From: Actinomycetota bacterium
GTDB lineage: Bacteria; Actinomycetota; Thermoleophilia; Gaiellales; Gaiellaceae
Length of the DNA: 37,056 nt
Assembly: GCA_005885125.1 (NCBI GenBank)
Contig: VAXU01000160.1
Span: 1-37,056 of the forward strand
Direction: 5' to 3'
In this document: in pieces, positions 1 through 37,056 of the stretch
Layout: every line of letters starts with the position of its first letter
How positions within the stretch are numbered: the first letter of the stretch is position 1
The notes under the pieces: model-generated
Seen by the model: only the letters and a program-made list of their open reading frames with translations
Databases searched by the model: none
Told to the model about the DNA's origin: nothing
Position numbers and translations under genes: made by a program

Positions 1-537
1 GTTCGAGATGCGCGCGAGGAGCGACGATTTGCCTGCGTTCGGGAGCCCGACGAGCGCCGCGTCGGCGAGGAGCTTCAGCCGGAGCTCGAACGTCGCCTCT
101 TCCCCGGGCAAACCCGTCTCCGCGAACCGAGGCACCTGCCGCGTGGGCGAGGCGAAGCGCTTGTTGCCTCGACCCGCGATCCCGCCGCGCGCGAGAACCA
201 CCCGTGCGCCCGGTGCGGCCAGGTCAGCGATCAGCTGCGCGTCCTCGTCGAAGACCTGCGTGCCGACGGGGACACGCAGTTCGACGGTCTCCCCCGTCGC
301 GCCGTGCTTCAGCGCCCCGCGGCCGGGCTCGCCGTTGCGCGCCTTGAACCACTTCCGCGCGCGAAATGCCGACAGGTCCCGCAGATCCGGATGTGCCACG
401 AGGACGACGTCGCCGCCGGGACCGCCGTCGCCGCCGTCAGGTCCCCCCTTTGGGACATGCTTCTCGCGGCGGAAGTGCAGGCTGCCGTCGCCGCCGCGAC
501 CCGCCTGCACGCGGATGCGGGCGCGGTCGTGGAACAA
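1..537 (-). CDS. obg: GTPase Obg/CgtA, N-terminal part (cut by window edge)
   Basis: Obg-family GTPase that binds the large ribosomal subunit and acts in 50S maturation and stress control. Only about 179 N-terminal residues are inside the window. The glycine-rich Obg fold begins MFHDRARIRVQAGRGGDG and continues through KHVPKGGPDGGDGGDGG. The G domain starts with a P-loop, GLPNAGKS, at residues 164-171, and the gene then runs off position 1. The start is a TTG at 537: an in-frame TAG, which is also the rpmA stop at 544-546, lies three codons upstream, and no ATG or GTG lies between. The gap to rpmA is only 6 nt, so the rplU-rpmA-obg order typical of bacteria is kept and the genes are probably cotranscribed. 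Identity is secure; the C-terminal domains cannot be seen. Confidence 0.96.
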   Translation of the reverse strand, partial: MFHDRARIRVQAGRGGDGSLHFRREKHVPKGGPDGGDGGPGGDVVLVAHPDLRDLSAFRARKWFKARNGEPGRGALKHGATGETVELRVPVGTQVFDEDAQLIADLAAPGARVVLARGGIAGRGNKRFASPTRQVPRFAETGLPGEEATFELRLKLLADAALVGLPNAGKSSLLARISN

Positions 538-543
538 CCGGCG

Positions 544-801
544 CTACTCCGACGCTTCGGTGACTTCGACGGAGCGGCGCTCGCCGCTCTGCCGGAACGC
601 GACCGTGCCGGGGCGCGTCGCGAAGATCGTGTCGTCACGGCCTATGCCCGTGCCCGGGCCAGGGCGGAACTTCGTCCCGCGCTGCCGCACGAGGATCATC
701 CCCGCCTTGACGTCCTGACCGGAGAAGATCTTCACGCCGAGCATCTTCGGGTTCGAGTCGCGGCCGTTGCGCGACGAACCGAGTCCCTTCTTATGGGCCA
801 T
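544..801 (-). CDS. rpmA: 50S ribosomal protein L27
   Basis: Ribosomal protein L27 of the large subunit, whose N-terminal tail reaches the peptidyl-transferase centre. The 85-residue product starts [19 protein letters not shown] and contains the family signature [15 protein letters not shown]. Its length is normal, and the N-terminus is the standard MAHKKG form without a Firmicutes-type cleaved leader. The start ATG at 801-799 shares its A with the TAA stop of rplU (TAATG), so translation is probably coupled to L21. The reading frame is open well upstream, but those residues are an out-of-phase reading of the rplU tail. The Obg start follows 6 nt after its stop. Confidence 0.98.
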
Positions 802-1391
802 TAGGTTCCCTTCTCCTGCTTCGCTTCGATCGCGGACTCGAGCGCGGCGATCGCGCCCTTGCGCTTCGCGTGCTCGTTTTCGTACTCGAGCGCAGCTTCG
901 AGCTGCTCGAGCTTCCACCGCTTCGCCTTGTCGCCGATCTCGACCACAGTGAAGTCCGCGTAGCCGCGCGGGGGCTGTGCAACGACTGCTTCCTTCGGCT
1001 CCGCGACTGGTTCCTTCGGCTTCGGGGCCGGCGCCTCCTGCTTCGGTTCCGGTGCGGCCGCCGCCGCACGCTTGGCCGCGCCGATCGACTCGATCTCGAT
1101 CTGCGACAGTGCCGCACGGAAGCCGGTCTGGCGGCGATACCCGCTCTTCGGCCGCCGCTTGCCGATCCGCACCTTCTCGCCGCGCACGTGACCGACGACG
1201 CGGGCCGTGACGGTGGCACTCGGCGCCAACTGGCCCGTCCCCTCCCCGCCGACAAAGAGGACACCGGGGTGGAACGTCTTGCCCTCGTCCGTCCCAAGCC
1301 GGTCCACGAGCAGGCGCTCGCCCTCGCGGACGACGTACTGCTTGCCGCCGAGAGCGATGATCGCGTAGCTCTGAGTCTTCGACGTGGCCAT
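801..1391 (-). CDS. rplU: 50S ribosomal protein L21 with long C-terminal extension
   Basis: Ribosomal protein L21, which binds 23S rRNA in the large subunit. Residues 8-104 are the standard domain ([17 protein letters not shown] near the start; [15 protein letters not shown] at 78-92). Bacterial L21 normally ends near residue 103, but this protein has 196 residues. Residues 105-142 form an Ala/Pro/Lys/Glu linker with repeated PKP, EPK and PKE units. Residues 143-196 are a charged, probably helical or coiled-coil segment ([20 protein letters not shown]). The whole ORF is open and ends in a TAA that overlaps the rpmA ATG, so the extension is not a frameshift artefact. The ATG at 1391 lies one base from a large inverted-repeat element (1393-1551), whose near arm holds the only weak ribosome-binding sequence (GGAA). 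Confidence 0.95.
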
Positions 1392-1392
1392 A

Positions 1393-1551
1393 GGTCAGGT
1401 TCCGTGCAGATCGTGCGCTTCGGCCGCGAAACGCCCGTCTCGCAAGGACGCAGGGAGCGCTCGTAGCTGAAAGCTACGGGCGCGACTGAGGACGCCGTCG
1501 AGACGGAGCGTTGCAGCGCCCCGGAGCGTGCGAGATGTGCGGAATCTGACC
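1393..1551 (-). repeat. Structured element, family A copy 1 (long inverted repeat with conserved core)
   Basis: A 159-bp near-palindromic element lies directly before the rplU start codon. The outer arms (1393-1441 and 1499-1551) pair almost throughout, from GGTCAG/CTGACC at the ends to CCGTCTCG/CGAGACGG at the inner edge. Inside is a 56-bp core: GCAAGGACGCAGGGAGCGC (1442-1460), a hairpin with 12 pairs and a GAA loop (1457-1468 with 1472-1483), and GCGACTGAGGACGCCG to 1497. The core flanks and the base of the hairpin recur identically at 15704-15757, where the hairpin stem and the arms have different sequences but still pair. That pattern suggests a structured RNA, sense or antisense to rplU. 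Strand is given as that of the downstream gene; the transcribed strand is unknown. Confidence 0.75.
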
Positions 1552-1724
1552 GTCATTAGCGTGGAAAACGCGGGCGTCGCCCGCGAGCGGAGGCAGTTTA
1601 GCGGATGCCAAGCGCCGGCAGCACGAGCCCGTAGAGGACGCGCTGGATGAGATCGCCGCTGCCGGTGACCGCGACGACGAGGTGCCGTTCGGGGAAGACC
1701 GCGATCGCCTGGCCGCCGTAGCCT

Positions 1725-1971
1725 AGCCACGTCGCGATAGCCGGACGTCATTGTCAGCAGGTGGCGCAGCGTGATCTTCCGAACGCGCTTGTCGCGCGCG
1801 TGCAGCACGTCCTTGGGGAAGAACTCGCCCAGCCCGCTGGTCGAGGCTGCGCAGCATTCCGACGTGGAGCGCAATCCCAACGAGCGTCGCCGTCACGCTC
1901 TTCGTGACGGAAAAGACGTCGAGGCGGCCCGAGCGCGCGGCGCCGCGGTAGTAGCGCTCGAAGAGCAGCCG
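1725..1971. repeat. Direct repeat, downstream copy, within the serine hydrolase pseudogene
   Basis: This copy is nearly identical to 2035-2280. The offset is 310 bp at one end and 309 bp at the other, because this copy carries one extra base in CAGCCCGCTGG. The unit encodes the SxxK region through the TSGYRD segment. Confidence 0.93.
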
Positions 1972-2034
1972 GCCGGGATCTTCCGCGAGCGGCCGGTCGA
2001 TCTGCGTGTGGATCCAGTCATCCGAGCGCACCGC

Positions 2035-2280
2035 AGCCACGTCGCGATAGCCGGACGTCATTGTCAGCAGGTGGCGCAGCGTGATCTTCCGAACGCGCTT
2101 GTCGCGCGCGTGCTGCACATCCTTGGGGAAGAACTCACCCAGCCGCTGGTCGAGGCTGCGCACCATTCCGACGTGGAGCGCGATCCCAACGAGCGTCGCC
2201 GTCACGCTCTTCGTGACGGAAAAGACGTCGAGGCGGCCCGAGCGCGCGGCGCCGCGGTAGTAGCGCTCGAAGAGCAGCCG
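2035..2280. repeat. Direct repeat, upstream copy, within the serine hydrolase pseudogene
   Basis: Partner of 1725-1971. It keeps the reading frame of the intact N-terminal part. The two copies are separated by 63 bp (1972-2034), which encode AAVRSDDWIHTQIDRPLAED, a piece that normally follows the TSGYRD segment. The structure is therefore a tandem duplication of about 309 bp. Confidence 0.93.
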
Positions 2281-2414
2281 CCCGTCGCGTTCGACGAGGA
2301 CGCTGAGGACGCCCGGCTCGGCGCGAAGCCTGTGATCGAGTGCGCTCGCGTCGAAGCGCGCGCGAGCCTGCGCTGCAGGCACCACCAGCAGCAGCGCCGC
2401 CGCTGTGGTCGCTG

Positions 2415-4935
2415 CTACTCGGAGAGGTCGTCCGCCCACTCGGACATTGGGACGTAGCCCCAGTCCTCTTCGTTGGCGGACTCGGTGTGTGCCGGCTGCG
2501 GTTCCTTGCCGTCGGTGGCTGCAGGCGTGGCGGTCTTGCGCTTTCGGTTCCTCCCGCCCCGCGTGCCGCGTCGTGTCTTCTTCTTCGGCGTCGGTGCCGT
2601 CTCGCCCCCGTCGAGGGCCGCGGGCGGGACGCTCTCGTCGGCCTCCTCCGCCCCGTCCCCGAGCTCGCGGTCCGGGACGTGGATCTTCGCCACCGGCTGC
2701 TCGATCTGTTCCGCCTCGCCGGCGCCGTTGTCCGCGGTCGCTGCAGCGGTCGTCGCCGGCGTCGTTGACTTCTTCTTGCGGCCACGGCCGCCGCGGGAAC
2801 CGCGTCGCGTCTTCCTCTTCGGCTTCGCCTCGTCCTCGGCGTCCGCCTCCGCTGTCGTCTCGGCCTTCGGAGCCTTGGCCACGGTCTTCGTCGCCTTCGG
2901 TTCCGCCTTCGTCGCCTTCGTCTCGGTCTTCGCGGCCTTCGCCTCCGGCTTTGCGGGCTTCGGCTCGGAGGGCTTCTTCGCAGTTGCGCGTGTCGGCCGC
3001 TCGGCCTCGCGCTCGGCGGTGATCGGGTCCTCCGCCTGCTGCTCTTGTCCGGTGAGACTCGCGTACGCCGTCCCGTCGAGCAGGCGCTCGATGCGGACCT
3101 TCACCTTCTTGCCGACGAGCTTCGACGCGTTCGCGACGCTGACGTCGTAGCCGTCGAGCTTGCCGACGCCGGCCTGCGGATCGTGGAGACCAACCTCGCC
3201 GAGCTTCAGCTCGACCTCCGCGCCCTCATCGACAGGCCCCTTGACGGCGAGCTCCTCGCGCTTGCCCTCGGCGAGGACGAGGAAGTGGTCGAGGTGCACG
3301 TTCTCCTTGCCCTCGAGAAAGAAGCGGCGCCGCGTCTGCGCCTCGAGCTCCATCAGCCGCTCGGCGGCAGGCCCGACGAGGAGCGACGCGACTTTTGCAG
3401 CGACCTCCACTCGATACGCCTGTGCGCGCGAGCCGCCGGCAAGCGCCCGCAGCCGTCGCTCGACGTCGAGCGCCGCCGTTCCCTCGGAGACCACGATCCC
3501 GTCGCCGCCACACGTCGGGCACTTCTTCGTCATCACCTCGCGCGGCCCGTCGGTGACGTTTTGCCGCGTCATCTCGACGAGACCGAGCGGCGAGATCTCG
3601 ACGACGTACGTCTTCGTGCGGTCGCGCTCGAGCTCTGTCCGCAGTGCGGCCTCGACCGTCGCGCGGTTCTTCGGGTTCGCCATGTCGATGAAGTCGATGA
3701 CGATGATCCCGCCGATGTCGCGCAGCCGCAGCTGGCGTACGACCTCCTTCACGGCTTCGAGGTTGTTCTTCGTGATCGTGTCCTCGAGCCGCGCGCCCGA
3801 GGTGCGCGAGCGCGAGCCGACGAAGCGACCGGTGTTCACGTCGATCACGGTGAACGCCTCCGCATAGTCGAAGACGAGGTAGCCGCCCGACGGGAGATCG
3901 ACTCGGCGCTTGAGCGTCGACTTGATCTCGGCGTCAACGCCGAAGGCGTCCATCAGCGCCTGCTTCTCCTTGTAGCGGACGACGCGCTCGACCATGTGGG
4001 GCGACGTCTTCTTCAAGTAGCCGGTGATGCGCTTGAACGCCTGGTCGTTGTCGACGAGCGCGCGCTCGAAGTTGTCGGTGAAGAGGTCGCGGGTGACGCG
4101 GAGCGGGAGCTCTGCCTCCTGGTAGATCAGCTCCGGGGGCTTCGCCTCCTTCGCGCGCTGCTGGATCGACTTCCACAGCTTCTGGAGGAAGACGAGGTCG
4201 CGCTCGATGTCTTCCGCGGACGCGCCCTCAGCAGCGGTGCGGACGATCACGCCGGCGTCTTTCGGCGCGATCTTCTTGAGGATGTCCTTCAGCCGCAGCC
4301 GCTCGTCGTCGTCGAGGCGGCGCGACACTCCCTGGCCCTCCCCGTTCGGGACGAGGACGAGGAAGCGGCCCGGAAGCGAGATCTCCGTGGTGAGCCGCGC
4401 GCCCTTCGTCTTCATCGGGTCCTTGACGGCCTGCACCATGATCGTCTGGCCGCGGCTGATCAGGTCCTGGATCTTGCGGCCGTGCCGCTTTCCCTCCAGC
4501 TCGGGCGTCACGATCTCGTCGACGTACAGGAAGCCGTTCTTCTCGAGGCCGATCTCGATGAACGCGGCCTCCATGCCGGGCAGGACGTTGTCGACGGTGC
4601 CGAGATAGATGTTCCCGGCGATCGAGCGGCGTTCGGGGCGCTCGAGGTAGACCTCGGCGACGCGGTCGTCCTCCAGCACGGCGACGCGCTGCTCGCCGAC
4701 GTCGACGGAGATCAGCAGCTCGCGCTTCGCCGACGGAAGCGGACGCGGCTTCGGCGGCTCGCGGCGGCGGCGCGTCTGCGTCCGCTCGCGCTGGCGGGCG
4801 CTTGGGCCTGGTGGGTTGTTCGCCCGCCTCTGAGGCGGGCTCGGGTGTTACGGGCTCGGGTGCCTCCGGTGTCGGAGCGGCAGCCTCGACGGGCGCCTGC
4901 TCCTCGGGCTTACGACGGTTTCGAAACCAGCGCAA
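2415..4935 (-). CDS. rne: Ribonuclease E/G family endoribonuclease (apparent frameshift near N-terminus)
   Basis: Single-strand-specific endoribonuclease of mRNA decay and rRNA processing. In the main frame (GTG at 4679 counted as residue 1) there is an S1 domain (GNIYLGTVDNVLPGMEAAF, 22-40), catalytic Asp280 in VIDVNTG, Asp329 in VIDFIDM, and the zinc-link CPTCGG (Cys387, Cys390). A TRAM-like segment and an acidic/basic tail follow, holding two similar motifs, KTRRGSRGGRGRKKK and KTRRGTRGGRNRKRK. The family N-terminus (KRELLISVDVGEQRVAVLEDD) is encoded upstream of 4679, but that frame has no ATG, GTG or TTG start before a TAA. A strong AAGGAG (4943-4948) sits 7 nt before a TTG at 4935, which opens MRWFRNRRKPEEQ in a different frame. 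Removing one base near 4793-4800 joins the two frames as KRRQRERTQTRRRREPPK. This is either a sequence error or a real frameshift. Confidence 0.9.
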
Positions 4936-4942
4936 AGAAAAT

Positions 4943-4948
4943 CTCCTT
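4943..4948 (-). promoter_or_regulatory. Ribosome binding site deciding the rne start
   Basis: AAGGAG lies 7 nt upstream of the TTG at 4935 and supports translation starting in the MRWFRNRRK frame, not at the GTG at 4679. This is the main argument that rne needs a frame change near 4793-4800. Confidence 0.75.
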
Positions 4949-5071
4949 CGTGCGCGCGCGCTGCAGCAGCGCCCTCGAGGGCGGCGCGCAGCGTGCGCGG
5001 CAGGTTGTGAGTGTGGGCGTACATCTGGATCACAGGGTACCAGTGGCCTCGGACCGGCCCTTTTGCCGTCC

Positions 5072-5140
5072 GGCGGCGAAGCCGCCCGTCCGCGGAGCGG
5101 ACCAGTGGGGGGGGTCTGGGGGAACCGGGAGGTTCCCCCA
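5072..5140. repeat. Cluster of three adjacent hairpins
   Basis: Three perfect inverted repeats lie in the space between the divergent rne and the 66-aa gene. They are GGCGGC-GAA-GCCGCC (5072-5086), GTCCGC-GGA-GCGGAC (5088-5102) and TGGGGGAACC-GGGA-GGTTCCCCCA (5117-5140). No T-tract follows any of them, so they are not classical terminators. They resemble an extragenic repeat cassette. Confidence 0.7.
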
Positions 5141-5170
5141 GCGCGGATACGTCCGGCGCGGATACGTCCG
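5141..5170. repeat. Tandem 15-bp direct repeat
   Basis: Two exact copies of GCGCGGATACGTCCG lie head to tail (5141-5155 and 5156-5170), abutting the last hairpin and 44 bp upstream of the start of the 66-aa gene. Confidence 0.85.
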
Positions 5171-5214
5171 ACGGCGGACCTACCCTTCGCGCATCAGCGA
5201 CCGGAGGTGGTCTG

Positions 5215-5415
5215 GTGGCCGGACAGCGCGAAGCCCATGAGCTGCTCTTGATCGAGGAGGCAGACGCCTGGTTCGAGTACCTGGAGGCGACCCGCGGGCA
5301 GTCGGCGCTCCGCTACAGGGAAGTCGAGCCCTGGGCCTGGGCCCGGCTGACCCAGCGCCTCCGAGCCATCAAGACCCGACGCGCCAAGCTGCGCCCCGCT
5401 GCGAAGGCCGCCTAA
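5215..5415 (+). CDS. Small conserved-looking protein of 66 aa, function unknown
   Basis: I do not recognise a named family. The frame runs from a GTG at 5215 to a TAA at 5415 and is preceded by a good GGAGGT at 5203-5208 with 6 nt spacing, which selects this start over the longer open frame. The product is hydrophilic and probably all helical. Its first half is acidic and aromatic (HELLLIEEADAWFEYLEATRG) and its tail is very basic (RLTQRLRAIKTRRAKLRPAAKAA). The charge split and size suit a small nucleic-acid- or protein-binding factor, but that is only inference. It stands alone on the plus strand between the rne and rodA blocks, followed by the stem-loop at 5465-5530. Confidence 0.7.
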   Translation: MAGQREAHELLLIEEADAWFEYLEATRGQSALRYREVEPWAWARLTQRLRAIKTRRAKLRPAAKAA

Positions 5416-5464
5416 GTGCCCCTCCCGGTGATGCATGTCGGCTCCTGGCCCGCTATCACGCGGC

Positions 5465-5530
5465 GCCAGAGTCCACCCTCGTCCTTACCAAGGCTTCTAG
5501 CCTTGGCTGCGGACGAGTGCGGCCCCTGGC
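5465..5530 (+). other. Multi-helix stem-loop downstream of the 66-aa gene
   Basis: A nested structure: GCCAG/CTGGC (5465-5469 with 5526-5530), then CTCGTCC/GGACGAG (5478-5484 with 5511-5517), then CCAAGGC/GCCTTGG (5488-5494 with 5500-5506) closing a TTCTA loop, with asymmetric internal loops between the helices. It sits between two convergent genes. It may be a bidirectional terminator without a U-tract or a small structured RNA. Confidence 0.5.
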
Positions 5531-5612
5531 TTGGTGCTAGCGACCCAGAAGCTCAACAGCATCACCGGAAGAGGCACTAGTTGGCGAGTTGGGTCGTCGA
5601 GGCGCCGCTGCC

Positions 5613-6794
5613 TCAGCGCCGGACGCCGCGTGCCCTGACGTGGATCGCCAGCAAGATCCCGACGGCGACCAGGTTCGCGATCATCGACGAGCCGCCGACA
5701 CTGAGGAACGGTGCGGGGATACCGGTGATCGGCGCGATCCCCATCGTCATCCCGACGTTGACGAAGATCTGGAACAGCAGCCCGAACACGATCCCACCGG
5801 CCACGATCGCCGAGAACGCGTCACGCGCGAGCGTGACGATTCGCAGTCCGCGCCAGACGACGAGCAGGTAGAGCCCGAGCAGGATCGACGCGCCGACGAA
5901 GCCGCGCTCCTCTGCAAGCGATGCAAATGCGAAGTCGGTGTGGTGCGCCGGCAGGAAATCGTAGTTCGTCTGCGTTGCCCCATTGACGCCTCGACCGCGC
6001 AGCTGACCCGCGCCGATCGCGTTCTTCGACTGCGCGATGTTGTAGGTCGCCCCGCCGGGATCGCTCTGCGGGTGGAAGAACCCGGTCAGGCGGTTGACCT
6101 GGTACGGCTTGAGGATGTGCACACCTCCGGCCGGGGCAGCCCAGAGCAGCACCACGGCGACAAGCACGGTGGTCGCGGCGACTCCGGCGAGGTGTGTCCA
6201 CGGCGTACCCGCGACAAACAGGATCGCCGCGAGCGCGGCGGCATACACCATCGCGGTCCCGACGTCCGGCTGAAGGAACACGAGTGCGATCGGAACACAG
6301 GCGAGCCCGACCGCTCGGAATGTCGTCCGAGCCTCTCCCAGCTTCTGCGCGCGCTCTGCGAGGAAGCCCGCGAGCGCCAGGACGAAGAACACCTTGCCGA
6401 ACTCGGACGGCTGAAACCGGAAGAAGCCGAAATCGAGCCAGCGCTTGGAGCCGTTGCTCTCGACTCCGCGCAGGATGACCAGCACGATCATCCCGACAGT
6501 GCCGAGGAAGAGAGGCCGCCACCATGCGCGATACCGTTCCGGGTCGATCACGACGGCGGCGACGAGCCCGATTGCGCCCACAGCTGCGTACACACTCTGT
6601 CGCACGAGGTAGTAGTTCGGATCTCCTGCGATGTCGTGGCGCGTGATTCCCGCGACCGCCCACAGGCCGTACGCAACCAGGAGCGCGACAAACCCGATCA
6701 GCAGCCAGTCGAGCCTGCGAACGAGCGCCGCGACGTCGGCGGTCTCGCGCCGTCGCGTCCGAGCTCGACTCCTGGCGACGTAGTCGACGGCCAT
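5613..6794 (-). CDS. rodA: Peptidoglycan glycosyltransferase RodA (SEDS family)
   Basis: SEDS-family membrane glycosyltransferase that polymerises lipid II in the elongasome together with PBP2. The 393-residue product has a basic cytoplasmic N-terminus and about ten membrane segments. Recognisable SEDS stretches are GSKRWLDFGFFRFQPSEFGK, FLQPDVGTAMVY, SKNAIGAGQLRGRG, LPAHHTDFAFASLAEERGF and the C-terminal TGIPAPFLSVGGSSM. The ATG at 6794-6792 overlaps the PBP2 stop (TGATG), so the pair is translationally coupled, as expected for a RodA-PBP2 unit. The frame stays open far upstream through PBP2 in another phase, but those residues are not RodA-like. It is the last gene of the mre block and converges with the small gene. 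Confidence 0.97.
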   Translation of the reverse strand: MAVDYVARSRARTRRRETADVAALVRRLDWLLIGFVALLVAYGLWAVAGITRHDIAGDPNYYLVRQSVYAAVGAIGLVAAVVIDPERYRAWWRPLFLGTVGMIVLVILRGVESNGSKRWLDFGFFRFQPSEFGKVFFVLALAGFLAERAQKLGEARTTFRAVGLACVPIALVFLQPDVGTAMVYAAALAAILFVAGTPWTHLAGVAATTVLVAVVLLWAAPAGGVHILKPYQVNRLTGFFHPQSDPGGATYNIAQSKNAIGAGQLRGRGVNGATQTNYDFLPAHHTDFAFASLAEERGFVGASILLGLYLLVVWRGLRIVTLARDAFSAIVAGGIVFGLLFQIFVNVGMTMGIAPITGIPAPFLSVGGSSMIANLVAVGILLAIHVRARGVRR

Positions 6795-8821
6795 CAGTCG
6801 GAGTGGACGGGTCCGGTGGTGGACACTTGCGTGTGGAAGAACTCTTCGAAGACGTGGAGCGCCGCCGGCGCCGCGGCCGTTCCGCCGTGGCCACCGTTCT
6901 CGATCAGCGCGCAGACCACCAGTGTCGGGCTGTCGGCGGGCCCGTAGCCGCACCACCACGACTGGTTGAAGATGCGCGGATACCCGTCGCCCGGATCGAT
7001 CGTCTTCTCCGCCGTCCCCGTCTTGCCGGCGATCGCGACCGGGAACCCGCCGAAGACGCCGACGCTCGTGCCGAACGGCGAGTGCGTCGCTTCGAGGAGC
7101 CCCTGCCGCACGACCTCGAGCGCGCCGGCATCGACGTTCGTCGGCTCGGGTGCGGCGAACGGCGACGTCGGGAGCACGGCGCCGCGGCGGCCGTTCGACG
7201 GGGGCTGCTCGACGTCCATCAGGAGGTGCGGCGTGACGAGGCTTCCCCCGTTCGCGATCATCGCGTAGAAGCGCGCCATCTGCATCGGCGTCACGAGCAG
7301 GTCCTTCTGGCCGATCGCGAGCTGGATCGAGTCGCCCGGCTTCCACAGGCGGTCGATCTCCCAGCCGCGCGGGTCCGTCTTCTTCGTGTACGTGGCCTTC
7401 CGCCAGTCGGGAGTCGGCAGGAGGCCGGTCCGTTCCGGCGAGAGGTCGACGCCCGTGCTGGCCCCGAAACCGAACCGGCTCGCCCACGCCTGGAGCCGTG
7501 GGCCGAGTCGCGCCGGGAGTCCGTAGAAGCGATAGCCGACGCGGTAGAAGTACGTGTCGCAGGACGCGGCGACCGCGGTCCGAAGATCCATCCACGCGTT
7601 CGCCGCGGGATCCCAGTTGTTGAACGTGTGCCCTGCGACCGTGTACGAGCCGGTGCATTGCAGGTTCTCGTAGGGCGTGATGAGTCCCTCCTCCAGCGCG
7701 GCGAGCGCCGTCACGGGCTTCCACGTCGAGCCCGGCGGATACGCGGCATCGACTGCGCGGTCGAGGGCCGGGTAATTGAGCGGCTGTGCGGTCTTCGGGG
7801 TCAGCCCGGCGGCATCGAGGCCTCGCAGCGAGACGCGGCCCGCGTAGACGCTGGGGTTGTAGGTCGGCCACGACGCGAGCGCGCGGACCGAGCCGTCACG
7901 CGGATCGAGCGCGACGATCGCACCGCCGTTCGCGTTCCAGCACCCGTAGCACTGGGATGCGCGGGCGTCCTCCATCCCGATCTGAAGTGCGCGCTCGGCC
8001 GCTTGCTGAAGCTTCAGGTCGATCGTCAGGCGAACCGCGTTCCCCGGATGCGCCATCGTCGACGGGTTCAGGTGTGTACGCGGGCGGCCGAGGGAGTCGA
8101 CGACGAGCTTGGCGACACCGGCCGTGCCGCGCAGGTACCGGTCGTACGACGCTTCGATCCCGGCCTGTCCGATCTCGTCCCCGGGGTGGTAGCCCTGCTT
8201 CGCCAGGACTTTCACCTGCGCCGGCGAGATCTCGGTGACGTAGCCGAGAATGTGTGCGCCGAGCGAGCCATGCGGATACGAGCGGAGGTACGTGTTCGCC
8301 GTGCGGACTCCCGGGAAGTCCTCCCGCCGTTCCCACAGATAGCCGACCTGCACCTCGCTGGCGCCCGTCTTCACGGTTACGGGTGTCAGGAGATCGTTGC
8401 GATGCTTGCGGATCGCAGCGGCGATCTGCCAGAGCGGCACTTCGACGATCCTCGCGACCTCACGCAGCTCCCGCACCCGATCCGACCGGCGCTTCGGCAG
8501 GTCGGACGGCCAGATCTGCACCTCCGTGCCGGCCCTGTTCGTCACGAGCACGCGTCCATATCGGTCGAGGATCGGTCCGCGCGAGGCTTGCACGCGCACG
8601 GTGCGCAGCTGGTTGTTCTGCGCAGCGCGGAGGTACTGCGCACCGGAGAGCACCTGGAGCGCCCAGAGCCGGAGGAACAGGACGGCGAAGACGACGAGCG
8701 CCAGCATCCCGAGCACTCCGATCCGCAGCGCCAGTGACGGCGTCAACCGGTATGGGCCGACAGTGCGGGGGTCCCGGGGGAGGAAGCGCCGGGAGAGGAC
8801 TTCCTTCGCGCGCCTAGCCAA
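6794..8821 (-). CDS. mrdA: Penicillin-binding protein 2 (elongasome transpeptidase)
   Basis: Class B PBP that cross-links peptidoglycan for lateral-wall growth. It has 675 residues: a short cytoplasmic N-terminus, one membrane anchor (about 32-54), the PBP dimerisation region (RGPILDRYGRVLVTN, 81-95) and the transpeptidase domain. The active-site motifs are S365-TWK, S420-CD and K600-TGT. The second motif is SCD, where many PBPs have SxN. A cluster of insert cysteines, CYGC at 291-294, is notable. The start is a TTG at 8821 overlapping the mreD stop by 8 nt, with GAGGTG about 7 nt upstream; no in-frame ATG or GTG lies nearby. The stop overlaps the rodA ATG. Confidence 0.96.
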   Translation of the reverse strand: MARRAKEVLSRRFLPRDPRTVGPYRLTPSLALRIGVLGMLALVVFAVLFLRLWALQVLSGAQYLRAAQNNQLRTVRVQASRGPILDRYGRVLVTNRAGTEVQIWPSDLPKRRSDRVRELREVARIVEVPLWQIAAAIRKHRNDLLTPVTVKTGASEVQVGYLWERREDFPGVRTANTYLRSYPHGSLGAHILGYVTEISPAQVKVLAKQGYHPGDEIGQAGIEASYDRYLRGTAGVAKLVVDSLGRPRTHLNPSTMAHPGNAVRLTIDLKLQQAAERALQIGMEDARASQCYGCWNANGGAIVALDPRDGSVRALASWPTYNPSVYAGRVSLRGLDAAGLTPKTAQPLNYPALDRAVDAAYPPGSTWKPVTALAALEEGLITPYENLQCTGSYTVAGHTFNNWDPAANAWMDLRTAVAASCDTYFYRVGYRFYGLPARLGPRLQAWASRFGFGASTGVDLSPERTGLLPTPDWRKATYTKKTDPRGWEIDRLWKPGDSIQLAIGQKDLLVTPMQMARFYAMIANGGSLVTPHLLMDVEQPPSNGRRGAVLPTSPFAAPEPTNVDAGALEVVRQGLLEATHSPFGTSVGVFGGFPVAIAGKTGTAEKTIDPGDGYPRIFNQSWWCGYGPADSPTLVVCALIENGGHGGTAAAPAALHVFEEFFHTQVSTTGPVHSD

Positions 8822-9338
8822 GCAGCCGCACCTCGCGCGCCCGCTCCGCCCATCCGTGCGGAGGCAGCAGCCGCTGCACGAGCGCGTAGACCGGGAACGT
8901 CAGGAGCACGTTCAGGAGAACCGTCGGCGCTAGACCGATCAGCAGCACTTCGCGAGCCGGCGCGGGCTGGCCGAGCATGAAGTGGAGGATCAGTGCAGAG
9001 AACTGGTACAGCGCGGCGACGACGGCGACGGAGAGGACCGGCGCGTGCGCGCGGTCGCGTCCAGTCGTCTCGCCGTACCGTCCCGCCCAGTAACCCGCGA
9101 GCGTGAGCAGCAAGGACGTGAAGCCGAGCATGCCGAACGTCCCCGTGTCCGCGAGGAAGCCGGCGCCGAATCCTGCAACCGCGCCGAACACGGCACCGCG
9201 CAACAACGCCACGGCAACCACGGTGACGAGGATCAGCTTCGGGCGTCCGTGCAGGATGTCGACGTTCGACAGGATCGACACCTGCACGATCACGGCGACG
9301 AAGAGAACCGCAGCTGCTTTGCCCGCGTCTGCGATCAC
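8814..9338 (-). CDS. mreD: Rod shape-determining protein MreD
   Basis: Integral membrane component of the elongasome. It has 174 residues with about five or six hydrophobic segments and the MreD-typical LHGRPKLILVTVVAVALLRG, then FGAGFLADTGTFGMLGFTSL. The start is GTG at 9338, overlapping the mreC stop (GTGA). The stop lies within the PBP2 start region, so mreC, mreD and PBP2 are tightly coupled. Sequence identity of MreD is usually low, and the assignment rests on hydropathy, length and position between mreC and PBP2. Confidence 0.93.
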   Translation of the reverse strand: MIADAGKAAAVLFVAVIVQVSILSNVDILHGRPKLILVTVVAVALLRGAVFGAVAGFGAGFLADTGTFGMLGFTSLLLTLAGYWAGRYGETTGRDRAHAPVLSVAVVAALYQFSALILHFMLGQPAPAREVLLIGLAPTVLLNVLLTFPVYALVQRLLPPHGWAERAREVRLLG

Positions 9339-10276
9339 GGCGCCACCGGCACGTGCTTCTTCGTCACGAGTGCGATCACGGAGTCGAGCGAGCCGAAGTT
9401 CACATACGACTGGATCTGGATCGCCTTGTACGGGGCCGTGTCGGTCTGGCCGACGCTGATGACCTGACCGATCTGGATGCCGCGCGGGAAGAGGGACGGA
9501 TACTGCTTCGACCGCGTGCCCGCTGTGACGATCACGTCGCCGACGAGCACGTTGGCGTCCTTCCCGACGCGATCGAGGATCAGCTGGCCCTGCCCCTGGC
9601 CGACTCGCACGAGACCGATCGCCCCCGTCCGCTGGTCCATGGCCTGCACGGCGCTCTCGTCGTCGGTGATCAGCGTCACCCTCGCCGCGCTCCCGTTCAG
9701 ATTCGTGACCCGGCCGACGAGGCCGTCCTGGGTCACGACCGGCGTGTCCTGTGCGATGCCGTTGTTCGAGCCTGCAGAGATCACGACCTGCTGGTCGAAC
9801 TCGCTTTCGGGGCGAGAGATGATCCGCGCCGGCACCGGCGAGTAGTCAGATGGGAAGCGGGGACCGTCGATGTACTTGAGAAGGTCGCGGAACTTCAGGT
9901 TGTCGCGATACGCCGATTCGAACTGGATCAGCTGCTGTCGCGCGCGGTCGAGATCGGACCGCAACTGTTTGTTCTCCCGCTTTGCGTGGACGAGTCCGCG
10001 GAAGTACCCGTAGACGTCCTGGAAGGGACGTGCGAGGCGCTCCGCCCCGACCTCGAACGGACGCAGCACCGTTGCTCCCGCGCCCTGGACGCCGTGGAGC
10101 GCGCCCGTCGTGGGCTGGCGGAACGAGATCGTGATCAGGACGAGCGACAACAGCAGGAGCACCCCCACCACGGCCCTGCGCCGGAGAGCGGAGCGACTGC
10201 GGGAGGGGAACGGCTGCGGCCGTGGTCTGGAAACCGTGGAGTCCAGGGCCGCGCTGACGCTGCGGTGGCGTGGCAC
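9335..10276 (-). CDS. mreC: Rod shape-determining protein MreC
   Basis: Bitopic elongasome protein that activates PBP2. It has 313 residues: a basic cytoplasmic tail, one membrane helix (about 35-52, RAVVGVLLLLSLVLITISF), a periplasmic coiled coil (about 92-120, HAKRENKQLRSDLDRARQQ) and the double beta-barrel domain (PARIISRPESEFDQQVVISA, GLVGRVTNL, LITDDESAVQA). The start is a GTG at 10276 with only a weak ribosome-binding site. mreC is separated from mreB by the ArsR/SRPBCC pair, which is unusual because mreB and mreC are normally adjacent. It must be transcribed either by read-through from mreB or from the arsR promoter. Confidence 0.95.
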   Translation of the reverse strand: MPRHRSVSAALDSTVSRPRPQPFPSRSRSALRRRAVVGVLLLLSLVLITISFRQPTTGALHGVQGAGATVLRPFEVGAERLARPFQDVYGYFRGLVHAKRENKQLRSDLDRARQQLIQFESAYRDNLKFRDLLKYIDGPRFPSDYSPVPARIISRPESEFDQQVVISAGSNNGIAQDTPVVTQDGLVGRVTNLNGSAARVTLITDDESAVQAMDQRTGAIGLVRVGQGQGQLILDRVGKDANVLVGDVIVTAGTRSKQYPSLFPRGIQIGQVISVGQTDTAPYKAIQIQSYVNFGSLDSVIALVTKKHVPVAP

Positions 10277-10317
10277 GGAACGCCCTAGGTTAGCGCGGTC
10301 CGCGGCGATGGTGGCTT

Positions 10318-10333
10318 TAGGTCGGCAGACCTA
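10318..10333 (-). terminator. Short hairpin at the SRPBCC stop codon (weak)
   Basis: TAGGTC-TGCC-GACCTA on the minus strand includes the SRPBCC stop and is followed by AAAG, not a T-run. It could weakly attenuate transcription into mreC. Confidence 0.25.
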
Positions 10334-10792
10334 CGCGTTGGCGGCCTGCCCGAAGCGGTCGAGGACCGGCACCCAGCCGTCGTTGTAGGACGCGCGGAAC
10401 TCCGGCGCCCCCTCGGTTAGGCGTTCCCAGCCGCGATGCTCCAGGTCGACGCGGGTGCCGCCGCCCTCGGGCGTGAAGGTGATCTCGACCTCGGTCGGTG
10501 CTGCCCAGTCGGGGTTCACCTTCCAGTCGAGCACGAACCGGTGCGGCGGCTCCCAGACCGTGACGAAACCCCAATGGTGCCGCTCCTCGCCCCGCTGTTC
10601 GTACACCTCCCCGCCGGCGCGGGCCTCGAACACGAGCGTGTCCGGACGACTGTTCTCCTGCATCGCCGACTGTGAATGCGTCTCGAGCGGCCACCAGTCC
10701 GCGATGTGGTTGACGAAGACGTCGAATGCCTGTTCCGGTGTCACGTCGACAGTCACGCTTCGATGGACCGCCTCGATGGTCGTCGTGCTCAT
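10331..10792 (-). CDS. SRPBCC (AHSA1-like) domain protein
   Basis: A 153-residue START/SRPBCC-fold protein of the AHSA1 type, a small hydrophobic-pocket domain. It begins with a family-like strand-helix unit (IEAVHRSVTVDVTPEQAFDVF, positions about 6-26, W34 and W35 in IADWWPLETH) and ends with the long C-terminal helix carrying the conserved GWERL and GWVPVLDRF. The ATG at 10792 overlaps the arsR stop (ATGA), so the two form an operon. ArsR-AHSA1 pairs are common in Actinomycetota; their ligand is usually unknown, and none can be read from this sequence. Function as a ligand-binding partner of the repressor is inference. Confidence 0.88.
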   Translation of the reverse strand: MSTTTIEAVHRSVTVDVTPEQAFDVFVNHIADWWPLETHSQSAMQENSRPDTLVFEARAGGEVYEQRGEERHHWGFVTVWEPPHRFVLDWKVNPDWAAPTEVEITFTPEGGGTRVDLEHRGWERLTEGAPEFRASYNDGWVPVLDRFGQAANA

Positions 10793-11094
10793 GTCTCTCC
10801 TTTCTTCACCGCGGCCTGGAATGCCGCGAGTGCGTCGCCCCAGAAGTCGTCGAAGTAGTCGCGGAGCTCGCCGAGGCCGTCGGGATCGATGCGGTAGAGA
10901 CGTCGCGTTCCGTCTCTCCGTTCGGTGACTAGACCGGCCTGCTTGAGCACGCGGAGATGCTGCGACACGGCGGGCCGGCTCACCGGCAGCTTCTCGGCTA
11001 GCTCCGTCACGGACAGCGGACCTCGACGGAGTCGTTCGAACACTCTCCGTCGGGTCGGATCCCCGAGTGCGTCAAGCGGATCTACGTAAGCCAC
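10789..11094 (-). CDS. ArsR-family transcriptional repressor (metal-site-free type)
   Basis: A 101-residue winged-helix repressor. It opens with VDPLDALGDPTRRRVFERL, carries the recognition helix-turn-helix at about 28-57 (LSVTELAEKLPVSRPAVSQH, then LRVLKQAGLV), and has the wing RRDGTRRLYRID. It has no cysteine at all, so the classical ArsR/SmtB metal sites are absent and it must sense something else. The start is GTG at 11094, supported by the LDALGDPTRR N-terminus. There is no ribosome-binding sequence: the operator runs to within one or two bases of the codon, so the mRNA is probably leaderless or nearly so. It is cotranscribed with the SRPBCC gene and sits between mreB and mreC. Confidence 0.92.
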   Translation of the reverse strand: MAYVDPLDALGDPTRRRVFERLRRGPLSVTELAEKLPVSRPAVSQHLRVLKQAGLVTERRDGTRRLYRIDPDGLGELRDYFDDFWGDALAAFQAAVKKGET

Positions 11095-11133
11095 AACTTA
11101 CGTAAATGTAGACTTACGTAAGTTGGAAGTCAA
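11083..11133 (-). promoter_or_regulatory. arsR promoter with three phased operator sites
   Basis: On the minus strand, TTGACT (11128-11133) and TACATT (11105-11110) are separated by exactly 17 nt. Three TACGTA palindromes start at 11083, 11099 and 11115, exactly 16 bp apart. One lies in the spacer inside the perfect 12-bp palindrome ACTTACGTAAGT, one between the -10 box and the start codon, and one inside codons 3-4. Repressor binding would cover the whole promoter, consistent with autorepression. Confidence 0.8.
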
Positions 11134-11136
11134 GTA

Positions 11137-13556
<2,420 letters not shown>

Positions 13557-13570
<14 letters not shown>

Positions 13571-13976
13571 CGTCCGAGAACCAGAGCGCGATCTCACGCT
13601 CTGCCGACTCCGGTGAGTCGGAGCCGTGCACGAGGTTGTCCGGCATCGCGAGTGCGAGATCGCCGCGGATCGAGCCCGGCTCCGCGTCGGCGGGATTGGT
13701 CGCGCCGATCGTCGTTCGCAGCGTGGCGATCGCGCCTTCCCCCTCGACGACGAGCGCGAGCGTCGGCCCCGACGTGATGAACTGGACGAGCTCGCCGAAG
13801 AACGGTTTCTCCTTGTGCTCGGCGTAATGCGTTTCCCCAAGCGCGCGGTCGACGCGAAGCAGCTTCCCCGCGCGCAGCACGAGCCCGCGCCCCTCGATCC
13901 GCAACAGGATCTCACCGGCCAGACCGCGCTCCATCGCGTCCGGCTTGATCAGAATCAGCGACCGCTCGACTGCCAC
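13557..13976 (-). CDS. ndk: Nucleoside diphosphate kinase
   Basis: Transfers the gamma-phosphate between nucleoside triphosphates and diphosphates through a phosphohistidine. The 139-residue product has the normal length, the N-terminal [20 protein letters not shown], the mid-region [15 protein letters not shown] and the active site NLVHGSDS with His117. Start is GTG at 13976. The last 14 nt overlap the methyltransferase. Its place between folC and mreB is conserved in Actinomycetota. Confidence 0.98.
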
Positions 13977-13988
13977 GAGCGCGGGAGT

Positions 13989-14513
13989 CTACTCAGAGCG
14001 GCGCCGGCGTCTCGGCGGTCGCGCCTCGAACGTCGGGAACTCGATTGCTGCCGGTTCGACCGGCGTCTCGCAGTATGGGCAGATCTGCCACAAGGCCTCG
14101 AGCGGCGCCTTGCAATTCACGCACGCCTGCTTGAGCTTCGTCGTGCAGACGGGACATACGAGGAAGTCGACGCCGACCTCCGCGCGGCACACGGGACAGT
14201 GCAGGTCGCGGCGCGCGAGCCGCTCCTCCATTGCCTTGATCTCGAGCTCGCGCTCGCGGACGTCCTCCAGGTACTCAGGCGGGCGAAACAGCATGTAGAC
14301 GAGCGCGCCGAAGAACGGCGGGATCAGCCCGAGGACGACGGACATTGCGACGAGCCACGGATCCTCGATCCGCCGCCGCGCGTCCTTGTACACCCAGTAC
14401 GCGGTCGCGAGCCAGAAGATGACGACGAAGAACAGCAGCAGGTTCCGGATCACGAACCACGTGCCGGAGCTGAAGAAGTCGTGCGCGCCGCTGAAGGTGC
14501 TGGCGAGGGTCAC
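13989..14513 (-). CDS. Membrane protein with double zinc ribbon
   Basis: A 174-residue protein with two membrane helices (about 19-41 and 54-76), a short helical linker and four CxxC pairs: Cys106/109, 120/123, 131/134 and 145/148. These form two zinc ribbons, probably cytoplasmic, and a basic tail (RPPRRRRRS) follows. The family is seen between folC and ndk in related Actinomycetota, but its role is not known to me. The GTG at 14513 overlaps the stop of the upstream 37-aa membrane ORF (GTGA), which supports the start and suggests the two products are made together. Confidence 0.85.
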   Translation of the reverse strand: MTLASTFSGAHDFFSSGTWFVIRNLLLFFVVIFWLATAYWVYKDARRRIEDPWLVAMSVVLGLIPPFFGALVYMLFRPPEYLEDVRERELEIKAMEERLARRDLHCPVCRAEVGVDFLVCPVCTTKLKQACVNCKAPLEALWQICPYCETPVEPAAIEFPTFEARPPRRRRRSE

Positions 14514-14623
14514 AGGAGGATTCTCCCGATCAAGTAACCCGCGGCAAACGCGAGGCCGACGAGTGCTAGGACGACGAAGGCCGCGAACGCGAACACCGTG
14601 AGCCGCTCCCCCACGCTGGCCAT
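14510..14623 (-). CDS. 37-aa single-span membrane protein
   Basis: A short ORF, MASVGERLTVFAFAAFVVLA continuing to GLAFAAGYLIGRILL, that is mostly one hydrophobic helix with a basic residue at each end. It fills the space between the folC stop (10 nt upstream) and the zinc-ribbon gene, whose GTG overlaps its TGA. The coupling, the single clean transmembrane helix and the absence of any other use for this interval support a real gene; there is no strong ribosome-binding site. Function unknown. It could be a subunit of the zinc-ribbon membrane protein (inference). Confidence 0.6.
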   Translation of the reverse strand: MASVGERLTVFAFAAFVVLALVGLAFAAGYLIGRILL

Positions 14624-14633
14624 TGCCCAGGTT

Positions 14634-15668
14634 CTAGTCGGCGCGGCTGAGATCGGCAAGGAGATAGAGAGAGCCGGTGACGAGGACCGGCCCCGCGCCG
14701 CGGGCCCGGCGAAGAGCGCTGTGAGGATCGTCGTCGGATTCGACACGGTCGAAGTACGGTTCGGCGCGGCGCGCCAGTTCCTTTCCGTCGAGGGCGCGGG
14801 CGTTGGAGGAACGCGTCGCGATCAGAGTACGCCCGGCGCGTCCAAGCCGCTCGAGCATCGCCTCGGCGTCCTTGTCCGAGAGGATCGAGGCGACGACGGT
14901 CCAGTCCCGTTTTGGGAGTCGCTCGAGCAGCCAGTCGAGGCCGGCCGGATTGTGGGCGCCGTCCCAGAGCTCGTCCGGGCCGCGCCACTCGAGCCGGCCG
15001 GGCAGCGAGATCTCGGCCTCCCGCCCGAGCGGTCTGTCGAGGAACGCCGCCGCCGCCTCGCGCCCGCCGCCGGTCCGGACCTCGTTGTCGGGAAGAAGCT
15101 CGGCCCATTCGGGCTCGCCGAGGACGGCGATCGCACCGGGCTTCACCACCGCGAGCTTCTCGCGCGCAATCGCCTCGCGCGTTTCCCCGAGGACGTCGGT
15201 GTGCTCGAGCGCGACGTTCGTGAGGAGAACGACACGCGCATCGATCAGGTTCGTCGCGTCGAGCCTCCCGCCGAGACCGGCCTCGACGACGGCGACGTCG
15301 ACACTCTGCTCGCGGAACTCGGTCAACGCGGCGGCGGTGAGCACCTCGAACTGGGTCGCGCCTTCGGCGTGTGGCCGCACCCGTTCGACGGCGCGCTCGA
15401 AGTCGACGTCGTTTCCGTCGACCTGGATCCGCTCGCTCCAGCCGCTGACGTGCGGCGACGTGTACACGCCGGCGCGCAAGCCTTCGGCGCGGAGCAGCGC
15501 AGCGATGGTGCGCGCCGCCGTCGACTTGCCGTTCGTGCCGACAACGTGGATGGACGGATATGCGCGTTGCGGATCGCCGAGATCGCGGAGCAGCGCGCGC
15601 ATCCGGTCGAGCCCGAACTCTTCGGGCCAGGGCGACAGCGCTTCGACCCAAGCGGTTTGGCCGGTCAC
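14634..15668 (-). CDS. folC: Folylpolyglutamate synthase/dihydrofolate synthase
   Basis: Mur-ligase-like enzyme that adds glutamate to dihydropteroate or folates using ATP. It has 344 residues from the chosen GTG. The P-loop is VVGTNGKST (42-50), followed by SPHVSGWSERI, VEAGLGGRLDATN and DGAHNPAG. It is shorter than the usual 400-430 residues, with a compact C-terminal domain ending LVTGSLYLLADLSRAD. The start at GTG 15668 fits family N-termini (AWVEALSPWPEEFGLDRM). The frame is open to a TTG at 15707, but those codons lie inside the family A core. The start codon and first six codons form part of an arm of the inverted repeat 15650-15814, so initiation could be masked by RNA structure. Confidence 0.94.
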   Translation of the reverse strand: MTGQTAWVEALSPWPEEFGLDRMRALLRDLGDPQRAYPSIHVVGTNGKSTAARTIAALLRAEGLRAGVYTSPHVSGWSERIQVDGNDVDFERAVERVRPHAEGATQFEVLTAAALTEFREQSVDVAVVEAGLGGRLDATNLIDARVVLLTNVALEHTDVLGETREAIAREKLAVVKPGAIAVLGEPEWAELLPDNEVRTGGGREAAAAFLDRPLGREAEISLPGRLEWRGPDELWDGAHNPAGLDWLLERLPKRDWTVVASILSDKDAEAMLERLGRAGRTLIATRSSNARALDGKELARRAEPYFDRVESDDDPHSALRRARGAGPVLVTGSLYLLADLSRAD

Positions 15669-15814
15669 ACTGGTGGATGCATGGCGCGCGAGCACCAAGC
15701 GATGCAAGGACGCAGGGAGCGCCCAGGCTGGCCGCCTGGGCGCGACTGAGGACGCCGCAGCGCGCCGCGTGATCGCGCGTCAGGCGCCGCCAAGTGTGGC
15801 CGGTCAGACCGCTT
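15650..15814 (-). repeat. Structured element, family A copy 2, between valS and folC
   Basis: A 165-bp imperfect inverted repeat. Outer arms 15650-15703 and 15758-15814 pair from AAGCGGT/ACCGCTT inward. The core 15704-15757 repeats copy 1: GCAAGGACGCAGGGAGCGC, then a hairpin with 10 pairs and a TGGCC loop (15719-15728 with 15734-15743), then GGGCGCGACTGAGGACGCCG. The upper hairpin and both arms differ from copy 1 but keep pairing. The outer right arm contains the valS stop, and the left arm contains the folC GTG. Confidence 0.75.
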
Positions 15815-18227
15815 AACTGCTGAGAGCGTCGAGCTCACGGCGATAGCGCTCCAGCTTTTCGCGCTCGGCCTCGACGACGTGCGCCGGCGCGTTCTGCACG
15901 AAGCGCTCGTTCGCGAGCATGCCTTCGGCGCGGGCGATCTCCTTCCGGAGCCGCTCGATCTCCGCCGCGGCATTCCCGTTGGCCTTCTGGCGTTCCGGCT
16001 TCACGACGGCATCGAAGATCCGCGTCTCTTCCGGACCGAGCGGGACGCGCACGCCGCTCCGTCTGAAGATCTCGGCCGCCTCTTGCACTCGATCGAGCGC
16101 GTTCAGAGCCGACCCGAAAGCGGGGTCCGGAGCCGGCCACGGGGCCACGATCAGCAGGCTCTCTCGCGCCGGGAGGTGCGACCAGACCTCTTCGGTCACG
16201 TGCGGCATCACCGGGTGGAGAAGCGCGAGGAGCCGCGCCAGCGCAGCGAGCGCGGTCGACTGAGCGTGCCCATCGCCGTCGTACAGACGCGGCTTGATCG
16301 CCTCCGCGTACCAGTCACAGAAGTCGTCGAACGTCAGGTGATAGAGAACGTTCGCGGCGTCCGCAAAGTCGAAGGAGGCGAGCGCGGACTCGAGCTCCGC
16401 GCGTGCGTTCTCGATCCGCGCGAGGATCCATGTCTCCTCGAGCGCTTCGGGCCTGGCATCGGGAGTCGCGCCCGCGGTGTTCGAAAGGATCAGGCGGGAC
16501 ACGTTCCAGAGCTTGTTCGTGAGCTTGCGCCCCTCCTCGATGGGGCCGACCGAGAAACGCACGTCCTGCGTGGACGACATCTTCAGCAGTCCGTACCGCG
16601 TCGCGTCTGCGCCGTACTCGTCCACGCTTTCGAGCGGGTCGATTCCCGTGCCGAGACTCTTCGACATGCGCCGTCCGTCCGGCGCGTTGATCGTGGAGTG
16701 GATGTTGACCGTGTGGAACGGGATGTCGCGCATCAGCTCGAGCCCCGCCATGATCATCCGCGCCTCCCACAGGAAGATGATTCCGCGGTCCGTCGAGCTG
16801 ACGTCGTTCGGGTACCACGCGTGTAGTTCCGGCGTGTCCTCGGGCCAGCCGAGGGTCGCGAACGGCCAGAGCGCCGACGAGAACCACGTGTCGAGCACGT
16901 CCTCGTCCTGTCGCAGCTCGCGCGAGCCGCATTCGCGGCATGCCTCGGGCTCGGACTCGGCAACGGTCGTGTGCCCGTCCGGGCAATACCAGGCCGGGAT
17001 CTGGTGTCCCCACCACAGCTGGCGTGAGATGCACCAGGGTCGGATCGCCTCCATCCAGTCCAGGTAGACCTTGGTGTAGCGCTCCGGGCGGAAACGGACG
17101 CGCCCGTCGCGAACCGCGGCAATCGCCGGAGCTGCGAGCTCGGTCATGTCGCACCACCACTGCAGCGAGACGAGCGGCTCGATCCGGTCGCCGCTGCGGT
17201 CGCAGTGCGCGACCGCGTGCCGGTAAGGCTCCTTGGACTCCAGCAGCCCTTCGCTCTCGAGCCGCGCGACGATGCGCTCGTTCGCCTCCGCCTGCGTGAG
17301 GCCGGCGAACTCGCCCGCCTCGTCGTTCATCCGCGCGTCGAGGCCGATCACGGTCAGCTCGGGCAGGCCGTGGTCGCGACCGATCTCCCAGTCCATCGGA
17401 TCGTGGCCGGGCGTGATCTTGACCGCGCCGGTCCCGAACTCGGGATCGACTCGTTCGTCCTCGATGATCGGGAGCCTCCGCCCGACGATCGGCAGCAGCG
17501 CCTCCTTGCCGACCAGGTGGCGATAGCGCTCGTCACCGGGATGCACGGCAACCGCGACGTCGGCGAGCATCGTCGGCGGCCGCACGGTCGCGATCGTGAT
17601 GTGACCCGGGCCGTCGGCGAGTGGGTAGCGGACGGTGTACAGGGTGTCGGTCGTCTCCTCGTGGTTGACCTCGAGGTCGGAGATCGCACTCGCGCAGCCC
17701 GGGCACCAGTTGACGATGCGGTTGGCTCGGAAGAGGTAGCCACGCTCGTTGAGGTGGACGAACCAGCGCAGGACCGCACGCACATAGGGCTCGTCCATTG
17801 TCATCCGCTCGCGCCGGTAGTCGAGCGACGCGCCGAGACGTCGCAGCTGGCCCATGATCACGCCGCCGTACTTCTCGAGCCAGGCCCACGTCCGCTCGAG
17901 GAACTGCTCGCGGCCGAGGTCGTGCCGCGTCAGGCCTTCCTTGGCCAGCTCTTTCTCGACCACGTTCTGCGTCGCGATGCCCGCATGGTCGTAGCCGGGC
18001 TGCCACACGGCGCTGAACCCGCGCATGCGGTGCCAGCGGATGAGCAGGTCCTGGATCGACGCGTTCAGCGCGTGACCCATGTGCAGGTCGCCCGTGACGT
18101 TCGGAGGCGGGATGCAGATCACGAACGGCTCGCGGTCCGGGTCGGGGTCGGCCGCATACAGGCCTTCCTCCTCCCACGTCCGCTGCCAACGCTGCTCGAC
18201 GCCCTGCGGTTTGTAGAGCGAATCCAT
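15813..18227 (-). CDS. valS: Valyl-tRNA synthetase
   Basis: Class Ia synthetase that charges tRNA-Val. It has 804 residues. The HIGH-type motif is HMGH (49-52) in PPPNVTGDLHMGHALN. The CP1 editing domain follows with TVRPPTMLADVAVAVHP, where many ValRS have TRPETML. Later come the WCISRQLWWGHQIPAW stretch, the class motif RMSKS (520-524), the anticodon-binding helical domain and the C-terminal coiled-coil arm (IERLRKEIARAEGMLANERF). The length is slightly below the usual 850-950. The ATG at 18227 is supported by MDSLYKPQGVEQRWQRTWEE. There are 79 nt between it and the GMC gene, with no clear promoter. valS-folC adjacency is typical. Confidence 0.98.
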   Translation of the reverse strand: MDSLYKPQGVEQRWQRTWEEEGLYAADPDPDREPFVICIPPPNVTGDLHMGHALNASIQDLLIRWHRMRGFSAVWQPGYDHAGIATQNVVEKELAKEGLTRHDLGREQFLERTWAWLEKYGGVIMGQLRRLGASLDYRRERMTMDEPYVRAVLRWFVHLNERGYLFRANRIVNWCPGCASAISDLEVNHEETTDTLYTVRYPLADGPGHITIATVRPPTMLADVAVAVHPGDERYRHLVGKEALLPIVGRRLPIIEDERVDPEFGTGAVKITPGHDPMDWEIGRDHGLPELTVIGLDARMNDEAGEFAGLTQAEANERIVARLESEGLLESKEPYRHAVAHCDRSGDRIEPLVSLQWWCDMTELAAPAIAAVRDGRVRFRPERYTKVYLDWMEAIRPWCISRQLWWGHQIPAWYCPDGHTTVAESEPEACRECGSRELRQDEDVLDTWFSSALWPFATLGWPEDTPELHAWYPNDVSSTDRGIIFLWEARMIMAGLELMRDIPFHTVNIHSTINAPDGRRMSKSLGTGIDPLESVDEYGADATRYGLLKMSSTQDVRFSVGPIEEGRKLTNKLWNVSRLILSNTAGATPDARPEALEETWILARIENARAELESALASFDFADAANVLYHLTFDDFCDWYAEAIKPRLYDGDGHAQSTALAALARLLALLHPVMPHVTEEVWSHLPARESLLIVAPWPAPDPAFGSALNALDRVQEAAEIFRRSGVRVPLGPEETRIFDAVVKPERQKANGNAAAEIERLRKEIARAEGMLANERFVQNAPAHVVEAEREKLERYRRELDALSS

Positions 18228-18306
18228 CGCGCGATCGTAGCCTCCGCGTCCGAGGCGGCTCAGAGGGCCGATGAGGTCACGCAGCGACTATGGATCCAGT
18301 ATTGCA

Positions 18307-20154
18307 TCAGGCCAGCTCGGCCGCCAGACGCGACGCGTTCAGGTGCGCGATCGCCTCGATCGTGAGCATCGGGTTCACGCCGGACGCGCTCGGAAAGGAC
18401 GAGCCGTCCATCACGTAGAGGCCTTTGATGTCCCAGGTCTCGCCGTCCCAGTTGCACGCGGAGTCGCCGGACGACGCTCCCAGGCGGGCGGAGCCCATGT
18501 GGTGGAAGGAGAAGATCGCGCAGCGCCCCGGCGCGAACCCCTCCCGGTCGACGTCGGCGAGGAAGCGTTCGCGCCGCCCGTTGCCCGGTTCGTAGAAGAG
18601 CTTCCTTGCATGCGACGAGTAGATGCGCCTGGCCCCGGCGGCCTCGAGAATCCGCGCCGCACCGTCGATCCCGACGCGGAGGCGGCGTGCGTCATCGTCC
18701 GCGAGTCGGTACCGCACGCGGAGCCGTCCGTTGCGTGCCAGCCGAACCTGGCCCGAACCGCGATCGCGCAGCAGGAGCCCGATGCCGCTCGAGCGCGGCA
18801 GGTCCGCGAGAAGCGCTGCGCTGTCCTCGGCGCTGCGCCACGGTAAGAAGCCGACGAGCACGCCCGGGTGGATCGGCCCCGTCTCGTACTTGAGGCCGTA
18901 GCCGTTCTCGAGGTCGGCGTGCTCGTCCGAGTACAGCGCCTGGATCGTCCCCGTCCACGGCCGTACTTCCTCGTCGAACAGCGCGGACATCCCCGTGACC
19001 GGATGGAGGTGGAGATGGCGTCCGACATTCGCGTTCGCGAGCCGGGAGCGCAGCAGGAGCGCGGGCGTCTGCACCGCGCCGCACGCGACGACGACCGCGC
19101 GTGCGCGGATCGCGATGCTCGCGCCGTTCTTCGTCACTGCATCCACGCCGCGCGCGCGGCCGCTCTCGGACACGACCCGCTCGGCTCTCGTGTCGACGAC
19201 GATCCGCGCCCCTGCGGCATGGGCGTCCTCGAGCCACGTCACGAGCGTCGACTGCTTGGCGCCGAGCTGGCAGCCGAACCCGCAGTAGCCGCACACGCCG
19301 TCCTGGTCGCAGCCCCGGACGTTGCGAGGCATTGGTGCGACGTGCCATCCCAGCACGTCGAGGCCGCGACGCATGATCTCGTCGCGTGTCGAGGGAACGT
19401 TGTGATCGGTGTTGACGCCCGAGCGTTCCGCGACCGTGTCGAGGCTTCGCGTGAAGTCGTCCGAGGGAAACGGCCCGCCCCACTCCGCGCGCACGGCACC
19501 CGGGGTGTGGAAGGACGTCGTCCAGTTGACGGTGGTCGTGCCGCCCAGGCACTCGCCGGCGAGGAGGCCGATGCCGCCGTCCTCGGTCGTGGCTGCGGCG
19601 GCGCCCCAGTAGAGGCGGCGGTAAGCCTCGAGCTCGTCACCGACGAAGTCGGCTTCGGTCACGGCCGGCCCAGCCTCGAGGACGACGACGTCGAGACCGG
19701 CCTGCGCCAGCACTGCGGCTGCGACACCGCCGCCGGCACCCGAGCCGACGACGCAGATGTCGCAGTCGAGGTCCGCTGCCGGCGTGGTTTGGATGCGACT
19801 CGGTCGCGCAGTCGCGGGCGCCCCGAGCGGGCCCGGATACCCGATCCGCTCCTGCACATCGGAATGCGAGTAGAAGGCGAGGAGCGCGCCTTTCCGAAGA
19901 CCGTGAAACGCGGCCCTCCGCATTGCGAGCCGGCTGTCGCACCACGCGCGGAGGACGGCTTCGCGCCGCGCAGCCGGCAGACGTGCGAACCGCCGAAGCG
20001 CGAACAGCGACAGCAGCAGCCGCAGGTCTCGCTCTTCGACCGACGGATTCAGACGCGCAAGGTCGAGCACCTGTTCAGGGACGCCGAGCTCGACGGAGCC
20101 CGGCGCGAACGTGTCGCAGATCGCGTCGAGCGCACGTCGCTGGGCGGGCGTCAC
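18307..20154 (-). CDS. GMC-family FAD-dependent oxidoreductase with N-terminal helical domain and cysteine cluster
   Basis: FAD-dependent dehydrogenase or oxidase of the glucose-methanol-choline family, acting on an unidentified alcohol. It has 615 residues from GTG 20154. Residues 1-105 are helical and resemble the gluconate 2-dehydrogenase subunit 3 domain (TPAQRRALDAICDTFAPG). The FAD-binding VVGSGAGGGVAAAVLAQAGL starts at about 135, with ECLGGTTTVNW at 201-211. A cysteine cluster lies at 282, 288, 291 and 295 (C-x5-C-x2-C-x3-C), followed by GAKQST. Catalytic His-His is in FSFHHMGSARLG, and the C-terminal DGSSFPSASGVNPMLTIEA closes the family. The layout recalls long-chain alcohol oxidases. 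The GTG overlaps the TGA of the 23-codon ORF. Confidence 0.9.
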   Translation of the reverse strand: MTPAQRRALDAICDTFAPGSVELGVPEQVLDLARLNPSVEERDLRLLLSLFALRRFARLPAARREAVLRAWCDSRLAMRRAAFHGLRKGALLAFYSHSDVQERIGYPGPLGAPATARPSRIQTTPAADLDCDICVVGSGAGGGVAAAVLAQAGLDVVVLEAGPAVTEADFVGDELEAYRRLYWGAAAATTEDGGIGLLAGECLGGTTTVNWTTSFHTPGAVRAEWGGPFPSDDFTRSLDTVAERSGVNTDHNVPSTRDEIMRRGLDVLGWHVAPMPRNVRGCDQDGVCGYCGFGCQLGAKQSTLVTWLEDAHAAGARIVVDTRAERVVSESGRARGVDAVTKNGASIAIRARAVVVACGAVQTPALLLRSRLANANVGRHLHLHPVTGMSALFDEEVRPWTGTIQALYSDEHADLENGYGLKYETGPIHPGVLVGFLPWRSAEDSAALLADLPRSSGIGLLLRDRGSGQVRLARNGRLRVRYRLADDDARRLRVGIDGAARILEAAGARRIYSSHARKLFYEPGNGRRERFLADVDREGFAPGRCAIFSFHHMGSARLGASSGDSACNWDGETWDIKGLYVMDGSSFPSASGVNPMLTIEAIAHLNASRLAAELA

Positions 20155-20222
20155 GCCTCGAGCTGATCGAGCATCGGCCCGATGTCGTCGGGGCCGGCGA
20201 GACGGATCGAGAAGTCGCCCAC
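20151..20222 (-). CDS. 23-codon ORF coupling the ggt-like gene to the GMC oxidoreductase
   Basis: A GTG at 20222 overlaps the TAG stop of the upstream ggt-like gene (TAGTG), and its TGA overlaps the GMC start GTG (GTGA). The peptide is VGDFSIRLAGPDDIGPMLDQ then LEA. It could be a coupling peptide that keeps ribosomes on the message, a very small protein, or the remnant of a longer N-acetyltransferase-like gene (the IRLAGPDDIGPML pattern is reminiscent of GNAT N-termini). No independent ribosome-binding site is obvious. Confidence 0.4.
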   Translation of the reverse strand: MGDFSIRLAGPDDIGPMLDQLEA

Positions 20223-21958
20223 TAGCGACCGGCCGCATAGCCCTGCATGCCGCGAGGGTTGGCGGCGGCCTTCAGCAATCCGTCCTCGCGGGCCACGGCG
20301 CTGACGCGACCGAGCGCCCAGTCGTCCGTCACGACGACATCGTGGCCGCGTCCTCGCAGGTCATCGATGGCGTCCTGTGCGAACCGCCCCTCGACCTCGA
20401 TCTCTCGCGGATGCGCGTCCCGCGGATAGAACGAGCTCGGGAAGTGGTTCGTGTGAAACGACGGCGCATCGATCGCGGCCTGCAGGTCGAGGCCGAAGTC
20501 GACATGGTGGAGGAAGGCGACGAGCGACCATTGGTCCTGTTGATCGCCTCCAGGCGTCCCGAAGGCGAGGTACGGATCGCCGTTGCGAAAGGCGAGCGAC
20601 GGTGAGAGCGTCGTGCGTGGGCGCTTCCGCGGCTCGAGCGAGTTCGGGAGCCCTTCCTCCAGCCAGAACATCTGCGCGCGCGTGCCGAGCGGGAAGCCGA
20701 GGCCCGGAACGACGGGCGAGCTCCACAGCCAGCCCCCGCTCGGGGTCGCCGACACGATGTTCCCGTACCGGTCGACGACGTCGAGATGGACGGTGTCTCC
20801 GCTCGCACGAGTCGGCTCGCCGACGCCCGCCGCGACGGTACCGCCGACCGGTGCGGGAAGGCGAGCGCCGGGACCGCCCGGGCGCAACTCCGCGGACGCC
20901 CGGGGGCCGACGAGCGCGCGACGCTCGTCCGCGTACGCCTTGCTGAGCAGCAAGTCGAGCGGGACGTCTGTGAAGTCCGGATCGCCGTACCACGCTTCGC
21001 GGTCGGCGAACGCGAGCTTCGCGCACTCCACGACCGTGTGAACGAGCTCGGCACTCGCGATCCCCAGGTCCGCGAGGTCGAAGCCTTCGAGCAGTGCGAG
21101 CTGCTGCAGGAAGACCGGACCTTGGCCCCAGGGGCCGGTCTTGAACACGCTGTGACCGCGGTACTCGAGCGAGACGGGCGGCTCGAAGGTCGCTCGCCAC
21201 GAGGCCAGGTCCTCGCCGGTCAGAAACCCGGCGTGGCGGGTCCCGGACGAGTCCATCGCCTCGGTGCGCACGAAGCGGTCGATCGCTTCGGCGACGAACC
21301 CCTCGTACCAGAGGGCGCGTGCGCGGTCGAGCTCTTGCTCCCGCGTGCCGCCGCGCGACTCGTCGACGATGCGCTTGTACGTCGCGGCCGCGTCCGGATT
21401 CCGGAATAGCGCTCCCGCGGGCGGGACGCCGTCGCGGAGGAACACGTCAGCCGACGTCGTCCATTCGTCACGGAACATCCGCTCGACGAAGGCGATCGTC
21501 GTGCTGATCCTCGGCACGACCGGAAAACCGTTCTCCGCGAATCCGATCGCGAACTCGAGGACGTCGCCGAGCGTCCATGTTCCGAACTCGCGCAGCATCA
21601 GCAGCCAGCCGTCGAATGCACCGGGTACGACGGCGGGGAGCAGTCCGGTACCCGGAATGAGGTCGAGGTCGAGCTCGCGAAAGCGCGCGACCGTCGCCGC
21701 GGCGGGTGCGGTCCCCTGAGCGCAGATCACGACGACGTCGTCGCGTTCCGCGCTGTAGACGATCGCGGGGAGGTCGCCGCCGGGCCCATTGAGATGCGGC
21801 TCGACGATCTGCAATGCAAATCCCGTGGCGACAGCGGCGTCGAATGCGTTGCCCCCGCGCTCGAGCACGGCCATCCCGGCGGCGGAGGCGAGCCAGTGCG
21901 TCGACGCCACCATCCCGAAGGTGCCGCGCAGCTCGGGTCGAGTCGTGAACCGCACCAC
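20222..21958 (-). CDS. Gamma-glutamyltransferase family protein (Ntn hydrolase)
   Basis: Threonine-nucleophile Ntn-hydrolase of the gamma-glutamyltranspeptidase family, made as a precursor that cleaves itself. It has 578 residues from the GTG at 21958. N-terminal features are GMVASTHWLASAAGMAVLERGGNAFDAA and EPHLNGPGGDLPA. The self-cleavage site and catalytic Thr389 are in SGDTVHLDVVDRYGNIVS, and the C-terminal oxyanion region is FGTPGGDQQDQW. No signal peptide is visible, so it may act in the cytoplasm. Such homologues often turn out to be acylases or amidases of other substrates, so the name is family-level only. Two adjacent GTG codons (21958 and 21955) are both possible starts. It is followed directly by the 23-codon ORF and the GMC enzyme. 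Confidence 0.9.
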   Translation of the reverse strand: MVRFTTRPELRGTFGMVASTHWLASAAGMAVLERGGNAFDAAVATGFALQIVEPHLNGPGGDLPAIVYSAERDDVVVICAQGTAPAAATVARFRELDLDLIPGTGLLPAVVPGAFDGWLLMLREFGTWTLGDVLEFAIGFAENGFPVVPRISTTIAFVERMFRDEWTTSADVFLRDGVPPAGALFRNPDAAATYKRIVDESRGGTREQELDRARALWYEGFVAEAIDRFVRTEAMDSSGTRHAGFLTGEDLASWRATFEPPVSLEYRGHSVFKTGPWGQGPVFLQQLALLEGFDLADLGIASAELVHTVVECAKLAFADREAWYGDPDFTDVPLDLLLSKAYADERRALVGPRASAELRPGGPGARLPAPVGGTVAAGVGEPTRASGDTVHLDVVDRYGNIVSATPSGGWLWSSPVVPGLGFPLGTRAQMFWLEEGLPNSLEPRKRPRTTLSPSLAFRNGDPYLAFGTPGGDQQDQWSLVAFLHHVDFGLDLQAAIDAPSFHTNHFPSSFYPRDAHPREIEVEGRFAQDAIDDLRGRGHDVVVTDDWALGRVSAVAREDGLLKAAANPRGMQGYAAGR

Positions 21959-22022
21959 GAAAGACTCTAACGGCGACGCCGATCGCGCCACGACGCCTCT
22001 CGAGGTACACGCGCGCGCGCAC

Positions 22023-22044
22023 CCCCACCCTCAGGAGGGTGGGG
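22023..22044 (-). terminator. Strong hairpin between the MaoC and ggt-like genes
   Basis: CCCCACCCTC-AG-GAGGGTGGGG is a perfect 10-bp stem (or 9 bp with a CAGG loop). It sits in a 212-bp gap (21959-22170) between two genes on the same strand, so it probably ends the MaoC transcript or attenuates ggt expression. There is no T-run. I see no other convincing gene in the gap. Confidence 0.5.
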
Positions 22045-22170
22045 AAGACACCCGCCACCCTCGAGATCGACGGTACCCGCTTTCGACGCGCGCGTCTGTG
22101 TCGACTTCGGGTCGAAAAGCGTGCGCAGCGCGGCGGGCACCGGTGAGACGACATGACGTTCTCCGTTTTG

Positions 22171-22590
22171 TTACCGGAGGAACCGGAACACGAGCTCCGC
22201 GACGCACACCGGCTTCTCGTGGCCCTCGCGCTCGACGGTCGCCGCGATCCGGGCCTGCTCGCCGCCCTCGACCGGTTCGACGTCCTCGATGCGAAAGCTG
22301 GCACGCACCCGCGAGCCGACGGGGACCGGCGCGGGGAAGCGAACGCGGTTGACGCCGTAGTTCACTGTCAGCCGGTACCCACCGTCGCCGGCGAGCTCGA
22401 ACCACAGGTCGGGAAGCAGCGACAGGGTCAGGAACCCGTGGGCAATCGTCGTCCCGAACGGTCCTGCTGCCGCACGCTGACGGTTTGTGTGGATCCACTG
22501 CGAGTCCTCGGTCGCCTCGGCAAACGCATCGACACGCTCCTGGTCGACCTCCACCCAGCGGCCGGGACCGAGCACGTCGCCCACGTTCAT
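22171..22590 (-). CDS. MaoC-like (R)-specific enoyl-CoA hydratase
   Basis: Hot-dog-fold hydratase of the MaoC/nodulin N group, which hydrates trans-2-enoyl-CoA in fatty-acid or steroid side-chain metabolism. It has 139 residues. The active-site helix region is ATEDSQWIHTNRQRAAAGPF followed by GTTIAHGFLTLSLLP; the Asp and His of the DxxxxH-type hydratase motif are present in EDSQWIH. The C-terminal strand ends PVCVAELVFRFLR. The ATG at 22590 is the only good start; family members usually have about ten more N-terminal residues, so the protein looks slightly short. It is divergent from the LLM oxidoreductase with only 27 nt between start codons. Confidence 0.9.
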   Translation of the reverse strand: MNVGDVLGPGRWVEVDQERVDAFAEATEDSQWIHTNRQRAAAGPFGTTIAHGFLTLSLLPDLWFELAGDGGYRLTVNYGVNRVRFPAPVPVGSRVRASFRIEDVEPVEGGEQARIAATVEREGHEKPVCVAELVFRFLR

Positions 22591-22617
22591 CCACGCAACG
22601 TACTGTCCGAGGCACTC

Positions 22618-23412
22618 ATGCGCTTCGGGCTCTGTCTCGCCAACATCGGCACCTACGCAGACCCGCGCGAAGCGGTTCGCGTGGCGCGCGCGGCCGAGGC
22701 GAGTGGTTGGGAAGCGGTCCTTCTCTGGGATCACCTGGGGTTCGTGTGGGGCGCGCCGGCAGCTGACCCGTGGGTGACGCTCGCCGCCATCGCATCCGCC
22801 ACGGAGCACATCCGGATCGGCACGGCGGTCACCCCCGTCGCCCGCAGGCGTCCGCAGGTACTCGCGCAGACCGTCGCCACGCTCGACGTGCTCAGCAACG
22901 GGCGCGTGATCTTCGGCGCTGGGCTCGGAGGCGTCCCGGCGGAGTTCGGCAAGTTCGGCGAGCCCGAGGAAACGCGCGTCCGGGCCGAGATGCTCGACGA
23001 AGGACTCGACGTCCTGCACGCGCTCTGGTCTGGCGAGGAGGTCGTCCACCGCGGCAGGCACTACACCGTCGACGGGGTCAAGCTCGCGCCCACACCGGTG
23101 CAAGACCACGTCCCGGTCTGGATCGGCGGGAGCCGGGGGCCGTCACTCCGTCGGGCGGCGCGCTGGGACGGCTGGTGCGCGGACAGCGCCGATCCGACCG
23201 GGATGACGTTGTCCCCCGACGAGGTGGCGCGAAGCCTGCAGCAGATCGGCCGGAGCGACGGCTTCGACGTCGCGGTCATCGGGTACGCCGATCGCGGCTC
23301 TCCGCGCGCCTACGAACGAGCCGGAGCCACGTGGTGGCTCGAGAACGTCCACGACAGGCGTGGCCCGCTCACGGAGATGCTTCCGCTGATCGAGCGCGGA
23401 CCCGGCGCCTGA
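22618..23412 (+). CDS. LLM-class (luciferase-like) F420-dependent oxidoreductase
   Basis: TIM-barrel flavin or F420-dependent oxidoreductase of the bacterial luciferase-like family. It has 264 residues. It begins MRFGLCLANIGTYADPREAV, and has WDHLGFVWG, ATEHIRIGTAVTPVARRRPQ, the family helix QTVATLDVLSNGRVIFGAGLG and VPVWIGGSRGPSLRRAARWDG near the cofactor phosphate site. Actinomycetota often use F420 in such enzymes; the cofactor and substrate here are inference. It stands alone on the plus strand. The start ATG is only 27 nt from the divergent MaoC ATG, so both 5' ends must be very short. Confidence 0.92.
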   Translation: MRFGLCLANIGTYADPREAVRVARAAEASGWEAVLLWDHLGFVWGAPAADPWVTLAAIASATEHIRIGTAVTPVARRRPQVLAQTVATLDVLSNGRVIFGAGLGGVPAEFGKFGEPEETRVRAEMLDEGLDVLHALWSGEEVVHRGRHYTVDGVKLAPTPVQDHVPVWIGGSRGPSLRRAARWDGWCADSADPTGMTLSPDEVARSLQQIGRSDGFDVAVIGYADRGSPRAYERAGATWWLENVHDRRGPLTEMLPLIERGPGA

Positions 23413-23436
23413 CCGTCGACGAGCTAGAACCCGCAA

Positions 23437-23451
23437 CGCCGCATCGCGGCG
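23437..23451. terminator. Hairpin between convergent genes
   Basis: CGCCGC-ATC-GCGGCG, a perfect 6-bp stem, lies in the 45-bp gap between the LLM gene and clpX, whose 3' ends face each other. It is a plausible bidirectional terminator, though without a T-run. Confidence 0.45.
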
Positions 23452-23457
23452 CCGAGC

Positions 23458-24735
23458 TTACGCGGACTCTTCGGCCAGCGTCTCCGGCTCGTCCCGGACG
23501 CCGTCGGCGCTCGTCAGCAGCGTCGGTTTCAGGTGCTTCTCGATCGTCTCCTTCGTGATCACGCACTTCGAGACGTCACGCCGGGACGGCAACTCGAACA
23601 TCACGTCGAGCAGCGCGTTCTCGATGATCGAGCGCAGGCCGCGCGCGCCTGTCTCGCGCTCGAGCGCCTTGTCGGCGATCTCCCACAGCGCGTCCTCGGT
23701 GAAGACGAGCTCAATGCTGTCGTAGCCGAAGAACCGCTGGTACTGCTTGACGAGGGCGTTTTTCGGTTCGGTCAGGATCTGAACGAGATCCTCCTTCAGC
23801 AGCTGGTGCACCGCAGAGATGACGGGCAGGCGACCGATGAACTCCGGGATCAAGCCAAAGTTGAGGAGATCCTCCGGCATCACGTCCGCGAGCAGCTCCG
23901 ACGACTCGATCGAGTGCTTCGATCGCACTTCGGCGCCAAAGCCGACGGCGCTTTTGCCGATCCGCTTGCCGACGATCTTGTCCAGCCCGGCGAACGCGCC
24001 GCCGCAGATGAACAGGACGTTCGTCGTGTCGATCGAGAGGAACTCCTGGTGCGGATGCTTGCGTCCACCCTGGGGCGGCACCGAGGCGATCGTCCCCTCG
24101 AGGATCTTCAGCAGCGCCTGCTGCACGCCCTCGCCCGACACGTCGCGCGTGATCGACGGGTTGTCCGCCTTGCGCGCGATCTTGTCGACCTCGTCGATGT
24201 AGATGATCCCGGTCTCGGCCTTCTTGATGTCGAAGTCCGCCGCCTGGATCAGCTTCAGGAGGATGTTCTCGACGTCCTCCCCGACGTAGCCCGCCTCCGT
24301 CAGCGCAGTCGCGTCGGCGATCGCAAACGGAACATTGAGAATCCGGGCCAGCGTCTGCGCGAGCAGCGTCTTTCCGCACCCGGTCGGGCCGAGCAGGAGG
24401 ATGTTCGACTTCTGCAGCTCGACGTCGGAGTCGTCGTTCCCCATCTGCACGCGCTTGTAGTGGTTATAGACGGCGACCGCGAGCGTGCGTTTCGCTTCCT
24501 CCTGCGACACGACGTAGTCGTTGAGGACGGAGTAGATGTCCTTCGGGCGCGGCAGGTTGTCGAGGTCGAGCTGGGCGGGAGCCGTGAGCTCCTCGTCGAT
24601 GATCTCATTGCAGAGATCGATGCACTCGTCGCAGATGTAGACGCCGGGCCCGGCGATCAGCTTCTTGACCTGACGCTGGCTCTTGCCGCAGAAGCTGCAG
24701 AGCAGCTGCTCGTTGCCGTCGGATGCTCGGGCCAC
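23458..24735 (-). CDS. clpX: ATP-dependent Clp protease ATP-binding subunit ClpX
   Basis: AAA+ unfoldase that feeds proteins to ClpP. The 425-residue protein has the N-terminal zinc-binding domain (Cys13, Cys16, Cys35, Cys38), Walker A GPTGCGKT (116-123), Walker [10 protein letters not shown], the pore region [15 protein letters not shown] and the sensor GFGAEVRSK. The IGFL-type ClpP-docking loop region is near [13 protein letters not shown]. The GTG at 24735 has AAGGAGAG just upstream, which decides the start. It follows clpP by 33 nt and ends facing the LLM gene. Confidence 0.98.
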
Positions 24736-24768
24736 GTCTCTCCTTTTAACTCCTCGCGCCCCGTCCGT

Positions 24769-25362
24769 CTACCGATGCGCGATCACGTTATCGATGATGC
24801 CGTACTCCTGCGCTTCTTGCGAGGTCATGAAGTAATCCCGCTCCATGTCCTTTGCGACCTGCTCCACAGGCCTCCCGGTGTGCTCGGACAGGATCTCCTC
24901 GAGCCGGCGCTTGAGGGCGATCGTCTCCCGCGCCTGGATCTCGATATCTGTCGCCTGTCCCTGGAAGCCCCCGGAGACCTGGTGGATCAGGATCTTGGCG
25001 TTCGGCAGGGCGAGCCGCTTCCCTTCCGCCCCGCCCGAGAGGATCACGGCCCCCATCGACATCGCGATCCCGACGCAGATCGTCTGGATGTCGGGCCTGA
25101 TGAACTGCATCGTGTCGTAGATCGCGAGCCCGGAGTACACCTGGCCGCCCGGCGAGTTGATGTAGATCGAGATGTCCTTGTCGGGGTCTTCCGATTCGAG
25201 ATGGATCAGCTGGGCGATGATGAGATTTGCAACTTGATCGTCGATCGGCGTGCCGAGGAAGATGATCCGCTCGTTCAGCAGGCGCGAGTAGATATCGAAG
25301 AAGCGCTCGCCGCGCGAGGTCTGCTCGATGACGGATGGGATGACGAGGTTCTCAGGGGTCAT
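24769..25362 (-). CDS. clpP: ATP-dependent Clp protease proteolytic subunit ClpP
   Basis: Serine peptidase that forms the degradation chamber. It has 197 residues from the ATG at 25362, which overlaps the tig stop (ATGA). The catalytic triad is Ser102 ([11 protein letters not shown]), His127 ([10 protein letters not shown]) and Asp176 ([12 protein letters not shown]). The nucleophile elbow reads GIAMSMGA where many ClpP have GQAASMGA. The open frame extends a few codons upstream, but those are tig codons out of phase. Only one clpP is in this window; Actinomycetota often have two. Confidence 0.98.
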
Positions 25363-26702
25363 GCGGGCTCCTTGCTGCCGGGGGTCCACAGTTTCGTCTC
25401 TGTCTTGGCCTTTTCCTTTTCCTTGTCGGGCGTCCAGATCGCTTCGCGGGCCTGGGCCTGCTCGACCGGGATCCGCTTGACGTCGGCCGCAAGTCGGTCG
25501 AGCGCCGCCTGCATCCGGAGGCTCTCGCGCTCCTGCTCGAAAGCGCCGCCGGCGCGGAGCTGCTCGATCACCTTCTCCGGTTCCTCGAACCGCTCGCGGA
25601 TCGCTTGCTCTACCTGCTCGTCGGAGATCTCGATCTCGAGCTCGTCGGCGGCGGCCTCGAGCACGAGCTCGCCCGCGACCGAACGCTTCGCCTCGTTGTG
25701 GAGACGCCCTACGAGCTCCTCGGCCGAACCGCCGGTGACCTGCAGATACGTGTCGAGGCTCGCGCCGCGCCGCCGCATCATCTCGTCCATCTCGCGCACG
25801 AGCGTGCGCGTCCGCGCGTCGACGACCGGGCCCGAAGGATCGATTTTGGTCGCATCGACCACCGCGTCGAGCACGGCACGACGGAACGCGTCGTTCAGCT
25901 GCGCCTCGATCTGCCCGTGCAGCCGGTCTTCGATTTCCGTTCGCAACTCGTCGAACGTTTCGAACTCGGACGCGGCGCGCGCGAGCTCGTCGTCGAGTGG
26001 CGGCAAGACCTTCTCCTGCACGTCCTTGACGTCCGCAGTCACGATCGAGACCTTGTCGTCGCCGGACTCGAACCGGACCTCGCGTGTCTCGCCGGCGGAC
26101 ATCCCGATCAACTGCTGCTCGAGCTCGGGGACGAGCCGGCCGGCGCCGAGCTCGACGACGTAGTCGCGTTGCGCCTGGCCGTCCTCGCGCACGAGGTCGA
26201 CCACGATCGTGTCACCGGCCTGCGCGGGCCGGTCCGCCGGCGTCAGCTCGGCCACGGTCCCGCGCAGAACGTCGAGCTCCGCCTCGATGAGCTCTGCCGG
26301 CACCTCGGGCTCCGGCGATGGAACCTCGATCTCCGTCCAGTCCGGCAACTTCGGCTTGGGAAGCACGGGGACCGTCGCCGTGAAGCGCCAGTCCTCGGCG
26401 TCGGAAGACGGGAGCTCGTAGTCGAGCTCCGGCCGGTCGGCCGGGCGGATGCCCGTTCGCGCGGCGGCGTTCCAGAACCAGCCGCTGATGTGGCTCTCGA
26501 TCGCCTCGGTGTAGAGCCGCTCCCGGCCGATGCGCGAGACGAGCACGGGCATCGGCACCTTCCCTTTGCGGAAGCCGGGGATCTTGACGCTCTGCGCGAG
26601 ATCCGACGCCGCGTGTTCAACGGCGTGATGGACGTCCTCCCGAGGGACGTCGACTGTGATCCGAACCTTGTTGTCCGGCAGCTCCTCGACCTGGGGCGCC
26701 AT
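25359..26702 (-). CDS. tig: Trigger factor (ribosome-associated chaperone)
   Basis: Ribosome-bound chaperone and prolyl isomerase that meets nascent chains at the tunnel exit. It has 447 residues. The ribosome-binding loop is [10 protein letters not shown] (42-51). The FKBP-like domain spans about 155-240 ([20 protein letters not shown]), and the helical C-terminal chaperone arms follow. The charged tail contains [20 protein letters not shown], with the pair WTP repeated. The ATG at 26702 is supported by the N-terminal strand [13 protein letters not shown]. Cotranscribed with clpP and clpX, the usual tig-clpP-clpX order. The gap to the divergent phosphatase gene is 50 bp. Confidence 0.97.
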
Positions 26703-26752
26703 TCAGCCATTAGACCAGACCGCTGCCGTTCTCCGTCCCATAGGCTCAGCCG

Positions 26753-27334
26753 GTGCGGCTGTTCGTGATCTCGCGCCACGGCGAATCGACGCTCAACATC
26801 GAGAAGCGGGTCAACGGCGACCCGTCCGTGCCCGTCGTCCTCACGGAGCACGGACGCGAGGAGGCGAGGCTCCTCGGTCAACAGATCGCGCACGTGCCGC
26901 TCGACGTCTGCGTGCATTCCCGCTTCGGCCGCACGCGCGAGACCGCGGCGATCGCACTCGCCGGCCGTGACATCCCGTTCGAAGTCGAACCGTTGCTCGA
27001 CGACATCTACGTCGGCGAGCTCGAGGGCGGAACACTCGACGAGTACCGCGCATGGAAGCGAAAGCACACACGCGCGGATCCTTTTCCTGGCGGCGAGTCA
27101 CTCGACGACTCAGCTCGCCGCTTCGCCGAGGCCTACCGTCGGCTCATCGGGCGCCCCGAGCAGCGGATCCTGATCCTGACGCACGAGATCCCGTTGCGTT
27201 ATGCGATCAACGCAGCCGACGGCTCGAACGATCTCGACCGCCCGGCACGCCAGCTCAAGAATGCGACGCCGTATCTCTTCGACGGCGCCGCACTGGAACG
27301 AGCGGTGCAACAGATCGAGCGCCTGACAACGTAA
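26753..27334 (+). CDS. Histidine phosphatase family protein (phosphoglycerate-mutase-like)
   Basis: Phosphohistidine hydrolase or mutase of branch 1. It has 193 residues from the GTG at 26753. The RHG motif is at residues 8-10 (VISRHGEST), followed by FGRTRETAAIAL, the acidic catalytic region DIYVGELEGGTLDEY and the second His in LILTHEIPLRY. It lacks the active-site segments that mark true phosphoglycerate mutase, so a phosphatase on a small metabolite is more likely. Substrate unknown. It ends just before a hairpin with an 11-bp stem at 27342-27366. Confidence 0.92.
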   Translation: MRLFVISRHGESTLNIEKRVNGDPSVPVVLTEHGREEARLLGQQIAHVPLDVCVHSRFGRTRETAAIALAGRDIPFEVEPLLDDIYVGELEGGTLDEYRAWKRKHTRADPFPGGESLDDSARRFAEAYRRLIGRPEQRILILTHEIPLRYAINAADGSNDLDRPARQLKNATPYLFDGAALERAVQQIERLTT

Positions 27335-27339
27335 GTCGC

Positions 27340-27442
27340 CGCGAATGCCGGCTTTGCCGGCGTTCGGCGCTAACGCTCGCCGCGAGAGGCCCGACCGAAG
27401 TCGTCATGGCTCGGCGCCAGCCGAGCCGGACTTCGGTCGGTC
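27340..27442. repeat. Structured repeat, family B left copy
   Basis: About 103 bp. It begins with a hairpin of 11 pairs and a TTT loop (27342-27352 with 27356-27366), which also acts as a likely terminator of the phosphatase gene. After a 29-nt spacer comes GACCGAAGTC (27393-27402), pairing with GACTTCGGTC (27429-27438), with an inner 8-bp hairpin GGCTCGGC-GCCA-GCCGAGCC. The right copy at 27556 is collinear: the distance from its first base to CGAAGTC is 56 nt in both. Confidence 0.7.
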
Positions 27443-27444
27443 AA

Positions 27445-27530
27445 TGCGGGCGAGAGGACTCGAACCTCTAAGGGGCGTGAGCCCCACCGGGACCTAAACC
27501 CGGCGCGTTTGCCAATTCCGCCACGCCCGC
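27445..27530 (-). tRNA. tRNA-Leu, anticodon UAG
   Basis: A complete class II tRNA. The acceptor stem is GCGGGCG/CGCCCGC (27524-27530 with 27446-27452). The anticodon stem-loop is CCGGG-TTTAGGT-CCCGG, with UAG at 27494-27496. The long variable arm GGGGC-TCAC-GCCCC is typical of tRNA-Leu, and the T-arm is AGAGG-TTCGAGT-CCTCT. The 3' CCA is not encoded. It decodes CUA and, by wobble, other CUN leucine codons. It is bracketed by the two family B repeats. Confidence 0.96.
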
Positions 27531-27555
27531 GGCGCTAGAAGCGTAGACCGCCGGC

Positions 27556-27645
27556 CGCGAGGGTGGGCTTTGCCCGCACTCGCCGAAGCGAATGGCCATG
27601 GGGCTCCCGCTCGAAGTCATCGCCGCAGGCGGACTTCGATCGGCC
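27556..27645. repeat. Structured repeat, family B right copy
   Basis: About 90 bp. It has a hairpin with a TTT loop (GTGGGC-TTT-GCCCGC), an intermediate stretch, then CGAAGTC (27612-27618) pairing with GACTTCG (27632-27638) around CGCC-GCA-GGCG. It shares the layout of the left copy, including the 56-nt spacing from its first base to CGAAGTC. Stem bases changed in compensating fashion (for example C-G to G-C in the first hairpin). Confidence 0.7.
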
Positions 27646-27697
27646 AAGCGGTAGCATCGCCCTGCGGGGTTGCCCACGAGCCGGGAGGCGTGAACTG

Positions 27698-28297
27698 ATG
27701 GAGCTCTTCGATCTGCTGGACGCAGCGCGCGGGCGCTGGGACGTCCTGAAGCATCCCTTCTACGCTCGGTGGGAGCGGGGCGAGCTCTCCCGCGACGAGC
27801 TTGCTTTCTACGCCGGCGAATACCGCCACGCTGTGACGGCGCTTGCGGACACGGCCGCCGCCGGCGGCTCTGAAGAGCACGCAGCCGAAGAGCGCGCGCA
27901 CATCGATCTCTGGGACGACTTCGCCGCAGCGCTCGACGCGCCGCTCGACCGAGCTCCGACCGCAGAGACGACGCAGTGCGCCGAGTCCTGGAGCTCCGGC
28001 GATCCGCTCGAGGCAGCGGCGATCATGTACGCCGTCGAATCCGGTCAGCCCGCAATCTCCGCGACGAAGCTCGCAGGTCTCGTCGAACACTACGGATTCG
28101 CCGCCGATTCGCGCGGCGCCGCCTATTTCGCGCTGCACGCCGAGCGTGACTACGAGCACGCCGCCGAGGCCCGCTCCTTGCTGGAGACGCACGCCTCGGC
28201 CGCCGACGAAGGCCGCCTCGCCACCGCGGCGGAAGCGGCGCTCGAAGGGAACTGGCGCTTGCTCGACGGAGTGGAGGCCGCATTCGCGCGGCGTTAG
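27698..28297 (+). CDS. TenA/PqqC/CADD-like heme-oxygenase-fold protein
   Basis: All-helical protein of the TENA/THI-4/PQQC superfamily. It has 199 residues. It starts MELFDLLDAARGRWDVLKHP, and carries a candidate metal or substrate set: His19, Glu41 and His44 (EYRHAVTAL), with later EERAHIDLWDDF and YFALHAERDYEHA. The arrangement of Glu and His residues resembles CADD-type diiron oxygenases, but I cannot separate that from thiaminase- or PqqC-like members by eye. The start ATG has GGGAGG about 9 nt upstream. It is an isolated gene beyond the tRNA. Confidence 0.82.
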   Translation: MELFDLLDAARGRWDVLKHPFYARWERGELSRDELAFYAGEYRHAVTALADTAAAGGSEEHAAEERAHIDLWDDFAAALDAPLDRAPTAETTQCAESWSSGDPLEAAAIMYAVESGQPAISATKLAGLVEHYGFAADSRGAAYFALHAERDYEHAAEARSLLETHASAADEGRLATAAEAALEGNWRLLDGVEAAFARR

Positions 28298-28367
28298 AGC
28301 GGCCTCGAGCAGATAGCCGAGCACCGCGCCGCCGTCCGGCGTAGCATCCGCCAGGACCGGGGGTGGA

Positions 28368-28961
28368 ATGAATCGGGCCAGGCTGATGGTGTTCTGCGGT
28401 GCGTCGCTCCTGCTGGCGCCCGCTGTGGCGAAGGTGAACGCCGGCGCAACGCCGGCGGCAGCTGGCGCTGCGCGCTGCGAGGGCGTCACGGCTTTGAAGA
28501 GCCTCAGCGATCCCGCCCGAAAGTCCGTGCAGGTCGCGCCGCCCGGGGTGACGACGATTGAAGCGATCGCAGCGCGGGGGCGTCCACAGCCGACGCCGAC
28601 CCGCCGCACGACGCCGTTCCAGAAGCGCACGTGGGAAGTCGTTGCCTCTGTGGATTCGTATCGCCTCGACCACGGGGAGCTGCGGCTCGTCCTGTTCGAC
28701 CACGGTTCGTACTTGAACGCCGTCGTACCCCTGCCGGCGTGCCTGCCCGCGAAGGCACGCGAGCGAAAGGCGATGACTGCCGTCTGGAGCCGATTTGCGA
28801 CCCGGTGCGGTCGTCCCGCCGACGACTGGCAGCCGCAGGGTGCCGTTGCCTATGTGCGGGGCGTCGGCTTCTGGAACGGGAACCGCGGCGGCCGGGGAAT
28901 GGCGCCGAACGGCGCCGAGCTACATCCCCTGACGAGCTTCCGCCCCGTCGCCGGCTGCTGA
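28368..28961 (+). CDS. Secreted protein with C-terminal APNG-ELHP motif, function unknown
   Basis: A 197-residue protein with a signal peptide (MNRARLMVFCGASLLLAPAV). A linker follows, then a small C-terminal domain: RTWEVVASVDSYRLDHGELR, VLFDHGSYLNAVVPLPACL, GAVAYVRGVGFWNGNRGGRG and MAPNGAELHPLTSFRPV. The RG(M/V)APNG-ELHP ending recurs in small secreted actinobacterial proteins whose role I do not know; an OB-like barrel is a guess. Cysteines at the start of the mature part and inside the domain may form disulphides. The last 42 nt overlap the 3' end of the histidine kinase gene on the other strand. Confidence 0.75.
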   Translation: MNRARLMVFCGASLLLAPAVAKVNAGATPAAAGAARCEGVTALKSLSDPARKSVQVAPPGVTTIEAIAARGRPQPTPTRRTTPFQKRTWEVVASVDSYRLDHGELRLVLFDHGSYLNAVVPLPACLPAKARERKAMTAVWSRFATRCGRPADDWQPQGAVAYVRGVGFWNGNRGGRGMAPNGAELHPLTSFRPVAGC

Positions 28962-30542
28962 GCTCGATTTGGCCGCCCCCATCGTGGGGAGCCGGATCCA
29001 GAACGTCGAGCCGCGCCCTTCCTCGCTCTCGAAGCCGATCTCGCCGCCGTGCGCCTGCAGGATCTGCCGAGCGAGGACGAGCCCGAGGCCGGTCCCGCGG
29101 ATTCCGCGCGCGCGCGCAGCATCGCCGCGGAAGAACTTCGTAAACAGCTGTTTCTGCTGGTCGTTGGGAATGCCGAGACCAAAGTCGCGCACCCAGACCC
29201 AGGCATCGTCGCGGATCGAGGCGGCGGTAACGTCAACCTTGCCGCCGTCCGGCGAATACTTGATCGCATTCGAGAGGATGTTCCCCACCACCTGAGCCAG
29301 GCGATCAGAGTCGCCGTACACGAAGAGCGGCTCGGGAGCAGGCTCGAACGACAGCTCGTGCACCTCGCTCTGCGCCGAGTACAACGTGATCTGCACACGA
29401 AGGAGCTCGTTGAGGTCGAACTCCTCCGACCGCAGCTCGAGGACGCCGAGCTCCTGCCGCTGGAGGTCGAGCAGGTCGTTGAGAAGAGTCGCCAGCCGGC
29501 CGGACTCGGATCGGATCACCTCGAGGTAACGGCGCCGTTCGTCCGGCTCCACATCGCGCTTCAGCATCAAATCCGAGAAGCCCAGAACGCTCGTAAGTGG
29601 CGTCCGGAGCTCATGGGAGACGTTGCTGACGAGCTCGGTCTTCAAGTGCTCGCTCTCGACGAGGCGGCGGTTTCGCTCTTCCAGATCGTCGCGGCTTCGC
29701 TGTAGCGAGTCCGCCATGGCGTTGAACGACCGCTCGAGGATGCCGATCTCGCCGGGACCCTCCGTTGGAAGCCTTCCCGACAGGTCGCCCGCCGCGACGC
29801 GCTGTGCAGCTCGGGCCACGAGCCGGACGGGATGCGCGACGACGCGCCCGAGGTAGACCGCGGCCGCGATGAGAAAGAACAGAGCCCCCGCGAGCGCGAT
29901 CAGACCGACGAGCAGCGCATTCCGCGCCGTCGTCCGTGCCCGCGAATCGCGAGCCCCTCCAAGAGCCTCCTCGTCGGCCAGGAACCGCCTGAAACGCTGC
30001 CGAATTGCCTGAACCTTCTGCGAGCCCGTCGACGAGGCGGCGACCGGCCGGGCCTTCGCTGGATTCCGCTGCAGGAAGTCGACCAACGGCAAGGAGTAAT
30101 CGTTGAGATACGCGTCGATCGCGGTCTTGATCTCGCGCGCCGCGGCCTGCTGGTGTGGATCGTGCTCCGTCAGACGGATGAGCTTGTCCATTTCCGAGGG
30201 GTAGTCCTTCTGTGCGCGGCGCCACGGATCGAGGTAGCGCTGTTCCTTCCAAATCACGAAGCCGCGCAAGCCGGTCTCGAAGTCGATCAGGAGGGTCTGC
30301 AATCCGTTGGCGGTCGCGATCACCTCCTGTGAGCGCCGCGCCTCGTTCGACCGATGGCGCAGTCCGACGATCGCGATCAGAAGGAGCGCGAAGACGATCG
30401 TCAGGCCGGCGGCGAGGCCGCCTACGCCCAGCGCAATACGGGCGACGAGGCCCGACCGTGCCCTCGATTGTCCGCGATTTCCGTTGGTTCCGCGCGGGCC
30501 CGCTTCCGGCGGTGTGCCAACGGCGGGGCGTGACTCAGTCAT
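28920..30542 (-). CDS. Sensor histidine kinase with CHASE3-like sensor and HAMP domain
   Basis: Membrane sensor kinase of 540 residues. A basic N-terminus is followed by TM1 (about 33-61), an extracytoplasmic four-helix CHASE3-like domain (62-205, LLIDFETGLRGFVIWKEQRY), TM2 (208-231), HAMP (to about 285) and HisKA with phospho-acceptor His310 (NVSHELRTPLTSVLG). The HATPase domain has N box NILSNAIKYSPDGG, G1 VRDFGLGIPN and G2 GTGLGLVLARQI. The ATG at 30542 overlaps the receiver stop (ATGA), so the pair is coupled. The signal is unknown. The 3' end overlaps the secreted-protein gene by 42 nt. Confidence 0.95.
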   Translation of the reverse strand: MTESRPAVGTPPEAGPRGTNGNRGQSRARSGLVARIALGVGGLAAGLTIVFALLLIAIVGLRHRSNEARRSQEVIATANGLQTLLIDFETGLRGFVIWKEQRYLDPWRRAQKDYPSEMDKLIRLTEHDPHQQAAAREIKTAIDAYLNDYSLPLVDFLQRNPAKARPVAASSTGSQKVQAIRQRFRRFLADEEALGGARDSRARTTARNALLVGLIALAGALFFLIAAAVYLGRVVAHPVRLVARAAQRVAAGDLSGRLPTEGPGEIGILERSFNAMADSLQRSRDDLEERNRRLVESEHLKTELVSNVSHELRTPLTSVLGFSDLMLKRDVEPDERRRYLEVIRSESGRLATLLNDLLDLQRQELGVLELRSEEFDLNELLRVQITLYSAQSEVHELSFEPAPEPLFVYGDSDRLAQVVGNILSNAIKYSPDGGKVDVTAASIRDDAWVWVRDFGLGIPNDQQKQLFTKFFRGDAARARGIRGTGLGLVLARQILQAHGGEIGFESEEGRGSTFWIRLPTMGAAKSSSAAGDGAEARQGM

Positions 30543-30913
30543 CCGGCCTCTGCGAGAACCTCCTCGACGGCAGCGCTGATTTCGTCCGGCGTGAAGGGTT
30601 TCAGCATCACTCGACTCGCACCTCCCCGCATCGCCTCTTCCCGCGAGGCTGGTTGTGCGGTCAGCACGATCACAGGCGTCTCGGCGAGCTCCTCGTCGGC
30701 GCGCAGCTCGCTCAGCACGTCGAGCCCGTTGAGGCGCGGCATCATCATGTCGAGGACGACGATGTCCGGCTGCAGCTCTCGCGCCATGGCGAGACACTCC
30801 ACGCCGTCGTGCGCCTCTGCGAACGAGAAGCGGCCGTCCAGGCTGACGCGAATCAGCTCGCGCAGGGCGGGCTCGTCGTCGCAGATGAGCACGGTTGCTA
30901 GGAAACCAGCCAC
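30539..30913 (-). CDS. Single-domain response regulator (receiver only)
   Basis: CheY-like receiver of 124 residues. Acidic pocket Asp12/Asp13 (LICDDEPALREL), phospho-acceptor Asp55 (VVLDMMMPRLNG), Thr85 and Lys105 (RVMLKPFTPDE). No output domain is encoded, so it must act by protein contact or pass phosphate on. The start is uncertain: GTG at 30913 gives the N-terminus VAGFLATVLICDD; a GTG at 30892 is also possible, and neither has a clear ribosome-binding site. The frame is open upstream into the SDR gene but in a different phase. It precedes and overlaps the kinase. Confidence 0.92.
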   Translation of the reverse strand: MAGFLATVLICDDEPALRELIRVSLDGRFSFAEAHDGVECLAMARELQPDIVVLDMMMPRLNGLDVLSELRADEELAETPVIVLTAQPASREEAMRGGASRVMLKPFTPDEISAAVEEVLAEAG

Positions 30914-30951
30914 GGCTACATCGTATGCGGCTCCCGTCGGACGGACTAGGC

Positions 30952-31719
30952 CTAGTCGGGCGTCACGTAGGCCGCCGTCAGGCCGCCGTCGACGAGGAAC
31001 GTGCCGCCGTTGACGTAAGACGACTCGTCGCTCGCTAGGAAGAGGGCGGCGTTCACGATCTCGCGCGGCTTTGCCAGGCGCCCCATCGGCAGGTGCACAC
31101 GCCGACGTTCGTAGGCCGCCGGGTCGTCCCCGAAGATCCGGAGCAAGAGGGGCGTCTCCACCGGCCCGGGGCAAAGGGCGTTGACCCGGACACCCTGACG
31201 CGCGAACTGGACGGCGAGCTCGCGGCTGAGCGACAGGACCGCGCCCTTCGACGCCGTGTAGGAGATCTGCGACGTCGCCGCCCCGACGAGCGCCACGAAC
31301 GACGCGACGTTGATCACCGAACCGCCGCCGCGCTCGAGCAGGTACGGGATGCCGTGCTTGCAGCAGAGATAGACGCCCTTCGTGTTGACGTCTTGCACGC
31401 GTTGCCACGCATCGACTTCGGTGTCGAGGATCGAGGCATCGTCCGCGGGTGAGATGCCCGCATTGTTGTAGAGGACGTCGATGCCGCCGTAGCGTTCCTT
31501 CGTCTGCGCGTACATCGCCCTGACGCTCGCTTCGTCCGCGACGTCGACCTGCACCGCGAACGCGTCGCCAGCATCCGACGCGGTCTGCACCGCGGCGTCT
31601 CCGTCCACGTCGGCTGCGCACACCTTCGCGCCCTCAGCGCAGAAGACGAGCGCGGCCTCCCGACCCATCCCGCCGCCGGCGCCGGTGATCACGCAGACCT
31701 TTCCGTCGAGCCGGCCCAT
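30952..31719 (-). CDS. SDR-family NAD(P)-dependent oxidoreductase
   Basis: Classical short-chain dehydrogenase/reductase of 255 residues. It has the cofactor-binding TGAGGGMGREAAL (12-24), the acidic ADVDG that favours NAD, NNAG, catalytic Ser, Tyr and Lys in INVASFVAL and SYTASKGAV, and the C-terminal VNGGTFLVDGG. Substrate unknown. The ATG at 31719 overlaps the aldehyde dehydrogenase stop (TGATG), so an alcohol-to-aldehyde-to-acid route with its neighbour is plausible. Confidence 0.95.
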   Translation of the reverse strand: MGRLDGKVCVITGAGGGMGREAALVFCAEGAKVCAADVDGDAAVQTASDAGDAFAVQVDVADEASVRAMYAQTKERYGGIDVLYNNAGISPADDASILDTEVDAWQRVQDVNTKGVYLCCKHGIPYLLERGGGSVINVASFVALVGAATSQISYTASKGAVLSLSRELAVQFARQGVRVNALCPGPVETPLLLRIFGDDPAAYERRRVHLPMGRLAKPREIVNAALFLASDESSYVNGGTFLVDGGLTAAYVTPD

Positions 31720-33062
31720 CAGGTCGCGATGAAGACGTTCTTCACGTCGGAATAGCCGTCGAGGGCCTGCATCCCGAGCTCGCGACCGAATCCCGACTGC
31801 TTCGCGCCGCCGAACGGTGTCGATGGACGGACGGACGAGTTCGAGTTGATCGAGAGCACGCCGGTCTCCAGGGCGCGGGCGACACGCAATGCCCGCGCGC
31901 CGTTTTCCGTCCAGATCGAGCCGGAGAGCCCGTAGGGCGTGTCGTTGGCGATGCGAACCGCCTCCTCTTCGCCGGTGAACTGGATCACTGCCGCGACGGG
32001 GCCGAACACCTCCTCGCGCGCGACCCGGTCCTGGTTCGAGGCCTCGACGAGGGTGCACGGGAACCAGTAGCCCCGGCCGTTTGGGGCTTCGCCGCGGAAG
32101 ATCGGCTCACCGTCGACGAACGAGGCGACCGTCTCGCGATGCTGGGCCGAGATCAGCGGGCCCATCTCCGTCTGCTCGTTCCGCGGATCGCCGACCTTCA
32201 CCTTGCTCGTCGCGTCGACGAGTAGCTCGACGAAGCGATCGTACGCCGGGCGCTCGACGAGGATGCGCGAACGCGCGCAGCAGTCCTGGCCGGCGTTGTC
32301 GAAGACCGCGTACGGCGCCGAGGCGGCCGCGCGTTCCAGATCGGCGTCCGCGAAGACGACATTCGCCGACTTCCCGCCGAGCTCGAGCGTGACGCGCTTG
32401 ATCGTCCCCGCCGCGCCCTGCATGACGCCTCGACCGACCTCGGTCGAGCCGGTGAAGCCGATCTTGGCGACGTCGGGGTGCTCCACCAGCCGCTGACCGA
32501 CCACGCGGCCCGGTCCCACGACGACGTTGACGACCCCCTCGGGGATCCCCGCGTCGAGGACGAGCTCGGCAAGGCGCAGCGCCGACAGCGGCGTCAGCTC
32601 GGCGGGCTTCAGGACGACGGTGTTGCCGCACGCGAGCGCCGGCCCGAGCTTCCAGCTCGAGATGTTGAGCGGGAAGTTCCAGGGGACGATCAGGCCGACA
32701 ACGCCGAGCGGCTCGCGGAAAGTCAGGTCCACACCGCCGGCGACCGGAATCGTCTGACCGTGGTGCTTGTCGACCGCGCCCGCGTAGAAGTGGAAGACCT
32801 CCGCCACCATCGCCACCTCGGCGCGCGCGCCGCCGATCGGCTTCCCGACGTTCTCCGACTCGATGCGCGCCAGTTCGTCTGCGTGCTCTTCCACGAGCGT
32901 TGCGAGCCGGCGAATCAGGCGCGCACGATCGGAGGGAGCGACGGCTCGCCAGGCCGAGAAGGCCGCCTTCGCGCGGGCGACCGCCGCGTCCGCCTCGGCG
33001 ACGCCCGCATCGTCGAGTTCGACGATCGTCTCCTCGGTCGCGGGGTTGACGACGACGGGCAC
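31719..33062 (-). CDS. NAD(P)-dependent aldehyde dehydrogenase
   Basis: ALDH superfamily enzyme that oxidises an aldehyde to its acid. It has 447 residues from the GTG at 33062. Key stretches are PWNFPLNISSWKLGPALACG (cofactor site), FTGSTEVG, catalytic Glu227 in VTLELGGKSAN, nucleophile Cys261 in NAGQDCCARSR, EEVFGPVAAV and the C-terminal PFGGAKQSGFGRELG. It is 30-40 residues shorter than usual at the N-terminus: the VPVVVNPATEETIVEL start lacks the common leading strand. The open frame continues upstream, but as an antisense reading of the hydrolase. The GlyGlu signature suits betaine- or gamma-glutamyl-aminobutyraldehyde-type enzymes, not proven. Confidence 0.94.
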   Translation of the reverse strand: MPVVVNPATEETIVELDDAGVAEADAAVARAKAAFSAWRAVAPSDRARLIRRLATLVEEHADELARIESENVGKPIGGARAEVAMVAEVFHFYAGAVDKHHGQTIPVAGGVDLTFREPLGVVGLIVPWNFPLNISSWKLGPALACGNTVVLKPAELTPLSALRLAELVLDAGIPEGVVNVVVGPGRVVGQRLVEHPDVAKIGFTGSTEVGRGVMQGAAGTIKRVTLELGGKSANVVFADADLERAAASAPYAVFDNAGQDCCARSRILVERPAYDRFVELLVDATSKVKVGDPRNEQTEMGPLISAQHRETVASFVDGEPIFRGEAPNGRGYWFPCTLVEASNQDRVAREEVFGPVAAVIQFTGEEEAVRIANDTPYGLSGSIWTENGARALRVARALETGVLSINSNSSVRPSTPFGGAKQSGFGRELGMQALDGYSDVKNVFIAT

Positions 33063-33109
33063 CGCGACATTTGAACATGCCGCGGCGTCCGCGCGTCGCC
33101 GCCCTCGCT

Positions 33110-33463
33110 CTACATCGGCTGGTTCTTGACGACGCCGATCACGTGACCCTCGGGATCCGTGAACAGGCCGAAAGTGACCATTTCCATCTCCGTGACGGGC
33201 ATCACCGTCTTTCCGCCCAGTTTCTCCGCCTGGTCGAGCACGGCCTGCGGATCGTCCGCGCCGACATAGAACGTGACGTGGCCCTGTCCGTCCTGTGCCT
33301 GGCCGACCCCTGCGCCCACACCGCCCCCGTCCGGATTGTGCGTCCAGTAAGGCATGTCGCCGGGCACCTTCTCGACCTTCCATCCGAAGAGATCGCCGTG
33401 GAAGCTCTTCAGCTTCTGGCCGTCCTTGCCGACGACCTCCACCCACGCCACCTCGTTTGCCAT
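33110..33463 (-). CDS. VOC-family (glyoxalase/bleomycin-resistance fold) protein
   Basis: A single vicinal-oxygen-chelate domain of 117 residues (MANEVAWVEVVGKDGQKLKS, then FHGDLFGWKVEKVPG, GHVTFYVGADDPQAVLDQAE, FGLFTDPEGHVIGVVK). The metal-binding positions are only partly visible (Glu9 and Glu in PEGHVIG), so catalysis is uncertain. The ATG has a strong AGAGGAGGACGAG upstream. It lies 47 nt before the ALDH gene on the same strand and is probably the first gene of a VOC-ALDH-SDR unit. Confidence 0.9.
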   Translation of the reverse strand: MANEVAWVEVVGKDGQKLKSFHGDLFGWKVEKVPGDMPYWTHNPDGGGVGAGVGQAQDGQGHVTFYVGADDPQAVLDQAEKLGGKTVMPVTEMEMVTFGLFTDPEGHVIGVVKNQPM

Positions 33464-33542
33464 CTCGTCCTCCTCTGGAATCGTTGACTTGTACAGGTAC
33501 GACGAACGAGGCGAGTGGGATTCGACAGCCTAAGATCGCCGG

Positions 33543-34406
33543 ATGCGAGACGTGACCACGGTCGACGGCCGGACGCTGCGCGTGCACGAGGCGGGCGCGC
33601 CCGAGGGACCGGTCGTCCTCGCGCAGCAGGGAACGCCGATGATCGGGCTGCTGTTCGAGGCCCATGTCCGCGACGCCGAGGACCGTGGGATTCGACTCGT
33701 GTCGTACGACCGGCCGGGCTACGGCGGCTCGACCGCAGCGCCGGGCCGGTCGGTGGCAGATGCCGCCGCAGACGTGCGCGCGATCGCGGACGCGCTGGGG
33801 ACCGAGAGGCTCGCCGTCTGGGGCGTCTCCGGCGGTGGTCCCCACGCCCTCGCATGCGCCGCGCTGCTCCCGGACCGGGTCGCGGCGGTCGCCTCGCTCG
33901 GGTCGGTGGCGCCGACCGACGCCGACGGGCTCGATTGGTTCGCCGGTATGGGCCAGACGAACCTCGAGGAGTTCGCGGCGGCGCAGCAAGGGCACGAGGC
34001 GCTCGAGGAATACTTCGGGCCGCAGGCACGTGAGCCCTTGACTGCCGAGGGCCTCCTGCAAGGGCTTCGCTCGCTCCTGACGGACGTCGACGCTGCGGCC
34101 CTCACGGGCGAGCTCGGGGAGTACCTCGCCGAGAACATGAGTGGAGCCGTGGGGCAAGGCGTGGACGGCTGGCGCGATGATGACCTTGCGTTCGTCAAGC
34201 CCTGGGGCTTCTCAGTGGAGGACATCCTCGTCCCTGTCCAGCTCTGGCACGGCGAGCAGGATCACTTCGTCCCGTTCACGCACGGCGAATGGCTCGCAGC
34301 AAGGATTCCGGACGTCCACGCGCGCCTCCACCCGGAGGACGGCCATATGACGCTCATGCAGCGCCGCATCCCGGAAGTGCACGCGTGGCTGCTCGAGCGG
34401 CTCTGA
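33543..34406 (+). CDS. Alpha/beta-fold hydrolase
   Basis: Hydrolase of 287 residues with the canonical triad: nucleophile Ser96 in GVSGGGPHAL, acid Asp in LWHGEQDHFVPF and His in PEDGHMTLM. The oxyanion-loop segment is QQGTPMIGLLF, and SYDRPGYGGS is also typical. It probably acts on an ester, amide or epoxide in the cytoplasm; no signal peptide. It starts 79 bp from the divergent VOC gene, and its TGA is separated from the stop of the convergent amidotransferase gene by one base (34406 against 34408). Confidence 0.93.
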   Translation: MRDVTTVDGRTLRVHEAGAPEGPVVLAQQGTPMIGLLFEAHVRDAEDRGIRLVSYDRPGYGGSTAAPGRSVADAAADVRAIADALGTERLAVWGVSGGGPHALACAALLPDRVAAVASLGSVAPTDADGLDWFAGMGQTNLEEFAAAQQGHEALEEYFGPQAREPLTAEGLLQGLRSLLTDVDAAALTGELGEYLAENMSGAVGQGVDGWRDDDLAFVKPWGFSVEDILVPVQLWHGEQDHFVPFTHGEWLAARIPDVHARLHPEDGHMTLMQRRIPEVHAWLLERL

Positions 34407-34407
34407 C

Positions 34408-35121
34408 CTAGAGACGTTCGGCGCGGTAGTCAGCCGCCGCCTCGACGAGCCCCTCGAACAGCTTCATGTCCTCACCGGCCTCCGGATGCCAGAGGACGCC
34501 GAACGCGAAGCGGTGCTCCGGATCCTCGACCGCCTCGATCGTCCCGTCGTCCGCATGCGCCGCGACGCGCAGCCCCTCGCCGACGCGGCCGAATCCCTGA
34601 TGGTGATGCGACTTCACGGGCGCACGGTCGCCGAGAACGGCGGCCAGCTTCGTCCCGGGCTCGAGCTCGACGTCGTGGTCGGCGAACGTCCCGGGCGTGT
34701 GCTTGTGCTTCTCGTCGCCGACGACATCGGGGAGGTGCTGCACGAGGTCGCCGCCGCGCGCGATGTTCAACACCTGGGAGCCGCGGCAGATCGCGAGCAC
34801 GGGCATGTCGCGGGCGAGAGCGGCCTGGAGCAGGGCGAGCTCTGCGCGATCTCGTTCCTCGACCACGCCGAACGTCTCCTTGTGCGGCTCCTGTCCGTAC
34901 AAGTCGGGATCGAGGTCGGAGCCGCCCGAGAAGATCAGCCCGTCGACCGCGTCAAGCGTCTCGTCGACACCGTCCGCCGACGGCGGGACGAGCAGCGGAC
35001 GTCCGCCTGCGCGTTCGACCGCCCGCACGTAGTCCGCTGGGACGAGCGCGGCCTCGATGTCCCAGTAGCTCCACTTCGCGGGCGTGACGTACGTCGTGAT
35101 GCCGACGATGGGTCTACCCAC
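34408..35121 (-). CDS. Class I glutamine amidotransferase-like hydrolase (PuuD-type, peptidase C26)
   Basis: Gamma-glutamyl-gamma-aminobutyrate-hydrolase-like enzyme of 237 residues. The triad is Cys112 (AICRGSQVLN) with His and Glu in GVLWHPEAGED; the oxyanion Arg-Gly of CRG is present. GLIFSGGSDLDPDLYG and SHHHQGF are family marks. The GTG at 35121 lies inside the end of the glutamine-synthetase-like gene (8-nt overlap). In the Puu pathway this hydrolase follows a gamma-glutamylamine ligase, and the coupled ligase here is consistent with that. Assignment to polyamine catabolism, as against another gamma-glutamyl amine, is inference. Confidence 0.9.
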   Translation of the reverse strand: MGRPIVGITTYVTPAKWSYWDIEAALVPADYVRAVERAGGRPLLVPPSADGVDETLDAVDGLIFSGGSDLDPDLYGQEPHKETFGVVEERDRAELALLQAALARDMPVLAICRGSQVLNIARGGDLVQHLPDVVGDEKHKHTPGTFADHDVELEPGTKLAAVLGDRAPVKSHHHQGFGRVGEGLRVAAHADDGTIEAVEDPEHRFAFGVLWHPEAGEDMKLFEGLVEAAADYRAERL

Positions 35122-36445
35122 GCTCGAACAACCGCTCCCGCTCGTAACACGTGACGATCTCGTCGAAGAGCCGCTGTTCGGTGCGCCCGTAGTTCAGGTA
35201 ATGGTCGACGGCCTCGTCCCCGAACGCGGCGCGCGCGATCGTCCCCGACTCGAGCGCCGCGACGGCGTCCCGGAGCGACGAGGGAAACCGTTCCGCGTCC
35301 GACTCGTACGCATTTCCTTCGAGCGGAGCCGCGAGCTCGAGCCGGTTCTCGATCCCGTGCAGCCCGGCCGCGATCAGCGCCGCGAACGCGAGGTATGGAT
35401 TGACGTCACCGCCGGGAATGCGGGTCTCGACGCGCTGCGACGGCCCGTGGCCGACGATGCGGAACCCGCAGGTGCGATTGTCATGTCCCCACGCGAGCGT
35501 CGTGGGCGCCCAGCTTCCCGCCGCGTAGCGCTTGTAGGAGTTGATCGTCGGCGCCAAAAACAGGGCGAGCTCCTTTGCGCACGCGATCCAGCCGGCGAGA
35601 AACTGCTTGAACACGTCGCTCTCGCCGGCGAATGCGTTCTCGCCGCCGCGCCACAGACTCGCGTGGATGTGGCACGAGTTGCCGATCCACGTGTGATCCG
35701 GCTTCGCCATGAACGTGATCGAGCAGCCGTTGAGGTGTGCGATCTCCTTCGCGCCGTTCTTGTAGACCGCGTGGCGGTCGGCCATCGTGAGCACGTCCGC
35801 GTAGCGGAAGTTGATCTCCTGCTGGCCGGGCCAGGCCTCGCCTTTCGAGCTCTCGACCGGGATGTCCGCCTTCTGCATGCCGTTCCGGATCTGCCGGAGC
35901 AGCGGCTCGTCGTATGTGGTCGCGAGGACGTGGTAGTCGAGGATGTACGGCACGGAGGGCGTCAGGTCGAGGAAGTGCTTCGCGTGTGCCTCCGCGTACG
36001 ACTCCTTCAGCAAGTAGAACTCGAGCTCGGACCCGAACATCGGCTCGTACCCGGCTGCGCGCGCGCGTTCGACCTGGTGCTTCAGCACCTGGCGCGGCGA
36101 GGCAACCACCGGCGAGCCGTCCTCCCACGCCACGTCGCACAGGACGAGCGCCGTTCCCTCGAGCCACGGGATGCGGCGCAGCGTGTCCAGATCGGGTCGC
36201 AGATGGAAGTCGCCGTAGCCGCGCTCCCAGCTCGCCATCGCGTAGCCCGGCTGCGGATCCATCTCCATATCGAGCCCGAGCAGGTAGTTACAGCCCTCGA
36301 GGCCGTGCTCCGCCGTCTCGTCGAGGAAGTACTCGGCTTGCTCGCGCTTCCCCATCAGACGGCCCTGCATGTCCGTGAACGCGGCCACGACCGTGTCGAT
36401 CGCGCCCGACTCGACGTCGGTTCGGAGCTCAGCGAGCGTCAGCAT
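35114..36445 (-). CDS. Glutamine-synthetase-family ligase (gamma-glutamylpolyamine-synthetase-like)
   Basis: GS-fold ligase of 443 residues. It has the N-terminal beta-grasp start LTLAELRTDVESGAIDTVVA, the metal-binding Glu region EPMFGSELEFYLL, WPGQQEINFRYADVL, NGCSITFMAKPDHTWIGNSCHIHASLW, the ATP site and the closing GHGPSQRVETRIPGGDVNPYLA. It lacks the adenylylation Tyr loop of GSI-beta. It resembles GlnA3/GlnA4/PuuA-type enzymes that glutamylate amines such as putrescine or ethanolamine. The ATG at 36445 is 22 bp from the divergent phosphotransferase gene. It is coupled to the amidotransferase. Substrate unproven. Confidence 0.92.
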   Translation of the reverse strand: MLTLAELRTDVESGAIDTVVAAFTDMQGRLMGKREQAEYFLDETAEHGLEGCNYLLGLDMEMDPQPGYAMASWERGYGDFHLRPDLDTLRRIPWLEGTALVLCDVAWEDGSPVVASPRQVLKHQVERARAAGYEPMFGSELEFYLLKESYAEAHAKHFLDLTPSVPYILDYHVLATTYDEPLLRQIRNGMQKADIPVESSKGEAWPGQQEINFRYADVLTMADRHAVYKNGAKEIAHLNGCSITFMAKPDHTWIGNSCHIHASLWRGGENAFAGESDVFKQFLAGWIACAKELALFLAPTINSYKRYAAGSWAPTTLAWGHDNRTCGFRIVGHGPSQRVETRIPGGDVNPYLAFAALIAAGLHGIENRLELAAPLEGNAYESDAERFPSSLRDAVAALESGTIARAAFGDEAVDHYLNYGRTEQRLFDEIVTCYERERLFERG

Positions 36446-36467
36446 CGGACCTGCGACTCTACTGCCC

Positions 36468-37056
36468 ATGCTGCCGGACACGATCGCGGGACGCATCTGG
36501 CCCGGCCGGTCGCTGCGCATCGAGCCGCTCGGGGGCGGGATCACCAATCACAACTTCAAGGTCTCGCTGGAGGGAGACGAGGCCTTCGTTCTTCGCATCG
36601 GCGGCAAGGACACCGACCTGCTCGGAATCGAGCGCCGCGCCGAGCACGAGGCGGCTCTCGCCGCCGCGCAGGTCGGCACCGGCCCGGAGGTCGTTGCCTT
36701 CCTCGATGGGGTGCTGGTGACGCGCTACGTCGACGGAGAGCCGTTTCCCGCCGACCGCATGCGCACGCCTGCTGGGATCTCGCGAGCCGTCGCCGCCTTG
36801 AAGCCCTTCCACGCCGCGCCACCGATCTCCGCGCGGTTCGACTGCTTCCGCGTCGTCGAGACCTATGCCGCGACCGCCGCCGAACGCGGCGTGCCCGTGC
36901 CGTCCGCGTACGACCGTGCCCGAGAGCTCGCGGATCGCATCGAGCGCGCGCGCGGTTCGCGACCGCTTCAGCCGTGCCACAACGACCTGCTCAACGCGAA
37001 CTTCATCCTCGACGGCGAACGTCTCTGGATCGTCGACTGGGAGTACGCCGGCATGG
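36468..37056 (+). CDS. Choline/ethanolamine-kinase-like phosphotransferase, N-terminal part (cut by window edge)
   Basis: Aminoglycoside-phosphotransferase/choline-kinase-like protein; 196 codons are visible and no stop is reached. It starts MLPDTIAGRIWPGRSLRIEP, has a nucleotide loop LGGGITNHNFKV, a VLRIGG strand with no clear catalytic Lys, and the Brenner motif LQPCHNDLLNANFIL with the catalytic Asp, followed by VDWEYAGM, the metal-binding Asp. It is divergent from the ligase by 22 bp, as often seen for ethanolamine or choline metabolism clusters. The start ATG at 36468 fits family N-termini. Confidence 0.88.
   Translation, partial: MLPDTIAGRIWPGRSLRIEPLGGGITNHNFKVSLEGDEAFVLRIGGKDTDLLGIERRAEHEAALAAAQVGTGPEVVAFLDGVLVTRYVDGEPFPADRMRTPAGISRAVAALKPFHAAPPISARFDCFRVVETYAATAAERGVPVPSAYDRARELADRIERARGSRPLQPCHNDLLNANFILDGERLWIVDWEYAGM

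What the first reader, a model, noticed from the sequence alone, without database searches (positions are those of the whole stretch)
1393..1551. Two ~160-bp hairpin elements with an identical core but unrelated, self-complementary arms (family A)
The copies at 1393-1551 and 15650-15814 share GCAAGGACGCAGGGAGCGC and GGGCGCGACTGAGGACGCCG base for base. The upper part of the hairpin between them (12 pairs here, 10 there) and the ~50-nt outer arms have different sequences that each pair internally. Conservation in an internal loop with covariation in both helices is the signature of a structured RNA, not of a simple DNA repeat. Both copies are directly upstream of a minus-strand gene (rplU, folC). 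Read on the plus strand, both sides of the loop are purine-rich, so an antisense RNA is also possible. I recognise no known RNA family.
Basis: partly seen in the sequence, partly recalled or inferred. Interest (0 to 1): 0.85.

Follow-up and report, generated by a model that had tools for sequence, protein, structure and literature searches.

The report
Mobile rod-hairpin repeats at operon junctions
Soil actinobacteria carry tens to hundreds of copies of a 164-letter DNA repeat that folds into a long rod; its two arms change together while short inner stretches stay fixed, and old copies between essential genes are conserved far better than silent sites nearby, so this mobile repeat looks like a working part of the genome whose job is unknown.

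Summary
The two copies (1393-1551, 15651-15813) belong to a family of about 164-nt rod hairpins; a third, missed copy with another core lies at 5415-5578 (-). The own genome has about 31 copies; one 4.6-Mb relative has about 130 or more. The exact core occurs in 71 of 299 Thermoleophilia genomes; a covariance model also matches genomes outside the class.

Covariation is overwhelming: 55 of 66 pairs change on both sides. G:U outnumbers A:C about 6:1 on the core-defined plus strand, and does so in every subclass, so that strand's fold is what is kept.

The elements are mobile: related species have empty sites, and nested and tandem copies occur. No phage, plasmid, reverse transcriptase or adjacent Y1 transposase was linked to them.

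Resident copies are nevertheless conserved: nine same-site pairs (seven reciprocal-best) are 88% identical, against 53% at fourfold sites of adjacent genes. Classes A and D sit at operon junctions in one orientation, reuse the upstream stop codon and supply the downstream Shine-Dalgarno sequence.

Best reading: a new variant of bacterial palindromic mobile repeats (MITE/REPIN-like), co-opted as intercistronic elements. The mobilising enzyme and the biochemical role remain unknown.

The parts
1393..1551 (+). Copy 1: 159-nt rod hairpin, class D arms, core I; rc end abuts the rplU start codon
   Evidence: plus strand folds at -109.5 kcal/mol alone, and with flanks at -126.7 against -92.4 for the minus strand
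1442..1460 (+). Copy 1, 5' strand of conserved core I (GCAAGGACGCAGGGAGCGC)
1478..1497 (+). Copy 1, 3' strand of conserved core I (GGGCGCGACTGAGGACGCCG)
5415..5578 (-).
   Evidence: -124.3 kcal/mol on its plus strand against -97.1 on the other
15651..15813 (+). Copy 2: 163-nt rod, class A-like arms and mid module, core I, between valS and folC
   Evidence: junction is empty in eight same-genus genomes
15704..15722 (+). Copy 2, 5' strand of core I
15738..15757 (+). Copy 2, 3' strand of core I
801..1391 (-). rplU (ribosomal protein L21), downstream of copy 1 in the operon direction
14634..15668 (-). folC-type Mur ligase gene, downstream of copy 2; exact start uncertain
15813..18227 (-). valS, upstream of copy 2; its TAA stop codon uses the last base of the element

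Best explanation
A non-autonomous mobile palindromic element (MITE/REPIN-like) whose core-defined plus strand folds, as a single strand, into a rod of nearly fixed length. Shown: the fold covaries, with the bias on one strand; cores and arms are exchangeable modules; copies insert at TA-rich gene junctions; resident copies are conserved in place. Inferred: the folded plus strand (most likely single-stranded DNA, since reverse transcriptase is absent) is the form recognised when the element moves. Also inferred: in classes A and D copies were kept because, after landing at a stop/start junction of an operon, they restore the upstream stop codon and supply the downstream Shine-Dalgarno sequence; the foot of the rod then holds stop codon, Shine-Dalgarno and start codon together in the mRNA, so the copy acts in cis as an intercistronic element that sets or couples translation of the downstream gene.
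For: Covariation. GU>>AC on the plus strand in all subclasses. Empty sites in relatives. Nested and tandem copies. TA flanks and stop codons re-formed at the ends. Class A oriented (-,-) 63 against (+,+) 5, class D 10 against 0. Class A left end 2 bp from the start codon in 40 of 66; Shine-Dalgarno motif at that end in 40 of 52 (A) and 8 of 8 (D), never mirrored at the right end. Same-site copies 0.88 identical against 0.53 at fourfold sites, seven of nine reciprocal best. Compensation in place 20 against 3.7 shuffled. Operon neighbours S17/L14/L24, L22/S3, pdhB/C, pyrB/C. No reverse transcriptase in nine carriers.
Against: The mobilising enzyme was not found and no autonomous copy was seen. 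In classes A and D the mRNA carries the minus strand, which folds less well, so a role in the message does not by itself explain the plus-strand bias. Target duplications are short and differ by class. Classes B and C lack the orientation bias and the Shine-Dalgarno arrangement. No expression data.
Confidence: 0.5

Rival explanations
1. A free structured RNA: the plus strand is transcribed, folds into the rod, and its purine-rich GA core binds a protein or another RNA; mobility only explains the copy number.
For: Plus-strand GU bias of RNA-like size. Invariant internal loops with covarying helices. Paired change in the core of four copies from another class of the phylum. Conservation in place.
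Against: The conserved unit begins at the foot of the rod and the left flank is unrelated coding sequence, so no shared promoter is visible for the plus strand. Classes A and D lie antisense inside operons. Two or three different cores serve in the same rod.
Confidence: 0.27
2. An ordinary terminal-inverted-repeat MITE moved by one or more DDE transposases; the arms stay alike through hairpin-templated repair, not selection on a fold.
For: TA flanks, short duplications that differ by class, insertion-sequence-like ends in classes B and C. Non-autonomous, intergenic, empty sites.
Against: Templated repair does not predict GU>>AC on one strand nor invariant asymmetric cores. Only about 5 outer pairs of class A lack wobble, too short for a typical terminal repeat. 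No autonomous partner found. Residents are conserved far above fourfold sites.
Confidence: 0.12
3. A REPIN-type system: single-strand hairpins moved by a Y1/HUH (RAYT-like) transposase.
For: Extragenic hairpins with length constraint and compensatory changes, as in REPINs (PMC3116915). Y1_Tnp genes occur in 82 of 129 genomes of the order, 7 in the own genome.
Against: No element at any of 26 Y1 loci examined. Carriers G071 and G102 (91% and 95% complete; 13 and 10 exact-core copies) have no Y1 match. The conserved part is central, not terminal. No replication-strand bias (64:57).
Confidence: 0.08

Closest known systems
REPINs / REP-RAYT (Pseudomonas and others; PMC3116915)
   Same: Many extragenic hairpin copies per genome, constrained length, compensatory changes in the hairpin, non-autonomous, long vertical persistence
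   Different: REPIN ends are conserved 16-mers and the middle varies; here the middle is conserved and the arms vary. About 164 nt instead of about 70-100. No linked RAYT
ERIC / RU-1, Correia (NEMIS) and other bacterial MITEs (review PMC2229807)
   Same: 100-200 bp, intergenic, TA at the ends, stem-loop, non-autonomous; orientation matters for ERIC effects on mRNA
   Different: GC-rich, several arm classes on shared cores, strand-specific covariation across genera, stop codon and Shine-Dalgarno supplied by the element ends, conserved in place above fourfold sites
Stem-loop repeat families of systematic surveys (PMC2267715)
   Same: Intergenic repeat families with a shared predicted fold
   Different: Modular cores; many genera and more than one class; no matching family found by text search
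Structured RNAs with invariant internal loops (Rfam type)
   Same: Invariant internal loops within covarying helices
   Different: No Rfam family matches the window copies; tens to hundreds of mobile copies per genome; no common gene context

Membership tests
Bacterial MITE-like palindromic repeat | Short (<200 bp), non-coding, intergenic, multi-copy | tested here: met
   142 of 146 copies intergenic, about 164 nt; about 31 copies in the own genome
Bacterial MITE-like palindromic repeat | Mobility: filled and empty sites in relatives | tested here: met
   valS-folC junction empty in eight same-genus genomes; many further empty sites
Bacterial MITE-like palindromic repeat | Target-site duplication and TA ends | tested here: inconclusive
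   TA flanks common; 3-bp (class C) and imperfect 5-8-bp (class D) duplications by inspection; class A unresolved
Bacterial MITE-like palindromic repeat | Autonomous relative with the same ends | tested here: inconclusive
   None in the fetched DNA; complete genomes not searched for it
REPIN / RAYT | Conserved terminal REP motifs, variable middle | tested here: not met
   Invariant columns lie in the core, arms vary
REPIN / RAYT | Linked Y1 (RAYT) transposase | tested here: not met
   0 of 26 Y1 loci carry an element; two near-complete carriers have no Y1 match
Retroelement (RNA intermediate) | Reverse transcriptase in carrier genomes | tested here: not met
   No RVT_1 in nine carriers of the own family including G000; present only in G286 and in G194/G683, apparently one genome under two handles
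Structured RNA | Covariation above shuffled and slid controls | tested here: met
   one strand preferred
Structured RNA | The strand is transcribed | not testable with these tools
   No RNA-seq at hand
Known Rfam family | Match above gathering score | tested here: not met
   Only a tRNA in the window

The most novel reading that the evidence does not exclude
A mobile, modular nucleic-acid device present in more than one class of Actinomycetota: interchangeable GA-rich cores mounted in a 164-nt rod, spread by transposition and then fixed at operon junctions of essential genes, where they act as regulators (as RNA or DNA) read by a dedicated, unknown protein.
Probability: 0.25. Interest if true: 0.9.

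Novelty: new variant of a known kind. Interest (0 to 1): 0.72.

Why it matters
Short palindromic repeats are usually treated as selfish debris. Here one family shows three things together: clear mobility, strand-specific structural covariation across genera, and conservation of resident copies well above synonymous sites inside ribosomal, ATP synthase and central-metabolism operons. That makes domestication of a mobile hairpin directly testable and gives a covariance model with which to follow it. It would also matter for annotation: these elements appear to supply stop codons and ribosome-binding sites to essential genes in a common but mostly uncultured soil lineage.

Tried and rejected
Rfam on the window: only a tRNA. 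Phages, plasmids and viral contigs: no copies. Retrotransposition: no reverse transcriptase in nine carriers of the family. Replication-strand element: no bias in a 4.6-Mb genome. REPIN/RAYT: no Y1 linkage. Mutation bias by transcription or replication strand as the cause of GU>>AC: excluded because the bias is the same in all gene orientations and in a genome without orientation bias. A recurrent specific neighbour gene: none; 265 of 338 neighbour-protein clusters are singletons. Autonomous partner by shared ends: none in fetched DNA. Literature search for the core sequence: one unrelated hit; no paper on such repeats in Gaiella. A standard K-turn reading of the core was considered by hand and dropped (bulge of one nucleotide, not three). 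The class A target duplication stays unresolved.

Full report
The window lies on a contig of a 2.83-Mb, 77%-complete assembly; related records are named Gaiellaceae, Thermoleophilia or Solirubrobacterales MAGs. A third, 5415-5578 on the minus strand, has the same outer and mid modules as other copies but a different core.

Copy number and spread. An exact core pattern finds 20 copies in the own genome and a covariance model about 31. The exact core is in 62 of 129 genomes of the order and 71 of 299 of the class, and in none of the phylum sample outside the class (the reversed control pattern gave 0). The model, less strict, also finds full-length matches in other families of the phylum (f13, f49). 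Four f13 copies were read: all have C for A in the 5' core strand (GGCCGC or GGCGGC for GGACGC) together with A for G in the 3' strand (GAGAACGC for GAGGACGC), a coupled change within the core.

Anatomy. Typical length is 162-166 nt, with about 57 nt on each side of the core. There are several arm classes (A AGTG.., B GGAGGG.., C GAGCTC.., D GGTCACC..), a mid module typical of class A (CGCGAGCACCAAGC / CGCGTGATCGCG), and at least three cores. At one orthologous site core I stands in one species and core III in another. Core I is two purine-rich strands that can stack as tandem G.A pairs around CAG/CUG (reading of the sequence; inference).

Structure. In 33 gap-free copies, 88% of cells in 66 pairs are standard pairs, 55 pairs have two-sided changes, and 404 cells are compensatory. 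Shuffles give 117 +/- 10 and slid structures 79-130. With an alignment of the arms that treats all mismatches alike, G:U is 710 and A:C 111 on the plus strand; 132 elements have more GU than AC and one has fewer. The bias holds for core II (oriented by its own core), for the 4.6-Mb genome and for classes A-D, and does not depend on flanking gene orientation. The plus strand as a single strand is therefore what selection has shaped somewhere in the life of the element.

Mobility. Eight same-genus genomes have the valS-folC junction without the element, and many other empty sites were found. The richest genome has tandem and nested copies, and the own genus has internal-deletion derivatives. Flanks are rich in TA. 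Where the junction is a stop codon, TA plus the first G of the element re-forms TAG. Duplications are short and vary by class. No reverse transcriptase occurs in nine carriers of the family, Y1 genes are unlinked, and there are no phage, plasmid or viral copies. The enzyme is unknown.

Conservation in place. Nine junctions in same-genus species pairs carry an element at the same place. Seven are reciprocal best matches; their outer arms are mostly 0.85-0.96 identical (one pair's arm score is spoiled by an offset). Pooled element identity over the nine is 0.88 against 0.53 at fourfold sites of the adjacent genes. Two-sided kept changes are 20 against 3.7 after shuffling within genus, and 43 against 10 between genera. 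Residents are thus not decaying debris. The two pairs that are not best matches could be independent insertions. Of one-sided transitions between the nine orthologue pairs, 47 keep a pair and 21 make A:C (my sum); this is only suggestive, because inherited GU sites inflate it.

Gene context. With the element's plus strand as reference, class A lies between two minus-strand genes in 63 cases and two plus-strand genes in 5; class D 10 and 0; classes B and C show no bias, nor does the 4.6-Mb genome, and replication direction plays no part. In class A the left end is 2 bp from the start codon in 40 of 66. That end carries a Shine-Dalgarno-like motif in 40 of 52 (class D 8 of 8), never mirrored at the right end. 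Flanking pairs in the own genome include S17/L14/L24, L22/S3, pdhB/pdhC-type, ATP synthase, pyrB/pyrC-type, ftsW/PBP, valS/folC and rplU.

Interpretation. The facts fit a mobile palindromic element that moves as a folded single strand and whose surviving copies at operon junctions were co-opted, in classes A and D, as intercistronic elements carrying stop codon and ribosome-binding site at the foot of the rod. The weak point is that the message carries the less stable strand. A free plus-strand RNA remains possible. Membership: it meets the general features of MITE-like palindromic repeats and of a covarying structured nucleic acid; it fails two defining features of REPIN/RAYT and the key feature of a retroelement.

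Known work. REPINs also show length constraint and compensatory changes (PMC3116915). Bacterial MITEs are reviewed with TA ends, stem-loop transcripts and orientation-dependent effects for ERIC (PMC2229807). Systematic surveys of stem-loop repeats exist (PMC2267715). No report of this family was found in the held library.

Noticed in passing
window 1725-1975 and 2035-2284: A direct duplication of about 250 bp (97-98% identical, about 309 bp apart) within and next to a beta-lactamase-family gene upstream of copy 1.
   Followed up: no
window 5415-5578 (-): Third copy of the element with core II (CCGCACTCG..CGAGGGTGGAC) in the same rod; core II is common in the genus.
   Followed up: yes
L263:1232-1413 and L264:1269-1450: Copies of 182 nt with a third core (GGCGCTCGCGCC..); at one orthologous site the partner species has core I.
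   Followed up: partly
L207 (G000:C14:2403-2478) and L236:1291-1385: Internal-deletion derivatives of 76 and 95 nt that keep matched outer arms but have lost core and mid module.
   Followed up: no
L302, L308, L313, L330 (G683): Tandem and nested copies; one element inserted into the core strand of another, and the composite itself repeated.
   Followed up: partly
L346, L347, L348, L350: Copies in another class of the phylum carry a coupled A-to-C and G-to-A change in the otherwise invariant core.
   Followed up: partly
L178:457-1153 (G000:C44): Two elements flank rplN inside the ribosomal protein operon (S17 | element | L14 | element | L24); G026 has an element at one of these junctions.
   Followed up: partly
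G683 (JAOSKU010000001.1): Thirteen reverse-transcriptase (PF00078) matches, several repeated, in the element-richest genome; none in the Gaiellaceae-type carriers.
   Followed up: no

Follow-up and report, generated by a model that had tools for sequence, protein, structure and literature searches.

The tRNA-Leu locus

The window, i.e. the whole stretch of DNA analysed here, spans 37,056 nucleotides and comes from a genome of 2.83 Mb, assembled into 195 contigs and 77% complete (G000). A single tRNA-Leu gene, named from its anticodon tag, lies on the minus strand at 27445-27530, flanked by two genes of the plus strand, one for a protein of the histidine phosphatase superfamily (26753-27334; PF00300, E=2.9e-31) and one, divergent, for a TENA/THI-4 or haem-oxygenase-like protein (27698-28297; PF14518, 4.4e-9; PF03070, 8.5e-8). 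Two look-alike stretches of about 100 bp, one on each side of the tRNA, had been pointed out in an original prediction. On re-measurement they proved genuine, with correct coordinates and shared features.

The left stretch is a unit of two hairpins, called A and B below, located on the plus strand at 27338-27440, between the histidine phosphatase stop codon (27334) and the tRNA-Leu 3' end (27445). Hairpin A (27338-27369, plus strand) has a TTT loop and a recurring T-G wobble, and is of the A1 type, according to a pairing table of 48 distinct A1 hairpins. Hairpin B (27391-27440, plus strand) is an inverted repeat with arms of 12 bp (27391-27402 and 27429-27440), an internal loop GTCAT/G and an inner stem GGCTCGGC..GCCGAGCC; it is faced by the 3' end of the tRNA, across a gap of 4 nt.

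The right unit, between the tRNA-Leu 5' end and the TENA-like gene, also lies on the plus strand. Its hairpin A (27554-27585) retains both the TTT loop and the T-G wobble, and has an orthologue, without B, in the congener G004. Its hairpin B (27607-27643) is decayed: ATC replaces RTCAT in the internal loop, the inner stem is reduced to 3 bp with a GCA loop, and one outer pair is mismatched. The two TTT-capped hairpins are 75% identical over 32 nt, and counting on the sequence confirmed that CGAAGTC, at 27396 and 27612, falls exactly 56 nt after 27340 and 27556, respectively.

Further copies and their distribution

BLAST comparison of the left unit with its own genome produced 8 further matches at E<=4e-9, and the core pattern AAGTCGTCATG-N(8-36)-CGGACTT is found there 19 times, against 0 matches for a reversed-pattern control. 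The outcome that would have told against the original prediction, namely a similarity with no other copies in the genome, was therefore not observed. A covariance model (R1), built from 38 B hairpins other than those of the window, matched the left B with E=3.7e-13 and the decayed right B with E=2e-6. By DNA similarity, the best other genomic match of the right copy reaches only E=0.0017: with the AT of RTCAT missing and an inner stem of 3 bp, it is barely recognisable in this way alone. B matches of R1 number 30 in G000, 35 in G007 and 36 in G073.

The element is confined to one bacterial family of the Thermoleophilia. Of the order's 129 genomes, 33 have the AAGTCRTCATG form of the pattern, and each of these belongs to the window's own family. 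Over the class, R1 was positive in 16 genomes out of 149: one has a weak hit (E=0.0019), and the other 15 belong to that same family. The core pattern was also searched across 84,980 species. Records titled Actinobacteria or Thermoleophilia gave 48 hits, 34 of them forming both stems, and other records gave 33 hits, none of which does so; named records that have the pattern together with both stems come from assemblies of soil 'Actinobacteria' and of Thermoleophilia. Viral carriage was considered and discarded, since none of the 6 pattern hits in viral contigs has either stem. Only tRNA models of Rfam, and no known RNA family besides, matched in nine element loci (E<=1) and in the window. No description of this two-hairpin element was found in the literature covered, which extends to neither subscription journals nor preprints.

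A run of N is found exactly at the expected hairpin position beside a tRNA-Leu of G005 (L083/L091; G005:C281, about 2800-2870); as this run suggests, copies may be under-counted through assemblies broken by hairpins.

Structure of the unit

The unit spans about 100 bp, in the order hairpin A, linker, hairpin B, with A about 45-50 nt upstream of B (from A loop to B core). On the element strand, the consensus of B is CCGNNNR-AAGTC-RTCAT-G[inner stem]C-G-GACTT-YNNNCGG. The hairpin is nested: a lower stem of 12 bp leads, through an asymmetric internal loop (RTCAT/G) that does not vary, to an inner stem of variable, yet paired, sequence. Triloops close this inner stem in 87 of 130 elements, 69 of the 87 being of the C(GNA)G form. 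Hairpin A is of at least two types, with 48 A1 and 28 A2-like hairpins found.

The compensating stem differences, proposed from the two window copies, are borne out by strong covariation in the B stems. In the B alignment, 98.5% of 722 cells are paired, with double changes at 12 pairs, as compared with 76.4% in shuffles and 36-50% with slid partners; the covariation score is 0.573, versus 0.151 for shuffled alignments, and is reached by none of 500 shuffles. The outer arms differ between loci and fit CCG....CGG. Over the six positions outside the core, pairing is 92.5% Watson-Crick, as opposed to 41% when arms are shuffled among copies; it holds at the seventh position (122 of 129 elements) and drops to 33 of 129 (26%) at the eighth. 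Near-core variants (AAATC/GATTT, GAATC/GATTC and GAGTC/GACTC) stand beside tRNAs in congeners, within a sample of 113 tRNA genes enriched for element-bearing loci, and indicate that the 'fixed' core pairs covary too.

Some related structures were also noted. After two more tRNAs of G000 (L298 and L311; G000:C27 and C166), 12-bp nested hairpins are present, with altered cores (AAAAC; AAGTC lacking RTCAT), and are probably decayed B. At L023 (G000:C46, about 5933-6083) there are two TTT-loop hairpins with their flanks, at a spacing of 134 bp, one of them in an apparently duplicated gene start. At L212 (G007:C111, near 12535-12590) tandem copies of half a hairpin (CCGTTTGAAGTCCGGCTCTTGG), repeated in units of about 22 nt, separate B from a tRNA-Lys.

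Folding as DNA or as RNA

A hairpin folding as gene-sense RNA should show more G-U than A-C oppositions. B does not, which argues against such an RNA: in the sense strand of its lower stem, G-U were counted 19 times and A-C 25 times (p=0.45), on hairpins with at least 7 of 10 outer pairs. On distinct arms, the strand preference of B alone is not significant (30 vs 18, p=0.11). In hairpin A, the element strand has 37 oppositions of G-T type versus 5 of A-C type, and the former would be A-C in the sense strand; as one position accounts for 20 of the 37, about half of the excess, these cells are not independent, and 15 versus 5 are left without the commonest position. GNA and GNNA loops with G-C closure are reported to make extraordinarily stable DNA mini-hairpins (PMC4686876). 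Mismatch types and loops argue, indirectly, against gene-sense RNA and in favour of DNA as the molecule that folds; at least for A, the element strand would be the preferred one.

Position with respect to genes

Placement was analyzed on 130 distinct elements, leaving out loci L106-L186 (named contigs, many of which represent the same genomes). B abuts the 3' ends of genes, in one orientation. In 35 elements the 3' end of a tRNA or tmRNA (3 tmRNA) faces B within 40 nt, and in 33 of these the stem foot is at 1-6 nt from that end; tRNAs of opposite direction within 40 nt of B are only 2. Protein genes were assigned by a home-made procedure, applying a crude GC3 filter to the reading frames ending near B. 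Fifty elements could be assigned to such a gene: the stop codon is found at -8 to +6 nt from B in 43 of them, either inside the hairpin (13) or at 0-6 nt (30), and farther in 7. Where coding sequence overlaps B, a TGA is formed by the B arm and the first A of the core. By this filter, 45 elements have no gene-end assignment, and some of them adjoin gene starts.

A Pfam look-up of 10 of the 50 protein genes gave matches for 9, including GreA, a principal-type sigma factor, SecA, an M41 peptidase with AAA domain, YchF, Dus and cytochrome c. The greA gene carries the element in G009, G022, G064 and G068.

The tRNA genes of G000, G007 and G008 were compared with 73 listed matches out of the 94 obtained by covariance model. 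Among the matches listed, B is at 0-4 nt from at least 22 of the 132 tRNAs, and, within 200 nt, 13 tRNAs turn their 5' end and none the 3' end toward A. Among these 73 elements the constant feature is B at the tRNA 3' end, and not a pair flanking the tRNA; the bracketing of the tRNA in the window is thus incidental, and only the left of the two window copies obeys the gene-end rule.

These data bear on the idea that the repeats are a processing signal for tRNAs, or the two ends of one mobile, tRNA-carrying unit. Such a reading would suit the arrangement in the window and the 22 tRNAs just mentioned. It is contradicted, as a general rule, by the ends of protein genes: at least 43 stop codons lie at -8 to +6 nt from B, and the hairpin follows greA, the principal sigma factor gene, secA, ftsH and others, which also leaves the processing signal first suggested unsupported as a general role. 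Moreover, the right window copy is decayed, with A only in G004, and in congeners the number of units at the tRNA-Leu region ranges from zero to two, all on the same side. We hold a tRNA-specific origin or function to be very improbable.

A different reading of the same positions is that of a lineage-specific terminator, or 3'-end stabiliser, devoid of U-tract: a gene-sense RNA hairpin ending tRNA, tmRNA and mRNA, and spread by recombination. It agrees with the orientation and distances described, both for tRNAs and tmRNAs and for stop codons, with the lack of tRNA 3' ends facing A within 200 nt, among the matches listed, and with the presence of the element after greA, sigma factor, secA and ftsH. 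Among twenty G000 tRNAs chosen for the absence of an exact B, ordinary U-tract terminators take the place of B at L302, L304 and L306. Hairpins without U-tract are described as common past stop codons (PMC8355165).

On the other hand, U-tracts are absent from either side of B, four or more T in the first 7 nt being found in 17 of 130 cases on the sense side and 7 of 129 on the other. The mismatch counts reported above, with sense-strand G-U no commoner than A-C and, in hairpin A, a retained pair which would be an A-C mismatch in sense RNA, speak against a terminator, for which, moreover, a stem of exactly 12 bp and an unvarying RTCAT/G loop would both be unnecessary; and most of the tRNAs examined do without B, those having it in the three genomes being 22 of 132, among the matches listed. 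We regard a terminator of this kind as unlikely on balance, with an appreciable chance of being correct. Of the 'mobile or terminator-like' nature first proposed, the terminator part is matched by position, though not by a U-tract.

A few tRNA-related arrangements deserve separate mention. At L046 (G000:C182) and L019 (G000:C35), B adjoins sequences resembling a tRNA 3' half that ARAGORN does not call, either fragments or interrupted tRNAs. At L038 (G000:C158, about 25412-25500) and at G000:C158:32756-32828, the neighbour of B is the 3' fragment of a tRNA; the fragments share their last bases with a whole tRNA about 7 kb off on the same contig, an arrangement expected if an island inserted into a tRNA with B already in place. 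At L336/L332 (G065:C26, about 77690-77900), about 105 nt containing other hairpins come after a tRNA-His, then a second GCCACC (the last bases of the tRNA) and then B, which looks like a different short insertion at the same tRNA-His end.

Spread, gain and loss

Of 127 elements, 105 differ in their flanks from their nearest relative, the two being unrelated there (for 36 of the 105, this relative belongs to the same genome), which indicates that the unit spreads. Within the tRNA sample, enriched for element-bearing loci, the tRNA-Leu and tRNA-Arg copies of the window's genome have an identical 50-nt B. Occupied and empty sites are found among relatives: the greA end has A and B in G068 and 11-12 unrelated bases in G030, and at another comparison the unit is present in G022 and absent in G065. 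In the genus, G000 and G007 have one unit at the tRNA-Leu region, whereas G008 has two in tandem (head-to-tail, as read in the sequence); the unit is truncated in G004, and G002 has either no unit or a remnant. Unrelated sites and presence or absence among congeners uphold the mobile part of the first proposal.

The outer arms were compared in 26 close pairs, taken from the top of the nearest-relative list: 150 of 182 arm positions are identical, with 18 one-sided and 13 compensated changes. Such changes between close relatives indicate that pairing is actively maintained, which would be needless for inert copies.

The arms also bear on whether B could be a REP-like hairpin that entered the loop of palindromes already present at gene ends, so that the outer arms would be those of the target. 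Arms varying by locus within CCG....CGG would agree with this, as would a few uninterrupted palindromes of 12-14 bp and the same make, following tRNAs in G072 and G075, and the GTAG-23 REPs of Thermomicrobium roseum, reported inside CCGSSCC(n3,4)GGSSCGG palindromes (PMC3733652). However, close relatives at unrelated sites mostly share their arms, as just described; uninterrupted palindromes are rare (43 with arms of at least 10 in 677 kb, 1 with arms ending in RTC) and may be internal deletions of B; and the empty greA end of G030, read by eye, has no palindrome. We judge an origin of the arms from the target improbable.

Copying of the outer arms from the target, first inferred from the coding overlaps, was likewise dropped in view of elements e99 and e127 and of the last greA codons, which differ between G068 and G030. 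The two elements follow unrelated genes in two genomes with the same arm, both ending in KR-stop, so that the element itself seems to supply the gene end.

No mobilising enzyme was found at the Y1_Tnp loci examined: none of 20 such loci, in eight element-bearing genomes, is flanked by B (at least 4 outer pairs). Y1_Tnp matches occur in 91 of the 129 genomes of the order, both with and without the element, and are absent from G018, G019 and G030, where the element is present. A RAYT-type partner was rejected on these grounds.

Comparison with known families

Miniature elements derived from IS200/IS605 have subterminal hairpins on one strand, lack terminal inverted repeats and are moved by a Y1 transposase; the element described here has two hairpins in fixed order, and a Y1 partner was not found at the 20 loci. 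The TRIT motif of Mycobacterium tuberculosis, attributed to the RNIE work of Gardner and colleagues of 2011, is reportedly a lineage-specific conserved hairpin 3' of genes, and may be likened to our element in this respect; our element matches no Rfam model. Inverted DNA uptake sequences of Neisseria and Haemophilus, paired copies of a fixed short word, serve as terminators. They resemble the element in being sequence-constrained repeats that form hairpins at gene ends, whereas here most stem positions vary freely.

CGTC-tagged REPs are closer. They are described as having a stem of 8-9 bp starting with a paired A-T, loops of 4-5 nt, an unpaired CCA tail and a terminal unpaired CGTC (or TGTC, CCTC), and as occurring mostly in head-to-head dimers (Di Nocera et al. 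2013, PMC3733652); the term Actinobacteria is not found in PMC3733652. Shared with them are the short dispersed palindromes near ORF 3' ends, the lack of a dedicated transposase found and a patchy presence among relatives. Their tag may have a counterpart in the C-R-T-C-A-T found here 5' of the inner stem, which is CGTC when R=G: the loop word reads CGTCAT or CATCAT, with its first C paired in the lower stem. Here, in contrast with that description, the AT is unpaired, the inner stem starts with G-C, triloops prevail (87 of 130) and are mostly GNA, the CGGACTT on the 3' side is paired, with no unpaired CCA, and the flanks pair into the 12-bp lower stem. Since paired AT, loop size and CCA tail all differ, the element was not classed with these REPs.

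GTAG REPs and REPINs associated with RAYT share hairpin DNA, dispersed intergenic copies and ends able to supply a stop codon, as the element described here seems to do; here the GTAG tag is missing, with CCG at the stem foot, and none of the 20 Y1-type loci examined is flanked by B. The GTAG-23 REPs of T. roseum are similar in nesting a REP-like hairpin within a palindrome with 7-nt arms, starting with CCG and ending with CGG, and different for the GTAG tag and the large clustered blocks (PMC3733652), while here the arms mostly travel with the element. The element is set apart from the REPs described there by a nested stem of exactly 12 bp, by its single orientation and by its presence at tRNA and tmRNA ends.

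Discussion

With a little better than even confidence, we favour the view that the two window stretches are one intact and one decayed copy of a miniature palindromic element resembling REPs, which would be copied in the form of DNA and retained where genes end; a new, untyped element of this kind is the best reading of the data. The unit would be propagated as folded single-stranded DNA by an enzyme acting in trans, which would read the internal loop and the 12-bp stem. Gene ends would be the only places where the element is tolerated or of use, at times by providing the stop codon; judging from its position, it would probably double there as a barrier to transcription or to exonucleases for the preceding gene.

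No enzyme was found at the loci examined, and 45 of the 130 elements are unassigned to a gene end, some being next to gene starts; both points weigh against this explanation. So do the very tight spacing from stop codons and the persistence at the same genes in several genera, as for greA, for which a selected function would account at least as well as mobility by itself, and the active maintenance of pairing between close relatives.

A bolder version, to which we assign a rather low probability, is that of a new class of gene-end element, a single-stranded DNA hairpin, recognised through its 12-bp stem and RTCAT/G loop, that an enzyme would put directly at the 3' ends of transcription units, in one orientation. 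If this were true, new gene ends, whether stop codons or tRNA and tmRNA ends, would gain a ready-made boundary.

The findings add to REP-like elements a well-bounded repeat family of the Thermoleophilia, supported by covariation. Its placement, at 3-4 nt from tRNA ends and often within the stop codon, is sharper than the distance of less than 20 bp from ORF 3' ends, given for most members of two other REP families, whose ends can supply stop codons as well (PMC3733652). Sites with and without the unit, copies in decay and arms with compensating changes all occur within a single genus. An old question thereby becomes testable in one system: are palindromes of the REP type parasites that gene ends tolerate, or are they signals of gene ends that can move?
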